Origin: Candidatus Zapsychrus exili
Lineage (GTDB): Bacteria > Omnitrophota > Gorgyraeia > Zapsychrales > Zapsychraceae
Reading direction: 5' to 3'
Assembly: GCA_030765585.1 (NCBI GenBank)
Contig: JAVCCJ010000069.1
Location: forward strand, 1 to 46,158
Length of the DNA: 46,158 bases
Made by a program: the position numbers and the translations under genes. Each line of letters starts with the position of its first letter. The first letter of the stretch is position 1. The notes under the pieces were generated by a model. The model ran no database searches, was not told where the DNA came from, and was given only the letters and a program-made list of their open reading frames with translations. Shown piece by piece: positions 1 to 46,158 of the stretch.

Positions 1-3000
1 TATATACGTTAATATTGCCTCACTTTTACGCCAATCTACAACACGAGCATCTTTCAAGCCTAAGGCTTCTTTAGCAGAAGTTACTGCTATTTTTTCTGCC
101 TCGTCAAGTATCAACATTGCTTTATCAACTTGTACTATCTGTTGTTTTTTCTTTTGATCAAACGCTTGTTTTGCAAAATGTAAAATAGCTTCTGCTTCAC
201 TTAATGCTTCTACTCTATCTATTGTTTTTAGACTTTTAGCAAGTTCTCCAATAATTTTAATAGAATTTAATTCATGCTCTGGATTCAAAAGATAAAGTTT
301 GATCATATCTCTTCCTTCATCAGTTACATTTTTATTAGCGAAGCTCTTCACAACTTCTGATGCAATTTGCTCGTCTCTCTCAACATTCTCTCCCAACCGA
401 TCAACTGCCCATCTCTTCATTCTATCTTCTAGCTTTTCTAAAGCTTTTTTACTATTCTTTGCTATCCCAAAGATTCTTACGCCAACTTCTGTAACCTCAA
501 AGGAATTATTGCTTGTAGAATTCCTTTGCGTTCCAAAAGGAATTTCTCTTACATTATAAATAATTTTTATATCTCCAAAATCTCTTTCCATATTCTTTAA
601 AATATTCATTATATTCCAAAACTTAGATTTTTCTAAAATATGAAAATAATTCATTTCCAATTCTGCTTTTGATAAACCATCATATTTCTCTCTTATTGGC
701 TCTCCACCAACAAATGAAAACGGTACATTTGCTTGTTTTATGTCATTAACAGGCTCTTTCCACATAGATAGGCCGCTTCTCAATATTCCCAGCGCCTTGC
801 TTACTTCTCCAAATCTTCCTGAGAATTTAGAAACTGAAAAACCTTTGCCTTTAAACTCTTCTAAAATTCCTCTCTGCTCTCTTAATTCTCCCTGTCTAAA
901 CATTAACCAAAGCCCCAACTCTTCTTTAAGCTTTTTAAGATTCTCTTCAGTATTTTTTGAATTCTTCTTATACACTATTGAAGTTCTATAGACTTCTACA
1001 CCATCAACTTCCCTCCTGCTATACTGAATATCTACTCCGGAGAAATCCTTTTCTATCATATACAATACATCGTTTAGCAACCAAAACTCTTTTACTTGCT
1101 CAGGATAATCTTCCAGTTTTCCACCATTAATATGTATGCTAACAGGATGCATCTTAAATCTTGCTTCACTCACATCATTTGTATTGTACCTATTAACAAC
1201 AATAGCTTTCTTTGTTTTATAATATGCATGTATACCAAGTGCATCATTTGGAAGAATGTTATGATAAAGATTATTTATAGCACCCAAATGTTTTTGACTT
1301 AACATCGCTTGATCAGCAGGATTATCTTTCTCTAATGCTTCAATCTGTTCAATAACGCTTGGCAAATGTTGAGACAATTCTGTTGCCTCCAAAATTTGCT
1401 TTTGTGCCAATAATCCGACTTTTTCTGCAGCATAATAATTATCAGCTTTTATTCTTGCCAAAACCTCACCCTTAATATCCGAAACACTTTCTACCAACTG
1501 AACATAAAATCTTAAAGTTTGAGAAGTTCCTGACGGACGAATGGTTATGTAATTCTTACTATCTCTAAAGTCAGATTCTTCAGTAAGATTCGAATCTTCA
1601 AAAAAGAATCTAATTCCCTCATCAGGAGCATTTTCATAAATTAAATGATCTGCTCTTCCAGATCTAAAATCAACTGCTCCAATAACTTTCCTGCCAGCAA
1701 TAACAAGAGAATCTCCCTCTCCATTTGCTCTTTTTAACCATTCTTCTGTTTTTTCAATAATTTGAATTTTATCAGAAACACCTGCCGCACCTTCAAAAGA
1801 CCCAATCCTCGGCAAGGCTTTATTAGCTGTTGCATAATGTCCTATTTGTCTATAGATACCATCTAGTAGCTCAAACATAGTCGTACCTTGTGATTCTGCA
1901 TACGCAGCTACTTCGGCCAAAAGAACAGATGCCAATGTCCCATCCTTTTCGAAAGTATGTCCAGTCACGCTAAAACCATTTGATTCTTCAAAAGAATAAA
2001 CACGAATTCCATCTTTCATTGCCTCTTCCATAATTTCTGCAAGATATGTAAATCCAACCCAAGTACGAGAATTTGTTAAATAATTTCCTCGATCAACTTT
2101 TCCTGTTTTATCCTTCATCCTTCCAAGAGCATCAACCCCAAATGTTTTTGCAATCTCTGCGATAGCATCTGTTGTCACATGACTAATAGCAACCTTCGTT
2201 TTGTTAAGATCTACCTTTCCTAACTCGCTTCCTCGTTTTAGCTGATACCACAACAATAATGTCCATGCATCGTTTGCAGAAAGCAGACGAGATTTTCCAA
2301 AATATTTCTGCTGATTTACTGGAACTTTTACCTCTATACCTGTTCGATCTGCATCAGGATCTGTTCCTAATAATATATCTAATGCGTCAAATGCATCTTG
2401 CCCATATTCTTCAATAAATTCTCGAACAGCAGCTTTTCCTGCTAATGGATCGCCAGGATCAGGCTGTTCTCCCCATCCAAAGGCAGGAAATAAACCGTCC
2501 AATTTTTGAAGGGCTGTAATAGCTTTATAATTTGTAAATCCTATTTCCTTCAACAATCTTGGCACTGCTTTAAAACCAGCACCATTATATGCAGAATACC
2601 CTATCTGAATTTTATTGCCCCATTCTTCTATTAACGTTTCATCCACCAAAAACTTCTTAACTTGATTAACATGCAGAGTATGCATATCCTCTAGAGGAAA
2701 ATCATAGTATTCTTTGTTTGAAAGCTTTTCGTTCCCACCAAGCCATACGAGGTTCCCAGGCTTTGCCTCTGTAATAGACTTGGCTAATTTTATTTCAGAA
2801 AACTCAACATTAGGGACTTTCGCAGAAACAGCATCTTTAACTTCTTGATTTAACTGAGCTCCATTCTCCAATGTAATTTTATATCCATTATAAATATTAG
2901 GATTATGACTAGCGGACATTAAAATTCCAATATCTGCCTTTACAAGATCTGTTGTAATCCCGTAACTTAATTCTGGGAAAGGGCTAGCTTCATCAAAAAG

Positions 3001-3396
3001 AAATATTTTAAACTCATGCGAAGCCTCTGACTGTCCAATAAATAACCGTGCAACCATATCAGCAAATTCTGCACCAGCAATACGACTATCATAACCAATC
3101 AACACTTTCTTTAATCCATTTTCTTTTGCATATTTGATTACAGCCATTGTTTCAAGAAAGATAACAATATCATTAATCATATTAGGGCCTTTTAAAATTT
3201 TCGCCCCAATACCTTCTTCTTTTAACTTTAAAAGCTCTTCTTTTGTAAAAACAGCCTTACCTCTTACTCCTGCAGTTCCAAATGAAATCAATTGTCGGTA
3301 AGCTTCAATGATTTCATCCCAGCGTCCTTCCTTCATAGCTTCAACAACTCCAGCCTTATAATTTGGAGAAAGCACATCCAACTCTTTAGAAGTCAT
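1..3396 (-). CDS. Phosphoglucomutase-containing part of the giant glycolytic polyprotein (partial, runs off the window)
   Basis: The minus strand is open from the TGA at 3436-3438 to the window edge, so the C-terminus is outside the window. It encodes a complete alpha-D-phosphohexomutase of the PGM2-like type, which interconverts glucose-1-phosphate and glucose-6-phosphate. All four motifs are present: FGTAGVRG (about 3259-3282), the catalytic phosphoserine loop SASHNP (2899-2916), the metal loop DPDADR (2344-2361), and the sugar and phosphate loops EESNG (about 1970-1989) and RPSGT (1525-1539). After the mutase comes a linker with DQAML (1300-1314), then some 400 residues I do not recognise, containing a related DKAML near 115-130. 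The first ATG after the stop is at 3394-3396, with no convincing ribosome site. The frame is the same as the upstream polyprotein, so I infer one gene broken at the junction rather than two genes. Confidence 0.75.
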   Translation of the reverse strand, partial: MTSKELDVLSPNYKAGVVEAMKEGRWDEIIEAYRQLISFGTAGVRGKAVFTKEELLKLKEEGIGAKILKGPNMINDIVIFLETMAVIKYAKENGLKKVLIGYDSRIAGAEFADMVARLFIGQSEASHEFKIFLFDEASPFPELSYGITTDLVKADIGILMSASHNPNIYNGYKITLENGAQLNQEVKDAVSAKVPNVEFSEIKLAKSITEAKPGNLVWLGGNEKLSNKEYYDFPLEDMHTLHVNQVKKFLVDETLIEEWGNKIQIGYSAYNGAGFKAVPRLLKEIGFTNYKAITALQKLDGLFPAFGWGEQPDPGDPLAGKAAVREFIEEYGQDAFDALDILLGTDPDADRTGIEVKVPVNQQKYFGKSRLLSANDAWTLLLWYQLKRGSELGKVDLNKTKVAISHVTTDAIAEIAKTFGVDALGRMKDKTGKVDRGNYLTNSRTWVGFTYLAEIMEEAMKDGIRVYSFEESNGFSVTGHTFEKDGTLASVLLAEVAAYAESQGTTMFELLDGIYRQIGHYATANKALPRIGSFEGAAGVSDKIQIIEKTEEWLKRANGEGDSLVIAGRKVIGAVDFRSGRADHLIYENAPDEGIRFFFEDSNLTEESDFRDSKNYITIRPSGTSQTLRFYVQLVESVSDIKGEVLARIKADNYYAAEKVGLLAQKQILEATELSQHLPSVIEQIEALEKDNPADQAMLSQKHLGAINNLYHNILPNDALGIHAYYKTKKAIVVNRYNTNDVSEARFKMHPVSIHINGGKLEDYPEQVKEFWLLNDVLYMIEKDFSGVDIQYSRREVDGVEVYRTSIVYKKNSKNTEENLKKLKEELGLWLMFRQGELREQRGILEEFKGKGFSVSKFSGRFGEVSKALGILRSGLSMWKEPVNDIKQANVPFSFVGGEPIREKYDGLSKAELEMNYFHILEKSKFWNIMNILKNMERDFGDIKIIYNVREIPFGTQRNSTSNNSFEVTEVGVRIFGIAKNSKKALEKLEDRMKRWAVDRLGENVERDEQIASEVVKSFANKNVTDEGRDMIKLYLLNPEHELNSIKIIGELAKSLKTIDRVEALSEAEAILHFAKQAFDQKKKQQIVQVDKAMLILDEAEKIAVTSAKEALGLKDARVVDWRKSEAILTYI

Positions 3397-3435
3397 CCAC
3401 TGCTTAAGGTTACGATACGTATTAGCCGTAGCTTT

Positions 3436-3510
3436 TCATGAATTCCTTTGTAATCTTTTGCTTTTAATTGCGCATCTAATCTCTTTTAATTTCCTTTCTG
3501 CCTTTGGAAG
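3436..3510 (-). other. Broken junction between PGI and PGM modules (probable paired frameshifts)
   Basis: After KAERKLKEI the annotated frame reads RCAIKSKRLQRNS then TGA. Shifting by one base gives DAQLKAKDYKGIHEK, a hydrophilic helical linker, and shifting back beyond about 3430 gives ATANTYRNLKQWM, which leads straight into the phosphoglucomutase N-terminus. A one-base gain near 3480 and a one-base loss in the A-run near 3430 would restore a single open frame. Because the frames before and after are identical, a simple TGA readthrough would also join them. I cannot tell an assembly error from a real lesion. Confidence 0.55.
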
Positions 3511-6500
3511 ATATGTCATGTTGATTTCTTCCTGCAATTCTTCTGTCAACATCGCTTGATCTTTATTAAACTTTTCATCAAACTTTCTAATTGTTTTAAT
3601 AGCAGAAGTAGAAAGTCCGGAAGTTTCTAGCTTTGAAGTATCAATAATAGAAGGAAGAACTTTATTTGTTGCAACTTTCTTGCCTAATTGAACTCCCCAC
3701 TGATCAAAAGAAAAAATATTCCAAATAACACCTTCTGCAAATATTTGATGCTCATACATAGAAATAAGATTTCCTAAAGCTCTAGGAGTAACTTTATCTA
3801 TCAATATTGATGTAGTAGGTCTATTTCCTGGAAAAGTTTTGTGTTGAGAAAGCATTCTAAGCCACTCGAGATCAACCGTTTTATTTTTAGGATCAGCTTC
3901 AAGTTCTGCTAATGCCTCCTCTTGGGTTAAACCAAAGGCTAAAGCTTCTGTCTGAGCTATGTAATTAGAGAAGAACTTATCATGATGTCCTTCTACTAAG
4001 TTTTGAGGATTAATAACTCCAATAAAGTCCGCTGGTATTATTCCGCCTTCTATCATTTGATGAAGTAATTGATAAAAAGAATGTTGTCCATCAGTTCCAG
4101 CAGCGCCAAATACAGCGAGTCCAGTAGGGTAATCAACAGGATTTCCATTGCGGTCAACAAACTTTCCATTGCTTTCCATAAAAAATTGTTGTGAGAACGA
4201 TGGAATCAATCCTAAGTTTTCATCATAAGGTAGAATAGCAAAACTTTTTGCTCCCAAGAAATTACCATACCAAATATTTAAAAGTGCTTTTAAAACAGGA
4301 ATATTATCTTGGAATTCTGTTTTTCTAAAATGTTCATCTGATTCCCTAGCACCTTCTAAGAATTCAAGAAAATTATCAAATCCCGCGTATATTGATACAG
4401 ACAATCCAATAGCTGACCAAACTGAATAACGTCCGCCAACCCAATCCCAAAATTCAAACATATTTTCTGTGTCAATTCCAAACTCTTTAACAAGCTTCTC
4501 TGCTGTTGAAACAGCAACAAAATGTTTTTCAATAATTTCTTTATCTCTGATTGGAGTATTCTTAAATAATTTATTAAGCCTAGTATTCATAATTCTTTCA
4601 GCAAAAGAACCAGATGGACTTAACTTACTCAGAAATCTTCTTAATGGTTTCTTGTTATAAGAGTCAAGAACCCATTTTCTTAATGTTTGTGCATTTTGCA
4701 TAGTTTCTTGAGTTGTAAAAGTTTTAGATGCAATAATCACAAGCGTTTCTTCTGGGTCTAAATTCTTCATAAGCTCAGCAACTGCATTTCCATCGATATT
4801 GGAAAGAAAATAAGTATTTACATCGCCTTGTTTGTAAGGTTTTAAAGCTTCAACTGCCATTTTTGGCCCTAATGCAGAGCCTCCGATACCTACATTAATA
4901 ACATTCTTTATTTTTTTACCAGTTGCTCCGCGCCATTGTCCTGATTGAACTTTCTTTGTAAAACCTTCCATCTTATTAAGTACAGCAATAACTTTAGGCA
5001 TTACATCTTCTTTATCAACTAAAACAGGACCATTAGCCGCAACGAGCTTGCCTTCTTCATTCCTTTTAACATTACGAAGTGCAGTATGAAGAACAGCACG
5101 ATTTTCTGTTTCATTTATTTTTGCCCCAGTAAACATAAGCTCAATAGCGCCTTTTAATCCAGATTCTTCTGCAAGTAATAACAAGGCATTTAAGATTGTA
5201 TCATCAATGAGGTTCTTCGAAAAATCCACCTCAAAACCATCATTTAATTTTTTAAGAAGCTTAATTGCACGCTCAGGATTTTCATTAAATAACTTTCTAA
5301 GATCAAGTTTCCTAGCTGCATTTGCTTCTAAAAATTCCCAAGCATCTGTTTTTGCTGGATTAACACGAGGAAGAACGCCTGCCACCATCGCTTGATCTGT
5401 CATATCTCTCTTCAATTTAAAATCATATTTCAACAGGCCTTGTTTTGTTTCATTTACTGCAATTTGGCCAATATCTTTCTTAGCAAGAAGTTCTCTGCTT
5501 GTATGCCCTCTTAATTGACCGACAGTATCTATACCATGTCCCTTTAAAAGGTTCGCTGTTTTTTTAGATATCGGAAGCGCATCTACCGATTGATTGCTTA
5601 TAGGGAAAAGTGCTCTGTTAGCTAATTGATATTCCTCTTTATTGATTCCTTCAATTTTAACTTCGCGTCCGCCAAGATTTTTTTGAAGTGTCATTGATCT
5701 AACAATTCCATTTTTTGTTCTATAAAGAATTCTGTTATTAGTTCCTTTTTCCCAAAGCTCATTTATAGCAGCTGTTCCTAAATCTTGTGTTAAACCATAA
5801 TCAAAATCAGAGATATCGGCTTCTCTTGTTGCATAATCTTCTTTACCTACCAAAGATATCTTTGTGTCCAATGCGACTCCCAAAGGCTCAAGAAGATTAA
5901 CTAAAGTCTTTGCAGCGTCTTTTAATTTTGCATGTCCGAACGAATCTACCTCAATATTTGCTGGAATTACTATATCATCTAAACTAAATTTAATACCTTC
6001 AGACACTACAACCAAACCATAACCATGCTCTTTGTAAAATTTAGCTAAATCTACTTTTAATTTCTCGATATCTACGGGTCCTTCCTCAGGAATTATTGAT
6101 CTTGTTGCACCAACACCTTCACCTATACCAATAGTTGTAAAACCAGCATCGCGCCCAAAAACCTCTACCACCATTATTCTTCCCAAATTTATCGCAGAAG
6201 TCTTTATTGCCTTTGCTCTTCTTATTCCTTCTTGAACAAAAGTATCATACCCATATGTTGAAACCCCACCTGGAAGAGTTATATCATTGTCCATTGTCTT
6301 AGGCACACCTAACACCATAAGATCTGGAAACATTTTCTGAAGTTTTTGCGCAGCTCCATTTGTATCATCTCCACCGCAAGTGATAAGAGCGTCTAGTCCA
6401 AGCTTTTGAACATTGCCTCTTACTTTTTCTGGAACACCATCCTTTATATTTTTAGTACTAAAAGGATTTGTTCTAGATGTTCCAATAAAAGACCCACCTT

Positions 6501-9500
6501 TTTTCTCATGAAGTTCAGCTTCCTCTATATCTATAACTTCTGCTTGTTCTACTAAATTATCCTCCACTAATCCAGCCCAACCACTCTTTATTCCAACTAA
6601 TACTACCTTTTTGCCAGTCTTTTTGCTTAACTCCATTGTTTGTCTTTTAGCTGCTGTTATAAGAGAGTTATGACCTGTTGCAAGCCCACCACCAGTTAAA
6701 ATACCAATTTTTATTACATCTTTATCTAATGTGCTAAGTGGCGCTAATTTCTTTGCCATCATTGCTTGGTCATAAGAAGTAACTTTGGCTAATGATTGTC
6801 TATTATTTTCTGCTGCAATTATTGTGTCTTCTGGTTCTTTTACTGGAGCGAAAATATCTTTTCTTGGCGCATTATAATATGCAACCTTAGCCCCATCTAT
6901 ATGAGCTACTTGAAGCATAATTCTAGTAAGCTGGACAACAGGTATTTCTGTTTTTCCATCTTTTACTATACCTATATCAGAATATTCTCCATCTACTACA
7001 TGTTTCTTAAATTCAAAATTAGCTTTTATTTGTTTAACTAATTTTTCACGAACCAATTCAGACCTTTCCTCAAAATTCATTTCAGCAAGTTCTTTTTCTG
7101 TAACGTCTAGAAACCTAAGCAAACTTTTTGCTCTTAAGATAACTGTATTTGTATTAAAGAATGGGGCATTTGCATGATCAAAATCAGGCTGCAATTCAAA
7201 TCCCTCTTTCATCGTTACTTCGCCTGTTCTATCTTCTTTCTCGTCAACATATTCGACTAAAGTCCCACCAGTCTCAGGCTTTGAGAATATTTCAGCTTCA
7301 ATATAGCCTCCATCAAAAATATTAACAACATCGACTGTTTTGTCTTTTTGGTTAATTACATATCTAACGCCATTTTTCTCTGCGAAACCTTCATATTCAT
7401 TTATTCCATCAAAAGATATTAAATTGTCTCTAAATCGAACAATGGCTTTAACTGCTACTTTTGATTTCTTATGTTTTATGGTGTAAGTTATATTCTTCTC
7501 GGCAAGTAAAAATCCAAAATCGCTTTCGCTTTTGGCAAAATGAGCAAGCATACCGTCATTTTTTAAAACAGCCTGCAAATTATCAATATTAAAAACAGGA
7601 ATATACTCTACTCCTTGAGACAGGGCATCTGAAAACCTTCCAGATATGATAAATGATGCAACTGCATCAAAATGCCCAGCAGGAACTTTTCTCTCTTTAC
7701 CATTAAATCTATAAATACCATCAGGATTTTCTTTTCTTATTTTAGAAGCTAAGGCCTTAAATTTTGACCACTCTTGTTTTTTATAGTTCGCTTCTATTTC
7801 TTGATCTGTTGGAATAAAAGTGTCTATTACCCCCTGAACAAAAAATTTAAAAGTTTTTTCTCTCATTCCATAATAATTCTTTTCTATCGCTAATTGCTCT
7901 TTAAACTCTGCCAATCTCTTTTCGCTCGATAAAAGATACAAGGGCACTTCTTCACCAAAAGTTTTTTCTATCCATCTAATATTCGCAGCTTTTATCTCTA
8001 AGAAATCACCTAATGTCGCATCAACCTTAACAAAAGTTTTTGGACCTCCGAAACGCGTTGCCTCTCCGCCTATCATAACTATTGGAGCAATCTTGCCATC
8101 TCTATACATTTCAGCCTCTGCTTCTACATACGCTTTTTTTGCATTACTATCTAAACTAGACCAATCTATAACTGCCTCTACCTTTGCTGGAACAACTTTT
8201 TTTGGATCAACATTCTTATGAAAACCTATTTTACCTTCATTTCTTTGCTTAACTAGCTGTTGAAAATCTTCAAGAGTAATTGTAGCTGCTGTTATTTCTC
8301 CTTCTTCGGTAATCATCGCCGCATCACTACCTGCTTTAGCAACAAGGATACCTACCTCATCTAAAGACTCTGCAAGATTCACATTTACTCTACTAGTTAA
8401 CCCTGCCACATCAGCCGCTTGTGCTAATAAAGCACTATCAACTGTATTCTCATTAACTGTTTTTATGACTTTACTAAATTCTTGATTCATACCACCAGAG
8501 AAGTATTTCTTAGGTATGATTTCTTGTGTTTCTGAATTGTACTCTTCCTTTATATAGTTATATACGCCTGTCTTAAACGCTTCTAGGTATTGATTATAAA
8601 TTTCTTGCTTTACATTCTTGTTCTCTAAATCTATTCCAGTTACTTTGTTTTGATCTACATATACTTTGCCTAATAAAGATTCTTTTAGATTCATCTTAAA
8701 CCAGGTAGCAAGTATCATAGAATTTGATATTTGTCTTAGAAGAGCAAAGTTTTTGCCTGTATTTACTTCACGTTCTAGTTCAGGGATGATGATTTCTTTT
8801 ATTATTTGAGTAGTAGTTGAATTATCTAATGCAGTGCCTTCTTTAGTTGAAAGATATTCTTTATCTAGTAAGACCTTTAGTTCTGATTCAAGTACAAAAG
8901 CAGAGTTATCTTTTTCATATACAGTTGCAGAACTTGGAACTATCCAAACTCTGTTTAGAGTATCTGTATTTATATCAGTTGTTCCAAACTCTTGCTTTGT
9001 TCTTTTATATATCTTATTCCAGAATTTCTTACCTGTTTCTCCTTCAGGATGCATTAAAGAAGCTGTTAATTGCTTTAATATATAGTCCTGAGCAAGTAAA
9101 TCACGGCCCATTTCAGTATGACCTAGCTTCTCAGGCATTATTTTATCTGGTTGAGATGGGTTTAAATTGACCCATAATTGATCTTCAGGAACGGTAAGTG
9201 TTGCAAGGAAATATTTGATGAGTTTAAGTGATTCTTCTTCTAATTGCTCCCCTTTTAGCTTATTATCACCAGAATCAACGATAAAGTCGAATTCTAGAGG
9301 ATTTTCAGGATGAATTGTTATCCCTTTTACTATTGTGGGGGTGAAATCATTGCTAAGTGGCACAATTTGCCCTAAAATAGGCATATTTGTACTGTTAAGT
9401 GACACACTCTGCCCATATGAAGGCGGAATAATAGCAGTAAATACAAATGAAAATGCTATAAATGAACATAATACTTTATAAGCTAAACTTGTTTTTGATT

Positions 9501-9519
9501 TTGGAATAGAACTCATCAT
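3436..9519 (-). CDS. Giant exported polyprotein: N-domain, UDP-glucose pyrophosphorylase, phosphofructokinase, glucose-6-phosphate isomerase
   Basis: This 2027-residue protein opens with a signal peptide (hydrophobic core about 15-31, likely cleavage after SYG at 36). Residues about 45-395 are a domain I associate with Omnitrophica large proteins, of unknown function. Residues about 400-915 are a UDPGP-family nucleotidyltransferase: GGEATRFGGPK at 484-494, later NIDNLQA. Residues 935-1370 are phosphofructokinase: GGDDT at 1049-1053 and PKTMDND at 1073-1079, the pattern of PPi-dependent enzymes rather than the ATP form (GGDGS, PGTIDND). Residues 1376-1985 are phosphoglucose isomerase: GGSALGP at 1546, GGRYS with Arg1697, QLLHQ and FDQWGVQLGKK. 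Modules are separated by DAAM/DQAM motifs at residues 399, 917, 1375 and 1987. An AGGAGG lies 9 bases before the ATG. The stop falls just after the last linker, and a phosphoglucomutase follows in the same frame, so the true product was probably longer. Confidence 0.93.
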   Translation of the reverse strand: MMSSIPKSKTSLAYKVLCSFIAFSFVFTAIIPPSYGQSVSLNSTNMPILGQIVPLSNDFTPTIVKGITIHPENPLEFDFIVDSGDNKLKGEQLEEESLKLIKYFLATLTVPEDQLWVNLNPSQPDKIMPEKLGHTEMGRDLLAQDYILKQLTASLMHPEGETGKKFWNKIYKRTKQEFGTTDINTDTLNRVWIVPSSATVYEKDNSAFVLESELKVLLDKEYLSTKEGTALDNSTTTQIIKEIIIPELEREVNTGKNFALLRQISNSMILATWFKMNLKESLLGKVYVDQNKVTGIDLENKNVKQEIYNQYLEAFKTGVYNYIKEEYNSETQEIIPKKYFSGGMNQEFSKVIKTVNENTVDSALLAQAADVAGLTSRVNVNLAESLDEVGILVAKAGSDAAMITEEGEITAATITLEDFQQLVKQRNEGKIGFHKNVDPKKVVPAKVEAVIDWSSLDSNAKKAYVEAEAEMYRDGKIAPIVMIGGEATRFGGPKTFVKVDATLGDFLEIKAANIRWIEKTFGEEVPLYLLSSEKRLAEFKEQLAIEKNYYGMREKTFKFFVQGVIDTFIPTDQEIEANYKKQEWSKFKALASKIRKENPDGIYRFNGKERKVPAGHFDAVASFIISGRFSDALSQGVEYIPVFNIDNLQAVLKNDGMLAHFAKSESDFGFLLAEKNITYTIKHKKSKVAVKAIVRFRDNLISFDGINEYEGFAEKNGVRYVINQKDKTVDVVNIFDGGYIEAEIFSKPETGGTLVEYVDEKEDRTGEVTMKEGFELQPDFDHANAPFFNTNTVILRAKSLLRFLDVTEKELAEMNFEERSELVREKLVKQIKANFEFKKHVVDGEYSDIGIVKDGKTEIPVVQLTRIMLQVAHIDGAKVAYYNAPRKDIFAPVKEPEDTIIAAENNRQSLAKVTSYDQAMMAKKLAPLSTLDKDVIKIGILTGGGLATGHNSLITAAKRQTMELSKKTGKKVVLVGIKSGWAGLVEDNLVEQAEVIDIEEAELHEKKGGSFIGTSRTNPFSTKNIKDGVPEKVRGNVQKLGLDALITCGGDDTNGAAQKLQKMFPDLMVLGVPKTMDNDITLPGGVSTYGYDTFVQEGIRRAKAIKTSAINLGRIMVVEVFGRDAGFTTIGIGEGVGATRSIIPEEGPVDIEKLKVDLAKFYKEHGYGLVVVSEGIKFSLDDIVIPANIEVDSFGHAKLKDAAKTLVNLLEPLGVALDTKISLVGKEDYATREADISDFDYGLTQDLGTAAINELWEKGTNNRILYRTKNGIVRSMTLQKNLGGREVKIEGINKEEYQLANRALFPISNQSVDALPISKKTANLLKGHGIDTVGQLRGHTSRELLAKKDIGQIAVNETKQGLLKYDFKLKRDMTDQAMVAGVLPRVNPAKTDAWEFLEANAARKLDLRKLFNENPERAIKLLKKLNDGFEVDFSKNLIDDTILNALLLLAEESGLKGAIELMFTGAKINETENRAVLHTALRNVKRNEEGKLVAANGPVLVDKEDVMPKVIAVLNKMEGFTKKVQSGQWRGATGKKIKNVINVGIGGSALGPKMAVEALKPYKQGDVNTYFLSNIDGNAVAELMKNLDPEETLVIIASKTFTTQETMQNAQTLRKWVLDSYNKKPLRRFLSKLSPSGSFAERIMNTRLNKLFKNTPIRDKEIIEKHFVAVSTAEKLVKEFGIDTENMFEFWDWVGGRYSVWSAIGLSVSIYAGFDNFLEFLEGARESDEHFRKTEFQDNIPVLKALLNIWYGNFLGAKSFAILPYDENLGLIPSFSQQFFMESNGKFVDRNGNPVDYPTGLAVFGAAGTDGQHSFYQLLHQMIEGGIIPADFIGVINPQNLVEGHHDKFFSNYIAQTEALAFGLTQEEALAELEADPKNKTVDLEWLRMLSQHKTFPGNRPTTSILIDKVTPRALGNLISMYEHQIFAEGVIWNIFSFDQWGVQLGKKVATNKVLPSIIDTSKLETSGLSTSAIKTIRKFDEKFNKDQAMLTEELQEEINMTYLPKAERKLKEIRCAIKSKRLQRNS

Positions 9520-9614
9520 TCAGGTTTTCCTCCTGTGTTAGGTAGCTGTATAATTTTCAATTAATTGTAAAGCAAGAGACTGCGAATAAACGCGTCTATT
9601 ATTGTGGCTGGACT

Positions 9615-9636
9615 GAAATAAGACTAATCTTATCTC
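9615..9636 (-). other. Stem-loop near the 5' end of the polyprotein transcript
   Basis: On the plus strand GAAATAAGA (9615-9623) faces TCTTATCTC (9628-9636) across a CTAA loop, a 9-bp stem with one mismatch. It lies just downstream of the predicted promoter, so it would be at the very 5' end of a leader of about 120 bases. It could stabilise the message or take part in control. No known riboswitch class was recognised. Confidence 0.35.
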
Positions 9637-9646
9637 AAGTAGAAAA

Positions 9647-9674
9647 AGTATAACATATTTTCTATATAATGCAA
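9647..9674 (-). promoter_or_regulatory. Predicted sigma-70-type promoter of the polyprotein gene
   Basis: Reading the minus strand, TTGCAT (9669-9674) and TATACT (9647-9652) are separated by 16 bases. This leaves an untranslated leader of about 120 bases before the AGGAGG and ATG. The match is by eye in AT-rich DNA. Confidence 0.5.
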
Positions 9675-9736
9675 GTTAACCTATATAGTAATTTAAGAAT
9701 AGTTAGTATTAATATTATTTAATAAAGGTGGGATTT

Positions 9737-9786
9737 ACCCCGTTAGAGATAATTGCAGATTAACTTATTATTATCTCTAACGGGGT
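9737..9786. repeat. Perfect 17-bp inverted repeat at the end of the PAS-HD-GYP gene
   Basis: ACCCCGTTAGAGATAAT at 9737-9753 is exactly inverted at 9770-9786, with a 16-base loop. The right arm touches the TAA stop of the PAS-HD-GYP gene (9786-9788). A terminator is possible, but no T-run follows in the direction of transcription. The long perfect arms and the GC-rich tips in AT-rich surroundings also fit a small dispersed repeat. Confidence 0.6.
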
Positions 9787-11129
9787 TACAGCCAGAAAGC
9801 CTTGTTGCCTTCTTTTCTAATAATTTTAAGAGCAGTATTTACTATTACTTTATCGTATTTCTTGTCTATTCCACTCTTGAGCTCTTCAATAGCTTTTTTA
9901 ATACCAAGCGCTGCGCGATACGGCCTATGATTTGTCATGGCCTCAAGTACATCGCTTACAGCTAAGATTTTTGCCTCAAGAAGGATTTTCTTGCTCTTTA
10001 ATTTTTTTGGATATCCTGAGCCATCTAATCGCTCATGATGCTGATGTATAATATCAGCTAAAGGAAATGGAAATTTTATATCTTTTATTAACTCATAACA
10101 TTTAGCAACGTGCTCTTGAATCAGACGAAATTCTAGTTTAGTAAGCTTCCCCGGTTTTATAAGAAGATCTAATGGTAAGCTTATCTTGCCTAAATCATGA
10201 AGCTCTGCAGAAAGTTTAAGACCAATCAATCTATTCTTATCAAAGCCTAGCTCACGTCCAATTCTTTCTGCGATTACAGCAACACTACAAGTATGCTGAA
10301 ATGTATAAGGGTCGCGCATTTCCAATGCTTTTCCTAAAACAGCTAAAGCATTCATTAGCATAGATACTCTGTCTTCTTCCAAATTAGCATGCTCTGTCAT
10401 ATCGCGCGTAATTCCCATCGTGCCAACAACCTTACCCAAACTATCATACATTGGAACTTTAGTCGTAATTACCTGATTCCAGGTACCATTAGGAAGAAGC
10501 GTTTTTTCTATTTTTCCGATAATAGGAGTGCCTGTCTTTAAAACATTCTGATCGTCTTCAACCATTTCTTGGGCTTGATCTTTAGGAAAGAAATCGTAAT
10601 CTGTTTTTCCAATTAATTCCTCAGGTTTAGTTTTAAAACCTTTTGCATAAAATTTATTTACTTTGGTAAGACGACACTTTTTATCTTTAAAATATATCGC
10701 ATCAGGCATCTGATCTAAGAAACTTTGCAAGAAATCCATTTCTTGAGATACAACATCTCTTTCTTTTCTTTCTTTAGATACGTCTTCTAGGAGACCTTCG
10801 ATATACTCTTCACCGTTGGTAGACTTTATAAGGCAAGCCGATATAGCAAGCCAAACTACCTTATTTTTCTTTCCCTTATATGTTGTTTGACAAAACTTAA
10901 CCTTGCCTTCGTTTTTAAGTATTTCTAAAAAACTTTCTAATTCTTTAGGATTGGAAAATAGTTGAGAGATTTTCTTTCTCTCTAAATCTTGCCTTTTAGA
11001 AAGTCCTAAAATTTTTACGAAGGCGCTATTAAAGTTTACAAACTTCTCCGTAGGAGAGATTAAGTATTTAAAAATACCTACTCCCAATTTATCTGCGACA
11101 GAACTACCTATAAAAAATTTTTCAACCAA
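9786..11129 (-). CDS. PAS-PAS-HD-GYP protein, predicted cyclic-di-GMP phosphodiesterase
   Basis: The 447-residue protein has no membrane segment. Two PAS sensor domains lie at about 12-118 and 132-250, the second followed by the usual MGITRDMTE exit. A C-terminal HD-GYP domain (about 260-440) has the metal pair His311-Asp312 in HDLGK and the HHERLDGSGYP motif at 364-374, so the catalytic signature is intact. HD-GYP enzymes hydrolyse cyclic-di-GMP; here the PAS pair would supply a cytoplasmic signal input. The start is TTG (11127-11129) with AAGGA 9 bases before it. A strong hairpin separates it from nrdJ, so it is probably a separate unit. What the PAS domains sense cannot be read from the sequence. 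Confidence 0.9.
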   Translation of the reverse strand: MVEKFFIGSSVADKLGVGIFKYLISPTEKFVNFNSAFVKILGLSKRQDLERKKISQLFSNPKELESFLEILKNEGKVKFCQTTYKGKKNKVVWLAISACLIKSTNGEEYIEGLLEDVSKERKERDVVSQEMDFLQSFLDQMPDAIYFKDKKCRLTKVNKFYAKGFKTKPEELIGKTDYDFFPKDQAQEMVEDDQNVLKTGTPIIGKIEKTLLPNGTWNQVITTKVPMYDSLGKVVGTMGITRDMTEHANLEEDRVSMLMNALAVLGKALEMRDPYTFQHTCSVAVIAERIGRELGFDKNRLIGLKLSAELHDLGKISLPLDLLIKPGKLTKLEFRLIQEHVAKCYELIKDIKFPFPLADIIHQHHERLDGSGYPKKLKSKKILLEAKILAVSDVLEAMTNHRPYRAALGIKKAIEELKSGIDKKYDKVIVNTALKIIRKEGNKAFWL

Positions 11130-11144
11130 GGACTATTTCCTTAT

Positions 11145-11187
11145 TAAAACAAAGAAGTAGAAAAAACTTTTCTTTCTACTTCTTTGC
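11145..11187 (-). terminator. Terminator hairpin after nrdJ
   Basis: CAAAGAAGTAGAAA (11150-11163) is perfectly inverted at 11173-11186 with a 9-base loop. In the direction of nrdJ transcription the second arm is followed by TTTT. It lies just past the nrdJ stop and before the PAS-HD-GYP start. Confidence 0.7.
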
Positions 11188-11208
11188 TTACTACTTATAT
11201 ATTAAATA

Positions 11209-13518
11209 CTAGCACTTAGAATATCCACAACCATAACACTTCAAGCATCCTTCTTCATGATGCAATGGATTACCACAATCAGGACAAACGCCTACCATAT
11301 TCCCTCGAGAACGGCTCTTTTTAGTCGCAGTTGCAGAATGTTCTTTTGTTTGCATAACTAAAACTTTTTGTTCTTGATCTAAAGTATCTTCTGGAGGATT
11401 TTTCTTCATTCTTTTTTCAATTACCTGAGATATAGCATCAGCACAAGACAAAATTCTGACCCCCTTATTCCATGAAGGAACAGGACATCTTATACCGCGA
11501 AGTTGTTCGTGTATTACTTTAGTGTCGATACCTGATCGCATAGCCAAAGAAACTAATCTTCCTATAGCTTCTAACTGACTTGCAGCACAACCACCTGCTT
11601 TTCCCATCTGAGTAAATGCCTCAAAAGGATTTGACTCTTCGTCATAATTTATAGTTACATATAAATTACCACAACCAGTAGAAGCCTTTGTAGTGTGCCC
11701 AATAATTACTTCAGGACGAGGTTTAGGCTCAATAAGCTCTGATATCTTTTTAGCCTCTATTGCAGCATCCTCTGCTACAGCTGCTGCTTCTTTTTTAGAA
11801 ACATTTAATACCTGCTCATCTCTACTTCCATCCCTGTAAACAGTTATACCTTTACATTTCAATTTAAATGCAAGTTGATAAGCTTCTCTTACGTCTTTTT
11901 TAGTTGCTTCGTTTGAGAAATTAATTGTTTTTGATACTGCGTTATCAGTAAACTCTTGAAAAGCTGCTTGCATTTTTATATGCCATTCAGGAGAAATATC
12001 ATGAGATGTTACAAAAATGTCTTTTACATCCTGAGGTATCTCTTCAATCCCATGGATAGAACCTTCTTCAGCAATTTTTTCCATCAATTCTTTACTGTAG
12101 AAACCTCTTTCTTTTGCTATTTGCTCGAATACTGAATCTGTTTCAACTAATTTTGTATTATCCATTACATTTCTGTAATAACAAATCGCAAATATAGGTT
12201 CAATGCCCGACGAGCAAGGACCACCAATTATACTGATTGTACCTGTTGGTGCAATTGTAGTAAGAGTTGCATTTCTAAAACGTTTATTACTTTGACCTTT
12301 TGCAAAAACGCTTGTTTCGAAACAAGGAAAAACACCTTTAGTTTTTCCTAATTCAAGAGATTTAATTCTTGCCTCAGTCAGTATAAACGACATTACTTGA
12401 CGAGCTAAATCAATACCTTCTTGTGAATTATATTTAATACCTAATCTAATCAAAAGAGATGCCCATCCCATAACTCCTAAACCAATTTTACGAGTCTCTT
12501 TAGTTTGATCTTCTATTCTTTTGATAGGATGTCTATTCGCATCAATAACATTATCTAAAAAGTGTGCTGCAGATCTTACAACTTTTTTTAATTTATCCCA
12601 ATCTACTTCACGACCTGCTTCTGTAACTTTTATCATATTAAGCAGGTTGATTGATCCTAAGTTACAACTTTCATAAGGGAGCAATACTTGCTCTCCGCAA
12701 GGATTTGTTGCTTCATAATCTCCTAAAGCAGGTGTTGGATTTTCTGCATTCATAGAATCAAGAAAAATAAGACCTGGCTCTCCATTTTTATGAGCACTTT
12801 CAACAATTAAATCAAAAACATACTGACTATTTATTTTTTTAACAACCTCTTTTGATTTTGGAGAAATTAATTCATAGTCTTCTCCGCTTTCTAAAGCTTT
12901 TAAGAATTTATCAGTAATAGCGACGGAGATATTAAAGTTACTTATCTCTTTATCTTTTTGTTTGCAAGTGATGAACTCTAAAATATCAGGATGATCAACA
13001 CGTAAGATTGCCATATTAGCTCCTCTACGAGTCCCACCTTGCTTTACAGCCTGAGTTGCACCATCAAAAACTTTCATAAACGAAATAGGACCTGAGGCAA
13101 CGCCGCCAGTCTTTTTAACAAAACTATTTTTTTCGCGAAGACGAGAAAAAGAAAAACCAGTACCCCCACCAGTTTTATGAATAATAGCTGTAGTCTTAAG
13201 TGTTTCAAAAATTGATTCCATAGAGTCTTCAATAGGAAGAACAAAGCAGGCGCTCAATTGCCCTAAAGGTCTTCCTGCGTTCATTAGCGTCGGAGAGTTT
13301 GGCAAGAATTCTAAATTTACCATCATATCGTAGAATTCTTTTTCTTTTGCTTCTCTCTCTTTTTGAGATGCGCCATAATCTTTATCCACATCCGCTATAG
13401 TCTTAGCAACCCTAGTAAACATTTCTTCTGGGGTTTCAATAACTTTACCATTTTCATCTTTTTTAAGATATCTTCTTTCTAATACTGTAAGGGCGTTCTC
13501 TGAAATTTTGCGTGACAC
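11209..13518 (-). CDS. nrdJ: Adenosylcobalamin-dependent (class II) ribonucleotide reductase
   Basis: Ribonucleotide reductase makes deoxynucleotides from ribonucleotides; the class II form uses coenzyme B12 and needs no oxygen. The 769-residue protein has NSPTLMNAG (74-82), the redox cysteine in SACFVLP (Cys91), the finger loop NPCGEQ (272-277) with Cys274 and Glu276, Cys285 in ESCNLGS, and a C-terminal tail with CPDCG and a further CxxC pair that typifies NrdJ. No N-terminal ATP cone is present. The start is GTG (13516-13518) with AGGAGG 6 bases upstream. It stands alone between a 257-base leader and a strong terminator. No class I or III reductase subunit is in this window. Confidence 0.96.
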   Translation of the reverse strand: MSRKISENALTVLERRYLKKDENGKVIETPEEMFTRVAKTIADVDKDYGASQKEREAKEKEFYDMMVNLEFLPNSPTLMNAGRPLGQLSACFVLPIEDSMESIFETLKTTAIIHKTGGGTGFSFSRLREKNSFVKKTGGVASGPISFMKVFDGATQAVKQGGTRRGANMAILRVDHPDILEFITCKQKDKEISNFNISVAITDKFLKALESGEDYELISPKSKEVVKKINSQYVFDLIVESAHKNGEPGLIFLDSMNAENPTPALGDYEATNPCGEQVLLPYESCNLGSINLLNMIKVTEAGREVDWDKLKKVVRSAAHFLDNVIDANRHPIKRIEDQTKETRKIGLGVMGWASLLIRLGIKYNSQEGIDLARQVMSFILTEARIKSLELGKTKGVFPCFETSVFAKGQSNKRFRNATLTTIAPTGTISIIGGPCSSGIEPIFAICYYRNVMDNTKLVETDSVFEQIAKERGFYSKELMEKIAEEGSIHGIEEIPQDVKDIFVTSHDISPEWHIKMQAAFQEFTDNAVSKTINFSNEATKKDVREAYQLAFKLKCKGITVYRDGSRDEQVLNVSKKEAAAVAEDAAIEAKKISELIEPKPRPEVIIGHTTKASTGCGNLYVTINYDEESNPFEAFTQMGKAGGCAASQLEAIGRLVSLAMRSGIDTKVIHEQLRGIRCPVPSWNKGVRILSCADAISQVIEKRMKKNPPEDTLDQEQKVLVMQTKEHSATATKKSRSRGNMVGVCPDCGNPLHHEEGCLKCYGCGYSKC

Positions 13519-13570
13519 AGCTACCTCCTGGGGTTGTATAAAATTAGCGGTTGTAAACGATACTACTTCT

Positions 13571-13620
13571 TGTGGTTTTAAAAATTAATAACCACGGGAA
13601 ATCTGCTTGCCGGCGAAGCA
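13571..13620 (-). other. Two short hairpins in the nrdJ leader
   Basis: GTGGTT (13572-13577) pairs with AACCAC (13590-13595), and TGCTT (13604-13608) pairs with AAGCA (13616-13620) around a GC-rich loop. They sit 50-100 bases before the nrdJ start. The known cobalamin riboswitch B12-box was not found. They could be a leader structure controlling nrdJ, or chance. Confidence 0.3.
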
Positions 13621-13723
13621 AACATTTTTTCTTGAAAAATATTTCAATACTATAAGCTTCTAAAAAAGATTTTAAAACTTTAAAACTTGCTTGGATTTTT
13701 TGTAAAGACCTTCAAACGATATT

Positions 13724-13751
13724 ATTCTAATATAAATTCTAATAATAGCAA
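13724..13751 (-). promoter_or_regulatory. Candidate nrdJ promoter
   Basis: On the minus strand TTGCTA (13746-13751) and TAGAAT (13724-13729) are 16 bases apart, giving a leader of about 200 bases before nrdJ. The surrounding DNA is very AT-rich, so chance matches are easy. Confidence 0.35.
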
Positions 13752-13775
13752 ATGAAATTTATTAATATTATACCA

Positions 13776-14999
13776 CTATAACTTGTGCTTCCTTTTCCAC
13801 AAGAATACCTTATCTTGTGGTTTTGCAAAAAAAGGCAATTTTATGCCGACAAAGTCTCCTTTTTTAGCCTTTTTTACAGATTTATCATCAATTCTCATCT
13901 CTGCCACCTTGTGTTTTTCTGATGGAGTAGATTTGCCTAAAAATAAGATATCATCGCCAACTTTTATTTCTTTTGTTCTTACTCTTACCTCAGCGACACT
14001 TATCTTTTTGAAGAACCTAGTAACATCTCCTACATATATTTTTTCATATGAATGCTCGAGCCTATTGCTATTACTTTCTTCTGGTTTACCAAAATAAAAT
14101 CCAGTAGAAAAACCTCGATTATAAACCTGGCTTACTCGTTCTTTTAATTTTTTCTTTAATTGCTTTGTAAGTTTACCCTTTAAGTGGCAATCGATAGCTT
14201 TTCGATAGCAAGATGTAACTTCTTTTATATATTCGGGCGAGCGCATCCTTCCTTCTATTTTAAAAGAATGAATACCTGCATCCATAAGTTCATCAATAAA
14301 ATCAATGGTACACAAATCTTTAGGACTTAGAACATAATCTTTTCCAATAACAAAACTAGATTCATCGTCGAGGTCTTTGATAAGAAATTCTCTACGACAT
14401 GGCTGAATGCACTTGCCTTGATTAGCTGACTTTCCGTGAGAATAGTAAGACATAAAGCATCTCCCCGATATGCTTACGCACATAGCACCATGTATAAATG
14501 ACTCAACCTCACAATCTATTTTCTCTTCTTTTATAACCTTTATAATTTTCCTTATATCTACTAAATGACATTCGCGCGCCAAAACAATTCTTTTAGCTCC
14601 TAAGCTAGCATAGGTCTTTAGGGCATCGACATTTGATACATTAGCCTGTGTTGATATGTGAATGTTTAGGCCTAACTCTCTTGCCTTTAAAAGAACTGCC
14701 ATGTCCCATAAAACAACAGCGTCAACAGAAGACTTTTTGGCTTCTTTTAATATTTTGCTTACTTTTGCCAGCTCTTTGTTCGATATAGTTGTGTTAAGAG
14801 TGAGGTATCCTCGCCTTTTATTTTTATGCAAAAGATCCATAACTTTACTTATTTCTAATATATCAAAATTGCTTGCCATATGACGCATATTTATGCCTTT
14901 AACGCCAAAATAAACACTATCAGCACCACCTTCAATAGCAGATAAAAGAGAAGGCCAGTCTCCTGCTGGAGATAACAACTCTGGTTTATGTTTCTTCAT
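13776..14999 (-). CDS. Peptidase U32 family protein (TrhP/RlhA-like RNA hydroxylation enzyme)
   Basis: The 407-residue protein starts with the family's LLSPAGDWPSLLSAIEGGADSVYFG barrel entry and carries the U32 signature ESFIHGAMCVSISGRCFMS, followed by CIQPCRREF. These cysteines match those that hold an iron-sulfur cluster in RNA-modifying U32 proteins. Family members once called collagenases include the tRNA and rRNA hydroxylation enzymes TrhP and RlhA; I favour that role over peptidase, but the exact target is not shown by the sequence. A C-terminal beta domain follows from about residue 320. The ATG at 14997-14999 lies 11 bases after the cheY-like stop, so the two are probably co-transcribed. 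Confidence 0.85.
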   Translation of the reverse strand: MKKHKPELLSPAGDWPSLLSAIEGGADSVYFGVKGINMRHMASNFDILEISKVMDLLHKNKRRGYLTLNTTISNKELAKVSKILKEAKKSSVDAVVLWDMAVLLKARELGLNIHISTQANVSNVDALKTYASLGAKRIVLARECHLVDIRKIIKVIKEEKIDCEVESFIHGAMCVSISGRCFMSYYSHGKSANQGKCIQPCRREFLIKDLDDESSFVIGKDYVLSPKDLCTIDFIDELMDAGIHSFKIEGRMRSPEYIKEVTSCYRKAIDCHLKGKLTKQLKKKLKERVSQVYNRGFSTGFYFGKPEESNSNRLEHSYEKIYVGDVTRFFKKISVAEVRVRTKEIKVGDDILFLGKSTPSEKHKVAEMRIDDKSVKKAKKGDFVGIKLPFFAKPQDKVFLWKRKHKL

Positions 15000-15010
15000 A
15001 TTTAATAACC

Positions 15011-15382
15011 CTATACTGGATTAGAACCCAAACATTCTTTAATTTTTGCAACCAAATCAACGAGATTAACAGGCTTAACAAAATACGCCTTTACTCCTTC
15101 TAATTTAAAAACATCTTCCATTGTTTCATTTGCTGTCAGCATAATAATTGGCGTTGTTTCAACGCCTTCTATGCGCTTTAACTCTCCTACAAATTCATAA
15201 CCATTCATATTTAGCATTTGAACATCTAGAACAATTAAGTCGGGTTTGTACTCTTTTACTTGTTTTAAACCCTCTTCTCCATCAGAAGCCACAACTGTAT
15301 CGTACCCTTTACTTACAAGACCAAACTTAACTAATGTTATTCCGATTTCATCATCGTCTATAATCAATATTTTATGTGCCAT
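15011..15382 (-). CDS. Single-domain response regulator (CheY-like receiver)
   Basis: The 123-residue protein is a bare receiver domain. The acidic pocket (Asp9-Asp11), phosphoacceptor Asp53 in IVLDVQM, Thr83 in MLTAN and Lys103 in YFVKP are all in place. There is no output domain, so it must act through a protein partner or in a phosphorelay. No histidine kinase is encoded nearby. AAGGAA precedes the ATG by about 7 bases. It runs with the U32 gene downstream and is divergent from the small plus-strand membrane gene. Confidence 0.9.
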   Translation of the reverse strand: MAHKILIIDDDEIGITLVKFGLVSKGYDTVVASDGEEGLKQVKEYKPDLIVLDVQMLNMNGYEFVGELKRIEGVETTPIIMLTANETMEDVFKLEGVKAYFVKPVNLVDLVAKIKECLGSNPV

Positions 15383-15406
15383 GTTTTGTTCCTTTTTAAA
15401 ATTAGG

Positions 15407-15434
15407 TTGATTTAAGTTATAAGTTAGTTACAAT
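15407..15434 (+). promoter_or_regulatory. Candidate promoter for the plus-strand membrane gene
   Basis: TTGATT (15407-15412) and TACAAT (15429-15434) are 16 bases apart, with the ATG about 34 bases after the -10. This is the only plus-strand gene called in the window. Confidence 0.45.
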
Positions 15435-15467
15435 AAAATATACGCAATAATTTAAACAGAGGAAATT

Positions 15468-15815
15468 ATGAGTAACAGTAACTTTTTATCAAGAATTCGC
15501 CGATTAGACAACATGATAGCAAGATGGGTTATGCGTCATTTCTACTTTATATTTTTTCAAGTTATCCTAGTTATAATATTCGTTTTCTGGCTATCTAATA
15601 CAGTACAAATCATTGATATCAATTTCCAAATATCAAAAAATAATCTACTAGAAAAAATACTTCTTACTCAATCTATTAATACATCTATAATTGTAATACT
15701 TTTACTTCTCAATTCTTTCTGGATGCTTTATATTTTAGGAGGAATACAACGCCTAAGAAACTTACTAAGAGATATAAGCTACAACATAGGCAAACTTCGC
15801 AATAAAAACTTCTAA
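15468..15815 (+). CDS. Small two-helix membrane protein of unknown function
   Basis: The 115-residue protein has two strongly hydrophobic segments (about 24-46 and 73-95), a basic N-terminus and a basic C-terminal tail, suggesting both ends face the cytoplasm. I recognise no family. AGAGGAAA is placed correctly before the ATG and a promoter-like sequence precedes it. It is convergent with ftsA, the two stops being about a dozen bases apart, and occupies the place where ftsZ often follows ftsA. Coding status is inferred from the ribosome site, the membrane pattern and its fit exactly between flanking genes. Confidence 0.7.
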   Translation: MSNSNFLSRIRRLDNMIARWVMRHFYFIFFQVILVIIFVFWLSNTVQIIDINFQISKNNLLEKILLTQSINTSIIVILLLLNSFWMLYILGGIQRLRNLLRDISYNIGKLRNKNF

Positions 15816-15826
15816 ACCGTATTTCC

Positions 15827-17071
15827 TTAAAAATACTCGTGATACAACTCTTTAAACTTTTCTATAACCTTCCTCTTAAAATCTAAATTGTAATCATCTA
15901 AGGCAGAATCATATCCATAATTTCTCTTAAACCCTATATATGCAAGACCAACTGCCTGCGCAAAAAAGGAAGAATTGACGTGTTGTTTTCCTTTTGAAAT
16001 ATTAATTTTACCTAATTTAGTTGGCAAATTAACTTCTTTCCCTATTCTTTCAACTAGACCTGGCAATAGAGAGCCACCTCCCACCATAACTATCTCACTA
16101 TTTATTTGATCAAACAGTCCGGAATTCTTTATAGAATCTTGAATCGTTTCAATTAAACATTGAGATTCTGGCTCAATAGCTTGATATATTTCTTTTTTCT
16201 TAATAGGCACATAAGAATTTTCTCTTTTTATGAGTATCTCCTCATCTCTTCGCTGATCAGAGTCTGTAACAACTGCATGTGCTTTCTTTATGGATTCAGA
16301 TAAATCAAAAGGTAAATTTATTTTCCTAGATATGCCTTCGGTAAAATTGTTTCCACCGAAAGAAATTTTATTTACATATCTAATAATACCTTCCTTAAAT
16401 ACTAGAATGCTTGTTACTGTTGATCCTATATCAACTAAAACACACCCAGCTAATTTTTGCTCTTCATCAAGCGCTACATCAGAAGCTACATAACTAGAAT
16501 ACATAAGATTTACAACATCATATCCCGCGTGATGAACCGATCTTGTAATATTGCGAACTCTGTTTGCACTTGATAATATCATTAAAGAAGATGCAGAAAG
16601 TTTTCTGCCATAAAGTCCAATTGGATTAAGAGCAAGATTGTCGTCATCAATTTTATATGCCTGAGGAAGATCGTGTAAAATTTCTTCTTCCATTTTTGTA
16701 CCCAACAATTTATTTTGATCTGAAACTCTTTTAATATCTCTAGATGTAATTATCTTACTCCCCTTATCAATTAAAGGTATTGCTGTCGTAGCTTGCCTTA
16801 CGTCAATAAGATCGCCATTAACTCCAAGCTGTATTTCTTTTAATTTAACTTTTATTTTTTTAGATAATGAGGAAAGTATGGAATGCACACACTCAGAAAG
16901 CTCTCCTAAGTCTTGAACTGAGGCGTTCTTAAAGCCATGAGTATCGCTTTCTTGAACATCTATAATTTCAATGTCTCGAGGATTATTTACTCTCAATACT
17001 GCTGCTTTAATCTTTTTGGACCCAAGGTCAAGCCCACAAAATATTTTCTCTCTTAAGATTTTCTTTATCAT
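15827..17071 (-). CDS. ftsA: Cell division protein FtsA
   Basis: FtsA is the actin-like ATPase that ties FtsZ filaments to the inner membrane and recruits later division proteins. The 414-residue protein has the actin-fold phosphate-1 loop GLDLGSKKIKAAV at the N-terminus, VLVDIGSTVTSILVF (phosphate 2), and the adenosine motif IVMVGGGSLLPGL. The C-terminus ends in a basic amphipathic stretch (KRKVIEKFKELYHEYF), as expected for membrane targeting. It follows ftsQ by 7 bases and closes the dcw cluster. Unusually, ftsZ does not come next. Confidence 0.95.
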   Translation of the reverse strand: MIKKILREKIFCGLDLGSKKIKAAVLRVNNPRDIEIIDVQESDTHGFKNASVQDLGELSECVHSILSSLSKKIKVKLKEIQLGVNGDLIDVRQATTAIPLIDKGSKIITSRDIKRVSDQNKLLGTKMEEEILHDLPQAYKIDDDNLALNPIGLYGRKLSASSLMILSSANRVRNITRSVHHAGYDVVNLMYSSYVASDVALDEEQKLAGCVLVDIGSTVTSILVFKEGIIRYVNKISFGGNNFTEGISRKINLPFDLSESIKKAHAVVTDSDQRRDEEILIKRENSYVPIKKKEIYQAIEPESQCLIETIQDSIKNSGLFDQINSEIVMVGGGSLLPGLVERIGKEVNLPTKLGKINISKGKQHVNSSFFAQAVGLAYIGFKRNYGYDSALDDYNLDFKRKVIEKFKELYHEYF

Positions 17072-17078
17072 AATATTT

Positions 17079-17846
17079 TTATTTCTTCCCCAAAATAGGG
17101 TCTTTAAACCTAAGGTCTATATATTTAACACGCTTTAAATCTATATGTTCTCTAGTAAGCATTATCTTAAGCAAGTTCATTTTTGATAAAATTTTATCTT
17201 GATCTAGAATAATCTTTAACTTGTTTGTAAAATAAAAACTTATCTCCGATAAATTCTCAAGATTAATCTTTGATATTTTATAAGAAGATAACTTTTTATT
17301 ATACGCAAAAAATTCTGCAATCCTTAACGCTATCTGAATTTGCTTATATTCAATCGTTTTCCCTACAGAAAAATCTCCTTTAAGATTTATGCCCACTGCT
17401 TCTGGCAACCTACTGCTTCTTCTATTGTTAATAGAAATAACAAAACCATTTTTATCTAAAGAAATGTACTCTTTATTTGTTTTTGTCTGAATTAAAGGTA
17501 ACCTTTCTTTAGCTTGTAACGATATTTGATTTGGAAAATGTTTTACAATGTTAAACTCTGCTACTTTAGGATATTTTCTTAAAAGCATTCTCTCTAATCT
17601 ATTTAAATCTACAGAAAAGATATCTTTTCCTATCGTTTTCCTTAAATCCCCCTTATTAATAAATCGAAGAGAAGGATCAATAACAATTGTTTTAACTTTA
17701 AAATGTTTTGAGTTTTTAGTAAAGTTCCTCACGCCCTTATAAGCAAAAAACACTACTCCTGCTACAAAGGATAAGAGTAAAACTCCGATAATCATAAATT
17801 TAATTACCGACGACGGTATTGCTAGTTTTCTTTTTCTTTTTAGCAT
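17079..17846 (-). CDS. ftsQ: Cell division protein FtsQ/DivIB
   Basis: The 255-residue protein has a short basic cytoplasmic end, one membrane segment (about 15-35), then a POTRA domain (about 45-118, FKVKTIVI onward) and a beta domain typical of FtsQ. FtsQ bridges the early and late divisome in the periplasm through FtsB and FtsL. Its ATG (17844-17846) lies inside the end of ddl, an overlap of 47 bases, and ftsA follows, matching the conserved ddl-ftsQ-ftsA order. Sequence identity in this family is low, so the call leans on the POTRA pattern and gene order. Confidence 0.9.
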   Translation of the reverse strand: MLKRKRKLAIPSSVIKFMIIGVLLLSFVAGVVFFAYKGVRNFTKNSKHFKVKTIVIDPSLRFINKGDLRKTIGKDIFSVDLNRLERMLLRKYPKVAEFNIVKHFPNQISLQAKERLPLIQTKTNKEYISLDKNGFVISINNRRSSRLPEAVGINLKGDFSVGKTIEYKQIQIALRIAEFFAYNKKLSSYKISKINLENLSEISFYFTNKLKIILDQDKILSKMNLLKIMLTREHIDLKRVKYIDLRFKDPILGKK

Positions 17847-18780
17847 AAGTAAATTCCATTAGTTTAATACATAATTGATTAAAGTTTAATCCAAATTCCT
17901 TTGCCGCCTTAGGCAAAAGACTTGTTGAAGTAAAACCTGGTATAGTATTTACCTCGAGCACATAACCTATATTATCTTTAGATAATATAAAGTCTACTCT
18001 TGAAAAATCACTACATCCAAGCGCTCTATGCGCTTTAAGTGCTTGTTCTTTAATCGTATCTGCAGTGTTCACTGAAATCTCTGCAGGCACAATATAATTT
18101 GTCATACCTTCCTTATATTTTGCAGCAAAATCAAAAAAATCTCTTTTTGTAGAGATTTCAACAATCGGAAGAGCGATATCTCCTAAAACTCCTACGGTTA
18201 TTTCTCTTCCCTCAATAAAATCTTCAACCAAAGCTCTATTTGAATACTCCCAGGCTAAATTCAACGCATCAGTTAATTGACTCTTTTCAGTTACTTTGCT
18301 TATTCCTATACTTGAGCCTTCAGACGAAGGTTTCACCATACAAGGGAAAACATTCCATTGCCTCAATATTTCTTCTTCCATCAGACAATCATCTTTAGAC
18401 AAGCTAATATATTTAGGAATAGGAATACCTTCTTTCTTAAATATATCTTGTGATAATTCTTTATCAAACGCTATACAAGACGCCTCTTTAGATGAACCAA
18501 CATAACAAATATCTAAATTATCAAGAATTCCCTGTATTTTACCATCTTCTCCAAGTTTTCCATGAAGAGCAATAAAACTTAAATCTATATTAGAATCTAA
18601 TATATTTTTTTCTATTTCACTATCAATGCTGCTTGTAATATCTAAGGCTAAGCAATCACATCCTTCTTCTTTTAATGCTTCATAAATTGCTTTTCCTGAC
18701 TTTAAAGATATGTCTCTCTCCGAAGAATATCCTCCCATAAGAACACCAATTTTTCCAAATTTATCAATATTATTACTCAT
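17800..18780 (-). CDS. ddl: D-alanine--D-alanine ligase
   Basis: Ddl joins two D-alanines using ATP to make the dipeptide that MurF adds to the peptidoglycan precursor. KIGVLMGGYSSERDISLKSG opens the ATP-grasp protein, and the later motifs PCMVKPSSEGSSIGISKV, VEDFIEGREITVGVLG and LEVNTIPGFTSTSLLPKAA are all intact. I place the start at the ATG 18778-18780, 8 bases after the murC stop. An alternative TTG at 18799-18801 would overlap murC by 14 bases and has a ribosome site too close to it. MurB, which often lies between murC and ddl, is absent. Confidence 0.94.
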   Translation of the reverse strand: MSNNIDKFGKIGVLMGGYSSERDISLKSGKAIYEALKEEGCDCLALDITSSIDSEIEKNILDSNIDLSFIALHGKLGEDGKIQGILDNLDICYVGSSKEASCIAFDKELSQDIFKKEGIPIPKYISLSKDDCLMEEEILRQWNVFPCMVKPSSEGSSIGISKVTEKSQLTDALNLAWEYSNRALVEDFIEGREITVGVLGDIALPIVEISTKRDFFDFAAKYKEGMTNYIVPAEISVNTADTIKEQALKAHRALGCSDFSRVDFILSKDNIGYVLEVNTIPGFTSTSLLPKAAKEFGLNFNQLCIKLMEFTYAKKKKKTSNTVVGN

Positions 18781-18787
18781 TGTCTGC

Positions 18788-20167
18788 CTAACTAGAAACA
18801 ACTTCCTGTTTAATTAAAAATTTCTTTCTATTCACAAATTCTTTTGAAATATTTGTTATGTCTCCTGCACCAAGTGTCATAACGATATCACCTTCTTCTG
18901 CAATATCAATCAAACGCTCTATAATATCATCTTTTTTTAAGTAAGTAGCATTTGGATTATTTTCTTTGATTGCATCAACTAACTTTTCAGATGTAATCCC
19001 ATCAATTGAACTCTCACTCGCCGCATATATATCTGTAACAATTAATTGATCACAATCATAAAAGCTTGTCTTAAATTCATCAAATAAAAATTTTGTCCTA
19101 GAATATCTATGAGGCTGAAAAACAACAATTAACTTATTTTGTTTTAAATTATTTGCTGTTTTTAACGTTTCTTTTATTTCTGTTGGATGATGACCATAAT
19201 CATCGACAATTTTAATGCCACCTATATCTGCTATAAGTTCAAAACGCCTTGAAACTCCAGAGAAGCTATTAAAACTAGAGCTTATTGTGTCAAAATCTAT
19301 TTCCAAACTTAAACCTAAAGAAATACAAGCCAAAGCATTAAGTATGTTATGCCTGCCGGGAGTTCTTAAAACAACTCTTCCTAAATCTTCAGCTTCATAC
19401 ACACAATTAAAGCTGGAAGAGAAATTATCAAATTCTATATTGTTTGCATAAACATCACAATCGTTACAAAATCCATATGTCTTATATGTGCGTCCACTTG
19501 CTTTAAGAAGAGTCATCAAATTTTTATCTTCGCCAAACGCAATAATAAGCCCATCATCTTTTGTTTTATCAATAAAATTCCTATAGGCATCTAATACGCT
19601 ATTAAAATCTTTATAATAATCTACATGTTCAAAATCAACATTTGTAATAATTGAAAAGTCTGGAATAAATTTAAGGAACGATCCATCGCTTTCATCTACC
19701 TCTGATACAAAATATTTTCCTTCACCAAGTCTTGCATTAGATGATATTTGATTGATTATACCTCCGACTGCAATTGTCGGTTTTAAATCAGCTTCAATAA
19801 GCAAGTTTGATATCATCGACGATGTTGTTGTCTTGCCGTGTGCACCAGCAACAGTAATTGCAATATGATCTTTCATCAAATCAGCTAATAACTCTGCTCT
19901 TTGTTTGATATCAATACCTCTTTGTTTTGCTTCTAGTAACTCAACATTATCGTCTCTAATAGCAGAAGAAAAAATAACCGAATCAGCCCCTTCAATGTTT
20001 TTTGCATCATGTCCAATAAAAATAGCTGCGCCTTTAGATTTTAACTTATCTATCATGCTATTCTCTCTGACATCAGAACCACTTACAGCGTAGCCCTTGT
20101 CAATAAGAAGCACTGCAAGCGCCCCCATACCTATTCCACCAATACCAATAAAATGACAATGTTTCAT
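18788..20167 (-). CDS. murC: UDP-N-acetylmuramate--L-alanine ligase
   Basis: MurC adds L-alanine to UDP-N-acetylmuramic acid, the first peptide step of peptidoglycan synthesis. The N-terminal CHFIGIGGIGMGALA binds the nucleotide sugar; AGAHGKTTTSSMI is the P-loop; the DDYGHHPTEI segment is the MurC-specific motif; VFQPHRYSRTK lies in the C-terminal domain. I choose the ATG at 20165-20167, which overlaps the TGA of the upstream metallopeptidase as ATGA, over a TTG eight codons earlier. The cluster position between murG and ddl is standard apart from the inserted peptidase gene. Confidence 0.96.
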   Translation of the reverse strand: MKHCHFIGIGGIGMGALAVLLIDKGYAVSGSDVRENSMIDKLKSKGAAIFIGHDAKNIEGADSVIFSSAIRDDNVELLEAKQRGIDIKQRAELLADLMKDHIAITVAGAHGKTTTSSMISNLLIEADLKPTIAVGGIINQISSNARLGEGKYFVSEVDESDGSFLKFIPDFSIITNVDFEHVDYYKDFNSVLDAYRNFIDKTKDDGLIIAFGEDKNLMTLLKASGRTYKTYGFCNDCDVYANNIEFDNFSSSFNCVYEAEDLGRVVLRTPGRHNILNALACISLGLSLEIDFDTISSSFNSFSGVSRRFELIADIGGIKIVDDYGHHPTEIKETLKTANNLKQNKLIVVFQPHRYSRTKFLFDEFKTSFYDCDQLIVTDIYAASESSIDGITSEKLVDAIKENNPNATYLKKDDIIERLIDIAEEGDIVMTLGAGDITNISKEFVNRKKFLIKQEVVSS

Positions 20168-20949
20168 TTTCTTTCTAAATAATTTAACCAAGCTTTATTA
20201 AGTCTTTTGAGATTATTAAATCTAGGATAAATAGATTCTAAAGTCCATTCAAAAGGACGACCTTTTTCTAACGCTCTGCAAAATCTAACAAATTTTAACT
20301 TACCTAAATCATTAATCATATAATTTACTATACTCGCAGATTCTGCATAAAAAAGATTTATAGTAGCCTGGTCTGTCTTTCTATACAATTTTAAATTTGT
20401 AAGTTCGTCTAGCGGTATAAATCTCTCATCATCTATTGCCTCTTTTACAGCCTTATGTGCGCCCCACCTTCTTGCTTTTTCCTGATACATTGCAATACCT
20501 TCTTCAAACCACTGCGGAGCCTCTGCTTTAAATCCTACAAACTCTCTAAATATAATATGACCTAATTCATGAGGAAGAACTGAATCAAAGAAACCATGCG
20601 CTGCAGGAAAAGTACGAATAGTTTTTGATTTAGCAAAAGCTAAACCATGCGACCACGGAGCACGCGTTGCAGCCTTTTTATAATCATCGGCGTCATTATA
20701 AATATAAATTTTTGCTCTTTCGTCCCAAGTCCAACCTTTATAACGAACAAAACCTAAATTTTTTGAGATCTCATCATAATACTCTTCTGCTGCCTCTTCT
20801 ACCGCATAAACAAACTCTTCAGGAGCTTCTTTATAATAAATAATAAAATGTCTTTTCTTGTATTCTTTCCAAACTCCTTTTGCAAAAGAAAATTTGCCTA
20901 TAAAAAATAATAATAAAACGATACATATTAATAAGATTTTCTTTTTCAT
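20164..20949 (-). CDS. Secreted gluzincin-type zinc metallopeptidase inside the dcw cluster
   Basis: The 261-residue protein has a signal peptide (hydrophobic 5-20, likely cut after SFA at 23) and a peptidase MA-like domain. The zinc site is HELGH (His127, Glu128, His131) with the third ligand in WFEEGIAMY (Glu150), so catalysis looks intact. It would act outside the inner membrane. Its start overlaps the murG stop and its stop overlaps the murC start, both as ATGA, so it is translationally coupled to two peptidoglycan genes. This is not a standard dcw member. A role in processing a division or envelope protein is a guess from context. Confidence 0.85.
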   Translation of the reverse strand: MKKKILLICIVLLLFFIGKFSFAKGVWKEYKKRHFIIYYKEAPEEFVYAVEEAAEEYYDEISKNLGFVRYKGWTWDERAKIYIYNDADDYKKAATRAPWSHGLAFAKSKTIRTFPAAHGFFDSVLPHELGHIIFREFVGFKAEAPQWFEEGIAMYQEKARRWGAHKAVKEAIDDERFIPLDELTNLKLYRKTDQATINLFYAESASIVNYMINDLGKLKFVRFCRALEKGRPFEWTLESIYPRFNNLKRLNKAWLNYLERK

Positions 20950-21950
20950 TTTACAAGTCCAATAATTTCCTTAGCCAAGTTATCTGCTGCATCAGAAAAA
21001 GATAACTCTTCAAATAATTGACTATATTTACCAAAAGAGGGTTGTCTGCTTATCATATCACATATATTTTCTACTAAAACTTGACTTCTTAAATTCTTTT
21101 CATCAATTAATTTAGCCAAATTTCTTGAAACCAATATATCTGCATTAGCCTTTTGATGGTTCTTTATTGCATGTGGATAAGGAATAAGGACTGAAGGCAA
21201 TTTAAAAAGCAAAACTTCAGATATTGTTGCAGCACCTGCGCGAGATACAACCAAGTCAGCTGCAGAATAAGCATATTCCATTTCATATAAAAATTTAGCT
21301 ATAAAGAATTTTACACCCAAAGTAGCGTACTTCTCCTTTAAAGCATCAAAATCTTCTTTGCCTGATAAATGAATTACCTGAATATCAAATTTACTTCTTA
21401 TTTCATTTACGGATTCAATAAATTCTAAATTAATACGCTTACTTCCTTGGCTTCCACCAACAACTAAAATAGTATACTTGTTATTATCCAATCCAAAATA
21501 TTCTAGAGCTTTTTGCCTGTCTATTGTATTCTTTATATTGGCCGGACATCCTGTTAAAACAGTCTTTTTCTCGTTAAAATACTTAAAACTATCTTTAAAG
21601 GTTACTGCAATTCTTTTAACTATCTTAGAGAGAACTTTATTCGCTCGTCCAGAAAGTACATTCTGTTCATGAATCATTGTTGGGATTCCTAGTAGTGATG
21701 CTAAAAATACAGGATAAAAAGATGCATATCCTCCAAACCCTAAGACAGCATCAGGTCTATACTCTATTAAAGTTTTAAATGACGAAAAAATCGGCTCTAT
21801 ATATCTTTTAAAAAATAAAAATTTAGTACCTTTCTTGACAGAGTGCCCAACAAGCAAAGTATCGCAACCTTTCTCTTTTAATTTCTCTTCAACTTTTAAA
21901 GCAGGAAAAAGATGACCACCTGTCCCTCATGCTGCTAAAATAATTTTCAT
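20946..21950 (-). CDS. murG: MurG (lipid II synthase) with an in-frame TGA at codon 8
   Basis: MurG transfers GlcNAc from UDP-GlcNAc to lipid I at the inner face of the membrane. The body of the protein is intact: GFGGYASFYPVFLA, TMIHEQNVLSGRANK, ILVVGGSQGSKRIN, VVSRAGAATISEVL, LIPYPHAIKNHQKANA. The expected ATG at 21948-21950, 6 bases after ftsW, reads MKIILAA, then TGA (21927-21929), then GTGGHLFPALKVEEKLKEK. The stop stands exactly where the first glycine of the conserved GGTGGH loop belongs; GGA to TGA is one base. The longest uninterrupted frame starts at a TTG (21855-21857) and would lack this loop, so it would probably be inactive. Sequencing error, recent nonsense mutation or local recoding are the options. 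Confidence 0.9.
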
Positions 21951-21956
21951 ACTTTC

Positions 21957-23054
21957 TTATTCTCCGTAAAGATCTTCTACTCTAGAAATATTAAGCAGTA
22001 ATCCCACTGCTACCATATTAAATACCAACGCAGAACCTCCATAGCTTATAAACGGTAGCGGTAGCCCCTTAGTAGGAAGCGCACCTATACTTACACCAAT
22101 ATTTATCATAGCCTGTAAGCCCAACATTAAAACAATTCCAATTCCTAAATAATACCCAAAAGGATCATTAGTACGTTTTACAATTCTTGCGCCTTGCCAA
22201 ATAAAAGCAATAAACAAAAACACAACAACCAATGTCCCCAATAGCCCTACTTCTTCTCCAATAATTGATAATATAAAATCAGTATGCGCAGCCGGAAGAT
22301 AAAATAATTTTTGTACACTTTTTCCTAAGCCGACGCCAAGTATTCCTCCTGACCCTAAAGCAATTTGTGATTGAGACAATTGAAAGCCCGATCCTAAACT
22401 ATCTTTCCAAGGATCTATAAAAGCGACGATTCTTCTTAAACGATACGGGACCTTAACTACCAAGAAATATAAAGCAGGCACTAATAATGTCATCAAAACA
22501 GCCATATATGATGTTTTTATCCCCGATATAAACATCATAATCAAAACTATACTTGCTATTAAGACCGAGTTTCCCAAATCTGGCTGCTTAACAACCAAAA
22601 GACAAACCACACCTAATACTAAAATAGGAGGAACAAATCCAACCCAAAATCTTGTTATCTTGCTTTGTTTTCTCGACAAGAAATCTGCAACATAGATTAA
22701 GGTAGTTAATTTTGCAAATTCAGAAGGCTGAAAACTAAATGGTCCAACCTTAAACCAACGCCTTGCGCCAAAACTTGCTTTGCCAATGCTAGGAATAAGA
22801 ACTAAAGCAAGTAAAAGAATTGTAAAAAGCATTAGAGGTTTTGAAAATCTCTTAAGCTCCCTATAATCAAAAAACATCGTAAAGCCCATCAAAACAAAAC
22901 CAAAACATAAAAACAAAATATGTCTATTTAAGAAATAAGAGCTATCTCCTATTTCTTTAAGAGCATAAATTCCACTTGAGCTATAAATCATTGTAATGCC
23001 AATACTAATAAGGCAAGCAACAATAGCTGCAATAGATATCCTAATATTTCTCAC
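21957..23054 (-). CDS. ftsW: Septal peptidoglycan polymerase FtsW
   Basis: This is a SEDS-family integral membrane protein of 365 residues and about ten membrane segments, which polymerises lipid II at the septum with its partner FtsI. FQPSEFAKL, GSGFQLSQSQIALGSGG, LPAAHTDFILSIIGEEVG and LPFISYGGSAL are the family's conserved loops. FtsW rather than RodA is chosen from its place between murD and murG. The start is GTG (23052-23054), 3 bases after the murD stop; an overlapping ATG is out of frame. Confidence 0.94.
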   Translation of the reverse strand: MRNIRISIAAIVACLISIGITMIYSSSGIYALKEIGDSSYFLNRHILFLCFGFVLMGFTMFFDYRELKRFSKPLMLFTILLLALVLIPSIGKASFGARRWFKVGPFSFQPSEFAKLTTLIYVADFLSRKQSKITRFWVGFVPPILVLGVVCLLVVKQPDLGNSVLIASIVLIMMFISGIKTSYMAVLMTLLVPALYFLVVKVPYRLRRIVAFIDPWKDSLGSGFQLSQSQIALGSGGILGVGLGKSVQKLFYLPAAHTDFILSIIGEEVGLLGTLVVVFLFIAFIWQGARIVKRTNDPFGYYLGIGIVLMLGLQAMINIGVSIGALPTKGLPLPFISYGGSALVFNMVAVGLLLNISRVEDLYGE

Positions 23055-23057
23055 GCA

Positions 23058-24344
23058 TTAAACCTTTATCTTGTTTACTATTTCCTTAAAAACTCTGCCT
23101 CTATGTTCAAAATTATCAAACATATCAAAACTTGCGCACATAGGACTTAGCAAGACCACATCACCTTCTGATGCACTATCTAAAGACTTTTTGACCGCAT
23201 CTTCTAAGCTGTCACAATCTACCACTTCTACAACATCAGAAAATGTATCTATTAACTTTTCTTTCGCCTCTCCAATTACAAACATTTTCTTAACACAATC
23301 TTTGACCAAATCTTTTAATGGATTAAAATCAATATTTTTATCTCTACCGCCTGCTATCATCAAAATTGGTTTAGCTGTATTATTTAATGCCCAGCGACCA
23401 GACTCAGCGGTAGTTGCCTTTGAATCATTTATAAAATCAACTCCAGATATAGTTCTTGTCAGCTCTAATCTGTGTTCAACTCCTTTAAAATTTTTAAAGA
23501 CTTCTATGCAAACTTGCCCTTCTATATTAAGCGTCTCTGCAACCCTTAACACAGCCAAATGATTAGGATTTTTAACATCTAGAAAATGATCATTAAAATA
23601 TACAACTTTTGATTTTATTTCAGATTCTAAGGCTTTTAGCCTTTCATCTTTAAAATTCAATACTGCAAAATCTTGCGTGTCTTGATTGAGAAAAATTTGC
23701 TTCTTTGCATTAAAATACTCATTTAAATCTTTATGTCTATCTAAATGGTTCTGATTAAAATTCAAAAACACAGAAATATACGGTTTAAAACCTTTTATAC
23801 AATCTTTAGTTGGATTTAAAGAAAGAGACTCCAATTGAAACGAACTTACTTCAAGAACTATAAAATTTTTAGTCTCTGGATCTAATACATGGCTAGAAAA
23901 AGGCGATCCCACATTGCCGCAAAGACAAGCTTTATAACCAGCCTCGACTAAAACTTCACTTATCAAAGTAGATACTGTTGTCTTTCCATTACTACCAGTT
24001 ATTGCAATAATTGGTTTCTGACAAAACTGATATGCAAATTCTATCTCACCTAAAACCAAGATATCTTTATCCCTTGCCCACTTAACAACATCAGAGTCAA
24101 AACGAACTCCTGGACTCAACACAACTAGGTCACTATCCTCTATAAATTCTTTTGTGTGTTCACCTTCCTCTAGAGAAATATCATTCTCTTTAATCCAATC
24201 TCTTGTATCTTTATCTAAAAATGGACTTATTGCTTTATCTGTTATTTTAACAACTGCACAAAAATTATTTGCAAGATAGGCTGACGCTATACCACTTTTT
24301 TGAGCTCCTATAATTGTTACTCTTTTATTAGCTATATCCAACAT
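23058..24344 (-). CDS. murD: UDP-N-acetylmuramoyl-L-alanine--D-glutamate ligase
   Basis: MurD adds D-glutamate to the growing peptide. The 428-residue protein has the P-loop AITGSNGKTTVSTL, LEVSSFQLE (a MurD hallmark), NFNQNHLDRH with the metal-binding histidine, GVEHRLEL, and FINDSKATTAESGRWAL. LSPMCASFDMFDNFEHRGRVF near the end is the C-terminal MurD motif. The ATG lies 6 bases after the mraY stop. The order mraY-murD-ftsW-murG is the standard one. Confidence 0.96.
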   Translation of the reverse strand: MLDIANKRVTIIGAQKSGIASAYLANNFCAVVKITDKAISPFLDKDTRDWIKENDISLEEGEHTKEFIEDSDLVVLSPGVRFDSDVVKWARDKDILVLGEIEFAYQFCQKPIIAITGSNGKTTVSTLISEVLVEAGYKACLCGNVGSPFSSHVLDPETKNFIVLEVSSFQLESLSLNPTKDCIKGFKPYISVFLNFNQNHLDRHKDLNEYFNAKKQIFLNQDTQDFAVLNFKDERLKALESEIKSKVVYFNDHFLDVKNPNHLAVLRVAETLNIEGQVCIEVFKNFKGVEHRLELTRTISGVDFINDSKATTAESGRWALNNTAKPILMIAGGRDKNIDFNPLKDLVKDCVKKMFVIGEAKEKLIDTFSDVVEVVDCDSLEDAVKKSLDSASEGDVVLLSPMCASFDMFDNFEHRGRVFKEIVNKIKV

Positions 24345-24350
24345 ATTTTA

Positions 24351-25436
24351 CTATCGAATCTTAAGCGTCATTAAGGCTATAGTGGCAAGAATTATTGCTA
24401 ATATCCAAAAGCGAATAATAATCTTGGACTCTTTCCAGCCTGACAATTGTAGATGATGATGAAGCGGAGAAACTTTAAATATTTTCTTACCTCGAGTCTT
24501 CACAGATAAAATCTGCAGTATTACAGACAAACATTCAATAACAAAAACTCCCCCAATAATAACCAAAAGAAGCTCTTTCTTTATCATAATAGCTATTATG
24601 CCAAGTGTTCCACCTAGTGGCAAAGAACCTACGTCACCCATAAAAATGGTAGCAGGATGACAGTTAAACCACAGAAATCCTAAGCTTGCGCCTACTATTG
24701 CAATGCAAAATATCGACAATTCTCCAGCTCCAGATATAAAAGGTATAAAAAGATACTCACTAAAATTAATGTGGCCAGTAATATAGCTCAATATAGCCAA
24801 CGCCATGCCCAAAATCATAACACAACCTATCGCAAGGCCATCTAATCCATCTGTTAAGTTAACAGCATTGGATGTGCCAATCACAACAATTGCAATAAAC
24901 GGAATATAAAATATCCCTAAATCTAAAATTAAATGTTTAAAAAATGGAAAGCTTAACTTTGTTGAAGTGTCTGGATTAAAATATACATACGATCCTATAA
25001 AACAACCTAACATTATTTGCCAAATTAATTTGGTACGTATCTTAAGGCCTCTTTGGCCTTTTCTTTTAAGTTTAATATAGTCATCAATAAAGCCCAACAC
25101 AGTTAGCCAGAGACAAGTAAAGATGGCAAGAAGAATATATCTATTACTTAAATCAGCCCACAGTAAAACTGATATCAAAATACTTCCTATAACAAAAAGT
25201 CCTCCCATTGTAGGAGTTCCTTCTTTAGGCTCATTAAATTTATCTAAATCAGGACAATCTTCTCTTTTTGCTATTTCTTGTATCTTATGTCCTTTTAGCT
25301 TACGTATAAAAAATGGTCCGAAAATCAAACAGATAAAAAAAGTTGTTATTCCAGCCATTGCTGCGCGGAAGGTTATATAGCGAAAAATATTAAGGCCAAA
25401 AAATACATCTTTAAATTGTGACAAATAATAAAACAT
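24351..25436 (-). CDS. mraY: Phospho-N-acetylmuramoyl-pentapeptide transferase
   Basis: MraY moves phospho-MurNAc-pentapeptide from UDP to undecaprenyl phosphate, making lipid I. The 361-residue polytopic membrane protein has EGTPTMGG, FIDDYIK, the catalytic NLTDGLDG, FMGDVGSLPLGG and the cytoplasmic PLHHHLQLSGW with its triple histidine. All aspartates required in the family are present. It starts 12 bases after the murF stop. Confidence 0.96.
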   Translation of the reverse strand: MFYYLSQFKDVFFGLNIFRYITFRAAMAGITTFFICLIFGPFFIRKLKGHKIQEIAKREDCPDLDKFNEPKEGTPTMGGLFVIGSILISVLLWADLSNRYILLAIFTCLWLTVLGFIDDYIKLKRKGQRGLKIRTKLIWQIMLGCFIGSYVYFNPDTSTKLSFPFFKHLILDLGIFYIPFIAIVVIGTSNAVNLTDGLDGLAIGCVMILGMALAILSYITGHINFSEYLFIPFISGAGELSIFCIAIVGASLGFLWFNCHPATIFMGDVGSLPLGGTLGIIAIMIKKELLLVIIGGVFVIECLSVILQILSVKTRGKKIFKVSPLHHHLQLSGWKESKIIIRFWILAIILATIALMTLKIR

Positions 25437-25448
25437 TTATTTCTTTCC

Positions 25449-26807
25449 TCACTTTACTTTCATCAAGAATTCTACTATTCTTTCCATTTTCATTGCTCGA
25501 GAACCTTTAACCAATATTACATCGCCCTTAGAACATTCTTTCTTCAGTATTTTCTTTATACCAGATACTGTCGCCTCATGATAAATTATAATACGAGACT
25601 GCATCTTAAGAGCTTTATTTATTTGTTTAGAATGCTTACCTGTTGTAATAAGAATATCTATATCAGACTTGGATATTTGCTTACCCGCAAGCTCATGAAG
25701 AGCCGCTGACCTCTTCCCTAATTCTAGCATATCAGCGCATACAAATATCTTCTTACCGCGAGTTTTAAAAGAAGACAAAGTATCAACAGCACTTTTTAAT
25801 GATACTGGATTAGAATTATAAGTATCGTCAATTATGCAAAGTCCGCTCTTTTTTACAATCTTTTGACGGCCAGCACAAAGCTTTAATGCTTTTGAATTAA
25901 TATTAATATTATTATAGCTAATATTAAACAATCGGCCACAACAAATTGCAGCTAATGCATTGTATATATTGTGTTGTGCTAACTCGTTTAAAGAAAAGCT
26001 TTTAGAACTCACGTTAAAAGATAATTTACGATTATCTTTGATTTGTATATTATGTGCCTTATAATCGGCGTCATTATTAATCCCGTAAGAGATAATATTT
26101 TGGGTTATCTCCTTATCACATATTTTGCTTAAATACTTATCATCAGAATTTAATATTACGATTCCATTCTTCTTCGCATTCTTAATAAGTTTAAACTTTT
26201 CGTTAAAAACACCTGTCGTTGTTTTCAACTTCTCTAAATGCGACTCGCCTATATTTGTAAATATACAGACATCTGGCTTTGCAATCCTGCTTAAATAACT
26301 AATATCTCCAGGAGAATTTGTTCCTACTTCAAGCACAATAACTTGATGAGACTTATTGGCAGCAAGTAGAGTTAACGGAAGGCCAAATTGATTATTCTCT
26401 GATTTTTTATTTTTCAACACTTTGCATTTTAAGGATAAAACAGATGCTATCATTTCTTTTGTCGTTGTTTTACCTGTACTACCTGTTACAGCTATAACAG
26501 GTATATTAAATTTGCTTCTATAGAAACGCGCTATTTGACCCAATGCAATTGTAGTATCTTTAACGAGAATGGCTTTAAGACACTTCTTAAAACAAGCTTT
26601 TTGAGATACAATGCAACAACTAGCTCCTTTTCTAAGAGCTGAACCTACAAAATTATGTCCGTCGTAATTTTTACCTTTTATGGCAATAAACAAATCTCCC
26701 TTTTTTATCTTTCTAGAATCTATAGACACACCTTTAATATTCAAAGGCTTATCTAGCTTTGACGATATCGGTTTTATTGTTTTTATAATTTCAGCTGCTG
26801 TTAACAT
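25449..26807 (-). CDS. murF: UDP-N-acetylmuramoyl-tripeptide--D-alanyl-D-alanine ligase
   Basis: MurF attaches the D-Ala-D-Ala made by Ddl. The protein has the N-terminal IDSRKIKKGDLFIAIKG, the P-loop VTGSTGKTTTKEMI, EVGTNSPGDISYLS (MurF signature), NIGESHLEKL and IDDTYNSNPVSLKSAVD. I place the start at the ATG 26805-26807, which has GGAG 9 bases upstream, giving about 452 residues and a 17-base overlap with murE. An earlier ATG adds 16 residues that only read through the end of murE. Confidence 0.95.
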   Translation of the reverse strand: MLTAAEIIKTIKPISSKLDKPLNIKGVSIDSRKIKKGDLFIAIKGKNYDGHNFVGSALRKGASCCIVSQKACFKKCLKAILVKDTTIALGQIARFYRSKFNIPVIAVTGSTGKTTTKEMIASVLSLKCKVLKNKKSENNQFGLPLTLLAANKSHQVIVLEVGTNSPGDISYLSRIAKPDVCIFTNIGESHLEKLKTTTGVFNEKFKLIKNAKKNGIVILNSDDKYLSKICDKEITQNIISYGINNDADYKAHNIQIKDNRKLSFNVSSKSFSLNELAQHNIYNALAAICCGRLFNISYNNININSKALKLCAGRQKIVKKSGLCIIDDTYNSNPVSLKSAVDTLSSFKTRGKKIFVCADMLELGKRSAALHELAGKQISKSDIDILITTGKHSKQINKALKMQSRIIIYHEATVSGIKKILKKECSKGDVILVKGSRAMKMERIVEFLMKVK

Positions 26808-28257
26808 CAAAATATTCTCCAACAATCTTTCTCTCATCAAAATCTTTTTTTCCATCCTTTAATATTTGATATGTTTCATGCCCCTTACCAGCAAGAACAA
26901 CAATGCTGTCTTTATCGGCTTTTTCTAAAGCCTTATGTATTGCCTCTTTTCTATCTACAATAACCTCATAATTATCTTTTTTAAAACCAACTATAATATC
27001 ATCAATAATGCTTTCAGAATCCTCTGATCTTGAATTGTCGCTTGTGACAATAGAAAAGTCAGCTAGCCTGCAAGCTACTTCCGCCATCTGAGACCTTTTT
27101 GTTTTATCCCTATCTCCTCCACAACCAAAAACCAAAATGACCTTAGACTCACTAATTTCTTTAATAGCCTTTAAGATATTAAGAAGTGCATCACGAGTAT
27201 GAGCATAATCAATTATAACTGAATACTCTTGTCTACAGTTAATAACCTCAAGCCTTCCAGGGATTACTTTAAGATTTTCTATTCCTGTTTTTATATCATT
27301 TATATTTATCCCTTCAGAAAGACCAAAAGAAATAGCAGCTAAAACATTATATACATTATGATTTCCTATCAAATTAGTCTCTATTTCAGTCTCTATGCCA
27401 TGCGCAATAAGCTTAAACTTTGTATGAGACATATTAAGCTCAATATTTTCTGCCTTTATATCAGCATCGTTTTCAATACCATAAGTAAGCGTTTTAGACT
27501 GCACTATTTCTATAAGTTTACCTGCATAAGAATCATCTATATTTATAATTGCTGTCGAATTTTCTGGAAGACTAGTGAATAATTTAGATTTTGCTAAGAA
27601 ATAATTTTCCATACTATTATGATAATCAAGATGATCGCCTGTTAAATTAGTAAAGATCGCTTGTTTAAAATTAATTAAATCAACCCGACCTTGATCAAGC
27701 CCATGAGATGAAGCCTCCATTACGCAATATTTAATTTTACGGCTTTGCAGCTCTGATAAAAATTTATGATTATCTATAAAACTTGGGGTTGTATTTCCAA
27801 AATAAAACGCATCTCCCCCTGCTCTTGCATTAATGGTTCCAACAACACCGCAACTTAAGCCTGCTGCTTTTAAAACAGATTCAATTAAATAAGTTATTGT
27901 AGTCTTTCCATTTGTTCCTGTTATTCCAACCACATTTACATCGCTATGTTTACTTACATAAAAACGTTCAACTATATCTCTTAAAAACTTAGCAATATCG
28001 TCTACAATTAAAAAGCAAACATTATCATAAGAATCCCTCTTAAACTCTTTATTTTCTGTGGCTACAATTGATGCCCCATTGTTTATTGCATCAGCAATGA
28101 AATCTTCTCCATTAGAGGTCTGACCCTTAAGTGCAACAAAAAAACTACCCGCCTCAACCGTCCTTGAGTCACAACTTAAAGATTGTATATCGAGGGATTT
28201 AAAACAATCCTCTATACCCTCGCTATGAATTCCTTTTAATAATTGTTCTAATTTCAT
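26791..28257 (-). CDS. murE: UDP-N-acetylmuramoyl-tripeptide synthetase (MurE)
   Basis: MurE adds the third amino acid of the stem peptide. The 488-residue protein has LSCDSRTVEAGSFFVALKG, GITGTNGKTTITYLIE, GNTTPSFID, EASSHGLDQGRVD, NLTGDHLDYH, IDYAHTRDALLNIL and VVLAGKGHETYQ. The specificity loop reads SDNSRSED; the DNPR form marks meso-diaminopimelate enzymes. The arginine is kept but proline is serine, so meso-DAP is likely though not certain. Upstream, a 157-base gap to ftsI is filled by a palindromic repeat element, breaking what is usually a tight junction. Confidence 0.95.
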   Translation of the reverse strand: MKLEQLLKGIHSEGIEDCFKSLDIQSLSCDSRTVEAGSFFVALKGQTSNGEDFIADAINNGASIVATENKEFKRDSYDNVCFLIVDDIAKFLRDIVERFYVSKHSDVNVVGITGTNGKTTITYLIESVLKAAGLSCGVVGTINARAGGDAFYFGNTTPSFIDNHKFLSELQSRKIKYCVMEASSHGLDQGRVDLINFKQAIFTNLTGDHLDYHNSMENYFLAKSKLFTSLPENSTAIINIDDSYAGKLIEIVQSKTLTYGIENDADIKAENIELNMSHTKFKLIAHGIETEIETNLIGNHNVYNVLAAISFGLSEGININDIKTGIENLKVIPGRLEVINCRQEYSVIIDYAHTRDALLNILKAIKEISESKVILVFGCGGDRDKTKRSQMAEVACRLADFSIVTSDNSRSEDSESIIDDIIVGFKKDNYEVIVDRKEAIHKALEKADKDSIVVLAGKGHETYQILKDGKKDFDERKIVGEYFDVNSS

Positions 28258-28298
28258 GAAATAGGCTCGCTTATAATTTTGATAGCTCGCAACTATTT

Positions 28299-28379
28299 GA
28301 TTACACGGATTTTAAAAAACGATTGCACAGATTAAACTATTTCTTTAATCGTTGTAATCTATTTTTAATCAATGTAATC
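28299..28379. repeat. Palindromic GATTACAC element, copy A (no cargo), between ftsI and murE
   Basis: Two top-strand units, GATTACACGGATT (28299) and GATTGCACAGATT (28321), are followed by two bottom-strand units ending at 28359 and 28379 (reverse complements GATTACAACGATT and GATTACATTGATT). Units in each pair are 22 and 20 bp apart. The whole can fold into a nested cruciform. It shares its layout and the right boundary GTAATCAGGTT with copy B near 46033-46114. Confidence 0.8.
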
Positions 28380-28416
28380 AGGTTCTTTCTTCTCCAATTT
28401 AATTCAAAAAGAACCT
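28380..28416. repeat. Hairpin abutting repeat copy A and the ftsI stop
   Basis: AGGTTCTTT (28380-28388) is inverted as AAAGAACCT (28408-28416). The right arm covers the first bases of the ftsI TAG stop. The equivalent hairpin next to copy B has A where this has C in the left arm and T where this has G in the right arm, so pairing is kept. T-rich sequence follows on the plus strand. Confidence 0.65.
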
Positions 28417-30085
28417 AATTTTTTAAATACCTTAAAATATTTTCAATGACTTCCTTAAAAACAGGCGCTGCAACAGTTCCGCCAAAATAACTTGGCCTTG
28501 GATCATCAAAAACTACTATTGCCGCTAATTGTGGATCCTCGGCTGGTGCAAAACCAATAAAACTTGAATAATATCTATTATGAGAATACGTTCCATTTAT
28601 AACTTTTTGAGCAGTACCTGTTTTTCCTCCCACACTAACACCTTTAATGCGTGCTTTCTTAGCTGTGCCACGTTCAACAACTCCAACTAATATATCCTTT
28701 GCTCTTTGTGCTGTATTCAAACTTATTATTCTACTTATAACCTCAGGTTCGAAAGATTTTACAATCTCTTCTTTGCTATCCATTATACCCTTTACAACAA
28801 ATGGTCGCATATAAACTCCATCATTTGCAATAGCACCTATAGCACAAACAAGTTGCAAGGGAGTAGTTGTTACTTCATGGCCTATGGGAATAGCTCCTAT
28901 TGAGGTGCCTGACCACACCTTAGGGCTCTTAAATACCCCTGCTACTTCTCCTCCTAAATCTACACCTGTCTTTTCACCAAAACGAAATCTTTTTCCATAC
29001 TTGTAAATAGTTCGCGCGCCAAGTTTTTGTGCAACTTTAGTAACACCAATATTACTTGATAACTCAAAGACTTCTTGAAAAGTTAACATTCCGTGAGGAT
29101 GAGAATCATGCAATGTATGGTTTGCAACTCTGTACTTTCCATCTTCGCAAAATATCCTATCGGTTTCAGAAAACATTTCTTCTTCTAAAGCAGCTGAAAG
29201 AGCCACTATTTTAAAAACAGAACCTGGTTCATAGACAAAACTTATTGCTCTGTTTGTTCTATCTTCTACACTGCTCTTATTTATATCTTTTAAATTGTAT
29301 GTAGGTCTATTAACTAGGGCTAGAATCTCTCCAGTCTTAGGATTTATAACTATAATACTAGCAGACTTTGCATTATTGCGATCCATCGCTTTATCTAAAG
29401 CTCGCTCAGCAATATATTGAATTGTTTCATCTATCGTAAGGACAATGTGTGCTCCATGCTTTGGTGGAATAAAACTATCTTCAGTCATGAGTTCTCTTCG
29501 TTTCGCGTCTCTTAGAACTCTCATTCTTCCAGGCTCACCTTTTAACTCATTATTATATGCTAATTCAAGACCCTCTAAGCCATTATTATCCATTCCCGCA
29601 AAACCTATCAAATGTGAAGCTAGACTGCCATTAGGATAGAATCGTTTACTTTCTCTTTTAAACCCTAGGCCTCTTATTTTTCTTTCTTTTATTTTATCAA
29701 CTAAATCAGAAGAAAGTTTTCGTTTAATCCAAACAAAATATTTATCCTTTTCTAATTTAGTTTTAATTTTGTCAGGATCCATATTAAAAAACCCTGATAG
29801 ATATTGCACTGCCTGCTCCTTATCACTCTGTTTCATAGATTTTGGATTTGCAAAAAGAGAATAGACAGCTACATTAAAAGCTAGCGGACGCAATTTACTA
29901 TCATATATAGATCCCCTTATGGGCTCTATGTCTACTAAATAATTATGTTGTTGTTCTGCCAGAGAAGCTAAATGAGATGACTTAAATATTTGTATTAATA
30001 CTAATTTTATAGAAAAAGCAATAAGACAAGTAATAATAAAAATAAAAATTAGACTAAATCTAAGTACATATTTTCTTATTTGCAC
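28415..30085 (-). CDS. ftsI: Division transpeptidase FtsI (class B penicillin-binding protein)
   Basis: FtsI crosslinks septal peptidoglycan and works with FtsW. The 556-residue protein has a short cytoplasmic end, one membrane anchor (about 9-32), the dimerisation domain opening with RGSIYDSKLRPLA, and a transpeptidase domain with the active-site serine in GSVFK (Ser289, Lys292), SSN (343-345) and KTG (488-490). No PASTA domain follows. The start is GTG (30083-30085) with a weak ribosome site. FtsL-like precedes and murE follows, the usual order. Confidence 0.94.
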   Translation of the reverse strand: MQIRKYVLRFSLIFIFIITCLIAFSIKLVLIQIFKSSHLASLAEQQHNYLVDIEPIRGSIYDSKLRPLAFNVAVYSLFANPKSMKQSDKEQAVQYLSGFFNMDPDKIKTKLEKDKYFVWIKRKLSSDLVDKIKERKIRGLGFKRESKRFYPNGSLASHLIGFAGMDNNGLEGLELAYNNELKGEPGRMRVLRDAKRRELMTEDSFIPPKHGAHIVLTIDETIQYIAERALDKAMDRNNAKSASIIVINPKTGEILALVNRPTYNLKDINKSSVEDRTNRAISFVYEPGSVFKIVALSAALEEEMFSETDRIFCEDGKYRVANHTLHDSHPHGMLTFQEVFELSSNIGVTKVAQKLGARTIYKYGKRFRFGEKTGVDLGGEVAGVFKSPKVWSGTSIGAIPIGHEVTTTPLQLVCAIGAIANDGVYMRPFVVKGIMDSKEEIVKSFEPEVISRIISLNTAQRAKDILVGVVERGTAKKARIKGVSVGGKTGTAQKVINGTYSHNRYYSSFIGFAPAEDPQLAAIVVFDDPRPSYFGGTVAAPVFKEVIENILRYLKN

Positions 30086-30124
30086 TTTATCTGTTCTTTG
30101 ATTAAGGTTGATTAAAGAATTTAC

Positions 30125-30505
30125 TTACTTACGCTTGCTAGATTTCTTTGAATTTAGCGATAACAAATTTAAAAAAGCATTAGCTCTTTGAACAAGCTCG
30201 GGTCGCTTTTTAGATTTATTTTTTGAGCGAAATTCTTTTAGAGTCGGAATACGAACAATGTCTTCAGGATCAACAAAATGCATATCTGAATCTTCAGAAA
30301 GCATCTTAATTCCCAAATTATTGGCCGACTTTAAGGTAAGAATATTATATGTTACATTTCCATTTTCTTCAATAAGCTTTCTAATTTGCTTTTCTTTGTC
30401 TTTTCCGCGATATGCAAGGTCTGTAATCTTCATCTGCATATGAGTATATACTAGAGCCAACATAGTTATCACACCTATGACTTTTAATAGTCTAACTAAT
30501 CTCAT
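30125..30505 (-). CDS. ftsL: FtsL-like division protein
   Basis: The 126-residue protein has one N-terminal membrane segment (about 5-24), a heptad-like stretch (about 30-65) and a basic tail. That layout, and its place between rsmH and ftsI, fit FtsL, a bitopic protein that forms a coiled coil with FtsB and activates FtsWI. FtsL sequences diverge strongly, so there is no residue signature to confirm it. The ATG lies 6 bases after the rsmH stop. Confidence 0.7.
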   Translation of the reverse strand: MRLVRLLKVIGVITMLALVYTHMQMKITDLAYRGKDKEKQIRKLIEENGNVTYNILTLKSANNLGIKMLSEDSDMHFVDPEDIVRIPTLKEFRSKNKSKKRPELVQRANAFLNLLSLNSKKSSKRK

Positions 30506-30511
30506 AAAAAG

Positions 30512-31108
30512 CTAAATCCTCTCCGCTACTCTAAATCTTGCGCTACGTGCACGCAGGTTTTCATTTACTTCCTTGTCAGTTGGTCTTAAAGGCTTCTTTG
30601 TTATTATTTTTGCTTTTAAATCCCCAGCTAAGACCTTAAATTTATTCTTAACAATTTTATCCTCAAGAGAATGAAATGCGATAATGCCTATACGACCACC
30701 TGGATTTAAGAAATCAAAACACTTATCCAATACTATCTCTAGTGATTCTAATTCTCTGTTTACTGCAATTCTAAAAGCCTGAACCGTTCTTGTTGCTGGA
30801 TGTATCTTATATCTTGCCTTCATGCGAGGGATAGCTCTTAGGATAATCTTGCTCAACTGTTTTGTGGTTGAAATGGGTTCCTCCGCCCGCATCAAAACTA
30901 TTTTCTGAGCTATCCTCTTGTGCCATTGTTCTTGACCGAAATCATTAAGTATTTGAGATATCTCTTGTTCAGATAAAGAATTAATCAAATCAAAAGCAGA
31001 TATCTTACTTCCCTGATCCATTCTCATATCTATTGGACCATTATGTCTTATACTAAAACCTCTCTCTGCATTGTCTAATTGTAGGCTTGAAAGCCCCAAA
31101 TCAAGCAA
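30512..31108 (-). CDS. rsmH: RsmH, C-terminal portion (frameshifted gene)
   Basis: RsmH methylates N4 of cytidine 1402 in 16S rRNA. This open stretch holds the second two-thirds of the enzyme: LLDLGLSSLQLDNAERGFSIRHNGPIDMRMD, RIGIIAFHSLEDKIVKNKF and the C-terminal LRARSARFRVAERI. It begins directly where the first part's frame closes, so it is not an independent gene; reading backward across the shift gives GILLDLGLSS, the expected continuation. Joined with 31101-31412 the product would have about 300 residues, the normal family length. Confidence 0.88.
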   Translation of the reverse strand: MLDLGLSSLQLDNAERGFSIRHNGPIDMRMDQGSKISAFDLINSLSEQEISQILNDFGQEQWHKRIAQKIVLMRAEEPISTTKQLSKIILRAIPRMKARYKIHPATRTVQAFRIAVNRELESLEIVLDKCFDFLNPGGRIGIIAFHSLEDKIVKNKFKVLAGDLKAKIITKKPLRPTDKEVNENLRARSARFRVAERI

Positions 31109-31412
31109 TATTCCGTTCGAGAGACTTTATTTCTAAATTGTTTAATACTTTATCTATATTCTTAAAATTGTCCTGTACTAAATCACACCGACAATCATAC
31201 TGTTCTAAATCTTTTTTTGCCAACTCTAAAGCTTGCTTATCACGATCTATCCCTATCAATCTTCCGTCAGATCCAAGAATCTTTGCTATTTCTTTTGAAT
31301 GTCCAGCTAAACCCAATGTTCCATCTAAAAATATTGATCCAGGTTTTAAATTTAAATATTCAATTACCTCACCCAACATAACGGGAGTATGAATATTTTG
31401 TGTTCCTTGCAT
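31101..31412 (-). CDS. rsmH: RsmH, N-terminal portion (frameshifted gene)
   Basis: This part carries the SAM-binding start of RsmH: HTPVMLGEVIEYL, FLDGTLGLAGHSKEIAK and LIGIDRDKQALELA. It ends in a false tail, LERNIA, at a TGA (31101-31103). One extra base in GAAC (31115-31118) accounts for the shift: removing it gives KSLDGILLDLGLSS, the family consensus. The ATG (31410-31412) follows mraZ by about 70 bases. Whether the base is real or an error cannot be judged here. Confidence 0.88.
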   Translation of the reverse strand: MQGTQNIHTPVMLGEVIEYLNLKPGSIFLDGTLGLAGHSKEIAKILGSDGRLIGIDRDKQALELAKKDLEQYDCRCDLVQDNFKNIDKVLNNLEIKSLERNIA

Positions 31413-31484
31413 CTTAAGATCGTGCCCTTCTGATATTAATTAATTTACCTTTTATAAAATTGCTACTTTAAAACATTTACTAGC

Positions 31485-31922
31485 TTAAAGATCGAGCATA
31501 TTTTCTGATATTTCTTCGAAAGAACCACTTGAATTAGAATAAAATTCATTCCAATCTTTCTTGTTCCAAATTTCAATTCTATTTGATACGCCAATAATAA
31601 CTGTTTCTCTTTTGATATTTGCGTAGTCTTTTAAATACTGCGGAATAATAAATCTTCCCTGCTTATCAGGTGATATATCTGCGGCACCAGAGAAAAACAT
31701 ACGATTAAAATTTCTAGACTGTTGTTTTGTAAACGAAAGGTTTTTAAACTTCTGCTCTTGAATTCTCCACTCGGACTCACTAAACATAAAAATACATTTA
31801 TCTAAGCCTCTTGTTAAAAAGAATTTCTCAACTCCGTACTCTTTGCATACTTCACGGACTTTCGACGGCAGGATTAGTCTTGCTTTATTATCAATATTAT
31901 GTTGGTATTCACCGTAGAACAT
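31485..31922 (-). CDS. mraZ: Transcriptional regulator MraZ
   Basis: MraZ is an AbrB-fold DNA-binding protein that controls the dcw cluster it heads. The 145-residue protein has the two MraZ half-repeats, GEYQHNIDNKARLILPSKVRE and SGAADISPDKQGRFIIPQYLKDYA, each with the D-x(n)-GR/AR-P pattern. Three spaced GTGG boxes lie right after the promoter upstream, fitting autoregulation. It is the first gene of the cluster. Confidence 0.96.
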   Translation of the reverse strand: MFYGEYQHNIDNKARLILPSKVREVCKEYGVEKFFLTRGLDKCIFMFSESEWRIQEQKFKNLSFTKQQSRNFNRMFFSGAADISPDKQGRFIIPQYLKDYANIKRETVIIGVSNRIEIWNKKDWNEFYSNSSGSFEEISENMLDL

Positions 31923-31992
31923 CTAAGAATCCTTATAATAAAGTTTTATTAAAATAATGATACAATTTAGACAAAAGTGCGAATTAGTTAGC

Positions 31993-32022
31993 ACACCACT
32001 TTCCACCACTTTGCCCCACTAT
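31993..32022 (-). promoter_or_regulatory. MraZ operator: three 10-bp-spaced GTGG boxes
   Basis: On the minus strand AGTGGGGCAA, AGTGGTGGAA and AGTGGTGTGC are direct repeats with a 10-base period. This matches the known MraZ box design, AAAGTGK repeated with N3 spacers. The boxes start at the predicted transcription start, so bound MraZ should block initiation. Confidence 0.82.
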
Positions 32023-32029
32023 TGTCCTC

Positions 32030-32058
32030 AGTATACATATAACAATGGGCTATGTCAA
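32030..32058 (-). promoter_or_regulatory. Consensus promoter of the dcw cluster
   Basis: TTGACA (32053-32058) and TATACT (32030-32035) on the minus strand are exactly 17 bases apart. It sits directly upstream of the MraZ boxes and about 110 bases before mraZ. Confidence 0.85.
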
Positions 32059-32163
32059 TATATAACTAACAATATTTTATCTATATTATTGATACACAAC
32101 GACTTGTACATAAAATGCGGATTAAATACTACATATTGTATGTTTTAAGTAGTGTTTGGGAGG

Positions 32164-33099
32164 CTATTTTAGGAGGGGCCTAATTTTCTTCTCATCTCTT
32201 TTTATTTGATCGATGAGACGCTTTAAAGTGGGAAATGTTTTTTCTTCTCTAATCTTTTTATAAAATTCTATTACAACGCTTTTTCCATATATATTTTCCT
32301 TAAAATCAAAAATATTTACTTCAATGTTTACATCATTCTTATTTTTATTAAAAAATGGCCTTATGCCTACATTTGCCATTCCATTATGCTTATTCTTATC
32401 TTTCAAAATTTTAACAGCATAGACTCCGGCTGGAGGATAAATCTTGTTTTTGGGACAAACATTTATTGTTGGATATCCTATCTTCTTTCCACGTCCTGCC
32501 CCTTTTACAACTTTTCCCATAAAAGAAACTGGTCTTCCCAAAAACTTACTTGCCTGATCTAGCTTTCCATCTGCAATTAAACTTCGAATATCAGTACTAC
32601 TTATCTTCAATTCATGTTTTTTATCAAAACAAATTGGATGCACAGTATCTACCTTAAACCCATACTCACTTCCCGCTTCTTTAAAATATTCTAATGTACC
32701 TTTTCTTTTTCCTCCAAATCTAAAATCATCTCCAACAAAGACATCTACAGGTTTTATTTTTTTGACTAGATATCTATCAACAAACTTCTCTGGAGTTAAA
32801 TGAGCAAACGCCTTTGTAAAAGAAATAACTATTGCTACATCTATTCCAAGTTGTTCTATAATCTTTAATCTATAATCTAAAGAAATCATTAACTTTAATT
32901 TCTTATTTGGATGCAATACCTGCATTGGATGAGGAGAAAATGTCATAAGCATGCTCGTGCCTTTTATTCTCTTCGCTTTATTTACTGCTTTTTTAATCAA
33001 TGCCTGATGTCCTAAATGCAAACCATCAAAAACACCAACAACTAAAACAGTTCTCTTAAAACTTTTAACTATATTAGAACTTCCGTATACTACTTTCAT
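32164..33099 (-). CDS. ribF: Bifunctional riboflavin kinase / FAD synthetase
   Basis: RibF phosphorylates riboflavin to FMN and adenylates FMN to FAD. The 311-residue protein has the nucleotidyltransferase motif GVFDGLHLGH (22-31), FVGDDFRFG and ISSTDIR in the N-terminal half, and the flavokinase motif GRGKKIGYPTIN and GMANVGIRPFF in the C-terminal half. GAGGAG stands 5 bases before the ATG, inside the end of truB (26-base overlap). It is the last gene of its run and links to the riboflavin genes at 40-46 kb by pathway. Confidence 0.96.
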   Translation of the reverse strand: MKVVYGSSNIVKSFKRTVLVVGVFDGLHLGHQALIKKAVNKAKRIKGTSMLMTFSPHPMQVLHPNKKLKLMISLDYRLKIIEQLGIDVAIVISFTKAFAHLTPEKFVDRYLVKKIKPVDVFVGDDFRFGGKRKGTLEYFKEAGSEYGFKVDTVHPICFDKKHELKISSTDIRSLIADGKLDQASKFLGRPVSFMGKVVKGAGRGKKIGYPTINVCPKNKIYPPAGVYAVKILKDKNKHNGMANVGIRPFFNKNKNDVNIEVNIFDFKENIYGKSVVIEFYKKIREEKTFPTLKRLIDQIKRDEKKIRPLLK

Positions 33100-33733
33100 T
33101 TAGCTCCTCTAAACTAACAGCTTCTTCTATCTTAAACTCACCTACTTTTGTTCGTCTTATCTGAGAAATACAAGCTCCACAGCCTAATTTCTTTCCAACG
33201 TCTTCTGCTAATTGACGCACATACGTTCCTTTTGAACACTCTAAAGAAAACTCTACATAAGGACTATTCATCTTGTTCAATACTAAGCTATATATTTCTA
33301 TATCTCGAGCAGCACGCTGAACTTCTATGCCCTTTCTTGCAAGCTCATAAAGCTTTCTTCCTTTATGTCTAACAGCGGACACCATTGGAGGAACTTGTTG
33401 AATCTTTCCAACAAAACTTTCAAACGTATCTTTGACTTGTTGTTCAGTTATATTATCAAATGAAGATTGCTTTATAATTTTTCCTTCTGTATCAGCAGAA
33501 CTTGTTTCTGTTCCTAAAATAAGCGTTGCATCATACGCTTTATCAAACCCAATAAACTTAGAAGACAGCTTCGTTGCCTTGCCTATCAAAAGGACAAGAA
33601 CCCCTGTTGCAAGCGGATCGAGAGTTCCTGCATGACCAACCTTTTTTATTTTAAACTTACGCCTTACTCTATCTACTACATCGTGCGAAGTAATACGTTT
33701 TGGCTTATCTATAATTGCAATTCCTTCTAGCAT
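33074..33733 (-). CDS. truB: tRNA pseudouridine-55 synthase
   Basis: TruB makes the universal pseudouridine 55 in the T-loop of tRNA. The catalytic aspartate is Asp39 in VGHAGTLDPLATGVL; the later KGTYVRQLAEDVG motif is present. At 219 residues it lacks the C-terminal PUA domain of longer TruBs. It overlaps nrnA by 7 bases and ribF by 26, in the common rbfA-nrnA-truB-ribF order. Confidence 0.95.
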   Translation of the reverse strand: MLEGIAIIDKPKRITSHDVVDRVRRKFKIKKVGHAGTLDPLATGVLVLLIGKATKLSSKFIGFDKAYDATLILGTETSSADTEGKIIKQSSFDNITEQQVKDTFESFVGKIQQVPPMVSAVRHKGRKLYELARKGIEVQRAARDIEIYSLVLNKMNSPYVEFSLECSKGTYVRQLAEDVGKKLGCGACISQIRRTKVGEFKIEEAVSLEELNESSIRKF

Positions 33734-34689
33734 AGTTCTCTTTTAATTTCCTTTAATACTTTTCTTTTAGCACTTTTCATTGTATCTACCATTACGCATC
33801 CGCTTGCGGCTCTATGCCCTCCTCCAGAAAACTTTTGAGCTATCTTAGCTACATCTACTTTGTTCATAGATCTAAAATTAACTTGAGTACTGTTTCGTTT
33901 TACTTCTGTAAAAATAACAAACACTCCAATATCTCTTATAGTACGTATATATCTAAACAATGCTTCTCTTACATCAAATTCACAAGAAAATTTAGATAAT
34001 GTTCTTTTGCTTAATTCAATAACAGCTACGTTACCTTTAGATGAAACCTTTATAGACTCTAAAACTTTTGTGAGTTTTCTAAAATCAACAATAGATATAT
34101 TCTCATAAAATTTCTTATATATATTAGAAACAGACAAATTAAATGCCATCAATTCTGACGCTATTCTATGAGTTCCCTTGCCCGTATTCTCATACCTAAA
34201 AGATCCTGTATCTGTCATAATGCCTGAGTAAAGATGTGTAGCTATTTCTTTATTAAGTTTAAATTTGATCGTCTTAAAGAATTCGTACAAAACCTCTGCG
34301 GTAGAAGACGCATGAGGATACACCAAATTAAATGTTCCAAATGAGTCACTTGTTTTATGATGATCTATATTAATTATGGTTTTGTTTATATCTATCAAGT
34401 GCCTGACCTTCCCTATCCTTTTAAGCTCACCGGCATCCACTACAATTAAAACATCATAATTTATTGATTTAAGATCATTTAAACTTTTTGCATTCTTTAT
34501 TCCGGGCAAAAAATCAAATTTAGTTGAAGCTCTTTTTTCATTTACAATAAATACTGTCTTGCCTAACGAACGCAAATAATAATACAATGCTAATTCTGAA
34601 CACAAAGCGTCTGCATCAGGATTGACATGAGTACTTATAAAAAATATTTTGTTTTTACTTATCGCTTGGGTTATCTTCTTTATGCTCAT
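33727..34689 (-). CDS. nrnA: DHH-family nanoRNase / pAp phosphatase NrnA
   Basis: NrnA degrades very short RNAs and removes the 3' phosphate of pAp. The 320-residue protein has HVNPDADAL (metal site), VVDAGEL, NIDHHKT (the DHH motif), MTDTGSFRY and the C-terminal DHHA1 loop SGGGHRAASG. The ATG overlaps the end of rbfA by 35 bases. Confidence 0.92.
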   Translation of the reverse strand: MSIKKITQAISKNKIFFISTHVNPDADALCSELALYYYLRSLGKTVFIVNEKRASTKFDFLPGIKNAKSLNDLKSINYDVLIVVDAGELKRIGKVRHLIDINKTIINIDHHKTSDSFGTFNLVYPHASSTAEVLYEFFKTIKFKLNKEIATHLYSGIMTDTGSFRYENTGKGTHRIASELMAFNLSVSNIYKKFYENISIVDFRKLTKVLESIKVSSKGNVAVIELSKRTLSKFSCEFDVREALFRYIRTIRDIGVFVIFTEVKRNSTQVNFRSMNKVDVAKIAQKFSGGGHRAASGCVMVDTMKSAKRKVLKEIKRELC

Positions 34690-35020
34690 CTCTTATTTCC
34701 TCTATTGTTTTATCGATACGTACACTGCATTCTATAGTATCGTCGTATAAAAATGACAAATCAGGTGTACGACGTATCTTCATTGCTTTACTTAGCAGAC
34801 GCTTAATCATGCCTCTTGCAGAATTAAGACCTTCACCTGCTTCTTTTACGTTTTGATTATCGCCTAACACGCTATAATAGATTCGTGCATTATGTAAATC
34901 AGGACTCACATCGGCCCTCGTTATTGTTACAAATTGTAATCTAGGATCATTTAACTCTCTTTGTACAATTATGCCTATTTCTCTTTTAACTTGCTGATTT
35001 ACTCTTTCCATTCTTCCCAT
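34655..35020 (-). CDS. rbfA: Ribosome-binding factor A
   Basis: RbfA is a KH-domain protein that binds immature 30S subunits during 16S rRNA maturation. The 121-residue protein has the typical start RMERVNQQVKREIGIIVQRELNDPR, then VTITRADVSPDLHNARIYYSVLG and the RRTPDLSFLYDD ending. A GGAGG-rich sequence precedes the ATG. InfB, a frequent upstream neighbour, is not here; the nucleotidyltransferase gene takes its place. Confidence 0.95.
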   Translation of the reverse strand: MGRMERVNQQVKREIGIIVQRELNDPRLQFVTITRADVSPDLHNARIYYSVLGDNQNVKEAGEGLNSARGMIKRLLSKAMKIRRTPDLSFLYDDTIECSVRIDKTIEEIRDEHKEDNPSDK

Positions 35021-35048
35021 TATTTATTTTCCTCCACCTCGGTTATTT

Positions 35049-35996
35049 CTAAGAAAGCTTATTTAAAATATCATCAGATTTATACCATTCTAAAACAATC
35101 TTCTTTTCTTTTTTAGTAATCTGAAACTTTTCTAAATTATCTTCTAATGTTTTTATTTTTAATTTCTTAAACAATGCCGCCATATACATAGCAGACCTAC
35201 CTATGTTCTTGCCACCTATGTCTTTAAGTCGCAAGTGAAGCTGGCGAACATTTCTTAAACACATCCTAGGACGAAACCCCAAAAACTTCTCTGCGCCAAG
35301 TTCTCTTAGACGCTTTAGGCACTTGACGGGGTCATCCTCTTTAAACATTTTTCTAAATTCATTAAAATACCTAGCAGATGTAACGGTGTCTGGTGCATTT
35401 TTATCTATTGCCTGCTTTAGCAGTTTTAATGTTTTATTTTCTATTTGAAACCCTAATCTCGCCTCAAACCTTATTGCACGCAATATCCGAGTCGGGTCAT
35501 CTATAAAACTTTTATTGTGAAGCACTCTTATTTTCTTCTTTTTTAAATCATCTACACCTTTAAATTCATCTATTAAATTACCAAAACTATTTTTATTTAT
35601 TGATATACCAATCGCATTAATAGTAAAATCTCGTCTAAAAAGGTCGTCTCTCAAAGATCCTAATTCAACATCAGGTAATGCTCCAAGAGTTTTATAACTC
35701 TCTTTTCTTGCCATTACAAAATCTATTGATGCACCATTATTTAAAAATAAGGTTGCAGTTTTAAATTTACTATACACAACAAGTCTGCCTTTAATAATCT
35801 TAGAAATATTCTTTGCAAAATCAATTGCATCAGAAACAATAGCAATATCAAGATCTAAGCTTTTCTTGTCCAATATAATATCTCTTACAACGCCGCCAAC
35901 AATATAGGCTCGCTTTTTTAAAGAATCTGCTTTATCGCCTATTTTTTTTATTAAAACTAATTGCTCTTTATCTAAATTTTCTAAATAATTTTTCAT
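35049..35996 (-). CDS. cca: tRNA nucleotidyltransferase / poly(A) polymerase family protein
   Basis: This class II nucleotidyltransferase adds CCA (or part of it) to tRNA ends, or A-tails to RNA. Motifs visible in the 315 residues are AYIVGGVVRDIIL, LDLDIAIVS (metal aspartates), RRDFTINAIG and DDPTRILRAIRFEARLGF. It is shorter than many full CCA enzymes, lacking an HD domain. Sequence alone does not settle between CCA-adding, A-adding or poly(A) polymerase, so the symbol is provisional. xerD ends 1 base upstream. Confidence 0.85.
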   Translation of the reverse strand: MKNYLENLDKEQLVLIKKIGDKADSLKKRAYIVGGVVRDIILDKKSLDLDIAIVSDAIDFAKNISKIIKGRLVVYSKFKTATLFLNNGASIDFVMARKESYKTLGALPDVELGSLRDDLFRRDFTINAIGISINKNSFGNLIDEFKGVDDLKKKKIRVLHNKSFIDDPTRILRAIRFEARLGFQIENKTLKLLKQAIDKNAPDTVTSARYFNEFRKMFKEDDPVKCLKRLRELGAEKFLGFRPRMCLRNVRQLHLRLKDIGGKNIGRSAMYMAALFKKLKIKTLEDNLEKFQITKKEKKIVLEWYKSDDILNKLS

Positions 35997-35997
35997 C

Positions 35998-36888
35998 CTA
36001 CCCTCTTGGGTGAAATTGTTTATGTACTAACTTTAATCTTTCGCGATCTACATGCGTATATATTTGCGTCGTAGATATATCAGAATGTCCAAGCATTTCC
36101 TGAACTGAACGAAGATCAGCTCCGTGTTCTAGTAAATGAGTCGCAAAAGAATGTCTTAAGGTATGAGGCTTAATTTCCTTTTTAATTTTTGCAAGTTTTG
36201 CATATCTTTTGACAATTTTCCAAATACTTTGCCTGCTTATTTTTTTACCGAGTCTACTTAAAAATAAAGATTGAGAAAAATTTCCTTTAAGCATTTTTTT
36301 TCTAACACCCTCATTATATTTTACAATAGATGCTCTTGCGTTCTTGCCGATAGGAACGATTCTTTCCTTTCTGCCTTTTCCAATACATCTTACATAGCCA
36401 ACCTCTAAATTAATATTTTCTATCTTTAAATCGACTAATTCTGATACACGCATTCCAGTTGCATATAAAAGTTCTAAAACAGCATTGTCTCGAACAGCCT
36501 GGGTTCCTCTTCCTTTCGATGCATTTATCATTGACTCAATCTCAGGCAAAGTTAGAACATCTGGAATTCTTTTCCACAATTTTGGTGTTTCAACTAAATT
36601 TGTAGGATCCTCTTGTACTAATCTTTCGCGGACTAAAAACCTATGATACATCTTAATAGCTGCAAGCGCCCTAGATATTGAATTAGCAGACAAACCCTTT
36701 TGCTTCTGGTCATACATAAAGTCTGTTATATTCTCTCTTTTAATACTCTCTGGACTTTTAATACCTTTTTTCTTAGACAAATACTTGGCATACTTCTTTA
36801 AATCTCTTTTGTAAGCAAGCAGAGTATTGTTGGCAAGTCCTCTTTCGACAGCCAAATAATTTATAAATTCTTCAATAAAATTATCCAT
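35998..36888 (-). CDS. xerD: Tyrosine recombinase XerD-like
   Basis: Xer recombinases resolve chromosome dimers at dif with FtsK. The 296-residue protein has an N-terminal SAM-like core-binding domain and the full catalytic set: Arg147 (TGMRVSEL), Lys171 (GKGRKER), His242 and Arg245 (HTLRHSFATHLL), His268 (LGHSDISTTQIYTHV) and nucleophile Tyr277. Size and housekeeping neighbours favour Xer over a phage or integron integrase. XerC and XerD are hard to tell apart alone. Confidence 0.9.
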   Translation of the reverse strand: MDNFIEEFINYLAVERGLANNTLLAYKRDLKKYAKYLSKKKGIKSPESIKRENITDFMYDQKQKGLSANSISRALAAIKMYHRFLVRERLVQEDPTNLVETPKLWKRIPDVLTLPEIESMINASKGRGTQAVRDNAVLELLYATGMRVSELVDLKIENINLEVGYVRCIGKGRKERIVPIGKNARASIVKYNEGVRKKMLKGNFSQSLFLSRLGKKISRQSIWKIVKRYAKLAKIKKEIKPHTLRHSFATHLLEHGADLRSVQEMLGHSDISTTQIYTHVDRERLKLVHKQFHPRG

Positions 36889-36890
36889 TT

Positions 36891-39408
<2,518 letters not shown>

Positions 39409-39678
39409 TTAATATGCTATTTGAAAACCTACAAATTTACCCTCATAAGGCTTTTGACTAATTTCTTTGTTTCTAATATTGCCTGAAAAATGTTCTTCAA
39501 TCTCATGACACAATCTGCTTAAATTCTCTTTTTTACCTTCAGCCAATATCTCAACATCTCCAGATGATGTATTTCTAATCCACCCTACCAGATCTAAGCG
39601 TGAGGCAATACGCACAACTGTAAACCTAAAACCAACCCCAACAACTGTACCTGAATATAAAATATGCACTTGTATCAT
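39409..39678 (-). CDS. acyP: Acylphosphatase
   Basis: Acylphosphatase hydrolyses carboxyl-phosphate bonds. From the ATG at 39676-39678 the product has 89 residues, the family size, with the signature GTVVGVGFRFTV holding the active arginine and GWIRNTSSGDVEI holding the active asparagine. An earlier start would add 31 hydrophobic residues with no family match, so I reject it. No clear ribosome site is seen. It heads the ligA run after the fabZ terminator. Confidence 0.85.
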   Translation of the reverse strand: MIQVHILYSGTVVGVGFRFTVVRIASRLDLVGWIRNTSSGDVEILAEGKKENLSRLCHEIEEHFSGNIRNKEISQKPYEGKFVGFQIAY

Positions 39679-39742
39679 TATAATATTTATTTTTATATTA
39701 ATAATACTATTAAAAGCGTAGTTAACAATAAGTAAGAATTTT

Positions 39743-39771
39743 AGTTTATCACTAATGATAATGTTCGTCAA
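39743..39771 (-). promoter_or_regulatory. Candidate promoter for the acylphosphatase-ligA run
   Basis: TTGACG (39766-39771) and TAAACT (39743-39748) on the minus strand are 17 bases apart, just past the fabZ terminator hairpin and about 65 bases before the chosen acylphosphatase start. Confidence 0.45.
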
Positions 39772-39810
39772 ACAAGAAAGGAGCCAAGCTCCCTAAGGTG
39801 CCTGGCTCCT
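39770..39810 (-). terminator. Terminator after fabZ
   Basis: AGGAGCCA and TGGCTCCT (39779-39786 and 39803-39810) pair over 8 bp with a 16-base loop; the minus strand continues with TTTCTTGTTT. It lies shortly after the fabZ stop. Confidence 0.6.
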
Positions 39811-39826
39811 GTCACTATCTCTTTTG

Positions 39827-40261
39827 CTATACTTCTTTTACGCCAAATCCTATCTCTGCTTCAGTAACCAACTTATCTTTTACAAAAGCCTGCATTTTCA
39901 AGAATCCCAATTTAGGCAACATCTTAACAGTCGTTACTTCAATCCTTAATTGATCGCCTGGTACAACTGGCGCTTTAAATTTAGCATTTACTTTAGCAAG
40001 ATAATATATAAGATTCTTGCCTTGCATATTTTTGCTATAATAGAAATAAATACATCCAGCTTGTGCCATTGCCTCAATTTGTAAAACACCTGGCATTATT
40101 TTTTCTTCAGGAAAATGCCCAACAAAAAAATGTTCATTAACTGAAACATTCTTAATAGCAACAAGTTTTTCGTTTGGCGTTAATTCTATAACCTTATCAA
40201 TAAGTAAAAATGGATATCTATGCGGAATAATTTTCTGAATTTGTTGAATATCTAATTCCAT
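39827..40261 (-). CDS. fabZ: 3-hydroxyacyl-[acyl-carrier-protein] dehydratase FabZ
   Basis: FabZ removes water from 3-hydroxyacyl-ACP in fatty acid synthesis. The protein has IIPHRYPFLLIDKV with the active histidine and GHFPEEKIMPGVLQIEAMAQAG with the active glutamate. I start it at the ATG 40259-40261, preceded by AAAGGAA at good spacing, giving 144 residues; a TTG 12 codons earlier falls in hairpin sequence. Terminator-like hairpins lie on both sides, so it may be its own unit. Confidence 0.94.
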   Translation of the reverse strand: MELDIQQIQKIIPHRYPFLLIDKVIELTPNEKLVAIKNVSVNEHFFVGHFPEEKIMPGVLQIEAMAQAGCIYFYYSKNMQGKNLIYYLAKVNAKFKAPVVPGDQLRIEVTTVKMLPKLGFLKMQAFVKDKLVTEAEIGFGVKEV

Positions 40262-40290
40262 AATATGCGTTCCTTTCAATTTTAGAGATC

Positions 40291-40317
40291 CCGACAAGTC
40301 GCTAAAGCGTCTGTCGG
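40291..40317. repeat. Inverted repeat upstream of fabZ
   Basis: CCGACA (40291-40296) pairs with TGTCGG (40312-40317) and, inside, CGCT pairs with AGCG around an AA loop, with small bulges. It is more GC-rich than its surroundings. It could shape the fabZ leader or be a small dispersed palindrome. Confidence 0.45.
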
Positions 40318-40330
40318 AATAAATTCGAGC

Positions 40331-40360
40331 AAAAAACTTACGCTCGCTTTGCTCCGTAAG
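40331..40360 (-). terminator. Rho-independent terminator after ribE
   Basis: On the minus strand CTTACG and CGTAAG (40355-40360 and 40337-40342) form a stem followed directly by TTTTTT (40331-40336), 8 bases after the ribE stop. Confidence 0.65.
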
Positions 40361-40368
40361 CTATGCTC

Positions 40369-40998
40369 TCATTTACCTTTTGTCTTCTTATATGAATATG
40401 GATTTAATTTTTCATCTTTGGCTTGCGCAAATAAATATTTAGCTAAAATATCAGTCTCAATATTTATAGTATCTCCCTTTTTCTTAATTCCTAGGTTTGT
40501 AACCTCCAAGGTAAAAGGAATAAGATAAACAGAAAAATCATTCTTTCTTACATCACCTACCGTTAAACTTACACCGTCTAAAGAAACTGATCCTTTTTGA
40601 ACTATATATTTCGATAATTCTTTATTAATACTAATCCGTATCTCAGTATAATTCTCTCCTGTAATAATCTGCGTTATTTTTCTAACATTATCAACATGCC
40701 CTGAAACAAAATGACCACTTATTCTATCATTCATTCTTAACGCTCGCTCTAAGTTCACCTTTACCCCTTTTGTCGCAACACCTAATGTAGTCTTCTGCAT
40801 TGTTTCAAGCATAATATCAAAAGTAAGTACACCTGTCTTAACTTTTACAACCGTCAGACATACCCCATTAACAGATATGCTATCACCTTGCTTTGTGCCT
40901 CTAAATACTTTTTTAGCCTTAATATTTAAGACGCATAAATTCTTTTTATGAATAACGCTTTGAACAACACCAGTTTCTTCAACTATTCCTGAAAACAT
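40369..40998 (-). CDS. ribE: Riboflavin synthase, alpha subunit
   Basis: This enzyme dismutates two 6,7-dimethyl-8-ribityllumazines to riboflavin plus the pyrimidine that RibH reuses. The 209-residue protein shows the two tandem lumazine-binding barrels: MFSGIVEETGVV with SVNGVCLTVV, then the second with SGHFVSGHVDNV and SVSLDGVSLTV. It follows ribD by about 80 bases and ends at a terminator, so it closes the riboflavin run. Confidence 0.96.
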   Translation of the reverse strand: MFSGIVEETGVVQSVIHKKNLCVLNIKAKKVFRGTKQGDSISVNGVCLTVVKVKTGVLTFDIMLETMQKTTLGVATKGVKVNLERALRMNDRISGHFVSGHVDNVRKITQIITGENYTEIRISINKELSKYIVQKGSVSLDGVSLTVGDVRKNDFSVYLIPFTLEVTNLGIKKKGDTINIETDILAKYLFAQAKDEKLNPYSYKKTKGK

Positions 40999-41079
40999 TT
41001 ATCAAGCCTTTCTTGTCGTACAAAAATATAACATTGTAATATTAATTTATTTACTCCAAGGAATCTTCGCCTTTCTAAA

Positions 41080-42216
41080 TCATTTAAGGTTGCGAAGCTT
41101 TCTTACATAACCCACAATAAGGGTATCTTTATATATCTTCTTAATTTCTGCATTTCTTAAATTAAGAGACTTACATATTTTACCTAAATCATAGATTCCT
41201 GCCTTCGCAGGAATGACAACTGGAACTGCTGAATCTAATGCCTTTTTATCATTAATAATCTTGGGTGCAACGTAAATGTTTAACTTATCTACCAAACTTA
41301 GTTTTATAGCATTGCTTAAAATCTCTCTGCCACCCTCTATTAGAATACTCATAATTTGTAATTTGGCAAGTTCTTTAAGGAGCCATTTTAAATTTACTTT
41401 TCCATTCTTTGCAGGAGAAACAATAACATTAACACCCTTTTCTCTTAGCAGTTTAATCTTTTTAATCTTAGCCTTATTTGTTGTAGCTATAATACAATTT
41501 TTCTTCGCTCCTACAAAAATCTTAGCACTTTCAGAAATTCTTAAAGATGAATCAATAACTATTTTCTTTAAACTCTTATTTTTTACACCAGTCAGTCTTG
41601 GATTATCTTTTATAACAGTATTTATTCCAACCGCTATAGCATCAAAATTATCACGAAGCGCTCTGGCATAATCTCTTGTTTTCTTCGTCGTTATCCATGG
41701 CTGTTTAAGCCTAGGACTTGTAATCTTAGAATTCAAACTTTGTGCTGACTTTCCGACTACAAATGGCATCTTATGCTTTATATATTTTGCAAAAGCTTCG
41801 TTCAATCTTAAGCATTCATCCTTTAATATTCCTACCTCAACTTTAATACCTGCTCGTCTTAATTTAGAAATTGATTTGCCAGAAGTAAGAGGATTAGGGT
41901 CTTTCATACCAATAATAACTTCTTTTATTTGAGCCCCAATTATAGCGTCAACACACGGTGGTGTTTTTCCATGATGAAAACATGGTTCAAGCGTAACATA
42001 AAGTGTTGCACCGGAAGCATCTTTACCTACTTTCTTTAAGGCAATTGCTTCGGCGTGAGCAAGTCCAAACTTTTTATGATATCCACTTGCGATAACTTTA
42101 TTATTTTTAACAATTACAGCTCCTACCATAGGGTTCGGAGACGTGTTAAATGCGCCTAAAGATGCTAACTTTAAGGCTTTTTGCATATAACAATTTTTAT
42201 CTTTAGGCTTTATCAT
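41080..42216 (-). CDS. ribD: Bifunctional pyrimidine deaminase/reductase RibD
   Basis: RibD deaminates and then reduces the product of GTP cyclohydrolase II. The deaminase half has HAEAIAL and the zinc cysteines in TLEPCFHHGKTPPC; the reductase half has AVGINTVIKDNPRLT and SILIEGGREIL. The 378-residue protein is slightly long: near residues 333-345 it carries VVIPAKAGIYD, which is the translation of an imperfect palindromic repeat (41195-41214), apparently inserted in frame in the reductase C-terminus. The ATG overlaps the PHP gene stop by 14 bases. Confidence 0.94.
   Translation of the reverse strand: MIKPKDKNCYMQKALKLASLGAFNTSPNPMVGAVIVKNNKVIASGYHKKFGLAHAEAIALKKVGKDASGATLYVTLEPCFHHGKTPPCVDAIIGAQIKEVIIGMKDPNPLTSGKSISKLRRAGIKVEVGILKDECLRLNEAFAKYIKHKMPFVVGKSAQSLNSKITSPRLKQPWITTKKTRDYARALRDNFDAIAVGINTVIKDNPRLTGVKNKSLKKIVIDSSLRISESAKIFVGAKKNCIIATTNKAKIKKIKLLREKGVNVIVSPAKNGKVNLKWLLKELAKLQIMSILIEGGREILSNAIKLSLVDKLNIYVAPKIINDKKALDSAVPVVIPAKAGIYDLGKICKSLNLRNAEIKKIYKDTLIVGYVRKLRNLK
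41195..41214. repeat. Palindromic repeat inside ribD
   Basis: ATTCCTGC (41195-41202) and GCAGGAAT (41207-41214) form an 8-bp stem with a CTTC loop, followed by GAC. This is the core of a widespread bacterial palindrome whose translation reads PAKAGI. It keeps the ribD frame open. Confidence 0.7.
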
Positions 42217-43036
42217 TTATTTTTTGTTTTAACATTTCGACTAAGTCATACGGCATTTTTATCATGCCAATCTGTTCAAATGTTTTTGAAGCACCATGAG
42301 CATCAGAACCGCCTGTTAAAATAAGATTATGTTTCTCAGCAATCTTTTCATAAAACTTAATAATATTCTTTGATGCGCCACAATAATATACTTCAATTCC
42401 ATCTAAACCTGCCTTTACAAGTCCTGGTATTATCTCATCAGCGCCTGTCACCATAGGATGAGCGAACACTGAAGCCCCTCCTGCATCATGAATCAATTTT
42501 ATAGCTTCAGCTGGGGTTTGCTTATATTTAGCAACATACGCTGGGTCACCTTCTCCGATATATTTAGAAAAAGCTTTTGCTGTAGTCGTTATCCATCCCT
42601 TTTTCTTTAAGGTAAGCGCCAAATGGGGTCTACCAACAGAATTTGATCTAGCTAAATCACAAACCTCATCTAAAGTTATATTATCTATTCCAAAAACTTG
42701 ATTTAATTTCTCTATCATCTCTTTCATTCTTGCAATTCTAGAATCTTGAATGGAAACCAATTTCTCCATAAAATCATGACCTGGATTTCTTAAAAAATAT
42801 CCCAAAATATGTATATCGCGTCCATTGATTTCAGACGACAATTCTATTCCTGGAATTATTTCAAGATCTAACCCTTCTGCTCTTTTTAAAGCAGGCTCTA
42901 CACCTTCTATTGTGTCATGGTCTGTTATCGATATACAGCTTAAGCCATTTCTGCTTGCTTGTTCTACAACTTCTTCAGGAGATAAACTACTATCAGAGTA
43001 AGAGGTATGAATGTGGAGGTCCGCATATTTGCTCAT
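42203..43036 (-). CDS. PHP-domain phosphoesterase (TrpH/YciV-like)
   Basis: The 277-residue protein is a complete PHP domain with metal motifs DLHIHTSYSD, ITDHDTIEG, PGIELSSE, HILGYF, VFAHP and GGSDAHG. Characterised relatives hydrolyse the 5' end of nucleoside 3',5'-bisphosphates or short RNAs. It is not fused to a polymerase. NusB precedes it by 7 bases and ribD overlaps its end, so it is co-transcribed with riboflavin genes, with no evident pathway link. Confidence 0.88.
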   Translation of the reverse strand: MSKYADLHIHTSYSDSSLSPEEVVEQASRNGLSCISITDHDTIEGVEPALKRAEGLDLEIIPGIELSSEINGRDIHILGYFLRNPGHDFMEKLVSIQDSRIARMKEMIEKLNQVFGIDNITLDEVCDLARSNSVGRPHLALTLKKKGWITTTAKAFSKYIGEGDPAYVAKYKQTPAEAIKLIHDAGGASVFAHPMVTGADEIIPGLVKAGLDGIEVYYCGASKNIIKFYEKIAEKHNLILTGGSDAHGASKTFEQIGMIKMPYDLVEMLKQKINDKA

Positions 43037-43043
43037 ATATTTT

Positions 43044-43463
43044 TTACTTTAAACCTAAAACTTCTACTTTGTGGATTTTATCTAGAACTCCATTAACAAA
43101 TTTGCTTGAGTTTAAATCGCCATACTTCTTGGCTAACTCAACTGCTTCATTAATAGTTACCTTCGGTGGGATATCTTCTGCATATAAAAGCTCAAAAACA
43201 CCTATTCTCAAAACGCTTTTATCTATGACAGCCATTCTTTTTATCTGCCAATTTGTTGCAAAAGATGATATTTTATCATCAATCTTTTCAATATTTTCTT
43301 CTATACCCTTCGTCAATCTTTTTGAAAACTCATGTATAATATCGTCTTTAGATTCTTTCTCTTGCCAGAAACTATCAGAAACTACACTAATTTCTCTGGA
43401 AGCAATCTCAGCTTGATATAAAATCTTTAAAACACATTCACGTGATTGACTACGTTTTCTCAT
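43044..43463 (-). CDS. nusB: Transcription antitermination factor NusB
   Basis: NusB binds boxA RNA with NusE (S10) in rRNA antitermination. The 139-residue helical protein has the N-terminal [29 protein letters not shown] and [28 protein letters not shown], all typical. In many bacteria it directly follows ribH; here a GxxExxY gene with repeat arms sits between. The left arm ends right at the ATG (43461-43463), so no purine-rich ribosome site is visible. Confidence 0.95.
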
Positions 43464-43469
43464 AAAAAA

Positions 43470-43503
43470 GATTTCACAGATCTAAAAAATGATTACACCG
43501 ATT
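43470..43503. repeat. GATTACAC element copy C, left arm
   Basis: Two top-strand units, GATTTCACAGATC (43470-43482) and GATTACACCGATT (43491-43503), are 21 bp apart. They lie between the nusB start and the GxxExxY stop. With the right arm at 43879-43925 they bracket the GxxExxY gene. Confidence 0.75.
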
Positions 43504-43514
43504 AATATTATTTA

Positions 43515-43880
43515 TTAACAAACAAATCTTTTAACAAAGCAACTCTTGTCTCCAAAATTGACCAATAACCCTACTTTTAATTTAGCAGCCTTTAAATAAG
43601 AAACGATCTGCTGTCTAAATATTGGAGGAACATCTTTTGCTAAAGCCTTTACCTCTACTATTACCTTATCTTCAACAATTAAATCTAATCTAAAAGAACC
43701 AACTTTTTCATTATCAAAATATACAGAAAAATCTTTTTCTTTAATACATTTTAATCCATCTTTTTCTAAGACTAAAACAAGAGCATTATGATATATTTTT
43801 TCACTAAAACCTGGACCAAGCTTATTATACACTTGATAACAACAGCCTATTATTTCTTTAGTCAAATGATCATTAATCAA
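43515..43880 (-). CDS. GxxExxY protein, PD-(D/E)XK nuclease-like fold
   Basis: The 121-residue protein carries the naming motif G24-FS-E27-KI-Y30. The core resembles a PD-(D/E)XK nuclease: Asp66 in FRLDLIV, Glu76 and Lys78 in IVEVKAL, and Gln91-x3-Tyr95, the QxxxY seen in RecB-type nucleases. The family has been placed in that superfamily (PDDEXK_3), but no activity is established that I know of. The start is TTG (43878-43880), which lies in the repeat arm itself, with no clear ribosome site. It lies between paired repeats and splits ribH from nusB, so I infer it is cargo of a small mobile or formerly mobile element. Confidence 0.88.
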   Translation of the reverse strand: MINDHLTKEIIGCCYQVYNKLGPGFSEKIYHNALVLVLEKDGLKCIKEKDFSVYFDNEKVGSFRLDLIVEDKVIVEVKALAKDVPPIFRQQIVSYLKAAKLKVGLLVNFGDKSCFVKRFVC

Positions 43881-43925
43881 TATCCGTGCAATCTTTTTTC
43901 TTATCAGTGCAATCTTTTTTCTTAT
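43879..43925. repeat. GATTACAC element copy C, right arm, with a perfect 19-bp direct repeat
   Basis: Two bottom-strand units (reverse complement GATTGCACGGATA and GATTGCACTGATA) end at 43893 and 43914, 21 bp apart. GTGCAATCTTTTTTCTTAT is repeated exactly at 43886-43904 and 43907-43925. The outer end overlaps the ribH stop (43922-43924); the inner end supplies the GxxExxY start codon. Confidence 0.78.
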
Positions 43926-44425
43926 TTGACTTTTTTATCTATTCTCTTTAAAACACTTATCATTTCTAAAGCAGCAAAAGCTGCGTCTCTACCTTTGTTC
44001 TCGCCACCATCTTCGGAAGAACGTTTATAGGCTTGATCAACAGTTTCTGTTGCTAAAACTTCAAAAATAATTGGTTTTTCAGTACTTAATGACGCCTTTG
44101 CGATACCTTCTGCAGCTCCTTGAGCAACCAATTCAAAATGCAATGTCTCTCCTCTAATAACTGCGCCAAGACAAATAACAGCATCTATTTTTTCTTTTTT
44201 AGCTAATTTACAAGCTGCTATCGGTATTTCAAATGCTCCAGGAACCCACACAACTGTAATATTGCTTTTACTAACTCCTAAATCAATAAGCTCATCTAAA
44301 CAGGCATCCAAAAGACGATTAGTAATAAACTCATTGAATCTTGATATGACAATACCTATTCTTCTAGCTTTGCCTTTTGGCTTTCCTTCTAAAACTGTTC
44401 CTGCTTTTTTTGACATTCCTAACAT
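43922..44425 (-). CDS. ribH: 6,7-dimethyl-8-ribityllumazine synthase
   Basis: RibH condenses the RibD-derived pyrimidine with dihydroxybutanone phosphate from RibBA. The protein has the substrate loops ISRFNEFI, VPGAFEIP and CLGAVIRGETLHFELVA with the active histidine. It is 167 residues with a short N-terminal extension; a second ATG three codons in is possible. The last codons abut the right arm of the repeat element. It follows ribBA across a gap of about 125 bases filled by another repeat family. Confidence 0.95.
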   Translation of the reverse strand: MLGMSKKAGTVLEGKPKGKARRIGIVISRFNEFITNRLLDACLDELIDLGVSKSNITVVWVPGAFEIPIAACKLAKKEKIDAVICLGAVIRGETLHFELVAQGAAEGIAKASLSTEKPIIFEVLATETVDQAYKRSSEDGGENKGRDAAFAALEMISVLKRIDKKVK

Positions 44426-44434
44426 ATAAATAAT

Positions 44435-44548
44435 TCCAAATGATAAACAACAAATAACAAATAAATACCAAAAAACAAATGAACAAATTCAAAACATTTG
44501 AAATTTGAAATTTGAAATTTATTTGGATTTTGAATTTTGGATTTTGTC
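44435..44548. repeat. AC-rich/TG-rich palindromic repeat, copy 1 (between ribBA and ribH)
   Basis: A left half rich in CAAAT and ACAAAT words is followed by a right half of GAAATTT (three tandem copies, 44500-44520), then TTTTGAATTTTGGATTT (44528-44544). The right half is roughly the reverse complement of the left. It shares the 17-mer TTTTGAATTTTGGATTT exactly with copy 2 upstream of ribBA. Confidence 0.6.
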
Positions 44549-44551
44549 ATT

Positions 44552-45751
44552 TTATAGTATGTGTCCTAATTTTTCTTTTTTAGCTTTTAGATATTTTTCA
44601 TTAACTTCATTATGAGGAACTTGTAGAGGTACTCTCTCAGAAACCTTTATTCCATATCCTTCTAAGCCAACTATTTTTCTAGGATTATTAGTTAAAAGCT
44701 TCAAATCTTTAACGCCTAAATCGACTAAGATTTGTGCGCCTAAACCATAATGACGAAGATCTGCTCCGAAACCTAGAGCTTCATTTGCCTCAACAGTATC
44801 CATTCCTTCGTCCTGAAGATTATAAGCTTTAAGTTTATTAATAAGACCTATGCCTCTTCCTTCTTGTCTCATATAAAGAAGCACACCTGATCCATTTTCA
44901 CTAATAGCTTTTAATGCATTGTTTAGCTGATCTTGGCAATCACATCTTAATGATCCAAAAACATCTCCTGTTAAACACTCAGACTGAACTCTTACTAGCA
45001 CTGACTCTTTTCCATCAACTTCTCCTCTTACAAGTGCTATATGAGTTGAATCATCTATTTTAGATTTATACGCTATCATTTTGAAATCGCCATATTTTGT
45101 AGGAAGGGTTGTTTCAATTGCTCTTTCTACAAGCTTTTCTCTTGTTCTTAAATATTCAATCAAACTATCTATTGTACAAATTTTAAGATTATGCTTCTTT
45201 GAGAAAATCTCTAAATCTTTTGTACGAGCCATCGTTCCGTCTTCATTCATTATTTCACAAATAACTCCAGCCGGAGAAAGACCAGCTAGTCTTGTTAAAT
45301 CAACAGATGCCTCTGTATGTCCTGCACGAATTAAAACACCACCATTTACAGCTCTTAAAGGAAATAAATGTCCTGGAGTAATTAAATCAGCTGGTTTTGA
45401 TTTAGGGTCTATCAAAACCCTAGCAGTATAAGCACGATCAGCGGCTGATATTCCAGTTGTTATGCCTTTAGAGGCATCAACTGAAATAGCCCAACCAGTA
45501 TCACAAGGTTGATGTCTATTGCTCACATGAACTTTCATTGGATGAAGATCAAGCTCATCTAGCCTATCTTCAGTCATAGGAGTACAAATTAGTCCTCTTG
45601 CTTCTTTTGCCATAAAATTTATATGTTCAGGAGTAATGAATTCTGCAGCGCAAAGAAGATCTCCTTCGTTTTCGCGACCCTCATCGTCCATTACAACAAT
45701 CATTTTACCAGCTTTTAAATCTTCTAAAACTTCTTCAATCGTGTTAAACAT
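44552..45751 (-). CDS. ribBA: Bifunctional dihydroxybutanone phosphate synthase / GTP cyclohydrolase II
   Basis: RibBA supplies both riboflavin precursors: its N-terminal half makes 3,4-dihydroxy-2-butanone 4-phosphate from ribulose 5-phosphate and its C-terminal half opens GTP. The RibB part has [27 protein letters not shown] and [10 protein letters not shown]. The RibA part has the zinc motif C-x10-C-x-C ([15 protein letters not shown]), RQEGRGIGL and LLTNNPRK. The 399-residue length is normal and both halves look active. GGAGG precedes the ATG. It is the first gene of the riboflavin run. No FMN riboswitch is seen in its leader. Confidence 0.97.
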
Positions 45752-45783
45752 AATGCCTCCATTTAAAAGTTATCATTTCAAAA

Positions 45784-45930
45784 CCCAAATAACATCAATA
45801 AGCTCAAAATACCAATACTACCAATATTGCCAACCAAATACCAATTCCCAAATTAAAAACCAATGCTTTTTTATTTTTGAATTTTGGATTTATTTGGAAT
45901 TTTGTAATATTTTGACTTTGGATTTTATCA
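45784..45930. repeat. AC-rich/TG-rich palindromic repeat, copy 2 (ribBA leader)
   Basis: The left half is made of CCAAATA, ACCAAT and CCAATTCCC words; the right half holds TTTTGAATTTTGGATTT (45875-45891) and TTTGGAATTTTG. It lies between the predicted promoter and ribBA, so it would be transcribed as a long 5' leader able to fold on itself. The stretch 45752-46158 contains no gene; besides this it holds the promoter and a GATTACAC element. Confidence 0.6.
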
Positions 45931-45973
45931 TATATTACTCTTATTAATACTAATAATTATTGATTAATGGGGT

Positions 45974-46002
45974 AATATATTCTAAATGTATGCGGATGTC
46001 AA
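45974..46002 (-). promoter_or_regulatory. Consensus promoter of the riboflavin run
   Basis: TTGACA (45997-46002) and TATATT (45974-45979) on the minus strand are exactly 17 bases apart. Transcription would begin near 45967, about 215 bases before the ribBA start, with a palindromic repeat inside the leader. Confidence 0.75.
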
Positions 46003-46032
46003 GAAATTAAAAGGGATCATAAAATGACCTCC

Positions 46033-46114
46033 GATTACACGGATTAAATTCAGATTACACTGATTAAAACAATTACTATTATCCATGTAATCATCTTTTA
46101 AAATCTGGGTAATC
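46033..46114. repeat. GATTACAC element, copy B (no cargo), upstream of the rib promoter
   Basis: Top-strand units GATTACACGGATT (46033) and GATTACACTGATT (46053) are 20 bp apart; bottom-strand units (reverse complement GATTACATGGAT and GATTACCCAGATT) end at 46092 and 46114, 22 bp apart. The order is the same as copy A, ending in the shared GTAATCAGGTT boundary. Confidence 0.8.
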
Positions 46115-46115
46115 A

Positions 46116-46151
46116 GGTTATTTCTATCAAGATTCATATCAAGAAATAACC
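46116..46151. repeat. Hairpin abutting repeat copy B
   Basis: GGTTATTTCT (46116-46125) is perfectly inverted as AGAAATAACC (46142-46151), with a 16-base loop. It stands in the same place relative to the element as the hairpin beside copy A. What lies beyond the window edge is unknown. Confidence 0.65.
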
Positions 46152-46158
46152 ATTAAAA

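Follow-up and report, generated by a model that had tools for sequence, protein, structure and literature searches.

Lineage-specific separator peptides between enzyme modules of candidate exported polyproteins in Omnitrophota

In viruses, polyproteins are cut by proteases such as potyvirus NIa or picornavirus 3C at a short consensus that recurs. The multi-enzyme ORFs described here, from Candidatus Zapsychrus exili and other Omnitrophota, resemble these viral polyproteins in that one ORF holds several complete proteins and that a short consensus at the seams differs between lineages. They differ in that the system is bacterial, with many genes per genome (16 genes with the N-domain described below), a signal peptide-like start, metabolic cargo and a cleavage that is putative. 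Natural multi-enzyme fusions such as PGK-TIM, transaldolase-PGI and AROM-like proteins also join enzymes of one pathway; to our knowledge, these are cytosolic and have no genome-wide separator, and, unlike them, the enzymes fused here are extra copies beside free-standing ones. Trypanosome glycosomes offer a looser analogy: if export is real, a spatially separate second glycolysis would be implied here too, but there is no sign of an organelle, and targeting would go via a Sec signal and a polyprotein.

The giant ORFs of Omnitrophota include one for a 39,678-aa protein of Velamenicoccus archaeovorus. The parts consulted of their description (Seymour et al. 2023, PMC10066038) present each as one giant protein with a role in adhesion or predation, and in a term search of that text neither polyproteins nor fusions came up. 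As far as those parts describe them, giant ORFs share with the present ORFs the phylum, great length, a proposed extracellular location and a scarcity of annotated domains, whereas the present ORFs string together complete metabolic enzymes with recurrent peptides between them. The two polyprotein ORFs of the window (the whole 46,158-nt stretch of contig JAVCCJ010000069.1, assembly GCA_030765585.1, that was analysed) are 6.1 kb long and, for the one truncated at the end of the contig, 3.4 kb, and so fall below the >20 kb used as a criterion for Omnitrophota giant ORFs. Relatives with other separators have ORFs of up to 35 and 59 kb, some encoding 11,858 and 19,582 aa. No description of the motif or of Omnitrophota polyproteins was found in the literature searched.

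A sequence-only reading of the window had listed six D-x-A-M sites, and all six are present on the minus strand (Table 1). As it had proposed, recognisable modules flank each of the first four, in the order N-domain, UDPGP, PFK, PGI and C-terminal end, and the fifth (1303-1314) follows phosphoglucomutase. Two points needed correction. The multi-module protein is encoded by two ORFs in the same frame with one TGA between them (3436-3438), which looks like the product of two compensating single-base indels close together. The motif does recur, but not strictly as DQAM; its real form is D-x-A-M-[LVIT]-[AST]-[DE], where x is Q, K, N, A, S or E.

Table 1. Features of the polyprotein ORFs in the window
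Feature	Position	Strand	Description	Source
Polyprotein ORF A	3436..9519	-	2027 aa; signal peptide-like start, N-domain, UDPGP, PFK and PGI modules	ORF list, Pfam, NCBIfam
Signal peptide-like N-terminus of ORF A	9409..9519	-	MMSSIPKSKTSLAYKVLCSFIAFSFVFTAIIPPSYGQ	read from sequence
N-domain of ORF A	8491..9342	-	conserved, ~284 aa	
Separator DAAM(ITE)	8314..8325	-	N-domain / UDPGP module seam	
UTP-glucose-1-phosphate uridylyltransferase-like module (UDPGP)	6772..8313	-		Pfam PF01704
Separator DQAM(MAK)	6760..6771	-	UDPGP / PFK seam	
Phosphofructokinase module (PFK)	5398..6759	-	PPi-type signature (GGDDT, PKTMDND)	signature read from sequence; Pfam, NCBIfam
Separator DQAM(VAG)	5386..5397	-	3 residues ahead of aligned native PGI Met1	
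Glucose-6-phosphate isomerase module (PGI)	3562..5385	-	550-aa type	Pfam, alignment
Separator DQAM(LTE)	3550..3561	-	PGI / PGM seam	
In-frame TGA	3436..3438	-	single; splits ORF A from ORF B	
ORF B	1..3435	-	same frame as ORF A, open at contig end; PGM module and unknown module	
Phosphoglucomutase module (PGM) of ORF B	about 1315-3396	-		Pfam
Separator DQAM(LSQ)	1303..1314	-	after PGM module	
Unknown module of ORF B	127-1302	-		
Separator DKAM(LIL)	115..126	-	close to contig end	

The motif is strongly enriched in these proteins. In the retrieved stretches of the genome from which the own-genome statistics were taken, 12,203 aa of multi-enzyme proteins contain 35 copies of D.AM (scored as D-x-A-M-[LVIT]-[AST]), where 1.16 would be expected (Poisson ~6e-39), while the other ORFs of the window, used as a control, contain one in 10,406 aa (0.7 expected). 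Across 101 N-domain ORFs there are 178 occurrences against 17.3 expected. Linkers that are merely rich in D, A and M could in principle produce such a pattern, and the flanks of separators do differ in composition. There is next to no chance that this accounts for the motif: five other arrangements of the same letters occur only 9-28 times each in the 101 ORFs, in eight genomes D.AM heads an unbiased ranking of k-mers, and the reversed DNA pattern yielded nothing comparable. Together with the window control, the permutations and the reversed pattern refute chance and composition.

Placement is also restricted. A lack of enrichment at borders had been named beforehand as the result that would count against a seam motif; instead, none of 64 D.AM sites lies within a domain envelope, against 15.5 expected, and none of 100,000 simulated draws was as low. 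The R[SA]E[AVIT]R separator of other lineages is likewise found within domains or enzymes at none of 29 sites. In BLAST comparisons between relatives, which provided few cargo pairs and covered 8 D.AM sites, 50% of cargo HSP ends lie ≤40 aa from a D.AM, compared with 21% for random points. Complete enzymes fit between separators: native PGI Met1 aligns 3 residues past DQAM in the window, and in six fused PGIs the separator lies 0-4 residues ahead of it. Sequences flanking the separators have a greater disorder propensity than random (p = 5e-10). Some module borders lack the motif, among them the tandem GAPDH-GAPDH border in L001, a second polyprotein of the window's genome, and GDH-PALP in G050.

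The sequence-only reading had offered three interpretations: a processing site, a docking or linker motif, and the trace of a duplication device that built the fusion. The last of these would make the motif a DNA scar of duplication or recombination. The reading had also noted an identical DNA string at three sites. That string, GATCAAGCGATG (= CATCGCTTGATC), is indeed shared by the sites at 1303, 3550 and 5386, and the 98% identity between the N-domains of L001 and the window ORF shows that copying has happened recently. The site at 6760 reads GACCAAGCAATG. Of 45 separator sites in the window's genome, 44 have distinct 18-base words. Synonymous codons vary freely, and the motifs of other lineages mix six-fold codons (CGN with AGR, TCN with AGY). 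Because the separator is kept as a peptide and not as DNA, a duplication scar is very improbable, and the variation at position x and the unrelated peptides found at the same seams in other lineages argue against it further. The codon test refutes it for the family as a whole; the other two interpretations survive.

Every D.AM contains an ATG and modules begin just downstream, raising the idea that separate enzymes are translated from one message by internal initiation. Shine-Dalgarno-like words precede 1 of 35 motif ATGs and 23 of 263 other ATGs, so there is no enrichment, and the separators SSP[VI], R[SA]E[ALV]R and DNGG contain no ATG. Internal starts are hardly credible on this evidence and were rejected.

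These three peptides, unrelated to D.AM, occupy the same seams in other Omnitrophota. Genomes were of the D.AM-only type in 13 cases and SSP-only in 6, with none having both and 16 of 35 neither; the separator is uniform within each genome and exclusive between genomes. Ahead of the C-domain, D.AM-type genomes carry D.A[MLVI] in 33 of 41 proteins and SSP in none, and SSP-type genomes carry SSP in 8 of 11 and D.AM in none. In six further genomes, the separator at PGK borders is the local one. A recognised separator is absent from many N-domain ORFs of other lineages, and no clear separators were found in G161, G162, G145 and JANLHA.

The proteins share an architecture in which a signal peptide-like start and the N-domain are followed by one or several complete cargo enzymes and, in most cases, by a C-domain. 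The N-domain, with 16 full copies in the window's genome, has no Pfam or NCBIfam match, and its AlphaFold model, of modest quality (pLDDT 75), matched no PDB fold (best PDB E 0.53). The C-domain, conserved in the pattern GGIDLN...GFVPVIINITPVTNLPLLLG, also lacks Pfam and NCBIfam matches; both families are undescribed. Scored by a sequence rule rather than a trained predictor, 63 of 75 N-domain ORFs have a signal peptide-like start (K/R, hydrophobic core and an AxA-like site, mostly [YF]A|Q), which suggests Sec export. The first separator lies ≤91 aa after the N-domain in 38 of 56 separator-bearing proteins and the last lies before the C-domain, so that the cargo is bracketed.

Three features expected of a consensus-site polyprotein are present: several complete proteins per frame, a consensus confined to seams and selection at the peptide level. 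The switch of tag between lineages, uniformity within genomes and presence on both sides of the cargo favour a trans-acting recognition factor, and we favour a protease as the simplest such factor. The best explanation, to which we assign a probability of about 0.55, is that the separators mark where exported metabolic polyproteins are processed, and that the factor recognising them co-evolves with them. The polyprotein would be exported by Sec, a genome-specific endoprotease would cut at the separators, and cutting would free the N-domain, single enzymes and the C-domain; the motif would switch between lineages through joint change of the protease and its sites. Exporting enzymes that depend on ATP or NAD would be odd physiology and counts against this explanation, as do some codon preference at the motif (GCA/GCG for A, GTG for V), the module borders that lack the motif and the N-domain ORFs with no recognised separator.

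Alternatively, the separators may remain uncut as linkers or docking motifs, by which a factor or scaffold holds the enzymes in a chain or compartment (a metabolon, or a translocation or assembly tag). A short linear motif that is bound would suit the placement, uniformity and lineage switching as well, and the chain already groups pathway enzymes (PFK-PGI-PGM; GAPDH-PGK-enolase). Docking is less needed at the N-domain/cargo and cargo/C-domain seams, where the motif also occurs, and the motif has been swapped wholesale though the N- and C-domains are conserved. Moreover, many cargo enzymes form oligomers, and a chain left uncut would cross-link these. We consider docking doubtful, though a serious contender.

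A broader form of the processing explanation is tentative, and we rate it somewhat below even odds: a dedicated Omnitrophota system in which each genome would encode dozens of precursors, equipped with a signal peptide and private N- and C-domains, that export a second set of central-metabolism enzymes, freed by a lineage-specific protease at a punctuation peptide that has changed genome-wide in concert. Such concerted replacement would be a rare bacterial case in which an enzyme and its sites co-evolve at dozens of loci. Should both processing and export be real, a second glycolysis and sugar-phosphate metabolism would be kept outside the cytoplasm, and polyprotein logic otherwise linked to viruses would operate in bacteria. 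In annotation, lists of enzymes would replace many "hypothetical giant proteins". Since the separators give exact, genome-specific positions for cut ends, the question is answerable with existing mass-spectrometry data; PRIDE PXD025008 (named in PMC12583861) is such a dataset for V. archaeovorus.

The cargo consists of UDPGP, PFK, PGI and PGM in the window and of GAPDH, PGK and enolase in L001. PGI and PGK also occur as free-standing enzymes, as do three PFKs, which rules out the fused enzymes as sole copies. The PFK module of the window ends in a helix-hairpin-helix tail like that of the RNAP alpha-CTD, and in its PGI module the catalytic Glu of WGEPGTNGQH is substituted, the segment reading FGAAGTDGQH.

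The window is contig C83 of the source assembly (2.04 Mb, 129 contigs), and its polyprotein falls into two ORFs. The six D-x-A-M (D.AM) sites named in the sequence-only reading were all found at the positions it gave, and each lies between modules. The ORFs are divided by one TGA (3436-3438, minus strand); the other frame between the presumed indels yields a coherent helix-like linker, and the break looks like two compensating indels. The frame of the assembly's free-standing PGK is likewise short, at 289 aa, pointing to indel errors. The ORF A and ORF B sequences were used unedited. A single stop or frameshift breaks several polyproteins of this genome (also L003, 1810-1812, and L004, 10692-10774). 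All assemblies are MAGs, and these breaks are likely assembly indels, with real breaks a possible alternative.

Features of the window polyprotein
Feature	ORF	Window (nt)	Strand	Residues (aa)	Source of residues or assignment
ORF A, 2027 aa		3436-9519	minus		
ORF B, open at contig end, same frame as ORF A		1-3435	minus		
UDPGP	A			418-565	Pfam
PFK	A	5398-6759 (module)		937-1225	Pfam
RNAP alpha-CTD-like helix-hairpin-helix	A			1309-1362	Pfam
PGI	A	3562-5385 (module)		1432-1971	Pfam
Phosphoglucomutase	B				Pfam
Separator motifs	A			399, 917, 1375, 1987	
Separator motifs	B			708, 1104	

An unbiased k-mer ranking of the cargo parts of eight polyproteins of the source genome placed D.AM first, with 35 occurrences against 1.16 expected (Poisson 6e-39), expected motif counts reflecting letter frequencies only. 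Across 101 N-domain ORFs from many genomes, 178 sites were found against 17.3 expected, and the five other orders of D, A and M occurred 9 to 28 times each. As a control, the remaining 29 long ORFs of the window (10,406 aa) held one D.AM, with 0.7 expected. The extended consensus is D-[QASKNE]-A-M-[LVTI]-[AST]-[DE], with little conservation past +6. The source genome contains 21 matches to the pattern GAYCARGCNATG and none to its reversed control, and the hits lie mainly in other long proteins of like architecture.

No D.AM site fell inside a Pfam or N-domain envelope (0 of 64 sites in 12 proteins), against 15.5 expected in a simulation that assumes independent sites and uses HMM envelopes that may fall short of the real domain extent. 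The flanks of D.AM are more disorder-prone than random positions in the same proteins (TOP-IDP 0.114 vs 0.081; p = 5e-10). At the PGI seam, DQAM-VAG-VLPRVNPAKTDAW aligns with MLKNINPTQTQAW of the solved PGI 3hjb; if residue 25 of that construct is native Met1, as it appears to be, the separator stops 3 residues before the native start. PFK starts ~15 residues past the preceding separator. Some domain borders are not seams, since no separator stands between the two GAPDH copies of L001, a second polyprotein of the source genome; this tandem fusion also occurs in Aceula lacicola (L081).

What is conserved is the peptide. The 45 extended-motif sites of the source genome comprise 44 distinct 18-mers, and in other lineages Ser is encoded by both TCN and AGY, and Arg by both CGN and AGR, within the separators SSP[VI] and R[SA]E[AV]R. 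This diversity excludes a recent DNA duplication device as the source of the motif, one of the origins first suggested for it. The D.AM codons of the source genome favor GCA/GCG and GTG over the usual codons of the same genes, and those in JAGVNC loci (L037, L040, L041, L042, L072) favor GAC/GCG.

Separator type differs between lineages. SSP[VI] is the top-ranked motif in the JAFGFL and JAGLQN MAGs, where D.AM occurs once or not at all. Of the 35 genomes whose cargo sequence sufficed for typing, 13 had D.AM alone and 6 SSP alone; 16 had neither, and no genome had both. Directly ahead of the C-domain, D.AM-type genomes carry D.A[MLVI] in 33 of 41 proteins (SSP in none), and SSP-type genomes carry S[SA]P[VIALM] in 8 of 11 (D.AM in none). 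The same enzymes are bordered by different peptides in different genomes, and in all the fused PGIs listed the separator stops 0 to 4 residues short of the residue aligned with native Met1. On the N-domain tree, separator labels cluster, needing 9 changes where shuffled labels need 14.5 (none of 500 shuffles was as low), and the type has switched several times.

Separators at equivalent enzyme borders
Seam	Genome	Peptide
PGK border	source	DQAMVAS, DQAMTTR
PGK border	G238	DAAMLSS
PGK border	G223	DTAMLAP
PGK border	G127	DGAMLSE
PGK border	G110	SSPASF
PGK border	G232	SSPVTA
PGK border	G193	ASPVLA
Fused 550-aa type PGI	source (window)	DQAM-VAG-VLPRVNP
Fused 550-aa type PGI	G050	RSEAR-RFPKVNP
Fused 550-aa type PGI	G066	RSEAR-EGVLPRVNP
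Fused 550-aa type PGI	G062	RSEAR-SQEGVLPRVKP
Fused 550-aa type PGI	G078	RAELR-ALQSINP
Fused 550-aa type PGI	G063	DNGG-TDEITMPKINP

An 11,858-aa ORF of genome G050 (C42; L153-L155) starts with a signal peptide-like stretch, and its N-terminal region is a different one. It carries 29 R[SA]E[AVIT]R separators, all of them outside the enzymes; its cargo comprises transketolase, PfkB, GDH, PALP, hexokinase, PGM, UDPGP, KDPG aldolase, transaldolase and PGI. It also holds apparent translated dispersed repeats (SSVIPAKAGIQLDPHLRGDD and similar). A 19,582-aa ORF of G063 (C1; L150-L152) contains FES[AG]MSPE five times plus one variant and DNGG five times, possibly further separators, with borders checked at PGI alone. 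JANLHA polyproteins with the N-domain (L017, L018, L027, L087) lack D.AM and SSP; their top motifs, N.W.I and RVGG, may represent a repeated domain or a further separator.

Within a genome the peptide is uniform and found only at seams, flanking the cargo on either side, and sister lineages have an unrelated peptide in its place. Recognition by a trans-acting factor best explains this pattern and is well supported. The simplest such factor would be an endoprotease, by which exported precursors would be cut at the separators into N-domain, single enzymes and C-domain. We assign cutting a probability of about 0.55. Its main rival, in which the peptide is a docking motif that stays uncut, is a tentative and clearly less probable reading of the same pattern.

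Export of the polyproteins is suggested by signal peptide-like starts, called by sequence rule only, in 63 of 75 (K/R-rich, a hydrophobic stretch and an AxA-like site, usually [YF]A followed by Q). Predicted signal peptidase sites in N-domain ORFs L011-L089 mostly follow this form and expose glutamine. This predicted exposure resembles the 'Q-rule' of Bacteroidetes (PMC5837995); no report of such sites in Omnitrophota was found in the literature searched.

The conserved N-domain, which comes after the signal peptide-like start, has no match in Pfam or NCBIfam, and its model has none in the PDB. It is present in 16 full copies in the source genome. Of 193 genomes sampled from the phylum, 56 have it, all belonging to the same class, and one genome yields as many as 77 first-look candidates. 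Its relatives are Candidatus Omnitrophota MAGs, save a few labelled 'bacterium' and one 'Planctomycetales'. Polyproteins usually end in the C-domain, GGIDLN...GFVPVIINITPVTNLPLLLG. The N-domains of the window (8491-9519) and L001 (4984-6000) are 98% identical, and other copies in the genome 54-64%; the near-identical pair, which belongs to the upper-glycolysis (window) and lower-glycolysis (L001) precursors, may be the product of gene conversion or of a recent copying event.

Cargo in the window includes UDPGP, PFK, PGI and PGM, and in L001 tandem GAPDH, PGK, enolase and a class II aldolase-like module; further cargo in the genome includes methyltransferases, acetyltransferases, NUDIX and a histidine-kinase-type ATPase. 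Since the genome also encodes PGI, PGK and three PFKs as ordinary free-standing enzymes, the fused set is additional to these. Catalytic motifs are retained, by eye, in the GAPDH, PGK and enolase modules. The fused PFK contains GGDDT and PKTMDND, the signature of PPi-dependent members of the PFK family; a PPi-type enzyme would suit an ATP-free location. In the fused window PGI, the catalytic Glu of WGEPGTNGQH is replaced by Ala (FGAAGTDGQH), and this loss may have made it inactive as an isomerase; the Glu is retained in all of the other 550-aa type PGIs compared over this region, 13 in number and including both fused and free-standing ones. The fused PFK also bears an RNA polymerase alpha-CTD-like helix-hairpin-helix tail ahead of the next separator.
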